The notes beneath the pieces are model-generated. The model searched no databases. It saw nothing but the letters and a program-made list of their open reading frames with translations, and was not told where the DNA came from. Below, in pieces: positions 1 to 64,000 of a DNA stretch of 64,000 bases (position 1 is the first letter of the stretch; each line of letters opens with the position of its first letter). Source of the stretch: Hypomesus transpacificus (lineage: Eukaryota > Chordata > Actinopteri > Osmeriformes > Osmeridae); contig NC_061082.1 in the NCBI RefSeq assembly GCF_021917145.1, forward strand, positions 16,471,682 to 16,535,681. Reading direction: 5' to 3'. A program made the position numbers and the translations under genes.

Positions 1-1444
1 TAAGGATATTCTACGTAAAAAAATGGTGGCAGTTCTTTGTTAGTGTCAATATTAGCCTGCAGGCATAGATTGTAAAACATAGCCCAAAAAATGTTGCGCA
101 AATATGTAACTATAATGTAATTGTACAGTGGCGAAATGTAACCGATGTAGCCTACTCAACACCTGTTTATCAAGAGCGTGATTCTATGTTCGACAATGTT
201 TTAACTGTGGTCACAACAACAAAATCTTAAAAACACAATAGCCTAGTTGCCTACACAATATATAAGACTATTCAGACACATGAAAATGCATGATAGCTTT
301 AGTTTGACAGAGCATAGTGATGGATGTGAAACGATGACTAGCCTAACATTACTGGAGTGATATCCAGGGTTGTATGCTTATGGCACCAGGCAGTAGCCTG
401 GAGTAGCTCCACATCACACTGTTAGCTCCATGCAGTGATGTGGAAAATAAAGCACACTTTCATGCAGCTCAACGCAGCATTAATCAAATTCAACATTTGG
501 CTCTGCTGCAATGATGCTCCTTCGCCCACATTTAGCAAGTGTAACCATCCGAGTCATTCTCTGTGACCTAGTTGTGTACTGTCATGCTATGATACTCTTA
601 TTCTGGTCAGCTACTCTCTTCCCTGTCCCAGTTTGGAACAGTTGCGACCGATAGTAAATTCTCACTAAACACAAATCCTTTAGATACACTTCACAGCTGT
701 GCTGCTTTTATAAACCTTCCTTTGAGAATTGGAGGTTAAAGGATTTGACAGTTATAGCCTATTTTGTAGTTTCAACGGCAGATGATCCTACATGTTAAAC
801 AGTCAAGCTATCCAGGGTCTCCTAGGACAATCACTCCTTGACCATTCTATGGAGCAGTTTGTGACTGTTAACAAGCATTGCTAATGCAGCCTGTAATGTA
901 GGGCTATAACATTCAGTGGAGGTGTTCCCCTAGCGTTTACTCAACACGGCACACAGGGCTGTGGTGTCAGCTGATGGCACACGGATTTAGGTTAGACCGG
1001 TCTGGACACATCTCACACATTGAAAGGTGAAAAAAAGACGATGCTATACTATCTTAAGCTCTCAGACAACCACTTAAATTAAAAACACAGAGAAAATACT
1101 TCACCACATTGAATTAGAGATGAAGTAGGCTGTTTTATTTTAGCCTGTAAAGTATGTTCAGCTTTATCTTTGGTTCAACACAGTGGTGCTTTAGAACACT
1201 ACTTACCCCTTTACTAAACAGGGGTCATTCTTAGGCTTGAACCTAGACTGAAGGCATGGTTGTTAATGTGTCTGTATCCAGCTTTACACAGTGATTAAGG
1301 TGTTAAGTAGTTGTCTGTCTTTACACCACCACACACTGAACACACACAAACATATGTTTGTTACTATGAAAAGATACACTGAAAAGCTCTAACCCCAATT
1401 ACAAAGTTATCCAGGTTTGAAATGTGTGCTGTACTGTGTCCCAG
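1..1444. other. slain1 intron, no coding feature seen
   Basis: This stretch precedes the first recognisable slain1 exon. The acceptor at 1443-1444 splits a codon, so an upstream exon must lie left of the window and this is intronic. It is AT-rich unique-looking sequence. I see no coding exon, RNA gene or clear mobile element in it. Confidence 0.5.
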
Positions 1445-8834
<7,390 letters not shown>

Positions 8835-10374
8835 CCACTTGGACTAGGGTTAGGATAAGGCCAGCACCAGGCTAGAACCAGCTCTAATGTGAATCTGTCC
8901 AGGGTAGTGGGTTTGCAAAGTGAAACCCACCTAAAGACAGTGTTTCAGGTCCATTAATTGACTACATCCTTACATGACTGACAGGAAGCTATGCGTTTGA
9001 CCGACCCAATAAACACATAACCCTGGGTCCAGCGGGCTGGACCCTCTGTGGTTGTTCCTCCCGAAGCACAGACTGTTCTTTAAATGGAGAAGAATGAACG
9101 CAACACTGTGCGAATGATTCATGATATTGATTGGTCTAGTATTTGCAGTGTGGATTGTAGGCTCTGCAGCGCTTTCATCTACACAGAATGGTTTTCACTC
9201 CCAGCTGAGAGATGAACATCAAGAGATCCAAGCTTATTAAGATTTTCTATTATAATAATGCTTCTAATGTTTTTGTATTAAACTGGTTTACCATCATTCG
9301 TTTCTGTTTAACATTTAAAACTGTGAAACTGTCTAATCCAAGTTGAGAATGAAGAAAACTTTTTGTGCTATTATATGGCTGTAGAAGTGTTGTGTTAAAC
9401 TATATTTATTATTTTGGAACTTAAGACACCTTTACCAATACTGTTGTTAACACGTTTAATCTAATATTTCGAAACCTTCTTTTGTAAATTCTCAAAAGGG
9501 AAATCTGCACCTTCCGTTTCTTTCTTAGGATTCTTGTTAACATTTTAAGTGTTCATAATAAAGTAAATTCATATCAATATTGCACACATAAGATATAAGG
9601 TAATAAAGGGATGGTACATTTTCAGTGCAAATTGACATTTCTAAACATTCTTTTGTCATTTATTGTTTCACCGTATTTGTCTAGTGAAACAAATTGAGCC
9701 CATCTTGACTATCATCATCTTACTATGATGCCAGTGTGTGTGTGTCTGTCTGTGGCTCGATTATTTTGCGAACCGGATACTGTATGAAGTTTAAATTTGG
9801 CAGGTGTATGGCAGGACCTAAGGACGCATCTTTTTTGACAAGGCAGGCTACTGGGGCCCCCAACGGACTGACAAATTGCCACATTTGCTACATTTGGAAA
9901 AAGTTACATGATATCCATAACACTCTTGAAGTTATAAGTCAATGAAGGTTACATATTTTGTAATTGTGTCGAATTGATTGAGAAAAACTGATTTAGTATG
10001 AACACAATGTTGTCAATGATATTTAGGCAAGAAACAAAATTATGCCATGCTCCTAAGGACCATGTTGCAAGTTTACAAACTGGTGTTTTTGTGAACATTA
10101 TACTCCACTACATTTACATTTGTACATTTAGCAGACACTTTTATCCAAAGCGACTTCCCAGGGAGAGCTTTAGAAAAAGTGCATAGGTCAATGATCTCAA
10201 ACAACGAGATAGCCCCAAAAACATTGTGGGTAGCCAAAACATGAGCATACATTGTGATAATCAAATAAGTGCCAATGGGAAGAAACACAAGAGCATGTAG
10301 TTAAACAAAATGACAAATTAAACAACATTAATCTAAAAAGTGCAAGCCTGTACCTGTAGGAAAACAAGCAACAA
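8835..10374. other. slain1 3' UTR and intergenic DNA
   Basis: Sequence after the slain1 stop. It is AT-rich beyond about 9200. AATAAA hexamers at 9008-9013 and 9557-9562 are candidate poly(A) signals. A short fish SINE/LINE2 tail lies at about 10110-10160 (catttagcagacacttttat). I see no other gene. Confidence 0.5.
9008..9013 (+). terminator. Candidate slain1 poly(A) signal AATAAA
   Basis: Canonical AATAAA 174 bp after the slain1 stop codon. A second AATAAA at 9557-9562 is an alternative. No transcript evidence is available, so the choice is a guess. Confidence 0.35.
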
Positions 10375-10524
10375 ATATAGCTGCAAGCAGCAATGTGGTG
10401 GCCAAGCAGGTCAGATGACCCAGAAGAAACTTTCGACATCTAGTGACTGCGGTTTACCTGGCTTTCTTTGCAGTGGCTTATAGTCTCGCTAAACAGTGAA
10501 TCAGAGACATGACAAGCTTGTCAG

Positions 10525-10595
10525 CTTTGGCTGGATTTGAACCTCTGACGTTGCCAGGACACCAATTTATCCTAGTGAGCTATTCTCAGTGCTGG
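10525..10595 (-). repeat. tRNA-like module 1 of the composite repeat
   Basis: On the minus strand this reads as an A-box-like 'tagctcactagga' followed about 40 bp later by the B-box-like 'aggttcaaatcc'. That is the layout of a tRNA-derived SINE head. It is degenerate and not a functional tRNA. Confidence 0.45.
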
Positions 10596-11033
10596 AAATC
10601 AGATTTCAGTGACTGTGTAAAAATATAAAGAATTTTTCCTGTGGCAAGCGGTTGTCAGATTTGTCCCAAGTTTAAACAGCTGTAATTCAGTCCTATTTTG
10701 ATATGTCAATGTGATTGTGGTCTGAAGATAATCTGTGTAAAAGTTGGTGAATATTTGATACATTTTGAGTAGGACAAAAACGTTTTATTAATTAATGAAA
10801 ATGGCGGCATCAATTTGGCTGGTATCACAAGTTAACATGTGTCAGACACGGGATCGCCCCCCTAGAGGTTAGAGGACACATATCTGTAAAGCACAATAAA
10901 TCTGACTCTTCTTGAGTATAGATCCCCTGAGATTGAAACAATATCATTACCATTATGATTATACTGTTAGACAGCTACTGTGGCATACCTGGCTTCACTA
11001 AACAGATAAACAAGTATCATGACATGCGTGATG

Positions 11034-11112
11034 ACTTTGGCTGGATTCGAACCTATGACCTTACACTTCAGAGGAACCCGTCTTATCCCAGTGAGCTATT
11101 CTCAGTGCAAGG
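11034..11112 (-). repeat. tRNA-like module 2 of the composite repeat
   Basis: Minus strand: 'tagctcactgggataag' (A-box-like), then 'aggttcgaatcc' (perfect B-box core). It aligns with the modules at 10525 and 11640 and shares about 75 bp of flank with the latter (cttcactaaacagataaa...). Confidence 0.55.
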
Positions 11113-11639
11113 AATTACTGTGTTCAGTTACTATGTAAAAAAAAGTAAGCCGTTTTTCCTGTGGGAAGCGTTGTCAGATTTGAACCAAGTATAAAAAGTT
11201 GTAATTCAGTCATATTTTGACAAATTGAGGTGATTGTAGTCTGAAAATGATTTGATTACATGTCCATGAAAATAGGAGCGACGGCAAACGAGGAGTTCAA
11301 AAAAGTATGTTTTTATGAAAATTCCAAATGGCCGACGCCCAAAATGGTGGACACGGGACAATGTGATATATTTCGACTTGGTATGCCACGTAGAATCAGA
11401 AGAGACCAATCTTGTGATTTATGACAAATCTGTTCAGAAGTTATGATGCAAGAAATCCGATGCACTGGCTAGATGTAGATTCACTATATCTACAAAGCAC
11501 AATAAATCGGATTCTTCATGAGTACAAATCCCCTGAGAATGAAACATTATCGTGGCCATTATGATTATACTGCTCGACAGCTACTGTCACATACCTGACT
11601 TCACTAAACAGATAAACCAGTATCATGACATGCCTGAGA

Positions 11640-11716
11640 CTTTGCCTGGATTCGAACCTACGACCTTGCACTTCAACAGAGCCAGTCTATCCCAGTGAGC
11701 CATTATCAGCACTGGG
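11640..11716 (-). repeat. tRNA-like module 3 of the composite repeat
   Basis: Minus strand: 'tggctcactgggatag' (A-box-like) and 'aggttcgaatcc' (B-box). It lies about 606 bp after module 2. A strongly decayed fourth relic is at about 13385-13425. Confidence 0.55.
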
Positions 11717-14700
11717 AATTACTGTGTACAGTTACTGAATACAAAAAGGAAGCCGTTTCTCCTGTGGCACGCATGGTCAGATTTGGCCCGAGTTTAAACA
11801 GCTGTAATTCAGTCATATTTTTACATGGCAAGGTGATTGTGGTCTAAAGATAATCTGTGCCAAATCTGGTGAATATTGGATACATTGTGTAGGAGTAAGG
11901 AAAAAAGTTTTATTCATTCATTCAAAATGGCGGCCTCATCAATTCGTCTGGTATCACGCGTTAACATGCATCAGACGCGGGATCTCCTAAGATATCACGA
12001 GACATAGGAATTGCTTAAATACGCCAAACAAATCAACAGTTATTGGTCAAAACACAATCCTACCTATTGTAATGCCCCCTAGAGGTCAAATGACACTACC
12101 TGTCTCAAACCTCTTAATAAGAGGGCCTTGAGTCCATACACCAAGTTTGGAGTCAATGCATCAAAGCTTGGCTAAGATATTACCTCACTTCCTTTTTCCG
12201 GATCAGTTGCTCAATTTGATTGGCTGTAACTAACAAACGGTTGCAGAAATCAAAACGCCATGTGATGTCTTTTGTGAGGCTTGGTCTGAAAATGTTTGCC
12301 TATTGCAGCGCCACCTAGAGGTGAAATGGCATGACCTATTTTGGACTTCTTTAGAACAGGGTCCCTCGTCCCTATACCAAATTTGTTGTCAATGCAGTAA
12401 AGAGGTGCTGAGATATGACCTCACTTCTTTTATGGTGGCTTGGTTGACGATTTTGATTGGCTGATGACTTTGATTGGCTGTTCCAGTCGAGTGTAGAAAG
12501 TCTAAAAAACATGTGATTTCTTTTGTGTGGCTTGGTCTGAAGATGATCTGTGCCAAATTTGGTGAAGATTGGACAAACCTTACAGGAGAGGTAGCGAAAA
12601 AACGTTATATTCAAAATGGCGGCCACATCAATTCAGCCACATAAATTTGATGTGGCTGTAACTAACAACGGCAACGGTTGCGAAAATTAAAGCTCCAGGG
12701 GATGATTTCTGTGAGGCTTGGTCTGAAGATCATATGTGGCAATTATGAAGAAGATTCGACAAGAATTGTAGGAGGAGTAGCGAAAAAACGCTTTTCCTTT
12801 ACATTCAAAATGGCGGAGAATCTATAGAGCTGGGTATGATGTCATAGAGTGCGTTGAACTCGTCTTGATCCAGGGAATCCAACGATACCTCATTTTGGAC
12901 AATGGGGCATATGGTTCAAAAGTAACATGTGTAAACACACCTTCAACTTTGACCCATTGGTGGCGCTAGATGGCTGGAATGGGAGACATGAAACTTGGTG
13001 AAATTGATGAGGGGACTGGTCCCAAATAGTGTGCCAAAATTCACAACTTCTGACCATTTGGTTCTAGGGGCTGCCATAGACTCCCATGGCAGAAGAAGAT
13101 GTATAATAATAATAATAAGATTAGAACAGGGTCCTGAGTCCCTGTACCAAGTTTGATGTCAACGCAGCAAACATGAGATATTACCTCACTTTTATGGCAG
13201 CTTCGTTCACAAGTTTTTTTGGCTGTACCTGATAAATGGTTTTGAAAATCTAAAATGACTTTGATAATTTGTGTGAGGATTGCTTTGACTATATCCAGCA
13301 AGATTACATGTAGTTAGCGACTGCGTTGTACCTGGCTTCCTTTGCAGTGGCTTACTGTCTCGATAAACAGAAAACCAGTGAGATGGCAGGCTCGTTGGCT
13401 TTGGTTGGATTTAGTTTTTCAACTGCTTATATCAACTGTCAGATTTGGCCCAAGTTTAAACAACTGTGATTCAGTACTATTTTGACATGTCAAGGTGATT
13501 GTGGTGTGAAGATGATCTGTGCCAAATTTTGTGAATATTGGATACATTTTGTTGGAGGAATAGGGAAAAAACCTTTTATAAAAACATAAAATGGCGGCCG
13601 CATCAATCAGCTGGTATCACAATGTGTCAGACACGGGATTGCCCTCTAGCGGTTAGATGACACAACCTTCTGTGGACCTCTTTGGAACAGGGTCCCGAGC
13701 ACCTGTACCAAGTTTGATGTCAATTCAGCAAAAATTTCCTGAGATATGATCTCAGTTCCTGTTTTGGCGGTTTCATCGCCGACTTTGATCAGCTTTACCG
13801 GAAAAACAGTTTTGAAAATCAAAAACCATCTGAAAACGTTTGTGAGGCTTGATCTGAAGATACTTTTTTGCTTATTGCAGTGCCACCTAGAGGTGAAATG
13901 GCATGACCTATTGGACCTCTTTAGAACAGGGTCCCTAGTCTTTTTACCAAATTTGGTGTCAATGGAGTAAGGAGGTGCTGAGATATGACTTCACTTCTTT
14001 TATGGTGGCTTGGTTGACGACTTTGATTGACTGTTCCAGTCAAAAGGTTTAGAAAATCAAAAAAACGTGATGTCTTTTGTGAGGCTTGGTCTGAAGATGA
14101 TCTGTGCCAAATTTGGTGAAGATTGGACAACTATATAGGAGAGGTAGCGAAAAAACGTTACATTCATTCAAAATGGCGGCCACATCAATTCGGCTGGTAT
14201 CACAAGTTAACATGTGTCAGAAACGGGATCTACTAAGATATCATAAGACAAAGGAATCACTTAAATAAGACAAACAAATCAAAAGTTATTGGTCAACACA
14301 CAATCCTACCTATTGTAGTGCCCCCTAGAGGTCAAATGACACTACCTGTCTCAAACCTTTTAATAAGAGGGCCTTGAGTCCATACACCAAGTTTGGAGTC
14401 AATGCATCAAAGATTGGGTAAGATATTACCTCACTTCCCTTTTTCCGGATCAGTTGCTCAATTTGATTGGCTGTAACTAACAAACGGTTGCAAAAATCAA
14501 AACGCCATGTGATGTCTTTTGTGAGGCTTGGTCTGAAGATAAATGGTGCCAAATTTTTGCCTATTGCAGCGCCACCTAGGGGTGAAATGGCATGGCCTAT
14601 TTTGGACTTCTTTAGAACAGGGTCCCTAGTCCCTATACCAAATGTGTTGTCAATGCAGTAAAGAGGTGCTGAGATATGACCTCACTTCTTTTATGGTGGC

Positions 14701-15829
14701 TTGGTTGACGACTTTGATTGGCTGATGACTTTGATTGGCTGTTCCAGTCAAAAAGTGTAGAAAATCAAAAAAACATGTGATGTCTTTTGTGAGGCTTGAT
14801 CTGAAGATAAATGGTGCCAAATGTTGCTGATTGCAGCGCCACCTAGAGGTGAAATGGCATGACCTATTTTGGACCTCTTTAGAACAGTGTCCCTAGTCCC
14901 TATACCAAATTTGGTGTCAATGCAGTAAAGAGGTGCTGAGATATGACCTCACTTCTTTTATGGTGGCTTGGTTGACGACTTTGTTTGGCTGTTCCAGTCA
15001 AAAGGTTTAGATAATCAAAAAAACATGTGATGTCTTTTGTGTGGCTTGGTCTGAAGATGATCTGTGCCAAATTTGGTGAAGATTGGACAAACCTTATAGG
15101 AGAGGTAGCGAAAAAACGTTATATTCAAAATGGCGGCCACATCAATTCAGCCACATAAATTTGATGTGGCTGTATATAACAAACGGTTGCGAAAATCAAA
15201 GCTCCAGGGGATAGTTTTTGTGAGGCTTGGTCTGAAGATCATCTGTGGCAATTTTGAAGAAGATTCGACAAGAATTGTAGGAGGAGTAGCGAAAAAACGC
15301 TTTTCCTTTACATTCAAAATGGCGGAGAATCTATAGAACTGGGTATGATGTCATAGAGTGCGTTGAACTCGTCTTGATCCAGGGAATCCAACGATACCTC
15401 ATTTTGGACAATGGGGCATATGGTTCAAAAGTAACATGTGTAAACACACCTTCAACTTTGACCCATTGGTGGCGCTAGATGGTTGGAATGGGAGACATGA
15501 AACTTGGTGAAATTGATGAGGGGACTGGTCCCAAATAGTGTGCCAAAATTCACAACTTCTGACCAATTGGTTCTAGGGGCTGCCATAGACTCCCATGGCA
15601 GAAGAAGATGTGTAATAATAATAATAATAAGAATAAGAATACGTAGAAACACTTAAGGTGGCTTCGCCGCTTCGCGGCTTGGCCACCAATAATATAATTT
15701 ACAGCGAGTACAAGTAGTTACATCAGTTACAACTAACCAACAATTGCAACAAGTCCCTCAATAAGTGTCATTGTGTTCCTGGAGGAAATAAACTAACATC
15801 GGATCCAACAAATCTTCATTTAGTACCGT

Positions 15830-17020
15830 TGTACTCCCAGAACAAGTGTGTCTTTAGCCTTTTCTTGAAGGTGGGGAGACAGTCAGTGTCTCTGATGGAG
15901 GTGGGGAGATGATTCCACCATTGGGGGGCCAGACAGGAGAAGAGCTTGGGTTGGTAGTGGGCGCTCTTGAGAGGTGGGACCACCAGACGATTGTCAGAAG
16001 AATACCGTAGGTGGCGGGTGGGGGTGTAAGGCTGGACGATAGACTGGATGTTGTGCAGGTCAGTACACTGGTCTTGAATCTGATATGGGCCGTGATGGGT
16101 AGCCAGTGAAGGGAGATGAGTAGCAGGGTAACAGGGGAGTCGGATGGCTGAGCGGTGAGGGAGTCGGACTAGTAATCAGAAGGTTGCCGGATCGATTCCC
16201 CGCCAAGCCAAATGACATTGTGTCCTTGGGCAAGGCACTTCACCCTACTTGCCTCGGGGGGAATGTCCCTGTACTTACTGTAAGTTATAAGCAGACGCTT
16301 ATAAGAGCGTCTGCTAAATGACTAAATGTAAATGTAACATGGGAGCGACTGGGAAGGTTGAAGACCAAGTGGGCTGCTGTGTTCTGAATCCTCTGGAGAA
16401 GGCGGGTTTGCTAACGTTGGGAGACTGGCGAGAAGCGAGTTTCAGCAGTCCAACTTGGAGAGGACAAGTGCTTGGACTAGCAGCTGGGTGGAATGCTCAG
16501 ACAATTATCTCCTGATCTTCTGGATGTTGTAAAGGGTGAATCTACAAGACCGGGAGACTGCAGCAATGTGGGCTGTGAGGGAGAGCTTGTCATCCATGGT
16601 AACCCAGAGGTTCCTGGCAGAAGATGAAGGGGTCACCGTCACAGATCCCAGGGTGATTGAGAGATTGTGGGAGATGGAGGGTTTGGCTGGGATGATGAGA
16701 AGTTCTGCTTTGGTGAGGTTCAGCTGGAGGTGGTGCTTGGTCATCCAGGCGGAGATGTCTGTGAGGCAGGCCTCAATTCTGGCTGAGATCCCCGGATCAG
16801 TCGGGGGGAATGACAGCTACAGCTGTGTGTCGTCAGCGTAGCAGGGAGGTGGATGATCGGTCCAAGTGAGGTGGTGTACAGGGAGAAGAGGAGGGGTCCA
16901 AGGACAGAGCCTTGTGGGACACCAGTGGAGAGCTGGCAGGGGGCTAACACTTTGCCTCTCCAGGAGACCTGGTAAGATCTTCCCGATCTTACCAGTGGGA
17001 TCATTCCCATGACGGACACT
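15830..17020 (-). mobile_element. Decayed non-LTR retrotransposon (L2/CR1-like) fragment
   Basis: On the minus strand 17019-16741 contains [18 protein letters not shown], the GVPQGSxLGPLLF motif of reverse-transcriptase domain 4. At 16744-16505 follow [19 protein letters not shown] and DDKLSLTAHIAAVSRSC, typical of fish L2/CR1-type LINEs. The YADD region between them is frameshifted and unreadable, so the copy is dead. The 3' part (about 16110-15830) is untranslated or decayed and is interrupted by a SINE on the opposite strand at 16141-16335. Confidence 0.7.
16141..16335 (+). mobile_element. tRNA-derived SINE with LINE2-type tail
   Basis: The head has an A-box 'tggctgagcggtgaggg' and a B-box-like 'ggttgccggatcgattccc'. 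The body phrase 'ccttgggcaaggcacttcac' and the tail 'gcgtctgctaaatgactaaa' are those of a common fish SINE. A related copy in the opposite orientation sits at 36075-36257. Confidence 0.8.
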
Positions 17021-17030
17021 GTCTATATAA

Positions 17031-18493
17031 TTCCGGAAATCTGTGTTTGTGTGTCACTGGCGGCATCACGGGCACAGTATTATAACTGACCACCTTGTGA
17101 GATAGAGAGATGTAGACAAGAAAACATACATTTAGCCTTTTTAACTAGAGTATTAGGGAATTGTACATGAGAAATGTGTAGAAGATTTTGGCTGACTAGA
17201 ACTAACAGTCAGTCTGAAACATATAAAATGTTTTCTGTTTTCTCAATAGATGGAGATCCTTAAACTGTAATTGTCAAATCAGTTATGTAAAAATTCCAAG
17301 AGTTAAACAATTTCTGATGACACTTTCAAAAGAACAAGCAAAGTAACCTGTAATAAAAACATGCGTCAAAACACAGTCCATTGCTACAAAGTCACCAAAT
17401 GTTCAAAAAGCACCCTCTGATCATTGCGTGAACCCTGACACTCAAAATTCAAAGAAAGTGGAAAATAACTGGACAGTGTACATAGTGTTGTGGAAAATGT
17501 AAAATAAGGAAACATAATCTAGATTTGTTTACACTTTAGTATAGTATTCATCACAGTAGATATTACTGTCTCATTGGGCATCCAGTCTCTCCTTCCCGTT
17601 CACCTGATGTCATCCATAAAGAAAAACCTTTGAAAGAAGCTTTCAAACAGTATTGTGCCAGCGTTGTTAGTATGCACTGCACATTTCATGGATGAAATGT
17701 TGTCTTTCTAACTAACAGAAAGACAAAAAAAGAGGACACTTTATTATCTGTAGATAATAGAGAATTTTGTTTTGTTAGTGAATTAACGTGTTTACTGATA
17801 ATCCATGTGGATGCACAGTGATATCTGTGATCAAACTGTGAAAACAGGTTTAACTGTGTATGTACAAACTACCATTAAAGTAACACCAAATCATCTACAG
17901 TAACCACCATCTTAATCATCGGCTGCATCACAGGCACAGTCACTGCACTAATAAAGATGTTTGGTGCCAACTCTAAAATAATTAGTTTTACTCACAATAA
18001 ACAGCAGGGAGCACTGTTGCAACATAAAGAAAGAAAGAGAGACTGAATCTGAGTGTACATGTTTCATGTTGAGTAGATCTACCAGAATGTTTAACTGCTA
18101 AACCATGTGGTCCTTGGTGGGGGGGGGGGGGGCGATATTTTGAAATAATTAAAGCAGTACAGAGGGCTTAATATTTAACAGGCTAGCATTTGGTTTCTAA
18201 GGTAACAGTTTCAAACAGAAAAGAGTAACTAGCATTGTTTCAAAATAAGGTGAGTTGCAGTGTCAGAGTACGGTGAGTTTCTCATTATCTGTCATCTCCT
18301 AGGTGTGTTCTAACAGAAATGTACTATTTTATTGAGTTGAATATTTCACAGCATAGAGAGACTTTCACAGAAATAGTGTAGCCTATAGATTGACTATAGG
18401 GTTATGACTGTATGTGTTGATTGTGGACTTAAACAGTATTTACATACTTTCTACAGACAACTCCTGAACAGTCACTGTGTGGAGCAGAAAAAA
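17031..18493. other. Intergenic / 5' region of the death-domain gene
   Basis: AT-rich sequence with a G run at about 18118-18132. A possible non-coding 5' exon boundary (tttctacag) lies just upstream of the first ATG at 18494. I see no coding sequence or identifiable mobile element. Confidence 0.4.
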
Positions 18494-18982
18494 ATGCCCA
18501 GTAAAGCACAAGAGGTATGTCAAAATGTAGTGCTAGATGTTCTTAGGTAGCTGCTCTCACAGTAACTGTGATGTGTCCCAATCTCTGTAGGAATGATATG
18601 TGGTGGGTTATAGGAAACAAAACTCTAAATAGAGAGTATCTTCAGGCAATTTTCACAACTATGGACTTTGCCACTAGCTTTTGCTTTTTGGGTGCAGAGA
18701 TAAAGTCATAATTGCACAAATGGGGTATTCTTGCAGGATGCTGTGATCAATCTGAAGTCGGTCCAAGAGCTTTCACGTCAGCTGGGGTTTGAATGGCCGG
18801 TTCTAGCTTACGAGCTTGGCTTCAGTAGGACGGAAGTACGCAAGTTTCACACCACCTCCACGGAGAAGAAAGCTCAGGCCAGGAGCATGCTGGAGTGCTG
18901 GTGTGTACTGTACATATACAGTATAAATACAAATGTCTGTGTTTGAAAGAGAAAGAGAAAGAAAGAAATAGAGAAAGAAGGA

Positions 18983-19038
<56 letters not shown>

Positions 19039-20185
19039 AAAAGAAAGAGAGAAAAAGAGGTAGGAGGGCCGGGAGAGACAGAAAGAGGTGGGAGGGCAGG
19101 GCAGGGCAGGAAACAAAACTAGGTGGGCAGAGGGAAAGAACAAGAAAGCAATAACAAATGAGACATGTTGATGCCATTCTAGGCAAAATGACTAAGACCA
19201 TAGAGTGAAATCGAACCAACGTGATATTATTCAAAAAATATGTAATGCCTAACTGGCCAGTCATTTCACCCAGTTTCACACAATTTTAGCTACTTTTTGT
19301 GAACGTGTGTATTTGTGTGGGTCAACGTGAGGGACTAAGAGGATTATCAAATAATTTCTGTATCGTTATGCAACTCAGGGGTGCCATATCGGGGGGAAAT
19401 GTTAGGACAATTCCAAAAAATAGAAAACTAATAGAAATTATATACATTTTTGTTTAATTTTTTTTCCATGGGGCCCAAAATTCCTGGCGGCACCCCTGAT
19501 GCAACTTAATTAGATTCTGTCTATAAACCAGATCAGGGGTGTAGCCAGAATTTTTGGGGGGGGTAGGCCTAGAAAAATGTGGATAGGCATCTTTTCAGTT
19601 TTTTTTTTACTCATTTACTTTGCAATGTGCACCCGGTGCATAATTTTTCGATGATATTTTCGTTTTTGGGTAGGCTTTAGAACACATTGGGTAGGCCTGT
19701 GCCTACCCAGGCCTACCCGTGGCTACACCCCTGAACCAGATGTGCATGCGTCACACTGTACAGGCTACACAGGCAGTAGATCACAGGCACAGCTCGAAAT
19801 GTAGACTATGAATTAGAATAAGGATTGTCTTTGGAAAAGTAACAAACTCTCGTTGAAGACCCCCCCTCTGCCCCTTCCTTCTCACTCTCTTCTTCCTCTC
19901 TCCCTTCCCTCACACTCCTGTCGTTTCTCTTTCATCCCATATGTCTCTAGGTATGAGAGGTCCTGGGACATGTCCAATAAGACCAGGTTGCTGCAGGATG
20001 GGCTGGAGCGTGCCGGCAGGAGGGACCTGGCAGAGAGGCTGAGGTGCCTCCACTGGGGGCACCAGAAACTCAGCCGCAGGGTGGAGCTCCCCTCAGCCTT
20101 CCCTTTCCTCATCACCGTCCACAAGACCCTATGCTACCAGAACCGCCTGTGTCGACTCAATGAGCTGAACCACAGGCACACTTGA
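18494..20185 (+). CDS. Small stand-alone death-domain protein, three exons
   Basis: Predicted 139-residue protein from exons 18494-18514 (MPSKAQE), 18737-18900 and 19951-20185 (stop at 20183-20185). Phases agree: exon 1 ends on a codon boundary, and exon 2 ends in TG, completed by G to the tryptophan of ECWYERSW. The sequence fits one death domain and little else: ELSRQLGFEWPVLAYELGFS resembles helices 1-3, ARSMLECWYERSW the helix-4/5 tryptophan region, and LLQDGLERAGRRDLAERLR helices 5-6 (the GRxDLAExL signature). Death domains make homotypic complexes in apoptotic and innate immune signalling. A C-terminal tail of about 45 basic residues (RVELPSAFPFLITVHK...) follows. No other domain, signal peptide or membrane segment is visible. 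I do not recognise the specific gene. The short first exon could instead belong to a longer 5' coding part, since the frame upstream of the ATG is open to about 18455. Confidence 0.7.
18945..19040 (+). repeat. (GAAA)n microsatellite
   Basis: About 95 bp of GAAA tetranucleotides with minor interruptions, just inside the second intron of the death-domain gene. Reading frames across it are artefacts. Confidence 0.9.
19376..19498. mobile_element. hAT-type MITE, 123 bp, with 8-bp target-site duplication
   Basis: The terminal inverted repeats are CAGGGGTGCC on the left and GGCACCCCTG on the right. The flanks carry a perfect 8-bp direct repeat atgcaact at 19368-19375 and 19499-19506. CAGGGGTG termini with 8-bp duplications are hallmarks of the hAT superfamily. 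There is no coding capacity. Confidence 0.85.
19534..19733. mobile_element. hAT-type MITE, 200 bp, with 8-bp target-site duplication
   Basis: Terminal inverted repeats CAGGGGTGTAGCC / GGCTACACCCCTG are perfect over 13 bp. The flanking 8-bp direct repeat is aaccagat at 19526-19533 and 19734-19741. The interior has repeated 'gtaggcct' motifs and no reading frame. It lies 20 bp from the right duplication of the neighbouring hAT MITE. Confidence 0.9.
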
Positions 20186-20726
20186 GAGACGGGTGGAGGG
20201 GGTAGCTATTTTTGCTACTGTCCCAAAGTTTGTTGGTCTCCATGAAGCATAAAAAAAAGTCAAATACAAAAAAAATCTGAACGTCCTGGCTTAATTTGTC
20301 TCAAAAGGAGTTCTTAAAATAACAAACTGCTGTGGATGGTGCACTTTCAAATTCATTTTTTATAACTTTGGGGCCAGAATATAGTCTTCCCTTTAAATCT
20401 ATCATGGTGCAGTTATGTCAATTATGCTTTTTTGTCAGTTCACTTTGGACATTTGTGTCTCACACACTTATCTCTGGTTAAATTATTCGATCAATATTTG
20501 AGGAACCGTATAGGCTATTATGTCCTTGTTGATGGTATTTCATTGAATCAAATATAATCCGCTATTATTATCATCATGTTGTAATATGCCAATTTGATTG
20601 TCATTTACTGTCAGAGAAGTGAAGCCTATACATTTAAAAAAACAAAAAAGGAATTGGTTAGAGCTGGAGGATAAACGGGGTGCAGCACTGAAGTGACCAC
20701 TAACTGACCATCAGTTGGTCCTGAAA

Positions 20727-20798
20727 ATGGAGGCTGTTATGGAGAAGGAATGCAGTGCGCTCGGGGGACTTTTCCTAAGTGTTATCGGAGACATTAAA
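20727..20798 (+). CDS. Isolated first coding exon of an MTSS1-family I-BAR protein
   Basis: The 24 codons from ATG 20727 to the donor GTAAGT at 20799 read MEAVMEKECSALGGLFLSVI then GDIK. MTSS1/MTSS2 (missing-in-metastasis, an I-BAR actin and membrane-curvature regulator) begin with nearly the same 24 residues, and their first coding exon ends after the same lysine in phase 0. The next family exon (GSYPVWEDF...) was not found downstream in the window. So the rest of the gene is either beyond 64 kb, with other genes nested in a huge first intron, or absent. The symbol is left blank because the paralog (mtss1 or mtss2) and functional state are unknown. Confidence 0.7.
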
Positions 20799-22271
20799 GT
20801 AAGTACAACATATATCTTACATCTGATGCGTGTCTGGTTGAGGGGGTACATCATGCGTGCGGGAGGAAATGAGTCTCTGCAGGTTGGGATGTCTGGACAC
20901 TTGACTTTTTATCTGTGGTTACAAACAAAAGTTTAAGCCTAGGCTATGTAATATATAGAATTGCGCATCTCCCCCTGTCAATGATCTAACACCCCCTTAG
21001 CACCTGCATAAAAAATTCACTGGCGCCGCCCCTGGTAAGAGGTGACATCATTGCGTTGCCTGAAGGAACATATACGCTACATGCGTGAAACACACATGCA
21101 AGTAGCTAATACAACCTAAACTCTTTCCATATAACAAGGGTTTTCAACCGGGGGTCCGTGCCCCCCCCCCCCCTGGTGGTCAGCGGCGGCATTGCAGGGT
21201 GTCCGCGACACGAGCCCATGTTGATCAGTCCACCATTGATTAAAAAATGTCTCAGATTTTATGTATTTTGTTAGAGGTTTTTAAGTAAAGATATCTAGAT
21301 TTGTTAGAGTTCTTTAAATGAAAGCAACCAGGAAAACCAAATGTTAAAACTTCCTTTATGGACCGAGACATTACTCGGTCCATAAAACAGTTCTTGGCTC
21401 ATCTTCATTTTGGCGCTGCATCAAGCATTTCAGCTGACGCTACAAAAGTGATAAAAACGATGTAGCCTATCAGACTATCGGGGTCGACAATAAGAGTTCC
21501 TGGCTGCTTTCATTTTGACCTTAATCCTACAAAAATCTGTTAAATCTCACACAGCAATAGCCTCTTGATGGCGGGAATAATCATATATTTTGTCCGACTG
21601 GAAGAATTAAAAGCCAATATGGTGCTTATAGGCCTACACTAATGTAAACATGAAGCCTAATTGTTAAGTGTATTAAAATCTAAACGTGCACAGCCGTCGC
21701 TTGTGTGAGATCGTCGTTCTGTGCATAGACATAATATGGTTCTGAGAATCTGAAATTGGTCAACCAAACTTAATTCAGTCTCCGTTACAAGCAACCTATC
21801 GAGGCCATATGCGACCAATCCATTGGTAGCAAGATTGTGTGACCACGCAAAGCTATACAGTGGCTGCTATGTCTTGAGAACAAGATGGAATTATCAATGG
21901 CTGAAAGATAACCCTAAAAGCGAGTATATTTGACTACTGAAAGTGCATGTTATTTTCAGTCTGCTTGTATAATGCTTGTATCGGACTTGAAAGACAATAT
22001 TTTCATTCATGATATTGAGTTGTCAGTCGGCATCGAAGAAACGCTGCATTGCAAGTAGGGTATTTGCACTGAGGATAAATGCAGGGTAGCCTATTTGTTT
22101 ACCATTCGAAGCTATTGTAATATTGTTTCATTCATGGACACCTTTACATCCGATTGACAGCTATTAACTAGGCTTTTGCGCTGGTTCGGAGTCTTCGACC
22201 GTATGACTACAATATTTCGACGAGCAGGACAAATATTGACATTGAACATAGCCCCTCAAGCCACTGCTTAA
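20799..22271. other. Possible MTSS1-type intron start / 5' region of the kbtbd gene
   Basis: No coding exon is seen. Right-end-like hAT debris ('ctggcgccgcccctgg', about 21020-21038) and hAT-like 'caaccgggggtccgtg' with a C run (about 21147-21173) suggest old transposon fragments. The promoter of the downstream intronless gene must lie in the last kilobase, but no clear TATA box is visible. Confidence 0.4.
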
Positions 22272-24137
22272 ATGGCTTCAATGGTCGGCTTTTTCAGTGG
22301 TCCAGAGGAACTGGAAGATGTAAATCACGCTAGGGGCTTGATTAAAGAGCTGAAACTATTCTACGATTCTCAGCTCCTCGCGGACATTGCAATCGAAGTG
22401 GAATGCGACTACGCGACCCTAGAGGTTGACAAAAGTGACCAAATAAAAGTTTTTTTTTGCAACCGTAATATCCTTGCTGCTGCCAGCCCGTACTTCAAAA
22501 GCATGTTTACCGGCGGGCTCAATGAGAGTATGCAGGATAAAGTGTTGATTCGTGGCGTGGATGCTGAGTCGATGTCACTGATAATAGATTACTGCTACAC
22601 AGGCAAAGTGACCATCTCTGAGGGGAATGTTCAGAAGCTCTACGCAGCCGCCAATATGCTTCAGCTTGACTACATCAGCAAGGCATGCACTAGTTTCATG
22701 ACCCGGAGATTGGACCTTTCGAACTGCGTCGGGATCTTAAAATTTGCTGACACTTATGACAATAAAGATTTAAAGGCTAAATCACAGGCTTTCATAGCTA
22801 GAAACTTTTTCCAGCTCAGCACTAGTGGTAAGGAATTGTGTGAGCTGGACCTGAGACAGATGAAGGAAATGCTGTCATTAGACACACTTGATGTGGACTG
22901 TGAAAGGAAGGTGTGCTCAGCTGCCCTACAGTGGATTGATGCAAATGCACCTCAAGAGACAGAGGATGCCTTGCAGGTGCTCATGTGTGTGCGCTGGAGC
23001 TTGTTCACAGAAAAGGATCAAGCTTACTTCAACAGCATCAAGGTATCCCCCAGCCTGGAGAAATACATTGGGCACTTAATGGGTGGGGCCGCAGAAGAGG
23101 ATGGAGTCCCCATGAAAGCCGGCATTGACGGCCTCAAACCCAGGATAGGCACGAGTGCCAAAGAGATGATTCTCTTCTTTGGTTTGCCGAATGACAACAT
23201 AATGTGCTGCGACCCTTTCTCAGAGGAGCTCTACTTCATGGCTCCCCCTCTGGTGAATCTGAGCAGCCAGGACTACAAACGATTTACCATGGAGTCTCTG
23301 ATGGCCTGCGCCACGCCTGATAATACACTATACCTGGCCTCCCACCTTTCCAAACACTTCTGGGTCTATAACCCTCTCCTGAACAGTTGGCAGGGCCTGG
23401 CCGAGAGGCTCGTGGGGAGGGTACATTCAGGGATGGGCTACCTCAGTGGCCACATTTACATCCTGGGGGGCAGGAACTCTGCCACGGATACCAGACTGAA
23501 GGAGGTGGAGTGTTACAGTATCCAGAGAAACCAGTGGACCCTGGTAGCCCCCTTGCCCCACTCCCTGGGCAAGATGCAGGTTGTGGCGGTAAACGACCAC
23601 CTGTACGTGGTCAACAAACGGAGGATGCTCTGTTACGACCCCAAGAAAAACCGCTGGCGACACTGTGGCCCCCTTCGGAGAGACAAGTTGCACAAGGCCT
23701 GTGTGTTTGAAGACCAGATAGTCTGTGTGTGTGACATCCCAGTGGTAAAGACCTATAGTCCTGCCAGAGGAGAGTGGAAGAGGCTGGGGGATATCCCTAT
23801 TGACAGCCGGGCCCTGAATTACCAGGTGATACAGCACAAAGGGAAACTTCTGCTTCTAACTCAGACACTACTGCAGCACAACAAAAACAGGGTCCTCATA
23901 CACGAGTATGATTCTGCTAAGGAAAGCTGGAAGAACGTCATGGCCGTGTACGTCTCCTCGCTGGGTCCCGTGTGCGTTTCGACACGCTTGTACTCGGTGT
24001 GTTTGGGTTCAGCCCAGAGCTTTGCCACAGAGGAGGATGACGACAGCGGATCTAGTGCTGACTGGGATTTTGACGGGCTGACGGATGCAGACTCAGACTC
24101 CGGTAGCTCAAGTTCCTTTTCTGATGAGAACTGGTAG
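22272..24137 (+). CDS. kbtbd7: Kelch repeat and BTB domain protein, KBTBD6/KBTBD7 family (621 aa, intronless)
   Basis: A single exon encodes 621 residues. KBTBD6/7 are CUL3 ubiquitin-ligase adaptors; in mammals they use a C-terminal GABARAP-binding motif to direct TIAM1 for ubiquitination at membranes. The BTB domain spans about residues 31-140 (LKLFYDSQLLADIAIEVE..., NILAAASPYFKSMFTGGLNE, YCYTGKVTIS). The BACK domain follows (about 145-250, NCVGILKFADTYDNKDLKAK). Kelch repeats run from about 300 to 560 (GYLSGHIYILGGRN, VVAVNDHLYVVNKRRMLCYD). The C-terminus is acidic/serine-rich (DFDGLTDADSDSGSSSSFSD) and ends in ENW. Human KBTBD6/7 are about 675-685 residues, and the difference includes the tail after that tryptophan. 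Start: no upstream in-frame ATG gives a family-like N-terminus. KBTBD7 is used as the family name; fish may have one ortholog of both human genes. Confidence 0.85.
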   Translation: MASMVGFFSGPEELEDVNHARGLIKELKLFYDSQLLADIAIEVECDYATLEVDKSDQIKVFFCNRNILAAASPYFKSMFTGGLNESMQDKVLIRGVDAESMSLIIDYCYTGKVTISEGNVQKLYAAANMLQLDYISKACTSFMTRRLDLSNCVGILKFADTYDNKDLKAKSQAFIARNFFQLSTSGKELCELDLRQMKEMLSLDTLDVDCERKVCSAALQWIDANAPQETEDALQVLMCVRWSLFTEKDQAYFNSIKVSPSLEKYIGHLMGGAAEEDGVPMKAGIDGLKPRIGTSAKEMILFFGLPNDNIMCCDPFSEELYFMAPPLVNLSSQDYKRFTMESLMACATPDNTLYLASHLSKHFWVYNPLLNSWQGLAERLVGRVHSGMGYLSGHIYILGGRNSATDTRLKEVECYSIQRNQWTLVAPLPHSLGKMQVVAVNDHLYVVNKRRMLCYDPKKNRWRHCGPLRRDKLHKACVFEDQIVCVCDIPVVKTYSPARGEWKRLGDIPIDSRALNYQVIQHKGKLLLLTQTLLQHNKNRVLIHEYDSAKESWKNVMAVYVSSLGPVCVSTRLYSVCLGSAQSFATEEDDDSGSSADWDFDGLTDADSDSGSSSSFSDENW

Positions 24138-24662
24138 TCTCTGTGGCCTGGGAGATGCAATTGCATGAAAGGGAAACCTTTCAACATTTAACCTCACCTA
24201 AATTCTGGATTTCTATACAAATGGAAACACATCGAACAGTTGTATTATCCCAGGTGTGAGGAAACTGGTATAGTCTTATGTATATGTATACAGATAAATC
24301 AGGGGAGATTAAGGAAGAAGAATTGACCAGAAGTCCCTTTTTATGACTACTCTACACTGAAGGCCATTTTCCATACACAGCCTGGTTGGATGAACAATCA
24401 TACCAGTGGGTATTTTCAATTGTAAAAAACTTAGGAAACCAGGAAGACTAGCTTGATGTTGTGAGCTCACATTCTGTTTTACTAAAACAAACTTGAGAGC
24501 AGTGCTCAGTTGGAAACAAAACAGGCCAGGCTCAACTGTCATGACATAAAAATTCTTGCGAAAGCAGACCCCAGAAACCACAATGATTTCACATTGAAAC
24601 TTTCCCAATTTACAGATGCATTTTTTGTTGCTGTGACTCTTTTTGTTTGTTTAGTTATTCAA

Positions 24663-24696
<34 letters not shown>

Positions 24697-25525
24697 TATT
24701 CTGTGCAGGCCACTATAAGTATTTTTACTTGTGGTCTACAGTTGCAGAGGTGAAACTGACAGCGTCAACGCAATAAAACCGTGCACTATACTGCCTCAGG
24801 TTAAGGTTAAGTAATAGCCATGACAACAAATAAAGTTTCAAGGAAATATTTTAATATTTTTTACATTGTGAATATCATTCTAGTAATATTGATTTGATTA
24901 CGTTTTATTGTTTGTATTTTAAGTTAAATACTGGAGTGTATTTGAAAAGAATTACTGAAAAGGAAGACCTTGTCTTGTACAGTAAGAGTATTCAATGTAA
25001 TTCACTGTTGTTTGAGAGTTAACTATTGTCAGGAAGGGTTGTGGTTGTTGAAGTAGGCCTACTATGAAACCATTTGCACTTATAACATTCACACATGACC
25101 ACACAGTGTTTTATTTGGCTGATATTCTAGATCTAGTCATGCTAGGAATAACAATGAATAGATTCTCCTTTCCTCCCCAGTTTTATTTAGTAGTTGGCCA
25201 ATGTATTCCACATTAATTTAGGAGGTAATTATTCAATATCTTTAATTTATATTCAGGACCTTAAAAGTGTTGGGATGGTTTGACATTGATCAGCTGCACG
25301 GACGGCTTTGTGTCTGATGATACAATACCGTGGATGATACGTTCGTTTACATACAAGTCTATCTGGATAAATAAACTGTTGATCCTTTAAACATTATTAG
25401 TTGTTTTTTTATTGAGGCATAACGACATCTAATGGCCAGCAGAAGTGCTCAATGGTGGTTGGCTGAGCCTGTTCTCGAAATTGTACAGTGTTAAAAGGTG
25501 TTCTCGCGACAATTCTGACGATCTC
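24138..25525 (+). other. kbtbd 3' UTR and intergenic DNA
   Basis: AT-rich sequence after the kbtbd stop. It contains a 29-bp poly(A) tract at 24666-24694 and AATAAA hexamers at 24772-24777 and 24829-24834, suitable as poly(A) signals. No other gene is visible before the rab33 leader. Confidence 0.5.
24829..24834 (+). terminator. Candidate kbtbd poly(A) signal AATAAA
   Basis: AATAAA about 690 bp after the kbtbd stop, in AT-rich DNA. Another AATAAA lies at 24772-24777. Choice between them is not possible without transcripts. Confidence 0.35.
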
Positions 25526-25549
25526 ATGAAAATGAGCGATGGCAATTGA
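25526..25549 (+). other. Upstream ORF overlapping the rab33 start
   Basis: An ATG at 25526 (weak context) and one at 25532 in the same frame open a 7-codon reading frame ending at TGA 25547-25549. It overlaps the rab33 ATG at 25539 in another frame. The main ATG has G at -3 and G at +4, a strong context, so leaky scanning is plausible. Confidence 0.4.
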
Positions 25550-26827
25550 ATTCATCACTGAAAATGGCTTTGATACTGTTTTCAACAGAGATAAGTCATT
25601 TGAATCGTCATGCAATCATGAACACGAGACATCGCAAACTAGAATTTTCAAAATAATTGTCATCGGAGACTCTAATGTGGGTAAAACATGTCTAACCTAC
25701 ATGTTTTGTGGGGGTAGGTTTCTTGAAAACCCCGAAGCAACAATCGGTGTTGATTTCAGGGAGAGATCATTGGAACTCGATGGAGAGTGTATCAAGGTAA
25801 GACTGTGACGTTTATATGATCCATGAATCAGTAAACCTATATCATAGTAGTGGTCCGTCTGGGTAAAGCGGTTTATACGGAGGCTACGGAACACAACATA
25901 TACTGTAATCATTACCTAGCCTGCTGATTCAGCCTCTATCCTGTGTCTATCGAAGTTGTGAAGAGAATTAAGTTACTTCTATAATATTGCGTTTGCAACA
26001 ACAAATAACAAATGTCCGTCTTTACTGTTGGGGGAAAAGATGTTTAGGCCTACCGTTTACGAAACAGATACATTGTGAGAGGACAATACAACATTTTTAG
26101 TTTCGTCTTTTACAGTTGATTTTTGGAAGTGAAACAACCTTTGTATTTATTTATTTTCTATTTAATAGTAACCTGTGCCTACTTTACTAAAAGTATTCCC
26201 TTAGTAATAAACATAATTACCTTCATGGCAGAGAAGTCCTATTTTTGAAAAGCCCCTAGATGACTTTCCACTCGTATATCTCTTTCTTCACATAGTAGGC
26301 CAGTAGTTGTTTAGGCTTCCATGCAAAAAGTTGTCAGTTTCAATCCCACCTGTTCCAACTCCATTGCTTTATTCCCTCAGTTGCAGATCTGGGACACAGC
26401 GGGCCAGGAGCGCTTCAGGAAGAGCATGGTGGAGCACTACTACCGCAGCGTCCACGCTGTCATTTTTGTCTATGATGTGACCAGCATGGCCTCCTTCCAG
26501 AGCCTGCCAGACTGGATTGAGGAGTGCAGCCGCCACTCTGTCTGCCCCATGGTGCCCCGCATCCTGGTAGGAAACAAGTGTGACCTGCGGAGTCACCTGG
26601 AGGTGCCCACAGCCCTGGCGCAGCGTTTGGCTGACAGCTACAACTTACCCCTGTTTGAAACCTCTGCTAAGGACCCTGGGGAGAAGGAGCATGTGGATGC
26701 CATCTTTTTGACACTGGCTTACAGACTGAAGAGCCACAAGCCGCTAAGGCTGAAGCAACCCAGTATGAGCAGTCTGAGACAACTGGGGGAACAGAAGGAC
26801 CAGGGGGCGACCATGTGCTTATGCTGA
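25539..26827 (+). CDS. Rab33-family small GTPase
   Basis: Two exons, 25539-25796 and 26381-26827, join in phase 0 to give 234 residues, close to RAB33A (237) and RAB33B (229). Rab33 proteins act at the Golgi in retrograde transport and, for RAB33B, in autophagosome formation through ATG16L1. All GTPase motifs are present: GDSNVGKT (P-loop, about 43-50), EATIGVDF with the switch-I threonine, [20 protein letters not shown] (switch II), NKCD and ETSAK. The C-terminus is CLC, a CxC geranylgeranylation signal. [20 protein letters not shown] is a Rab33 hallmark. Residues such as [10 protein letters not shown] and the LKSHKPL segment resemble RAB33B, while [14 protein letters not shown] and ETSAKDP recall RAB33A, so the paralog is left open. 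One oddity is methionine in MFCGG where family members usually have arginine (RFC). Confidence 0.88.
25797..26380 (+). other. rab33 intron
   Basis: The single intron, with donor GTAAGA and acceptor CCCTCAG. It interrupts the gene just before the WDTAGQE motif. No feature is seen inside. Confidence 0.7.
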
Positions 26828-27957
26828 CTCACTGGAGCCATTGAGGGTCTTCGTTCGAAGTTATGGCTACAGTGAATGTCAGATTTATCCATTGTCTCAG
26901 TGGTGACTAAGTTGATCAGGGCATTGTGTGAACTGAACAACAATACGATACAGTAAATACTTTAGAAAAAAAAGCATAGAATTTAGTCATAGACAAATAT
27001 GTGTATCTATGTTTTCTGGTGTAGTGACAGTATCATACTGGACAATTAATTACTAGTTCTTTCCTTCCTTCCTATACCTTGAGCTTTTTCCAACTGGAAT
27101 TATGTAAGAACAGAAATCTAAGAAGGAAGAAGTAATCTAAAGCTTGTCTAAACTATTTTTAGACTGTGCCCATGAGGTTTACTTTCTCTAGTTTAATGAT
27201 GTTCTAACCATCAAAGGAAGGAAAAGACCATATGACAGGATGCTACTTCAAACTGAATGCATGGTAACATTAAAAACATCTGAAATTATCAAATATGTAC
27301 TGTACAGGCCCATGTCACAGCACTCACATGACTGTATCACATTATTATGGAAGTGTGGATGCACATAAACTGTAGGATTTATTTTAATTGCTGTAGGCTA
27401 CTGCATCTCAGTGGATCTGACAACTGTATAATAGAGACCAACGATGCATGAGTGACAACAGCTACAACTGAATTATTGCACTCATTATAGTGGTTGCGTG
27501 CACTTTCTTTCCACAGGCCTATGTATTTTGTTTACAACCATGCTAACTTGTTTTAATGACCAGATATTTACGGCATGACAAAGTTATTAATAGGGAAATG
27601 TATTTGGCTCATCAAGAGTCACATCGGTTACATTAGAAAGCAATAATTTTGAATGAGCACGTTTGCGTTAGGCGCCTATATGAGGCCTATCATACGCTAA
27701 AAAGCTTCAACAAAATATTGCAATAGGAATATTTCACTGATCGTGAATTGACATGTTTGGAAATAAAGGTTTACGCCTGAGCTATGCTTTTAATTGCAAT
27801 ATAATATGACAGACACTTTAGCGTAGCCTATACGCATCTCCTGCTCGAGCAAGTGCACAACAATCCTCTTCGCTAGTGCCTCGTAGCGGAGAAAGGTAGA
27901 AAAGCAACGGTTTATTAACAGAGAGGGACGTTTCGGCCGACTATTCCGTTTGGCATA
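26828..27957. other. rab33 3' UTR and tspan7 5' region
   Basis: AT-rich intergenic sequence. AATAAA occurs near 27760. The last 120 bp before the tspan7 ATG are more GC-rich and probably hold its leader and promoter. No TATA box or gene is identifiable. Confidence 0.4.
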
Positions 27958-28891
27958 ATGAAGACCAAACCAGTGATAACCTGCCTCAAGACCCTCCTAA
28001 TCGTCTATTCCTTCGTGTTCTGGGTAAGATATGTTTTAAGGATGTGACCTTGTGTTAAATGTGAAAGCGTTATGTTGGCTCTTGTTTATCAGATGTTGGG
28101 ACTACGTTCTACGTCAACATAGCCTACCCTTTGTAACGGCGATTCCGTTGTTTTCCCCTGATAAATTCGACTGCGCAGGCTTTTGCATTGTTGCCTAAAT
28201 TCATTTTATTGGCCTTTTATCGTGGTACATGCATATATTGCTGCGCTGTACCGTAGCGTAGACTGCATATTAATGACCCCAATACGGCTTTGAAATAATA
28301 AAAAAAATACTCTGATTGGGAGTAGCATCCTTTTATGACACAGATAATGCCTTATGGCTGCTGACGCATATGAACAGTGAATGTCGGTAGTCTCCAGAGC
28401 GATGAAGATTCCTTGTCATCGTTGGGCCAGACCTTCAGCACCGTGTTTTATTTCAGTGAACTAGTAAACACCAGAAAATTATTTATGAATATGGGGGTAC
28501 AGTGAAATTATGGTAAAATGAGCAACTTAACGTATGGTTTGACACTGGTCTCCTTGTTCATTTAAACTCCAGTCTTCAAGCTCAAGGAAGCATGGGACCA
28601 TCACCAGCAGCTTCTTCTTAGTTAGCCTTTTAAATTATTTGACTGTAGGCTATTTGCAAAACCAATGTGGCTATAGGTGAAAGACTAAAGGCATAGTATT
28701 TGGGACTACACACAGACGTTGGCTATATACCTGGGTTATTAACTAGCAAGTCCTAATCACAAGCCGTCCTTCCAAGGTAGCATGTGTGGGTATCATCCAT
28801 ACGAACGTTTAAAATTAGACCGGACATGGCAGCCTTGGTACTCCCACAGCCCTGGCCTGGGTCCCAAGCTATGATTATTAAGTGTCACCCC

Positions 28892-28922
<31 letters not shown>

Positions 28923-31900
28923 TCACCAGAGGATGTAAGCGGGGTGGGCGTACTTAGAAGTTAGTTGGGTCTGTCCTTCGGCTCTACTTCTATTCAGAGG
29001 TTGGGGAGGGGGTAGGATTCCCCAGACATAGTTCATGCCTGTGTTTTGCTGTAGTCAGCTTGTCAGGGCAGATAATGTCTTCCGGTCAGAATGGTCCGTC
29101 TCCGTATGTCTCACGCACACCAATGCCAGGTTAAAAGTAGCACCACCAGCAGACTCGGGGTATGTTTACCATGCTATATTAAAACGATCTGCCACCTGTT
29201 TTGGTGCCAGGGGACAGAAGCAAAGGCCTGTTCCAAACCCAGGGGGAGGGGAGGTTGTAAGGGCCAGGAATACAACAGGAGGTGTCCGAACCGTCGAGTC
29301 GCCACAGAGTTGGCATTGCTTACAACACTCCACATAGCCTGCCACTGCAGGCCTACTGTATTTTGGGGGTTTCTATCAACATTTGGTCATTGGCTGTCAT
29401 GGTTTATTTAGTGTTTTCCCCCAGAATATCAGTTCTGTCCTGAATTTTGCAGTAGACTTGTTTCTAGTTTATCTAGATAAAATGTACATCCAGAAGCTAT
29501 CATATCTCTTCACTCAAATGCTTGTAGTGGAGGCGCCCAAGTGGCTCACCGGACTAATGCTCGCACCATGTAGGCTGGCCTGGGCTCTTTACTGCATGTC
29601 ATCCCATCTTTCTCTCTCCCCCCAAATTTCCTGTCCTCTCAAAAAACACTATCTCTATCAGAAATAAATAATAAAAGGCAGAAATGCCTCCAAATAATAT
29701 ATGTAAAAAATATGTGGAAGCTAGTTTCCCTAGGACCCATAGGACATTGTCATTTCCCACCTGCCATGGCTGGGGAGGGTACTGTATGAGATTGGTCTGG
29801 AGGTTGGCTGTAAGGTAGTTGGGGATTCCAGTCTGCTCAATGAAACCCACTGAACCTCATTGACTTTCTACTGTCTCCTTAGCTCTCTCTACTCAGCACA
29901 GAACTAGCAGTGAATGTAGGAAGGTTATTGTGTTTGTGTTAACAATTTTGTGTATTTGTGTTAATAGTGTGCGTGTGGGCTTATGCTAATAGGGTGTGCA
30001 GGTGTATGTGTTCTGCCGACTAACTACACTATAGAGTAAAGAGAAATATCAGCTGACTCATGTTGTTGTAGATACTCTGAAGACCAAATCCTCTGTGTAG
30101 AATTGGCTTCATCTCATGTATGGTTAAGAACTAAGTAGAATCAGACAAAGACTAAATTGATTCAACAAAGTGGAACCATGTGGAACCATGTAGAATCATG
30201 TGGAACCAACGGAAGGAACGTTTGTCACTGGGCTGTTTGGGTGTTTGTTTTTTCTGTCTGGTCAGGAGTAGGTGATTTGATGAAATGGTGAGTTGAGGCC
30301 ATTTAGTAAAGGCTCAGGGTGAGGTGACCGGAGAGCTGCAGGGTGTTTAGAGAATGTGTGTGATTGCAAACTAACATGCAAACACAGATGCACATTTTCT
30401 GTCTGCAATTCTACCCTACAGCATCATTTGCCTGGCTTGCAGTGAGACATAGAGCAGCCATTTTGGAGAAAGGTGGGAATGACTTGGCATCAGGCTTCGC
30501 TGGAGGGGGGTGTCAAACTAATCTGAGCCCCTTCTTCCTTCTGCTCTGTCCCAGAAAGCCGCACCCCGGCAGAGACACAGGCGGTTCCTCTCACAACACG
30601 TGTCTTCATGGGCTGTGTTCATTTGAAATGCTAAGAGGAGAGCAACCGGAGGATGTGCCTAGCTGAGCATCAAAGAGCTCTTTTGATTTGCACTCTCTTA
30701 GTTGGTGTGTGTGTGAGCGTCTGTGTCAATATGTCTGTGTGCAGGGGGGGCGAGATAGATATCGGTAATCCAAAACATCACACCCTGTTGTCACCCTCAG
30801 ACTCTCTCACTCCATCTCCAGTGTCCCTTCCCTGTTTTGTCCTTCCAGCCCTCTCTCTACTGCTCTACAGCTTGTGTATATCTTAAAGCACCTGCTGTGC
30901 CCCCTCCCCCAGGCCACAGTCAAGGACAAGCTGAAAGGTGATCTTGGTTTCTCACTTGTAGTTATCAAAATACCGCTCCAACTTTTGCACACAGGGGATA
31001 TAGAACAATGAACAAAACCAGTTGAATGCTCCATGTTGTCTTTCTGACACCACCCCCTTATGATGTTGCCTATTGTATCTAAATGTTGATCAATTAGATT
31101 TGTTTTTGTTTTGGCTATACCGTATATCAAATGGAGCCACAGGGTAGCGCTTTTCCTCTCAGACCAACTCACAGCATACAGTGTAAGACCGGCACTGCAG
31201 CTGAAGGGGCCTCACTGCTTTGTGAAGCTCAGCAATTGAACAATGGTTGAATGGCCCCCCTTATTCCACTCACTATTCCTGCTCCTGCTTTCTACCTCCC
31301 CTCTGCTCTCTTTTTTATTCTGTAATCATCCCCCTACAATCTTTCTTCTCTTTTTCTCTATATTCTCTTTTCCCCTCTATTCTTTGTATTTCTTTTATGT
31401 GTATAAAGTTTAGAAATAGCCTGTTTCACTATACTAATCTCCCCGCCCCCTCTCCTTTCTTCTTTCCTTCTTTTATCCAGATCACAGGGGCGATCCTGCT
31501 GGCAGTGGGAGTATGGGGGAAGCTAATGCTGGGTCCGTACATCTCTGTGATTGCGGACAATTCCACCAACGCACCTTTCGTACTCATCAGCACCGGCACT
31601 GTCATCATCATTTTCGGACTTTTTGGCTGCTTTGCCACCTGTAGGGGGAGCCCATGGATGCTGAAGCTGGTGAGAGTAGGGGAGAGGGCGAGGTGGAGAA
31701 TTTAAACTGAGGAGAGGAGAGGGAGGGAGGGTTTGCTTTGCTTACTGTTAAGTCACATTACTCTCCATCAGTTTTCTTTCTATGACAAATTTTCTCTCTC
31801 TCTTGATTCCTTTCCACCCCTTCTGTCTGTCTGCAGTATGCAATGTTCCTGTCCCTGGTCTTCTTGGCTGAGTTAGTCGCTGGAATCTCCGGTTTTGTTT

Positions 31901-32983
31901 TTCGCCATGAGGTCAGTCTCTCCAAGCCCTCCGACACAACATCATACTTAACCTTTTATTCCATTGGTTGGAAAGTTTCTGTTTTATCAGTGAATATGTG
32001 TGCATGTGTAGATAAAGGGGACATTCTTGAGGACGTACACGGATGCCGTGTTGAACTACAACGCTCAAGATGAGACCAGTCTGGCCGTGGACATGATGCA
32101 GCACAATGTAAGTCAACAGAACAATAGCTGAAAAGTTAGTCCAGACCCTACCTATGAGAAAGGCCATCTGTACACACAAGCGCCTCCATTGACAATTTTC
32201 CGAAATGATCTTTAACAAGAAACTGGCTCTCTGGAACGTCTATGCCTAGAATCCCCCATATCAGCAAACTGACCAGACTATAGAATGGTACATCCATGAG
32301 AGATTGTGTATTCAAAATCCTTCAAACTTACTGTCTTGCTTTGGAAAAGTAAAAACTCCCCACCCTCTGCCCCACTTCCCTCTCCCCCCACTTCCCCCTA
32401 TAGCTGCAGTGCTGTGGGGTGTATAACTACACCAGCTGGCTGGCCAGTGTGTACTACCCTTCCAATGGCCTCCCATCCAGCTGTTGCTCCAATGCCTCCG
32501 ACTGCAGCCTCCAGGACCGCCGTAATGCCACTGTGGGCCCCACCAAGGTCAACCAGAAGGTCAGAACACATCTTAGATCCCATGTTACAGCATGATATGT
32601 CCCAAAGCTTTACCCCCTTTAATGTCCCAGCCTGTTTGTCCACCACACACCTGAGGTTTTCTGTATTCAGGGCTGCTACGAGCTAGTCACCTCCTTCTTA
32701 GAAACCAACATGGCCATCTTCGCAGGAGTGACGTTTGGCATCGCCTTCTCACAGGTCAGAAAGGACCACAATGCCTTCATTTTTTACAAAGAGTTCAGTA
32801 CATGATTAATTTGGATTGTTCATTTCTCCACTATCTTCTTAAGCCTGACTCAATTGGCCTCTCTTTTTTGTGTCTTCCCTTCCCTTTTTACTGTCTGTCC
32901 CTCCCTCCAATCAGTTGATTGGCATGTTACTGGCATGCTGTCTTTCAAGGGTCATCACGGCTAATCAATACGAGATGGTGTAA
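27958..32983 (+). CDS. tspan7: Tetraspanin-7, complete seven-exon gene
   Basis: Exons: 27958-28023, 31481-31669, 31837-31911, 32012-32107, 32404-32559, 32671-32754, 32915-32983 (TAA 32981-32983). All are phase 0, giving 244 residues. TSPAN7 is a four-pass plasma-membrane protein; in mammals it regulates synapse and AMPA-receptor trafficking and its loss causes X-linked intellectual disability. The first exon reads MKTKPVITCLKTLLIVYSFV (TM1 start). TM1/TM2 segments include GAILLAVGVWGKL and VIIIFGLFGCFATCRGSPWM. TM3 is MFLSLVFLAELVAGISGFVF. The large extracellular loop has the CCG motif (LQCCGVYNYTSW) and six cysteines in total. Possible N-glycosylation sites in this loop are NYT, NAS and NAT. 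TM4 and the tail end in ITANQYEMV. The start is five residues shorter than human; no upstream in-frame ATG with a better fit is evident. Intron 1 (3.5 kb) is the longest. Confidence 0.96.
28024..31480 (+). other. tspan7 intron 1
   Basis: It contains a (GA)n run at about 28890-28921 and a SINE at about 29529-29690. Otherwise no coding or RNA feature is seen. Short reading frames in it have no recognisable similarity. Confidence 0.55.
29529..29690 (+). mobile_element. tRNA-related SINE fragment in tspan7 intron 1
   Basis: The start 'ggcgcccaagtggctcaccg' resembles a tRNA-derived SINE head. The body 'ttactgcatgtcatcccatc' and tail 'ggcagaaatgcctcc' match a widespread fish SINE recalled from other genomes. 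The B-box is poorly preserved. Boundaries are approximate. Confidence 0.55.
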
Positions 32984-35900
32984 CAGTGATGGAGCAGTTG
33001 AGTGGACGCACATACACACACTCACTCACACACATTCTTCTATGCACACAGACACTTCTTTTCTCTGTCACACAAGCAGATTTGTTTTGATATCCTAGTG
33101 AGGACGGACAATTAACTCCTATTCAAAATGGTGTTATCCCTGAACTTAACTATTCTTGAAATTCCAACCCTAAACCTAAAAACCCTAAAAAACCCAAGAA
33201 ATAGCACTCAACGTTGTGGGGCCCAAGAAAGTTTCCTCACAAGTTAACTTAAACAAGAAACATTTTACTCACAAATACACCCACAAACAGAAACACTGTA
33301 AATGAGCATGTATCATTTATTATTTCAGGGAGATGAAGAGGAGAGGATGACAGGGTGACACCTTTGAAGCCTGGGGAATGAGGACGGACACCCATTTCCC
33401 CAGTACAGCACATTGCATCTTTTCTCACACTGAGCTCTCTCTGTCTCCATCTCCCTGTCCAGACGTGCTATTTCACATTTTAATAATGTAACTAATTGTA
33501 AAAAAGCCATTCCTTAATTCACTGCTGTGCCATGAAAAGCTTTCTATCTCCATCCCTCTGCCCCCCGCTGTCTGGCATTGAAGTTGCCTTTGTTCTGGTG
33601 TGGACCCGTTTGTTCTCTTGAAATCCTAACCTGAACTATAAGAGGTAACATATGAACATTGATAGTAGGTCAGTGTTAAAGCTCCTAATTAACTTCATAC
33701 TTGCTTCTGCACATAGCACCTCTCAATCAGGCATGCAGCTCCTTCCATGCCTCTCATCACTGAAAAATACATTTGTACAGAAACAGGTAGAAAAAAACTA
33801 GACAAAATATTAAAATATATTTACCTTACTGTTTTCACTTCTCATTTCAGAAGGATGCTTGTAGTTCAATTAAACTGATGAAGTCTAGATGTATTAACGT
33901 GTCTCACTCCATACAGTATGTTTAAAATCTACATTTTACATTCATTTTGTCTGAATGTGAAACATAGTAACTTTACTTTTATTTGAGTTGAAATGGTGTC
34001 AAATATTGAGATGTTATATGAACATAATACTTAATGTTGGGTTTTTGCTGTTTTGTATTTTTTCGTTTTGGTTTTATTACCTATGTGTTTGTCAGCGCAA
34101 TTCTGTGCATGAGCGTGTGCGTGCATTGTGTTTGAGTGTGTGGGTCATGTGATAATCTGTAAGTGTGTGTTTGTGTGTATGAGGATGTGAGAGTGTGTCA
34201 GCTTGTCTATCTGTGTGTGAGTGTGTATGTGCATGTATGTGTGTGTTTCTGGACTTGTTTTGCTATTCTTGTGGGGAAGAAAAGGAAAATAAGAAATACT
34301 GTCAAATGTGGGGACATTTTCCTGAAATATATACTACAGAGCAAGGTTTTAGGGGTTAGCAAGGTAACTTAAGGTTTAACCCTGGGTTTTCGGTGTCAAA
34401 GCAATGGTTCACCTTTTTGCAAAACTTCATACCAAAAGATTGGAAGATTGAATCTGTTAGTTTGCTTTATGTCAGGCTATTCATGATCATTTAACATTGA
34501 ATTGAAAAATGGATAGTGGAATTTAATTTATATTACGAAATTATGTTGGAGTGTGGAGTAGTAAAATAATGTAAATCTTTCATTAAAGAGAAATAAAGGT
34601 GACATCGGTTAAAACAAGAGAGGAGTGCAAAAAACAGTGACATTACTTATCAATATCTTATCATGTACTAACTGCTTATCATCAAGTGGTTCGGTCATGA
34701 ATCCTAATAATGTTTATTTGACAATGTACATTTACATTTAGTCATTTTTTTTTTTTATGTATTAGAACAAAATACATCCCTCACTCCTTCCATATCACTC
34801 ATTCTTTCCAAATGTTACTCCATCTTTTTCTATGCCATGTTCGTGTTAAAACGTGTGCATGCAATTGCAAATGTTAACCTTGTAATCCCATAGTTGCTAA
34901 ATTAAAACAATCCCTTATAGCTATCTAAAAAAATCTGAAAAGTTGTTTTTTTTAAGACCGCATTCACATAGACTCATCAATGAATTCTGTATCCTCGCAA
35001 TGTTATTAAATGAAAAATATGTTTATGATTCTGATTCATGAACTCACACAACCTGACGTTCCTTCAAGCTTAAAACAAGAAGAAAAAAGTTAATATGTAT
35101 ATTACAATATTATGATAATATATTATATTATTACAATGTCTAGAACATTATATTTTTTTGTTATGGAATACGTTCATCAAATTAGATTTGAGCTGTTGTG
35201 CTTATAATTCTCTAGGTGAGGGTGGTAGTCAATAACACAACACAATGCAAATTACTTCCGGACATTGCACTTTTCGAATGTTCACTTATGGTAAGAAATA
35301 CAAATAGAATTATAAAGTATTTGATCTTTCACTACAACTAAGTTATATGTAAATGTGTTTACACTGGAAAAGATGATTTCTTGTATTAACATAATAAAAA
35401 TGTATTATTCATTATTTATACCTGAATTTAATCAATACAAAACTTTATTTGTGGTTGTAGTATTGGAAACTGTTATCGGTATCTTATGTGTTTTTATACC
35501 AGTGTTCAATATCAAACCTCTGTAGAAAGGGGTAGACAACTGTTGCTGGGCAAAATTATACTTAATGAAGCTAGATAATAAAAAACATGTTTCTAATTCT
35601 TATTTCTGGGATAAATTTACATTTTCCATCAGTCAAACCCAATTACCAATACAATGTCTTGCTAGCTAGCGATAGTATGGTTGTGAAAAACGTGTGTTAG
35701 ACTACATTGAAGAATAGCCCATCTATGTTTAGACAGAGCGCTCTGGAATATGGGAGTGTGGTTAGCCACCAAGTGATTTGTGACATCAGAATGGTTGGGT
35801 TCGCATTCTATTTCAAACTATTAGATTTCAATCTGTTAAATCATTTCAAATTTTGCATACAAATCAGTTTAAAATTAACATTAACAATTAATTGCCTACA

Positions 35901-36074
35901 TTCAGATTTTATTTGAGCTGGAATTAATATTGCTCCAAACTGTCACTCAAATCAGCGCACCTAAAGAACCAGTGTAGCTGTTACGATAGACACACACAGG
36001 GGTGCCGCTAAAAATGTTGGGCCCCATGAAGAGATTGCAATTTGGGTCCCTGCTCCCACCCCATTTTGGTAATG

Positions 36075-36257
36075 TTTACATTTAGTAACTAAGCAGATGC
36101 TCTTATCCAGAGCAACTTACAGTGAGTACAGGGACATTCTCCCGGAGGCAAACAGGGTGAAGTGCTTTGCCCAAGGACACAATGTCAGTTGGCACAGCCG
36201 GGAATCATACCGGCAACCTTCTGATTAATAGCCCAACTCCTCCCTAACCGCTCAGCC
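36075..36257 (-). mobile_element. tRNA-derived SINE, reverse copy
   Basis: On the minus strand it starts with 'gggctgagcggttagggag' (A-box) and has 'ggttgccggtatgattccc' (B-box), 'ccttgggcaaagcacttcac' and the tail 'agcatctgcttagttactaa'. It is the same family as the SINE at 16141-16335. It sits beside a CAGGGGTGCCGC hAT-like end at about 35997. Confidence 0.75.
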
Positions 36258-36921
36258 CTGACCTCATGTAAATAAACAAAAAAATACTTTTTTTAATCAG
36301 TAGAAAAAACAAATCGCGCATTACGCGTCATGTCTCTGCAACGTGATGGTCAAATTAGGCTTTGATTTGATGAGCATTGTTGACACCGCTTATGCAGGAT
36401 TACAAATGTTAGGCTTTGTTAAGACAGTTAACAAAAATATATTCTGGGTATGTTGAATTTGCTTTGTAGTATAGGGTTCAGGACCTGTCAAGTTTAAGTG
36501 ATTTTTCTAATCTGGGTTAGGGATCGTTTTAAGGTTAGGGGTTGAGGCGAGGGTTAGGTTTTGGAGTAGGGTTCAGGTTAGGTTTTTGGGTTAAAGTTAA
36601 GGTTTAAGGTTAGAAATTGAGAAATAAAATGTTTGAATGGGACAAAATCGTGAGTACCCACAACAATATCAATAGTGTGTGTGTGTGTGTGTGTCTGTCT
36701 GTGTTCGCTTGACAGTGTGTCTATTCTGACAGGGCTCTGTCACAGATGGAGAAAGAAATGTCTGTGCAAATGTGAATCTCAGTTTGATTATATATCTCTG
36801 TGTGGTCGTTGGCTGATTCCAATAGCACACCCAAAGGCCCAGATAAAAATAAATGTGTAGATATGTGAAGACTGGGTTTGCAAGCAACGCTTACAGGAAG
36901 CTCCCACCAGTCTGCTACAGT

Positions 36922-37364
36922 TAAGGTTGGGTATCGTTTGAATCTTTACAATACCGGTGCCAAAAATTTACTTTTAAAACGGTTCCGGTGCCTAAACGGT
37001 GCCTGAAGTGATACCTAAAAAAAAGAGCCACAAACCGACGGTGGATGGACATTAAAAAACAGCTTTTTTATTATTAAAAAAATAAATCCCTGTTGTCTGC
37101 CCTGTTCTTCACGACTTGCATTCACATTAATTTTCTCAGTCTGGAAATTATTTTTCGAATTATTCTGACACCACATGAATGCAGTAGGCTATAATTAAAC
37201 TAGTGATCATGCATGGTGATGATGCTTCTTATGGACATTTCAGGCAAATATTTAAATCGACAACTCAGGCATGAATGAGGCATAAAAATCTGTGTTTCGA
37301 TTCGGTCCAGTACATACCGGTCATATAGGTACCGGTGCCATACTAGCACCGGGTTTTTTCCCTA
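36922..37364. mobile_element. hAT-type non-autonomous element, 443 bp, with 8-bp target-site duplication
   Basis: The left end reads TAAGGTTGGGTATCG and the right end, inverted, TAGGGAAAAAACCCGG. Subterminal 'ataccggtgcc' and 'ggtaccggtgcc' motifs occur near opposite ends. An 8-bp direct repeat gctacagt flanks it at 36914-36921 and 37365-37372. The inverted termini are short and imperfect, so class assignment rests mainly on the 8-bp duplication. Confidence 0.65.
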
Positions 37365-38828
37365 GCTACAGTAGGCCTATGTGTAACTCTCATGCTATAC
37401 TTCACTGGTGCACAGTGCCCGTGATGCAGTCGGTGATTAAGATGTCAGTGAAACACACAAATACAGATTCCTGGAATTATAGATACAATACAGTGCCAGC
37501 AGTGATGTTAGTTACACACACAGATTTCCTATAGATAGATATTGCAGTGCCTGTGATGCATCTGGTGATGACAGTTCTCAGTGGTTTTGGTACCTATATT
37601 TCTCAGATCACAATTGAAATTCTCTGTCATCTCTGAAGTACTTGTTCAACCCCCACATCTATTCTAGTCAAATTGCCAATCCTGTGGTAGCCTACATTAA
37701 TACAAATTATTATGTAGCCTTCATTTGTCTGCTGTTTCCTAAGGCTAAAAATTGCTTATGTAATGTTGATCAAAATGTACTATATTGGTTCTCTGTTAAA
37801 TTGTCTTACCACCACAAACATCTAAACATTTAGTTCATAACATAAGTCATTACATGCACAATGGTTGAGCCAGGCTGTCATAGTTGTAGGCCTAATTCAC
37901 CATACAGCGCTTCTACATTTGCAATGTGCCGTCAGTTTTGACATCAGTAAACACATTAATTCATGTAACAAAATTCACTGATCTATACTAAAAGTATGTC
38001 CACTATATTGTAATTTTGTTAGCAAGCCAGCCCCTTTGAAAGCAACTATTATTGGTTGTAAAAGAGAATTCACTTCTAAATAACAAACCAGAATTCCTCT
38101 ATTTTCCTTACTAATACGCTTTGTTAATTGCAAAAGTTCAATTACGGTACTGCACTCCGTTGGATTATAAAAAGGACACCTGCAGAATATGAACTTTGCA
38201 GAGTGCCCGGGTCTTGCACTGATCGTGGGAAAATAAACCCATTCTAATTTGTACACACCCAGATTCTTGGCATTGTTAGAGAGATGCTTGGCTTACAACT
38301 GGGGAAGAGGGTGGGATGTGTGTCTGGGTTTGGGTGAACCTCTCAAACAAATGATATTGAAAGCTATGATTTATTTACCCTTGCTTTTAGATGGAAAGGC
38401 TCAGAGCTTTTATACAGGACCGGATTACCCATATTATCTTAGTCCTGTGTTAGACAACAGCTGTGTGTGCTGAACTGCCCACAATAGGTTCTGTTAAAAC
38501 TGTTAAACTCAATGAAAATCCAAGTTACTGAACCTCTGACGCACTAAACAATGTGTTTCCTCTTAAATTTGAACTAATCGCGGTAATGGTGATACTATGA
38601 AGTTGCAGTGACGTGCAGCTTACACTGCAGGGCACCACAGTTGCATTCCACAGAGCCAACCTTTTTACATAATATCCAGCACCAGCAAAAGCATGCCAAT
38701 ACAGTCTGTTGTAGATATTGTAACCATCAGTGATCTCTGTATTAATAAAAAATTATGATAATTGACCATGATGTGTGTCATTTGTTCGAAATTTCTTTCA
38801 TATTACATGTACACATTATAACAGAGTA

Positions 38829-38920
<92 letters not shown>
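38829..38920 (+). repeat. Compound (TG)n(GA)n microsatellite
   Basis: About 9 TG units followed by about 37 uninterrupted GA units. Reading frames across it are artefacts. Confidence 0.95.
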
Positions 38921-38923
<3 letters not shown>

Positions 38924-41693
38924 ATACTGATGGGCTGTATAAATGTGTGTAAATATCACAAAAGTGTGGGATTGTGTGTTACCCATTCAGGCTCAGCAGG
39001 TAAGAGGAAATCAGAACAGAACATTTTTGTAATTACTCTCCAGAGAGGCAGTAACTGCAGGCTGCGCGACATGTCATTTCACAATCACGTGCATGCACTC
39101 ATCATGATATGGGCTATAGGCCTACACTATAGAAGTTAATTTGGACCCGAATTAAAAAAGTATAAAGCTATTACTTGAGGTGGCTTGTTCTGTTTAATGA
39201 GCAAGGCTAATTAACCTTCTTGGAAAACACGGACACCAAAACTGCGCTTTGGAAGATGTTCGAGAATCAACTGTTCAGCATAAAGCGTGAAGGTCAGATC
39301 CTCTTCACCACACGATGGCGACTTAGTATTGATGAAAAACGAACAAGTAGAAAAGTGCTCTGCTCCGCTTGTGAGTGCAGCGCACCGGAAGCTGGTGGCG
39401 ATAAGATCACAGGTGGGCCGTTACCCGGGGAGACCGTCCGCTCTCATCTTATTACTGAAATTACCAGCAGATCTGCACGGCAGCACGTCTACTAATGGAC
39501 AGTACATGCCGTCAGCCCCTGAGCCTAATACAACCATAACATGTGCGCAAACTGATTTGATCAACAACCTAACCTATTTAAGGCTAACCTATTTGTAAAG
39601 TAAGGGATAACCTACTATGGAAGTTTTCCTTTACGTCACCTTCCCTTTAAACGGCAAACCCTCTGACTTCCTTATTATAAGCCTAGACCTCATAAGATAG
39701 GCTAGTCATACTGAGAGACACCCCCCCTCCCCCTCTATTTCGTCTCTTTCCCTGATGAAACCATTTGTAAAAGTGTAACTATAGTGACCATGGAAAGCTT
39801 AATTGAATATTTGTTGTCGTTATATGTCAAATGCCCAGCCTACAAACACACAGGCCTACATCTAATGAATGTATAGCCTATTTATGTAAGAAAACATATC
39901 CTTGTGGACAGTGTAGAACAATGATATGCTTCTCTGGGTATTCATATATTTGTGTGGGTGTGTTTGTGTACGTTTTTTTTAACTGTGATTTTACTCCAGT
40001 CAGCTTTAATATGTCCAGAGGGTTTTGTTCTTTTCAAAGCTACAGTCCAAAAGGACGTGACTCAAGATATTGCTTAAATTGAAATGCTTGACATATATTG
40101 GCCAAACACGTTAAGTTTTGCTTCCAATCAGATGTGGAATCAGTCCAGGCCTGTGCTGTTGTGAAAACTGCTGACCTACATCTTGTCTAATCTGATCCTG
40201 GTTCAGTTTGACTGGTTTGAGCATTTGTACACTGGGGGAGTTGTGGGAGCCTGGGAGCTTGACATGGAGGGGTATGAGGGAGAGGCCTAAAGAGAGGGAA
40301 ACAGAGGTAGAGTGTGTGTGTGTATGTGAGAGAGACAGAATACAATGGAGTGAAAGTTATTCAGGAAGGCTAAGGAAAGAGAGAGAAACTTACATGAGAG
40401 AAATGTGAGGTATCACAGATCGAAAGGGGGCAAGGGGCGTTGCATGAATTTTCTGATGGGAGAACCAACATTTTTTTACACTCTGAAAGAAGGTGGGGCA
40501 GCAAAGAGGCTGATGGGGAGAGAGATAAAAGAAAGAGGAGTGACCGACCAAGCAGGTTCTGTCATTCCTGTTTACATTCCTCATTTATGCTACAGTCAGT
40601 TCTCCAGTCCAGGGCTCTGAATCATTGGTGCATTCCAGAACACTCTGTGCCAGTATCTCCTCTCTTTACCACCAATGGAAACAAATCAGATTTGTATTTG
40701 TTTTGCCCTAACTTTTACATATACATAGAGAGGTAATTAATGAGAATAAAAGGAAGAGAGATAGTCTATGTGTGTGTACATGTGTGTATATACATACAGT
40801 CTTTACATAGCATCAGTGTTGGTTGCAACCAGGTGTGGGTCTGTATCACACGAAAGCAACCGCCGCCCTGGACAGTTCTTTATCTGTTCATTCTCACATT
40901 TATCATCACAGTATGCCGATTCTTGGGTTTCTTCCATCTGTCTCTCTAGATGTGTGTGTTCACAGGCAGATCTGGAATCTTGCATACAGCATTAACTGAG
41001 AGGGGGGGGGGGGGTTCAGCTGTTGACCTCTTTCACCTTTTTAAGTGAATAACAGGTAGTGCAATTGTTTTTTTTACAACTGCAATCACCTCTTACATTC
41101 ATGTTAGGTCAAAGCCACATCAAGGCTACAATAGAGATATTCATTCACCTGTAAAAACATTGTGTCGGACAAGCCCTTTTCAAGGTAGCATTTGATTGGC
41201 TTGATGTGAAGGCAGGGCTCAATGGGCTGACTTGCTTCCTCATGAATAATCCAAAATTCGGTTTTGTCAGATTTCGCTTTGTGCAAAAGTTTCTGCTTAA
41301 TGTAAAATGTGTAAGCCTATGTTGTAAGTGATAGCCTACTAAAGTGACTTTTTAACAACATATGCCAAACCGTTTGGTTGCTATGTAAATGTACTCATGT
41401 TTGTGAATGATTGCTCAACATAGGCTACGACTTAGGCTTCTGTAGACTCAGAAACTATTTTCTAAACATTTAATTTTTTAATTGTCAGTGTTTATTTACC
41501 GTTCCATGTTAATCTGTAGGCTAATCATTCTGCATCTCATAGACTATTGCACTTGTTTTACATGCAAGAATAACTCGTAGCAAATTAAGCATTTGCGGCT
41601 GGGTACTATTTGAGGTACCGGGTTTCGGGTTACACAGACGATTACCTTGACGAACAGGTTTAGGGAACGCCCTTGAACACGAAACCCACTTTG

Positions 41694-41701
41694 CTATAAG
41701 A
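41694..41701 (+). promoter_or_regulatory. Possible TATA box of mid1ip1
   Basis: CTATAAGA stands about 300 bp before the mid1ip1 ATG, in a less AT-rich stretch. It would put transcription start near 41725 with a leader of about 270 nt. This is motif inference only. Confidence 0.3.
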
Positions 41702-41993
41702 ACCTCGACTTGGCAGAAATAAACAAAAGAAGACAGAAGACAACACAGAGACAACTACATTTAAGTCTCTTAATTCGTCTGGAACCAAGTAAACTCTGAC
41801 ACGATTTATCCAGCGACCAATCTCTGCTCCAGCACTGAACGTGAAAAGTCGGTTGATCTCAAAGCCGATTAAGCAGGATTTAAAACAGTCTGAGGAAGGC
41901 AGCAAGCCATTCAGAGCACGCTACAGCCGCATTTGACAGACATATTTGTCTATATATTGACTGCAAAAAGAGGAGCAGAACAAACTCGACAAG

Positions 41994-42434
41994 ATGATGC
42001 AGATTTCAGAAGCCATCAACCCGAAGAACTCCTTGTTCAACGCCATGAACCGCTTCCTCGGCGCCGTCAACAACATGGACCAGACGGTCATGGTACCCAG
42101 CCTACTCCGGGACGTTCCGCTGGACGAGGAGAGGGAGATGGCAGCTCTAAAATCTCAGACCAACAACGACCTGGATGACGCAGACATGTACAGCTACTAC
42201 CAGCTCCTCAAGTCTATCCGCCGCGACATGGAATGGGGGGTCCGGTGCGCTGGGGAGAGGCGCAAGCAGGAACTCTCACGAATGGACTCCGAGGGAGAAG
42301 AGGTCGAGGAGGAAGAGGCAGACCTGGAGAAGCAGTTTCAGTTCCATTTGACGGGGCTCCAGGGCGTCCTCTCCAAGTTGACCCAACAGGCTGACACCCT
42401 CACCAAACGCTACAAGCAGGAGATCGGCATTTGA
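41994..42434 (+). CDS. mid1ip1: MID1-interacting protein 1 (MIG12/gastrulation-specific G12, Spot14 family)
   Basis: A single coding exon of 146 residues. The family protein MID1IP1 binds MID1 on microtubules and drives polymerisation and activation of acetyl-CoA carboxylase, promoting fatty-acid synthesis; its paralog is THRSP/Spot14. Signature blocks are MMQISEAINPKNSLFNAMNR, NNMDQTVMVPSLLRDVPLDE, ADMYSYYQLLKSIRRDMEWG and the C-terminal LEKQFQFHLTGLQGVLSKLT with KRYKQEIGI. A glutamate-rich segment (EEVEEEEAD, about residues 100-109) lies between the helical halves. Human MID1IP1 is longer (183 residues); fish forms of about 150 are usual. Of two adjacent ATGs, the first (41994) matches the family's MMQIS start. 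It lies about 9 kb downstream of tspan7, as in the human Xp11.4 order. Teleosts have more than one mid1ip1-like gene, so the exact paralog is open. Confidence 0.93.
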   Translation: MMQISEAINPKNSLFNAMNRFLGAVNNMDQTVMVPSLLRDVPLDEEREMAALKSQTNNDLDDADMYSYYQLLKSIRRDMEWGVRCAGERRKQELSRMDSEGEEVEEEEADLEKQFQFHLTGLQGVLSKLTQQADTLTKRYKQEIGI

Positions 42435-43470
42435 GGCTGTGGTCAATATTTTTAACTATTCGAACTGTAGCCTATTTAGTCTTAATTTTCTGGTGGTGTG
42501 TTGCTTCCACTCGATAAATGGGAACGATTGGACCTGAACAAAATGATTTGCCACTGATGAAATTCGTTTGATGGAGGCATTTTAAAAATTAAGAGAACAC
42601 AGAAAGCTGTCTTTCTCAATGTATTGGCCTACTTTGTTGTATATGGTACAGGCCTATTGGTGTGTTAACGCCAATATCTGGATGACCTGTATTGTGGTAG
42701 GCCTATATTCGGGTTCCATTTCCTCAGTCGTTTTGCACTCGATGATTTTTGATGTCCCGTGTCCAGCGGTGCACCATACCTTCATCTCATATGTTTATTT
42801 AATGATGTATTACATTTAATCTCGAGATAAATATTCGAGAAAACTGTTTATTTAAGTCGAAATTTCAGGCTAAAGCCTACAGACTTGTATTGGGACAGTC
42901 CACTCAGCGACTGACAACATGGCAGGGGACTTAGCCTGGCTAATGATGCCATTGTGTGCAATGTAGGCTATTATTGTCTATGTATGGCCAGCATAGCTAT
43001 ACTGCTTCCTATTGTAAGTGAAAATGAATGTGTCTTTTTGTGCATGAATTGAAGGAGGCTTGGTAGACGCCACCAAGCCTATGATCCCACATGCTCCACA
43101 TGCTCAATGACATGGAAACAACTGATATACTGTTATAGAGAAATGAAGTGTTTCCAAGAGATCATGTTCTGTTGTAAGTGTTAATGTTGTTGTTTCATTA
43201 CCATGGTATTAATGCAGATGTCCATATCTGCCTAAGATTTATTTTTCATTTACTGCCCTCTTTTGTATTTATGACATGTATGAAGAAATAAACTTTTTTA
43301 TGAATACAACCTAATTTGTCTTACTTTTTACTCAAAAACACTAAGTGAGTAACTTCTTCCATTTGTATTCAACACAAGTGCTTTATAATGAATCAGAAGT
43401 ATCTTATATTTTACATAGCCTATTGATTTTCCAAAACAGGTAGACAAAACCTAAGCTGTAGGGTATAAGC
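42435..43470 (+). other. mid1ip1 3' UTR
   Basis: Non-coding sequence after the mid1ip1 stop, ending near the AATAAA at 43287-43292. The RTE element begins about 190 bp further on. No other feature is seen. Confidence 0.55.
43287..43292 (+). terminator. Candidate mid1ip1 poly(A) signal AATAAA
   Basis: AATAAA about 850 bp after the stop, followed by T-rich sequence. Lengths fit a typical mid1ip1 3' UTR. Confidence 0.5.
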
Positions 43471-43480
43471 ATTCTCACGT

Positions 43481-46400
43481 CATCATCATCATCGTCATCA
43501 TCTGCCGCTTGTCCGGGGATCGGGTCGCGGGGGCAGCGACCTAAGCAGGGAGGCCCAGACTTCCCTCCCCCCGGCCACTTCCGCCAGCTCTTCCTGGGGG
43601 ACCCCAAGGCGTTCCCAGGCCAGCTGAGAGACATAGTCCCTCCAGCGTGTCCTGGGTCTTCCCCGGGGCCTCTTCCCAGTGGGACGTGCCCGGAACACCT
43701 CACCAGGGAGGCGTCCAGGAGGCATCCTAATCAGATGCCCGAGCCACCTCAGCTGGCTCCTCTCGACGCGGAGGAGCAGCGGTTCTACTCTGAGCCCCTC
43801 CCGGATGACCGAGCTTCTCACCCTATCTCTAAGGGAGAGCCCGGACACCCTACGGAGAAAGCTCATTTCGGCCGCTTGTATTCGCGATCTCGTTCTTTCG
43901 GTCACTACCCATAGTTCGTGACCATAGGTGAGGGTAGGAACGTAGATCGACTGGTAAATAGAGAGCTTCGCCTTTCGACTCAGCTCCTTCTTCACCACGA
44001 CGGACCGATGCAGAGCCCGCATCACTGCGGACGCCGCACCGATCCGCCTGTCGACCTCGCGCTCCATTCTTCCCTCACTCGTGAACAAGACCCCGAGATA
44101 CTTGAACTCCTCCGCTTGGTTCAGGATCTCCTCCCCGACCCGGAGATGGCACTCCACCCTTTTCCGGTCGATTACCATGGCCTCAGATTTGGAGGTGCTG
44201 ATTCGCATCCCAGCCGCTTCACATTCGGTTGCGAACCGCTCCAGTGAGAGCTGAAGGTCACGGCCCGATGAAGCCAACAGGACCACATCATCCGCAAAAA
44301 GCAGCGACCCGATCCTGAGGTCACCAAACCGGACCCCCTCAACACCCTGGCTGCGCCTAGAAATTCTGTCCATATAGGTAATGAACAGAATCGGTGACAT
44401 AGGGCAGCCCTGGCGGAGTCCAACCCTCACCGGAAACAAGTTCGACTTACTACCGGCAATGCGGACCAAACTCTGGCACCGGTCGTACAGGGACCGGACA
44501 GCCCCGATCAGGAAATCCGGTACCCCGTACTCTCGGAGCACCCCCCACATGAGCCCCCGAGGGACACGGTCGAACGCCTTTTCCAAATCCACAAAACATG
44601 TGTAGACTGGTTGGGCGAACTCCCATGTACCCTCCAGGACTCCGCGGAGGGTATAAAGCTGGTCCACTGTTCCACGGCCAGGACGAAAACCACATTGCTC
44701 CTCCTGAATCCGAGGTTCGACAATCCGACGGACCCTCCTCTCCAGGACCCCTGAATAGACTTTCCCAGGGAGGCTGAGGAGTGTGATCCCCCTAAAGTTG
44801 GAGCACACCCTCCGGTCCCCCTTTTTAAAGAGGGGAACCACCACCCCGGTCTGCCAGTCCAGAGGCACTGTCCCCGATGTCCACGCGATGTTGCAGAGTC
44901 GTGTCAACCAAGACAGCCCTACAACATCCAGAGCCTCAAGGAACTCCGGGCGGACCTCATCCACCCCAGGGGCCCTGCCACCGCGGAGCCCTTCAACCAC
45001 CTCGGCGACCTCAGCCCCAGAGATAGAAGGGCCCCCCCCGATGTCCCCAGACTCTGCCTCCACGTCGGAAAGCGTGTTGGTGGAATTAAGGAGGTCTTCG
45101 AAGTATTCCTTCCACCGATCCAGGACGTCCCCCGTCGAGGTCAGCAGCGCACCATCCCCACCGTATACAGTGTTGACAGAGCACTGCTTCCCCCTCCTGA
45201 GCCGCCGGATGGTGGTCCAGAACCTTTTTGAAGCCGTTCGGAAGTCATTCTCCATGGCCTCGCCGAACTCCTCCCATGCCCGGGTTTTTGCCTCCGCGAC
45301 CGCCAAAGCCGCGTTCCGCTTGGCCTGCCGGTACACATCAGCTGCCTCTGGAGTCCTACCAGCCAATAAAGTCCGATAGGCCTCCTTCTTCAGCTTGACG
45401 GCATCCCTCACCTCCGGAGTCCACCACCGGGTCCGAGGGTTACCGCCGCGACATGCACCGACCGCCCTGCGGCCGCAGCTCCGGTCAGCCGCTTCAACAA
45501 TGGAGGCCCGGAACATGGCCCATTCGGACTCAATGTCCCCGGCCCCCCCCGAGACATGATCGAAGCTCTCCCGGAGGTGGGAGTTGAAGCTCCTTCTGAC
45601 AGAGGGTTCCGCCAGACGTTCCCAGCAGACCCTCACATTACGTTTGGGCCTGCCAGGCCTGACCGGCGTCCTCCCCCACCATCGAAGCCAACTCACCACC
45701 AGGTGGTGATCAGTTGACAGCTCCGCCCCTCTCCTCACCCGAGTGTCCAAGACATGCGGCCCCAAGTCCGATGACACGACTACAAAGTCGATCATCGAAC
45801 TGAGACCTCGGGTGTCCTGGTGCCAGGTGCACATATGGACACCCTTATGCTTGAACATGGTGTTCGTTATGGACAAACCGTGTCTAGCACAGAAGTCCAA
45901 CAACAAAACACCACTCGGGTTCAGATCGGGGGGGCCGTTCCTCCCAATCACGCCCCTCCAGGTCTCACTGTCATTGCCCACATGAGCATTGAAGTCCCCC
46001 AGGAGGACGAGGGAATCCCCAGGAGGAGCGCTTTCCAGCACCCCCCCCAGAGACTCCAAAAAGGGTGGGTACTCTGAGCTGCCGTTTGGTGCATAAGCAC
46101 AAACGACAGTGAGGACCCGTCCCCCCACCCGAAGGCGGAGGGAGGCTACCCTCTCGTCCACCGGGGTGAACCCCAATGTACAGGCGCCGAACCGAGGGGA
46201 AACCAGTATTCCCACCCCAGCTCGACGCCTCTCACCAAGGGCAACTCCAGAGTGGAAGAGAGTCCAGCCCCTCTCAAGGAGACTGGTTCCGGAGCCCAAG
46301 CTGTGCGTCGAGGCGAGGCCGACTATATCTAGCCGGAAACTCTCTACCTCGCGCACCAGCTCAGGCTCCTTTCCCGCCAGCGAGGTGACGTTCCACGTCC

Positions 46401-46851
46401 CTAAAGCTAACTTTTGCAGCCGAGGATCGGACCGCCAAGGCCCCCGCCTTCGGCCGCCGCCCGTCTCACACTGCACCCGACCCCCATGACCCCTCCTGCG
46501 GATGGTGAGCCCACTGGAAGAGGGTCCCACGTTGTCTCTTCGGGCTGTGCCCGACCGGGCCCCATGGGAAAAGGCCCGGCCACCAGGCGCTCGCCATCGA
46601 GCCCCACCCCCGGGCCTGGCTCCAGGGGGGGGCCCCGGTGACCCGCTTCCGGGCAGGGGCAACTGAGAACCATTGTTGTATTTCTTCATGGTTGGTTTTT
46701 TGAGCCACTCTTTGTCTGGTCTTTCACCTGGAACCTGTTTGCCTTGGGTGACCCTACCAGGGGCATGAAGCCCCCGACAACATAGCTTCCAGGATCACTA
46801 GGACACGCAAACCCCTCCACCGCGGTAAGGTGGTGACTCAAGGAGGGGCAC
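43481..46851 (-). mobile_element. Near full-length RTE-clade (Rex3-like) LINE with target-site duplication
   Basis: The element runs on the minus strand. Its 5' end is near 46851, a short 5' UTR covers about 46851-46690, one ORF follows, and the 3' end is a (GAT)n-type tail at about 43481-43503. RTE elements are short LINEs ending in such simple-sequence tails rather than poly(A). An 8-bp direct repeat TCTCACGT flanks it at 43473-43480 and 46852-46859. The intact ORF and matching flanks suggest a fairly recent insertion. The name Rex3-like is from memory of fish RTE elements. Confidence 0.8.
43498..46689 (-). CDS. RTE-type retrotransposon polyprotein: endonuclease plus reverse transcriptase (1063 aa)
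   Basis: An uninterrupted 1063-residue ORF. Residues about 94-335 form an exonuclease-endonuclease-phosphatase (APE-like) domain: TWNV (N100), LLGDFNAH (D232, N234), [10 protein letters not shown] (D301) and STDHH (D327/H328). The position expected to hold the metal-binding glutamate reads VGLASTHS instead. Residues about 560-870 are the reverse transcriptase: [44 protein letters not shown] (D701), [13 protein letters not shown] and FADD (798-801). The C-terminal part includes LTYGHELW and RWLGHLIRM. The N-terminal 90 residues are rich in glycine, proline and arginine. It copies element RNA at endonuclease-nicked chromosomal DNA. This is a mobile-element protein, not a host gene. Confidence 0.9.
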
Positions 46852-46859
46852 TCTCACGT

Positions 46860-47465
46860 TTCTCAGTAATTTGGCTATGGTCTAACCTACAAGGAAATTT
46901 GAGACAACATTTAATGATACCATAATATCGTTCACACGTTTAGGGCTTATTAGTGTGACGATGTCTGTGCTCGTTTCTTGCAGTGTTGGATAACCTTAAC
47001 TACTGTAGTAAAAACAAAAACAAAACAAAAAAACATCTCTCCATGTTTAGAGAAAAAACATGTTTAAGTTTAATCAAATTGTAAAGAGAGACAGAATATC
47101 CTATGGCTAACATTTTCAACTGTCTAGGCCTAAAAAATCGTAGGCCTATATGCTATGCTGCAAAATAACCATCCACCTCATAAAAAAAAACAAGTTTATG
47201 AAAATGCCGTTCCACTATTATAAGCGATAACTGTAAGCTACCGATGCTGCCCTTTTTGAAGGGACAAAACATATAACAATGATAAAATAACAATTTCAAA
47301 ACTTTGAAATGACATTTTCGTGTTTTCAGGAATCGCATCGCATGTGGGCTAATATTGCCCCTCGATGCGCACCGTAGAATACTGATGTCAGCTCACGTGC
47401 TCATCTGGACTAGATGGTCAAATATTGATGGCCAATTAGCTTGCAAGCTAGCTAGCACAACAGAA
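46860..47465. other. 5' region of the cAR-like receptor gene
   Basis: AT-rich DNA between the RTE element and the receptor's first ATG. The frame of the ATG is open some way upstream (from about 47355), but that part lacks any family feature. No promoter motif is convincing. Confidence 0.4.
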
Positions 47466-50400
47466 ATGGGCAGTAAAGACGTACCTTTAACAAACAACAG
47501 TACACCCTGTGTATTCTTCAATACAGACTCTGAAGACTATCGATGTGTAAGTAGCTTTGTAGCTATACTGCACTAGTTGCTATTTTCTATCGGGCTTTTA
47601 AAACTGGTATTAGCCTTGTGGTAGCTGGTTTGTCGTCATTGCTACAGACAGTACAGTTTCGAACTAGCTGGTACCATAGATATCTATGGTTGGTACTAGC
47701 TTTCTGTTCATCAACACAACAGTCCACGATAACACTCAGCCAGTATGCAAGTAACGTGTGTTACTACTTACTCAGATATTGATATAATTTGCAGCTAAGA
47801 TATAGACCTTGAGAATACATCTATTGGAAAACATTGTCTTCTAGTGATCCGAACCATTGTATCTAGCTGGATTTTCTTTAAAAAACAGCCGTTTAGCGTT
47901 GTTGTTGCTTTAAAATGACTAGCTGTTCGCCATGGCCATCTGTTGCCATTGCTTAGCAAGGTACTCAGTAGTTAACAAACTTTTCTTTACGGTTAATAGA
48001 ACCTAGTTTATCAACATAAGTAGAAACATCCTAACTTGGAGTAGTTCAGTGGTTGATTCCAGTGTGGGATTGTGTAAGGTGCAGGATACAATGACACGCC
48101 TTTATCATCCAAGCATATCATAGAGCTAACCATGATTGTGTTTTTCTCTATGCTCCCGTCTTCATCACGGGAGCACTGTTTAACACCAAAACACACACAC
48201 AACTATGACCGTATGGGTAAAGCTGAATTAATTATAGCTGAAATATTAAATATCACCAGTTATAAGGCTACAGTAAATCGGAAGCCACAATGTTTATGTC
48301 AGTGAGTCCCAAAGTGAGGTTTTTGTTTTTGGGTGGGTCAAAGTTGTTGTTAGCTTACAGCAACGGCCTAGTTTACCCAGGAATGCTGCAGCAATGCTGT
48401 CCAGCCCATGGCCCACGAACTACTGTGTCTGAGAAGCTGTAAGAAGCTTGCATCACTCCACCTAATTACCAGCCACTCACCTAACCTACTTTTAAGCTTG
48501 AACAGTCAACCTAGATCAAGATTCATCCATTTACAGAAAAGCCTGAATCTGTCAAACAGTTTGGTTTGTCTGATCATTTCCAATGTAATTTCCAAGAAGC
48601 TGGTGCTAGAGCACATGTGTCAAACTCAAGGCCTGCGGGGCAGATGTGGCCCGCCACGTCATTTTATGTGGCCTGTGGAAGCTTAAATGGTGAATTGAAA
48701 TAAGTGTACGCTGCTTTACAGTGCTGTATTGCTTTTTCATTGACCATAAACTACATCTCTCACAATGCATTTTGATGAGGAGATGGACCATCTGGCTTGT
48801 TATCAGTGCTCAGTTCAAAAGCCTGCATTTCTACTTTTTAGTAATTTTACAAGTAATCGTTCTTCCCACATTTACTTTCTGCAGTCTGACTACAGTAGCC
48901 TACAGTCATCTGCGTAGCCAATTCCCACTGTCTCCAAAATGTGCGTAGGCCTATGGATGGGTCAGAGTTTACTTGGAGGACCGCACACTCTCCCGTCAAG
49001 TTTGTTTTTTATAAATCACAACCTTTGCGTGGGAAGTATTAATATACTGAATTATCATTCATGAGGTGCTTTGCATTGACCATTTATGGTTAAAAAGGGG
49101 CGTGTTCAGGGTGTGGTAAAATGCTGATTTGCCTATGCAAACTTGTGGGTAATCTGTGATTTATAAAGGGAACATTGCTTCCAGGTGTGCGTACGCACTG
49201 TTTTGGACCGGTCACTCACTGTATCAACTCACAGCAGACACATACTAAGTAGTGAGCTTTGAGTTTTGTAAATAAATAAAAACCGGTTGGACCATAACGA
49301 TTTTTTGCGCAAATGCTCCCAAATATATTTTGAGGTCGCACAGACACAATTTGGGGAGTGTGTGCTATCAAAACGGTTGTCGTTTCAAGGCCTATATGGA
49401 ACGACATCTTCATCATGAGTGGTTAGTAAATGGACTGATGCCCTGTGAGGGATGTGTCTCCTCAGGTGGTGATCCTTGCAGTAAAACGAGCTACGGGCAC
49501 CTTCTCTCTGATAGGATGGTGAGCCTCAGCAAATGTGACCAATTTTATTAGCTAAGAGGACATAAATAATTTTGTGTCCCACTAACTTCCTCTCCATTTA
49601 TTTCTCTCTCTCTCCTCTCTCTCTCCTCTCTCCTCTCTCTCAGCTTCTTCATGTTATTTGTCATCTGGCTGCTACGGCGTTATCACTCTTTGGCCCAGGT
49701 AATTATCATGTTTTTCGAAGCAGTTTGAGTATTGGAACATTTACCTTTGTGACTGAAGAAAGTTAAATTGAGCTGAACACATCTGACATTCATTCAAACT
49801 TTTTATTAAGGTGTTCCAATGAAATAAATTATGGTTGCTATTGACTTATGGCTGGTTTTGTGTAACGATAGTGAACTGGTTCCTGTTACTCAGTCTCTGT
49901 CTGCACTCAATCATGCAATTGAATGCTTCAAATGAAGTGTGTTGTGTAAGCTTAGCCTACATGACTGTGTACATGCTTCAGTGCAGTTGCGGGTGTGTAG
50001 GCTACGTGCTTGTATCTGTTTCTGTGTGTGTGTGTGTGTGTGCCTGTGCACTTGTTTTTCAAGCGTGTGTGTGTGTGAAACAGAAAGAGAAATACCTGTC
50101 CTGCCAGCCAGTCAGGTCTAGTGGTGCCGGCTATCATCTAATCTGAAGTACATGACAGATTACAGTGAAACCCTGCCTGGATCCTGTTATCTCTGGACCA
50201 GTTTAGACCAGATCATGACATGTTGCAAGTGTCACTACTTTCCTCTCTATTTTTTTCTTCTCTTCTCTGTTTTAATTCATATAATCTCAAATTAATATAC
50301 TGTATTTGTTTACATGAAACAATGTTGCCAATGGCTGTCCACAGTGAAGGGACATGCAATTATGACAAAATCACAGCAAGCATAACTCTAAAGGTCAACC

Positions 50401-50618
50401 AAATATGTAAAAGAAAAAATAACAAACGTGGATACTGTCACCTCACTGTTCTTCATGTTTTGTCATACTCCTTGAGACACTGTGTCTCTCTGTCTCTCTT
50501 TCTCTTTTTATCTCTATTCTGTCTCTTCAACCTGTTTCTGCAGAAAATGATTCTCAGTCTGACAATAGCGGCCTTCTTTGACAGCATAGCATATGTCATG
50601 GTGAGTCATTTATTTTCA

Positions 50619-50660
<42 letters not shown>

Positions 50661-53600
50661 GCAAGCATGCATGATGTGTTTTCTCTTCTTCCTTCCCCAG
50701 AGTGAGTCCCACCCTGAAGGCAGTTTATGCAACTTCCAGGCTTGGTGGCTCACTTACTTTGGTAAGACTCCTGTAACATTCATTATTACACACACACTCA
50801 AACCCAAATACTTCTGAAAGAACCGAATGACACCAGATGAACTGCAAATAAGATTTACAAACATTATCTGTCTTACACACCATATTCAAGGACTTTTATT
50901 ACAGGAAACAAAATTACATTTTTTATGAAAAGAACATGTTCCCCACAGTTAAAACTGGAGGAGGTTTCTTGTCTGCCTCTGGCACTGGAAGCCTTTATTG
51001 TGTGCGTGAAGAGAAGAGTAATGTTGAACCCAATACTGGAAAGCTGGGTCTCAGCCAAAGGTCATAGGTATTCCAGCAGGGCAGTGACCCCCCAAAACAC
51101 TTTCAGAACTGTTCTTACGGGGCCCGCATTCCAGTTCTGTTGGTGTATGACAAAAGGAGAGAAAAGGAGATGCTGGATGAGACAGGGAGGGAGTCTATGG
51201 AGTGAGTTTCAGATGAACATGGAGCAGGGGTGTTCGTGTCGGTTTGTGCTGATGTCAGACCTGGCTCCAGGAGGAGTTCGAGGCAGGAGGATTATGTAAC
51301 GTGTTTCTGTTATCACACCAGCTGTCATCGGGAGGCGCAGCAGAAGATAACTTCAGTTTCTGCCACCGCTCAGTACACAGACAGACAATAGGAGTGTTAT
51401 TGCTTCGCTGGGTGTGTTGAATTGTGTGTGTGTGTCAGTGTGTCCATCTCCTTAGAGACAGGATGGGTTCACTGTGTGTAGCTTGGGGAATCCATCACTC
51501 TGACAGTCAGCACTGCCAGCCCTGTCACATATAATAACACACACACACACACACACACAACCACAATGGAGGAGTCCGGGACATAAGACGCTTTGGAGTG
51601 TGGCACTACCCATGGGAATTATATTGTACATTGTTGTCTTACTGTCTCTCTACTTCACTCTTTTTCTCTCCATCTCTCTCACTCTCCTCTTGTTGTCTTC
51701 TTTTCCTCTGTTTTCTCCATTGTCATCTTTGGTCTCTCCTTGCACCCCCTCCCCTGTTTCCCCAAAGTTCATTATTATCTCTCTCTCTGCTCCCCCTCTC
51801 ATTCATCACCATCAGCCACAGGTTTCCTTTATATTACTGCTGAATGGGGCCTCATTTATCATAGAGGTTACACACACATGTTAACTATACACAAATGTAA
51901 CCAGAGATGTGTAAGCTAACCTTGATATCCCTCCCCATCCCTCCTCCCTCCGTTCTTGTCTCTGCCTTCCTACATCCCTTCGCTCTCCCTCCTTTCCTCT
52001 TGTCGGTCTCTCCATCCATGCCTCCCCTCTCTTCATTCCTCCTCCTTCGTTCTCCTCTCCTTGTAACCCTCCTCTCCTCCCGCTCCGTCCCTCCATCCCC
52101 CCTCCTGTTTTCTCCTTAGACTGGAGTGCCTTGGCCTGGGTCTGCCTCATCACCTTTAACCTCTACCTCAACCTGGTCAGGGAGATGAGCACCAACAGAT
52201 TTGAGATGTGAGTCCAACGCTGACCTCTGGCCACCATCAATTATATTACTCAATTAATCTGTTACCAGGTTAAAGGTCGGGTCATTTAGACTCTCGAGGC
52301 TTTGGAAATTCTATGATCTGGGTGTGTCCGTCTTGTGTTGTTTCAGGTCACCCAACACTGTCATTGAGAAGGTAGAATGGTTGTGTGTTTGTTGCGTGTC
52401 TGTGTTTTCGTATTCTTTTTTTCTTCCGCTCAGTATTCATGACTATATAATAGATCCATCTACATACTGCGCCTGTCTGTGTGAGTGTCTGTGTGTCTAG
52501 GTAGCCGTGGTAAAGTGCCAGTGGGGTGTCCTGTGGGTGTTTCCTTTATTGATTAGCAATAACCTGAGCCATACTAACTGTATAACTCTGAGGGGACAGT
52601 TTTATTGAAGCCCAGCTTAGAATCATTTTCCCGCCTGTGCCTCCATCCCGCCCTCCATAGCTCTCTTTTTCTTCTCTCCTTCCTTCTCTTTCTCCATTCT
52701 GTCTGTCTCTCTCCCTTTTCTCTCTCCTTCCTTCTTTTCTCTGCCCTCACTTTGTCCTTCCGCTCTCTCCCTTTGCTTTGTCACTCCTCCCTTTCTTCCC
52801 CATTGCTTCAAATCTGAACCACCTCTAATTGGTGCCAAATAGCTTGGAAGGAGAAAGAGGCAGAGGATAAAAAAGGAGGGGGGGTGTGGGGGTCACGCTA
52901 GAACTCGTTTTTCATTGGCTGTGGCTCTGCATATTTGTGTGTGTGTGTGTGTGTGTAGACACACAAATACATCTCTACATCGTTTGACTCACTCTCCACC
53001 ACTCTGGATGAAAAGCAGGGTCTGAATAGAACAGGAAATGGAAGACAGACGTTGAGGTCAGAGAATAAGAAAAAAGGGATGCAGGCAGGAAGGAAGGAGG
53101 GATAAATTGAAATAGGCGTTTGGAAATATGACTCTGGAAAGGTGAAGCAGAGGGGTGGTAGAGGATGAGTGAAAGTGATAGGACGATGGAGCCTGGGCAA
53201 ATAATGATAAAAGAGCAGGAATGAAGAATTGTGTGTGTGTGTGTGTGTGTGTGTGCACGCTAGAGCGTAGCAGGCCTGCTGTGCCTCATTAAGTCCATAT
53301 TGTGCTGCACACCACGTCATCGCCCTTGCCGAGCGCTACGTGCGACGTGTGTGTGATGCATCGATTTCCTGACAAGCTCCACCCCCCCCCCCCCCCCACA
53401 CACACACACCGTCCACATGCTGTGTGGAGTGGCAGTGTCGATTTCACTGTTTGTGTCCTCTTCCCCTTTCCCCCCTTTCTACTCCCCTCTAGATCTGTAT
53501 CTCTCTCCTCCCCTTATTCCCTCCCTCTTCTCTTTTTGCGCTTCTCAATCTCTCGCTTACTCGCTGTTCACAGCTCAGTGACCCCCTAGCTATCGTTTTC

Positions 53601-56600
53601 TGTTTAGACACCTCCTGACAGACAATCACTCTCTCCCTGCCCATCTCTCTCTCCCTCTCGCTCACTCTCTTGTATGCGCCGTCTCGCTCTCCCGTCCTTC
53701 ACTCTTCTACTGTTCATCACAGAAGGACAGGAAGCGTGCTGAGAGAGACAGAGGAAAGGAAAGGGAAGAGACGAGAAGTGAGACAGTACCAGAGGAGAAA
53801 CAGAGAGGCGATGATAGTGTTAGAGAAAGGCAGACATATATACATATGTATTTTGATGCTCCTTATTGAGAAGAACAATAAAGAACATGTATTTAAGAAA
53901 TGTAAAGTATGTCATTTTATTCTGAAATACTGTAGGACCCAGGTTGAATTAAAGTGTCCTCAACTCGAAGCCCTTCAAACCAAACCCAGAGAAAGCACAC
54001 TTCCATTCAGTAAACACTTAACTACTCTAGCCTACTCTCCAACCAGAGTGGCACAGAAAGACAGACGAGATGGATATCCGCCAAAACTGTAGTGATGCAA
54101 CCGAGAGTGACCCTCGTTCATGAATCTAACTCAGAAACGAGCGCAGATCCATGTGCAGAAATTGTCTAACGACGGGACTCATGAATCATTTGTATCTCGA
54201 TACTAACAATGGCCGCGTTTCCCAGATTCGTAAAAAAATTGTTAAGCTTCTTAGGAGCGTTCTAAGATAGCTCTAGAACGCTCTTAGAACGCTCGTAAGA
54301 AGCTCTTAGCGTTAAGAGTTTCTTAACGAATCTGGGAAATGCAGCCAATGTAAGTTTGATCTGTAGGCGTTAATTGATAGGTGGCTGAAAATTACTGTAA
54401 TTTAAATATCATGCGACATAGCTTATCATGAGATAAGCTAAATAAGTACAGTAAGTAAGTGATGGCTTCATATGCTTAGATGCTATTCAGAATATTTGGT
54501 CAAATAACAATTGTCCAACTCAGCCAGATTTACTGTGCTGCTCTGCAAGTCCACGCCAATTCAAGAAATAACGTACACAACTTGAGGCTTGACGTGACAT
54601 TTGAGCGTAGCCTCCGCTCTCGCCCAGATTGATAAACTCCCAGTTTTGTGTGGAAATGACCTAATGCCCTGTTTCCTGTCGTTTCATGAATGAGGGCTAG
54701 TGTGTGCTTGTGAATGTCAATGTGTTTGCCTCAGGTATTAGATCATGTATTGGCAGGGAGTCCGTGTCTATTGACCGCACTTAGGTCAGGTGACAGTAGG
54801 TCTTAGAGTGTATTGACCATGAAATCGCGTGGTCCATAAAGTATTGACCAGCAGCCCCTCACTTGAGCAGAGGCTGTCTGTAGGTCTATGTGGTCTCTCT
54901 CTCTCCCTCCATTTCACCTCTCCTAACCATCTCTCTCCCCATTGTGCCTTGCCTATAACCATCTCTCTCCCTGTCCCCCCTTTTCCAGACTGTACCACGC
55001 AATGGCATGGGGGGTGCCACTGGTCATGGCCACCCTGCCCCTCCTCAGGGGGTACTATGGTCCTGCTGGAGCCTGGTGGTAAGTAGCCAATCACCTTGGT
55101 CAGGGTCAACCAACTATCGCCAGGATCACTGAACAACTGTCATTTTATAGCAACAGTGTGTTTTGAGATGCTGGCTCGTCCAATGTGAGAAAGATGGATC
55201 AGAATTTGTGAGTTTATTGTTTTTATATAGTCTTAATAGAATTTTAAATATATATTTCAACCTTTTGTTTTATTCAAATGGTCAGCCCTGATCCTTAATA
55301 TCCAGTTTTGGGTGAAGAACCCGTGTAATTTGCCCATCCCTTGTTTTAAATTAGTTGAGGAAAGGAGAGGATTAAAGGAAAGGAAGTTATGTTGTACATC
55401 AGAAATGAAACAGAGACTTGATCTCAGGACCCCCCCCCACCCCAAATTTTTGTTTCTGAGTTAGCTGGGTTTGATTTCTGTCTGCCTTCTGAACTCTCTC
55501 TCTCTTCTGTCTCCCTCCAGCTGGATCACAGACAGTCACGTCGCGTGGAGATTTGGAATGTGAGTGCAACCTCACAGAACGGATAGAAAGATGAGAGAGA
55601 GGAGTGTGGGGACGGAGGAAGGGCGATCCGTGCTTGCAGCACTTCCAGTCTATCAGTACAGCTAAACAAGCAAATGCAGGCACTTCGCTCGCTCTCTGTT
55701 TCTCACCCACACACCTCTCTGTATGTAGCAGAGCGAACAGCCTGTTTAGAGGCTGCTTAAAAACCCTGTGAATGTATTAATCGGGGCTCAATCATCCTAT
55801 GTTGGGGATGGACGGTCTCGGGGGGCTATAGTTGCATATCGTATGAAAGATAAGAGGGGGAGTGCACGAGCGATGAGATGCGGTTTCGTCTTCTGTTCCC
55901 AGACTCAGTTTCTGTCTTTATCAGCGCTCTGCCAAGCGCAGAGGCGGAAAGAGAAAGAGAAAATATGAGGGAGAAGGGGACGAGGGAGATTTGTCATTTC
56001 AGAGGTGAAAGCACGAAGGAGAACCAGAGCAAAAGAGAGCAGTAAGGAGCAAGAGCAGCAAGGAGGGAAGGCATAAAGGAAAGAAATGACTCATCACCTA
56101 ATTTATTTTTCTATTCTGTGTGAGTCCAAACCTGTTTGTCCGCACTGAGAGGAACAGGATCTGTGCGCTTCTCAAACATGTTCAAAATATGTGTGTCCAA
56201 GACACCCTCACTGCCCTGCTGTTTGACCCTCCCTCCCTCCCTCTCTGTTTTTCATCCTATCATTGTAGTTTATCCCCCCCCTCCCTTGTAATCTTTCACC
56301 CCTCTACTAATCTGTAATACGTCTCCCCTCTTTCCATCCAACCCTGTCTCCCCCTTTCCTATGTTATATACATGTTTGTCAAAATATATTTTAGCGATCC
56401 CTCCTTTCATTTTTATTTCTTTAATGTGTGGCCCGGCTAGAGTGGTTGAACAGGTTGGTCATAATCTCTGTCCTGCCCCACCAACAGTCTAGGTAAAGAG
56501 GGTTCAGACGATACGAGAGCAGGGATGGAGTCTCTATGGCGATGAATTAGCCATCAGCCACTCCTCTTTCACTCTTTTTCTCTTTTCTCTGTTTCCATCT

Positions 56601-59600
56601 CTCACTCCTATCTCCCTTCCTCTCAGAACGTTAATTCAGAGGATTTCATTCATATTCGATGCTTTTCATACAGAGCAGCACCAGAAGTGTGTGTGTGCAT
56701 CAACGTTCCTCTTTGTGTCAGTCTCTCTCCCTCACTCCTTTTCTCTTTTTGTGTTTCTTTTGCTCATCAACATAGTATGTCTGTTTTTCACTATGATTCC
56801 TGTCTCTCCTTCTATTTCTCCCATCTCATCAGTCTTTCTCTCCTCACCCTCTCACCCCTTTTTATCACACCGCTTCCTGCCCCTCCGTCTCCACGTCTTT
56901 CTTCCCTCCTTCTTTCTTCTTTCCTTATTCCTCCTTTCATCCCTCTGCACCTTTTCTCCCTCTCTCTCTGTCTCTCTCTCGGTCTCTCTCAGTGCTCAGT
57001 TTCAGAGCAGAGCAAACTGTAATGGCTGATCATTATCATGCTAATTACATCACTTTGTAGCTGCCGCCTGGTATCCCTCTGCCCCCACGCCCCCACGTCT
57101 CTGTTTCTCCCTCCTGCCTCTCTTCTTTCGCTCTACCCTTTGTGCACCTTCTACTCCTCGTGCCTTCCACTTCTCCCTCCTCCTCTTTCTCCCTCTACTC
57201 ACTTGTCTCGCTCCTTCCTCCTCCCAGTCATCCTTCTTCTTCCTCACAACTCTCCCTCATTTTCCTCCGTCCTTTCATCCCTCCCCCTCCTCCCCCCATC
57301 ATTTTTGGGAGTCGTGGGGGTGTAATTGGAAGCCCTCTATTCTGATCAGCATGTGGTTATCACACAGGGTGAGTGCTAGAGAACTGTATTGGGATTGGGG
57401 TCCCACGGGACCCACTGCAAATGTCGTGGGAGCAGCCAGTTTTAACTTTGCGCGGGTGGGCAAAATTTTTTATGCGGGTCCCGAGATTTAGCTTCCCAGA
57501 AGGATGGAGTCAACTTATGTAGTTGGGGAAAATGTTATTATGCACGAGAACAACCTTTCTCAACCCCTCCTTGCAGGGCAGGGCAACCCTTTCCCTGCAT
57601 GTTTTAGATGTTTCCCTCTTCCAGCACACCTAATTCAAATGAATTGTTATCCCCCTTCTGCTGAGCTTCATAACGACCCATTCATGTAAAACGGGTGTGT
57701 TGGAAGAGGGGAACGTCTGCAACATGCAGGGCAGGGGGTAACGAGGACCAGGATAGAGAGAGGCTACACTAGAACAGTTGGCAACTTTATTACTGACAGG
57801 TATGCATTTCTTTGTTAATACGACACAGTCAAATAACATGTTTTCCCTGTGGAACAGGAGAAGGCACAAAATCAATGGAACTTGAAGGCGTGGATGATCA
57901 GAATGTTTGTGGGTGTGGGCGGGAGTGGACACACACACTGTGGGAGTGGACACACACATTGTGGGAGTGGACAGACACATTGTGGGAGTGGACACACACA
58001 TTGTGGGAGTGGCCACAGACACTGTGGGAGTGGACAGACACATTGTGGGAGTAGACAGACACATTGTGGGAGTGGACAGACACATTGTGGGAGTGGACAC
58101 ACACACTGTGGGGGTGGACAGACACATTGTGGGAGTGGAAATGCATATGTGGGAGTGGACAGACACATTGTGGGAGTGGACACACACACTGTGGGAGTGG
58201 ACAGACACATTGTGGGAGTGGACAGACACATTGTGGGAGTGGACACACACACTGTGGGGGTGGACAGACACATTGTGGGAGTGGACAGACACATTGTGGG
58301 AGTAGACACACACACTGTGGGGGTGGACAGACACATTGTGGCAGTGGAAATGCATATGTGGGAGTGGACAGACACATTGTGGGAGTGGACAGACACATTG
58401 TGAGAGTGGACACACACACTGTGGGAGTGGACACACACACTATGGGAGTGGACAGACACACTGTGGGGGTGGACAGACACATTGTGGGAGTGGACAGACA
58501 CATTGTGGGAGTGGAAATGCATATGTGGGAGTGGACAGACACATTGTGGGAGTGGACAGACACATTTTGGGAGTGGACAGACACATTTTGGGAGTGGACA
58601 GACACATTGTGGGAGTGGACACACATTGTGGGAGTGGACACACACATTGTGGGAGTGGACACACATTGTGGGAGTGGACAGACACATTGTGGGAGTGGAC
58701 ACACATTGTGGGAGTCAACACACATTGTGGGAGTGGACAGACACATTGTGGGAGTCGACACACATTGTGGGAGTGGGCAGTAATGGTCAGATATCCAGAA
58801 GCAGCAAAGTTAAGAACCCCCTCACAGGGCTCTAGTGAGTTGAGTCAGGCAGGGAGGTATTGAGGTGTTTTGGAGTGGAGGTCTCTTGGAGTTTTCTTCT
58901 TCCCATTATATATTTTTGCTGATTCACTTTCAGTGCGTTGAAATCGCTACATCGTATCACTTGCACAGACCCGAGCCTCAAGTGTGCTTGTTATCATGGA
59001 CAACAGGGCCACAAGTCTAACCCAATCTAGTTCTGTTACATTTGAGAAGGCAGACATTTCTACAGACAATATTTGTAGCAACTTGCATCGTGTTTTAGGA
59101 CTTTTTTTAAATGACCAGTTGAGCAATCTGAGGATTATTACTGAGAAGTTAAACACTCTGCTTTACTTTCCCCCTCTCTCCATCCCTTCTTCTCCTTCTC
59201 TCTCCTTTTTTGCTCCCTGTCCTCCATACAGATGGTACGTGCCACTCTTCACCCTCATCCTTCTCATGATCTGCTGCTACACCAGGATCATCTACGTGGC
59301 CAATGAGAGGGTGAGCTCAGCCTTTCCTTCTCATTGACAACCAATCAACATCAGAGTTTACCCTCTGTCCGAATCCCAGAGAACACACAGAAGTGCTAGT
59401 AGAACAAGGTGTTGCTAAGCAATTTCCTTGGGTTCAAGCATTACACTTCACCCTTACTTGCTTATTATTACAATTTGTTTGAAGCCTACATATAGTTGAT
59501 TGGACTCCTGAGTCATTGCTAATGGAATCAGTCCTGCCTGATCCTGAACGGAATGACCTGTTAATATAAAATCTTCTAGAACCTGCCAGGCTTGACAGAG

Positions 59601-61912
59601 GACCAGGGCGTAACCACTGTGATAACGGGTAAACTTGTTCTCTGCTTGACAACAGACAGGAACTTTTATTTACCAATCAGGTAACTTCAAACTGGAATTT
59701 GCTGGAAGAGAATATAAATGACCCACAGAACGAAACTGTAGTTCAAGTCATAAATTACCTCTTGCCCCCCCCCCCCCTCTTTTCTCTCTCTGTGCCTCTC
59801 TTTCTTTCTCCCTTTTTTCTTTCTCTCTCTCTTTCTCATACACTCTCTGTCTCCTCTTGTTCTCAATCTCCTCCTCTCTCTCTGGGCGTGTAGGTGTGTG
59901 TTGCCACAGGCAGCATTCCAGAAGGTGTGTGTTATCACCCAGAGCCAAGAGATGCATTCCAGAGAATTCACATAGTTGTCATACTTCCGGCTTTGAGAAC
60001 ACATTGAGTAACACCCCAGTCACTGGCAGGATGGGGTGTGTGTTGGCGGGTGTGTGAGGCCTTTACATAAAAGTTGGACCTTGATTTGAAAGGCTCACAG
60101 AGACACAGACTCATAAAGAAAGGGACAGAGAGAGGCAGACGGATATAGAGGGACAATAACTCACTTCCCTTTCATCATATGTGTGATAGAGAATACATGA
60201 ATATGGTCGCTTGGCAAACCTGCTTGACTCATTCTGCTCACTGGTGTTTTTCTCTCCCACTGTCGCTCTTTAGCTTTCCTTCCTTGTTCTCCCCTCTCTC
60301 TCTCTCTGCCCCCCCCCCCCTCTCCCTCTATCATATTTATGAAGAGCTCAAGTCTTATCTCCTCACAGCTGCAGGCTGTCTTCCTTAAAAGACATTTCAA
60401 AAATCTTTGAGAGGAGATGGTGATGGGTAGAAGAAAGGGAGTAGGGTGGGGGGCCGAGCAAAGAGGCTGGGGTGCGGGGGAGGGGAGGGAGTCAAACTGG
60501 GGGTGAGGGGGGAGGGCAGGGAGTCAAACTGGGGGTGAGGGGGGAGGGCAGGGAGTCAAACTGGGGGTGAGGGGGGAGGGCAGGGAGTCAAACTGGGGGT
60601 GCGGGGGAGGGCAGGGAGTCAAACTGGGGGTGAGGGGGGAGGGCAGGGAGTCAAACTGGGGGTGCGGGGGAGGGAGTCAAACTGGGGGTGAGGGGGGAGG
60701 GCAGGGAGTCAAACTGGGGGTGCGGGGGAGGGCAGGGAGTCAAACTGGGGGTGAGAGGGGAGGGCAGGGAGTCAAACTGGGGGTGCGGGGGAGGGAGTCA
60801 AACTGGGGGTGAGGGGGGAGGGCAGGGAGTCAAACTGGGGGTGAGGGGGGAGGGCAGGGAGTCAAACTGGGGGTGCGGGGGAGGGCAGGGAGTCAAACTG
60901 GGGGTGAGGGGGGAGGGCAGGGAGTCAAACTGGGGGTGCGGGGGAGGGCAGGGAGTCAAACTGGGGGTGAGAAATATTGGCTTCGGAGGGGATGCAGAAA
61001 ACAGTGCAACTCATGCGGCTCATTTATTACAATTCATTTAATTCATTTAAAGTTTTGTGGATAAATCTTTCAATGAAAGCTGTATTTTTAATAGTATTCA
61101 GAAGACTTGACTTGGTAGTAGCACAAACGCACACGTTCACAGACACACGTTCAAAGACACAGACAAAACCACAGTCACAGACTGACAATAACAAGTGCAA
61201 AAGGAACCACAGCAACGTCTAGTCGACAAATTGTTGAACGTTTCGTTTTGAACGAAAACCATTTTCCTGTTTGTGTCAACATTTGTCAGTGACCAGAGTC
61301 TAACCTAAGTCTGTGTGTGTCTTCATAGATGCAGTCCTGGTTTGGAACGTTCAACCCAGAAAGGGAGAGGAGAAAGGTAAGGATGCTCCTGAGTTTATAT
61401 CCAAACCCTAAACAGCTATTCAGGTCCACCAAGGTTGTTATAAGAATATAGTTCTATCTACACAAACACAAGTACACACACACACACTTAAACGCACACA
61501 CTCTGACACACATACTGCGACCCGTGGATCAGAGCATGTGTAGGATTAGCTGCTGGGGCCATGCTGGGCAGTCCTATCTCCCTGTAGGGAGACCCCACAA
61601 TACCCCACCTCAGTCAGGGATCTGTGTTTGTGTTGCTAGTTTCCATCCCTTCTTCCTCCCCTGGCTCCTTCTTTTTAGAGAGAAAGATGGGGGTGAGGAG
61701 GGAGAAAAAGACAAGGGGGGACGGGGGTGGGTTAAGAAAACATGATGGCTCTGGCTTGATTTAGTCACGGTTGGTGTTTTAATGTGACAGTTGTGTGTGG
61801 GGGTGCTGGGTCATGGTTGGGCCTGAGGGAATACGGAGGGAGGGCAAGGTAGATGCTGCCTTCTTGTGGCAGTTGTATTAACTGCAGGTTGATCTGAGGT
61901 AACCCATCCTCC

Positions 61913-62010
<98 letters not shown>

Positions 62011-64000
62011 GCAGCACTCCCCTCCTGCTCGTGTGCTAATTGCTCTGTGTGTCTTTGTGTGAATAAATCAGCAAACCTCATTTACCATTTGTCCATCTTT
62101 CCCATCTCCCCTCTCTGACCCAAGCCCCCTCACGTTTTCTATTTTTCTCTAAGTCTGTCTCTTTCTCTCTACCACTTCCACCCACACGGGCCCAAACGCA
62201 CAGATAAAAACACAAACACACAGTATGAATAAAGCAGCAAGCTAGGTTCATGGACATGAATATTTGTGTGTTTATGCACGCGCCGGGATGCTTTAAAACA
62301 ACATTCCCCCTCCTCTCCTGCCCGTTGATGCTTTCTATGCACTGCGTGTGTTTGTACGTGTGTGTGTGTGTGTGCACCAGCATGTGCAAACCACACAAAT
62401 ACTATCCTCGCCGGTTGTGTGACCACTGTTCCCGTTGGCGATTTCCCTCGCCTCACCACAGCCGCCCTCATCCCTCAGGTACGCTGTTCAACGTTGTCTC
62501 CCTCACCCGCACTCACGTTTTCTGTGAGGTTTCTGTTCCATTGTTGGACTCACACACACACACACCATACGTACGTATATTGCCAGTGTTCACTGACTGT
62601 CATGGAGGTTATCGGTCGCCCTGCTGTGACACACTGTGTGACAAGGGGCACACACAAACACTTTTACTCTACACTCTTTTACTCACACACACACACACGT
62701 AGAAACACGCACGTTTGGCACACAATCCTCATCAAACAAACCCCGTGCACAGGTCAGGCACAGGGTTCTTGAAAGTGAGGCTGGAAGGCCGAACACACAC
62801 ACACACTTTGGCATAGTCTTTGTTGGTTAGAGTGCTGTCTGACGTCAGTAAACAGTATGGGGCTCGTTCTGAATGTTCACATGCATGTTTGGTTGCCTTT
62901 CAGCAGAAGCTTTGCTGTGTGTGTGTGGGTGTGCACATAGGATATGCTATTCATTAATGATGTCGTTATCTTGAACAGACAGACGTTATTTTAGTCTTTG
63001 TCTGGAAGGCATCGACCGTTAGACCACAGGCACAAGTATCATGGCCACATACCACTGCGTTAGTCTGTGTGCATTCAAGCCCCGATGAGTCGCTCACAAA
63101 CCGGGCTCTCGGCTAGAAAGCAGTAACGCTGATTACCGTCGCTAATGTGCGTCATTAACAAAAGGACGCGGAACCTGCCGTGCATAATTGCCGTTTCATT
63201 ACCCCCCGCTGCCAAGGAGCACGAGGCCTCTGACACGAGAGGACCGTGATGAAAACCTTGAGCCTCATTTCTTCAACCCTCCCCTTTCATCTCTATTCTC
63301 CCCACTTTTGCATCCCCCCCCTCTCCACTGTGTCTTCCCAACGACCAGAGAAGCAGTGGTCAAACTCATTCTTCAGACAGGTTTTGAACAATTGGCCGAT
63401 ATAATAAAATAAAAATAAAAATATGGATCTTCATAATTGCATAATTAATTAAAAGATTATGTAAACTATAGGTTATCCACAGCACAAAACTACACGTGCG
63501 CCAAGATAAAACCCCATGTGGACTCACTCTTGTGGTTTTCATTTGAATTGTTTAAACTCCGGTGCCGTGGCAAGCAACCCCCATGCTTTCCTTGTGACTA
63601 ATTAATTTCCATATTGTGGCTGGGGGGGGGGGGGGGGGGGGAGTCGTGGTTAAGGTTTTTAGAGCATGCGGGTATGCGTGTATGTGTTTCCGCGCTGTGA
63701 AATCACAGGCGCTGGCTCCGCAACCCTTTTCAGGGAAAGGAGGGGGAAAAAACACTTGAACAGAGAGGAAATCAATTCCGGCCCGCGCTCTGTCTATTCC
63801 ACTTGCGGGAAATGGATAACGGTCCTCTCCCATGTGCGACAACGCTGTACGTGTGCCTGCCTGCTTGTGTGCGTGCGTGCGCACTAACTCCCATTATTAG
63901 TAAGTGATTATTCCCGCCTCTTTTTCCATTCAGGTGTCCTTGGCTAAGGAGACAAAGCATTTGAAGTGGTACCCTTCCGTGTATCTTCTGGTATCTCTGT
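47466..64000 (+). CDS. Seven-transmembrane receptor of the cAMP-receptor-like (Dictyostelium cAR/Crl) family, partial
   Basis: Exons: 47466-47546, 49466-49518, 49644-49698, 50544-50600, 50701-50761, 52120-52207, 54989-55078, 55521-55559, 59232-59310, 61329-61376, 63934-beyond 64000. All junction phases agree, giving 239 residues so far. The order fits a GPCR: a short N-terminus with an NNST glycosylation site; TM1 (TGTFSLIGCFFMLFVIWLL); RRYHSLAQ loop; TM2 (ILSLTIAAFFDSIAYVM); TM3 (WSALAWVCLITFNLYLNLV); TM4 (YHAMAWGVPLVMATLPLL); second extracellular loop GAWCWI; TM5 (WYVPLFTLILLMICCY); third intracellular loop FNPERERRK; start of TM6 (WYPSVYLLVSL). SLCNF before TM3 and AWCWI supply the usual disulphide pair. 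The WCWI...RFGxWYxPLF layout is that of Dictyostelium cAMP receptors. Ligand and coupling are unknown. TM7 and the tail lie right of the window. Confidence 0.85.
47547..49465 (+). other. Receptor intron 1 with transposon debris
   Basis: It contains 'catgtgtcaaactcaaggcc' (about 48614), resembling the end of hAT elements. A possible foldback element at 49009-49166 has 12-bp perfect inverted ends. No coding exon is recognised. Confidence 0.45.
49009..49166. repeat. Possible foldback element with 12-bp inverted ends
   Basis: ttataaatcaca at 49009-49020 and tgtgatttataa at 49155-49166 are perfect inverse copies 134 bp apart. No clear target duplication is seen, and the family is unknown. Confidence 0.35.
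50762..52119 (+). other. Receptor intron
   Basis: Intron between the TM2-TM3 loop and TM3 exons. It holds (AC)n runs (about 51538-51559) and long pyrimidine-rich tracts (51640-51830, 51930-52115). No exon is recognised inside. Confidence 0.5.
52208..54988 (+). other. Receptor intron with simple repeats and a MITE
   Basis: It holds pyrimidine-rich runs, (TG)n tracts at about 52936-52958 and 53230-53254, a C run with (AC)n at about 53382-53410, and a foldback MITE at 54211-54346. No coding sequence is recognised. Confidence 0.5.
54211..54346. mobile_element. Foldback MITE, 136 bp
   Basis: The left end GGCCGCGTTTCCCAGATTCG and the inverted right end GGCTGCATTTCCCAGATTCG match at 18 of 20 positions. 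Most of the interior is also palindromic (runs of 'taagaagctctta' and 'gcgttctaag' types). A 3-bp repeat aat flanks it at 54208-54210 and 54347-54349. A 3-bp duplication hints at PIF/Harbinger, but the usual TWA target is not seen. Confidence 0.65.
55560..59231 (+). other. Receptor intron (3.7 kb) with minisatellite
   Basis: The largest visible receptor intron. It is rich in pyrimidine tracts (56560-57300) and contains the 21-bp minisatellite at 57921-58779. No exon is recognised within it. Confidence 0.55.
57921..58779 (+). repeat. 21-bp minisatellite, about 41 units, with higher-order spacing
   Basis: The unit is gggagtgga, then cagacacattgt or cacacacactgt. Because 21 is divisible by 3 and the unit lacks stops, long spurious frames run on both strands. 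Rare 20-bp marker units (gggagtggaaatgcatatgt, or ggcagtgg at the second) occur at 58131, 58340 and 58507, spaced 209 and 167 bp, i.e. exactly ten and eight units. Shortened 19-bp units (one CA lost) cluster at the right end, from about 58612. Confidence 0.95.
59311..61328 (+). other. Receptor intron with G-rich minisatellite
   Basis: Intron between the TM5 exon and the FNPERERRK exon. It includes a C run with a pyrimidine tract (about 59764-59880) and the G-rich tandem repeat at 60487-60970. No exon is recognised. Confidence 0.55.
60487..60970 (+). repeat. G-rich minisatellite (units of about 26-32 bp)
   Basis: About 16 copies of gggagtcaaactgggggtg followed by a variable G-rich stretch (aggggggagggca 32 bp, cgggggagggca 31 bp, or the short cgggggaggg form). 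Each unit has at least four G-runs of three or more on the + strand, which is also the transcribed RNA sense. Confidence 0.95.
61377..63933 (+). other. Receptor intron with long (TG)n
   Basis: It contains (TG)47 at 61915-62008, further (TG)/(AC) tracts (62357-62374, 62550-62570, 62685-62698) and a G run at about 63622-63641. The next receptor exon starts at 63934. No other exon is recognised. Confidence 0.5.
61915..62008 (+). repeat. (TG)47 microsatellite
   Basis: An uninterrupted TG run of 94 bp in a receptor intron. Frames encoding HTHT or VCVC strings across it are artefacts. Confidence 0.97.

Follow-up and report, generated by a model that had tools for sequence, protein, structure and literature searches.

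The question raised by this locus is whether a complete receptor gene in a fish belongs to the same family as the cAMP receptors of Dictyostelium, a family that passages of two GPCR surveys describe as lost from vertebrates (PMC3251606, 2012; PMC12716839, 2025). The window analysed here is the whole stretch of 64,000 nucleotides at C23:16471682-16535681 of the Hypomesus transpacificus genome, C23 being its contig, and positions past its end are given in continued window numbering. A first-pass annotation, made from the letters alone, had joined 11 exons between 47466 and 64000 into a 239-residue seven-transmembrane (seven-TM) protein of cAR/Crl type. As set out below, the locus is very probably an intact-looking vertebrate gene for a class E (cAMP-receptor/Dicty_CAR) GPCR, distinct from GPR157 and with no second copy seen.

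Exon structure and extent of the receptor gene

When the sequence was re-read and the boundaries were located, all 11 in-window exons were confirmed on the + strand at 47466 to 64000. Their introns are all GT..AG, their phases match and the frame is free of stops over 239 aa, so that the consistent-phase model of the first-pass annotation was borne out; the two pieces on which it had based its family call, the AWCWI loop and the RFGxWYxPLF entry into TM5, are likewise both present, the former at residues 160-164 and the latter, as RFGIWYVPLF, at 172-181 of the receptor protein. The ATG of exon 1 stands in the context CAGAAATGGG. The start codon may be this one, at 47466, or one at 47385, since a second in-frame ATG is found there, 81 bases upstream, with no stop in between; it would add 27 N-terminal residues, and the nearest in-frame stop further upstream is at 47310.

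An extension past 64000, where TM7 was to be expected, had also been proposed, and exons 12 and 13 do supply TM7, a C-terminal tail and the stop. Both were sought in 39.4 kb of the contig, beginning 2 kb before the window end, and for exon 12 the likeness of coding sequence to TM7 was scored, with TM7 pieces from working copies of cAR1, GCR1 and GPR157 as the standard. Exon 12 is the top + strand segment of the whole 39.4 kb; its score is 18.0, whereas the next one reaches 8.3 and no - strand segment exceeds 4.3. It has a good acceptor and the phase that exon 11 requires, and it completes Arg245 in ...FPLIN-R-LHN...; its phase and splice sites are independent of the likeness by which it was chosen. 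The full gene thus comprises 13 exons, 12 GT-AG introns and an open frame of 1,053 nt encoding 350 aa, and the protein displays seven hydropathy peaks, with 36 residues ahead of the first and 73 beyond the last (Table 1).

The exons are short and lie amid simple repeats, as could also be the case if exon-like pieces had been put together by decay or chance with no working gene behind them. Such an assembly is extremely improbable in view of the GT-AG borders of all 12 introns, the 1,053 nt that stay open, the seven hydrophobic segments and a family profile match at E 1.3e-19. Additionally, 10 decoy exon chains gave no match at E <= 1 to a GPCR family, Dicty_CAR included. The decoys were phase-consistent chains of AG..GT open stretches from the same region, five per strand, the forward ones avoiding exons 2-10 but not exons 1 and 11. 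Weak unrelated matches were returned by two of them (best E 0.036), and since chains of the same strand have many pieces in common, the set amounts to less than 10 independent trials. An intact-looking gene is accordingly the reading that is carried forward.

Table 1. Positions of the receptor exons and of the other features described in the text.
Feature	Window position (continued past 64000)	Contig position	Strand	Content
Exon 1	47466..47546		+	Extracellular N-terminus MGSKDVPLTNNSTPCVFFNTDSEDYRC; N-glycosylation-type NNST at 10-13
Exon 2	49466..49518		+	TM1 start; GT..AG, phase in 0, out 2
Exon 3	49644..49698		+	TM1 end and inner loop 1; donor gtaatt
Exon 4	50544..50600		+	TM2
Exon 5	50701..50761		+	Outer loop 1 with Cys92; TM3 start
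Exon 6	52120..52207		+	TM3 with NxY (N116-L117-Y118); inner loop 2 with RFE (129-131)
Exon 7	54989..55078		+	TM4; outer loop 2 start
Exon 8	55521..55559		+	Outer loop 2, CWITDSHVAWRFG, with Cys162
Exon 9	59232..59310		+	TM5 (WYVPLF...)
Exon 10	61329..61376		+	Inner loop 3
Exon 11	63934..64016		+	TM6 start; final 16 bases outside the window
Exon 12	75624-75771	C23:16547305-16547452		TM6 end, TM7
Exon 13	77302-77472	C23:16548983-16549153		C-tail; 56 codons and stop
LINE	43498-46794		-	Unbroken 1,098-codon frame
Palindrome	54202-54355			Imperfect, nested; intron between exons 6 and 7
Minisatellite	57921-58780			21-base unit, ~42 copies; intronic
Minisatellite	60469-60971			32-base unit, ~16 copies; intronic
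Direct array	124290 to 130800	C23:16595971-16602481		Downstream of ATP6AP2
GPR157 gene		C18:2679352-2682443		Four matched stretches

The introns of the receptor gene hold three further elements, namely a palindrome and two minisatellites. The palindrome spans about 154 bases, with arms of 44 and 30 nt that are 82% and 87% complementary, and it resembles a small foldback transposon.

Family membership and the vertebrate rivals

The 239-aa protein was compared with Pfam by hmmscan, and its best family was Dicty_CAR (PF05462), with 63.7 bits and E 2.1e-17 against a cut-off of 21 bits, Git3 following far behind at 0.07. For the 350-aa protein Dicty_CAR was again the best family, with 71 bits and E 1.3e-19, followed by GPR_Gpa2_C with 30.4 bits; the rise in the Dicty_CAR score at full length is partly built in, because exon 12 was chosen partly by its superfamily likeness. 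Neither 7tm_1 nor 7tm_2 was listed for the 350-aa protein at E <= 1 in the Pfam profile search. The claim of a cAR/Crl-type rather than rhodopsin-class receptor is supported by Dicty_CAR as the best family and the missing 7tm_1 listing, and the outcome that had been named as speaking against it, another GPCR class on top with no cAR match, was looked for and is not what was found. It has been noted that the sequences behind the Dicty_CAR profile overlap those of other GPCR families (PMC10445921).

Two other classes were rejected. For the rhodopsin class, no 7tm_1 listing was obtained at E <= 1, and the protein has NLY and NAFVF, not D/ERY and NPxxY. For the adhesion/secretin class, the 7tm_2 profile was without a listing at E <= 1, and the PDB matches of the protein, to remote adhesion GPCRs at E about 1e-4, are weak. 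However, the missing 7tm_2 match is no cAR trait in itself, because the working copies of cAR1, GCR1 and human GPR157 match 7tm_2 with 35.3, 34.1 and 48.4 bits, respectively. The Dicty_CAR scores of the same three sequences are 583.6, 56.4 and 40.5 bits, so that the 71 bits of the receptor protein exceed the value for GCR1, and GPR157 exceeds the cut-off of that profile although Dicty_CAR is not its best family. It is the family ranking that differs in this comparison.

The motifs of the protein can be set beside those reported for the family. In cAMP receptors, NxY in TM3 replaces D/ERY, TM7 carries NS(A)xxY, and outer loops 1 and 2 carry cysteines, a feature common to the Rhodopsin family (PMC3251606); class E receptors are described as having seven transmembrane segments with short N- and C-termini (PMC12716839). 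The N116-L117-Y118 of the receptor protein fits the NxY of TM3, its outer-loop cysteines are Cys92 in loop 1 and Cys162 in loop 2, and its TM7 reads N274-A-F-V-F278, with Phe where NS(A)xxY has Tyr. An activating change of cAR1 near the TM3 NxY was considered and dropped; it aligns beside Asn116 and was unnamed among the literature matches listed.

In pairwise comparisons, in which cAR1, GCR1 and the human proteins were represented by working copies rather than database entries, the local alignment scores of the receptor protein were 220 with cAR1, 209 with GCR1, 150 with the genome's own GPR157 and 144 with human GPR157. The corresponding identities were 62/224 (27.7%) for cAR1, 57/252 (22.6%) for GCR1, 60/238 (25.2%) for the genome's own GPR157 and 68/246 (27.6%) for human GPR157. 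At the level of sequence, percent identity cannot separate these families; the scores, the motifs and the profile ranking alone do so. In a tree of five sequences, three of them working copies, the receptor protein and cAR1 stood apart from GCR1 and GPR157, with a bootstrap of 67% only. The pairing of GCR1 with GPR157 agrees with a 2025 letter entitled 'Is GCR1 the GPR157 of plants?' (PMC11843928).

The cAR-family reading of the first-pass annotation was largely right, but it had not considered GPR157, the nearest well-known vertebrate relative with a WCW loop. This ciliary Gq-coupled receptor has WCW[I/V] in outer loop 2 in common with the receptor protein, shows clear homology with it by the scores and identities given above, and likewise passes the Dicty_CAR cut-off, as would be expected if the receptor gene were its orthologue. 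Nevertheless, the receptor gene is not GPR157 in our reading, and orthology has hardly any chance of being correct, because a separate GPR157 gene, with all three GPR157 motifs and another best Pfam family, is found in the same genome on contig C18. Its four matched stretches are 54, 64, 59 and 47% identical to the working copy of human GPR157, with E values down to 1.7e-34; the genome search with the human protein gave 10 matches in all, and the six outside this gene are weak (E >= 0.075). The motifs reported for GPR157 are LLxxLS[LVI]xD in TM2, WCW[IVL] in outer loop 2 and QGxxNxIxF in TM7 (PMC12716839). The C18 gene has all of them (LLVFLSIAD, WCWV and QGAANCIMF), whereas the receptor protein, with MILSLTIAA, WCWI and HGLANAFVF, matches only at the second, and WCWI is not diagnostic of GPR157 because the cAR1 working copy has it as well. 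In the Pfam ranking of the C18 protein, 7tm_2 comes first with 44.9 bits, Frizzled follows with 33.9 and Dicty_CAR is third with 30.9, as opposed to Dicty_CAR in first place for the receptor protein. Additionally, 13 exons in the receptor gene stand against the four matched stretches on C18, and the local alignment score of the C18 protein with cAR1 is 126.

Another vertebrate protein that had to be weighed is TMEM116, of which the receptor gene might be the fish version; in humans it is encoded by several exons, has received little study and may be a remote relative within the superfamily. A working copy of human TMEM116 is identical to the receptor protein at 17/42 positions of a TM6-TM7 stretch and has a weak, sub-threshold match to GPR_Gpa2_C (E 0.0055). 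This identity is unlikely, with a very small chance at best, since the likeness lies far under the level of an orthologue: the score is 52 (z 3.7), while TMEM116 and cAR1 reach 60 (z 4.8), and the yardstick provided by GPR157 is an identity of 47-64% between the matched stretches of the C18 gene and the human protein. The TMEM116 copy also has no Dicty_CAR match at E <= 1. The human gene adjoins ERP29 on 12q24 and does not lie between MID1IP1 and BCOR. ERP29 as a marker of TMEM116 gave no match in the genome, either by family, where the controls were empty too, or by a working copy of the protein, and this outcome is uninformative. A class E receptor separate from GPR157, and probably from TMEM116, is the preferred identity.

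Copy number and gene neighbourhood

The genome searched consists of 437 Mb in 376 contigs. With the 239-aa protein as query, 11 matches at E <= 10 were obtained, 10 of which fall on the receptor gene and cover every in-window exon except exon 2. The eleventh, on C18 (E 0.14; 36% over 42 aa), contains an internal stop and reads as chance. No second copy was found in this search, which a strongly diverged copy could escape. A scan of the whole genome with the Dicty_CAR profile gave no matches, probably because exons of 13-57 aa are too short for it; the 14 controls were empty as well, which makes the scan uninformative. In bacterial and archaeal genomes and in viral contigs no relative of the receptor was confirmed, which is expected because the gene is a vertebrate one.

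The order on the contig is TSPAN7, a MID1IP1-like gene, the receptor gene, a BCOR-like gene and ATP6AP2, and SLAIN-family exons, a BTB-Kelch protein and a Ras-family GTPase are listed before TSPAN7. The neighbours were recognised by a PDB match to tetraspanin-7 (E 9.9e-31), by the Spot_14 family for the MID1IP1-like gene (E 9.9e-60) and by the renin receptor for ATP6AP2 (E 1.4e-31). The BCOR-like gene has PUFD (E 6e-35), a BCOR region (E 4.9e-8) and ankyrin repeats; its large exon was without a Pfam match at E <= 1, and a piece of it that may resemble the BCL6-binding part had no PDB match, so that the BCOR identity rests on those three kinds of domain, which follow later in the gene. TSPAN7, MID1IP1, BCOR and ATP6AP2 stand in the same order at human Xp11.4, where nothing resembling the receptor is known among them. 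Because the flanking genes stand in this human order, the bony-vertebrate ancestor probably had the receptor gene at this place already, and the lineage of the mammals probably lost it. A fixed neighbourhood of this kind provides a place at which the loss could be dated in other vertebrates.

Two repetitive elements were also observed along this part of the contig. One is a LINE-type element, situated upstream of exon 1 and after the MID1IP1-like gene, whose unbroken frame includes endonuclease and reverse transcriptase domains. Downstream of ATP6AP2, a direct array of at least 8 copies is found, spaced 847-864 bases apart and each with an identical 110-codon frame; it is not listed by Tandem Repeats Finder, which covered periods of <=500 bases and part of that stretch.

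Predicted action and comparison with known receptors

A vertebrate member of the family is not a first sighting, since databases already contain such proteins from fish and amphibians. A Danio rerio protein, XP_001332705, was named in 2008 as a 42%-identical relative of a Ciona member (PMC2396169), and fish and amphibian 'cyclic AMP receptor-like proteins' appear as BLAST hits to GCR1 in the 2025 letter (PMC11843928); in sponge, 14 family members have been reported (PMC4302439). The first-pass annotation had put forward that some fish carry uncharacterised members, and this held insofar as such entries are in print and no functional study of a vertebrate family member was found among the matches listed in the literature search; the members are, however, not unheard of. 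Accordingly, the finding would be a surprise for specialists who hold the family to be absent from vertebrates and none for those familiar with fish annotations. What a complete, intact-looking vertebrate member does contradict is the statement of vertebrate loss in the two surveys. It also suggests that mammal-centred GPCR catalogues can overlook ancient receptors that fish have kept, and it makes a full protein available to be expressed and de-orphanised.

The protein is most likely an orphan class E receptor with predicted G-protein signalling, by analogy with its relatives. The mechanism that we infer for it from family anatomy is that of a membrane receptor whose short, glycosylated N-terminus would lie outside the cell. 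A Cys92-Cys162 bridge would tie outer loop 2, with its WCWI, over the helix bundle, and a small ligand may bind there. Inner loops 2 and 3 would contact a heterotrimeric G protein, which movement of TM3, with its NxY, and of TM6 would then activate. Desensitisation could be the task of the acidic tail, which contains Ser and Thr residues.

As far as the sequence can say, the term 'cAMP receptor' denotes the family and makes no statement on the ligand. Even for the Dictyostelium receptors the precise cAMP site is described as still lacking experimental identification (PMC12716839), and cAMP binding by 'the latter set', which we take to be the Crl members, is given as not known in a passage of another source (PMC10445921). 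A further, rather improbable reading is that fish would keep a working class E receptor for extracellular cAMP or a close nucleotide, which would have been lost toward mammals from the MID1IP1-BCOR interval. If that were true, the chemoattractant system of slime moulds would have a living vertebrate counterpart.

Among the known systems, Dictyostelium cAR1, in its working copy, agrees with the receptor protein in the W-C-W-I loop, in RFG and YxP entering TM5, in the [NS]xY of TM3, in the RFE of inner loop 2 and in the NR[IL] that closes TM6. It differs in the 162 of 224 aligned positions that are not identical, and the receptor is split over 13 exons and has an acidic tail, whereas the tail of cAR1 is rich in Ser and Asn. 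GPR157 is likewise a seven-TM protein whose outer loop 2 contains WCW[I/V/L], a distant homologue at a similar percent identity, but it is without the NxY in TM3, the YxP in TM5 and the NR in TM6 that the receptor protein has, and it carries LLxxLSxxD and QGxxNxIxF, both of which the receptor protein is without. GCR1 of the plant Arabidopsis, with its local alignment score of 209, resembles the receptor at TM6, where both have NR[IL]H, and at TM5, where both have YxPL, and differs from it in having TLH in TM3, where the receptor has NLY, and in also matching 7tm_2. The fish receptor, cAR1 and GCR1 thus have two features in common that GPR157 does not have, YxP entering TM5 and the NR[IL] with which TM6 closes.
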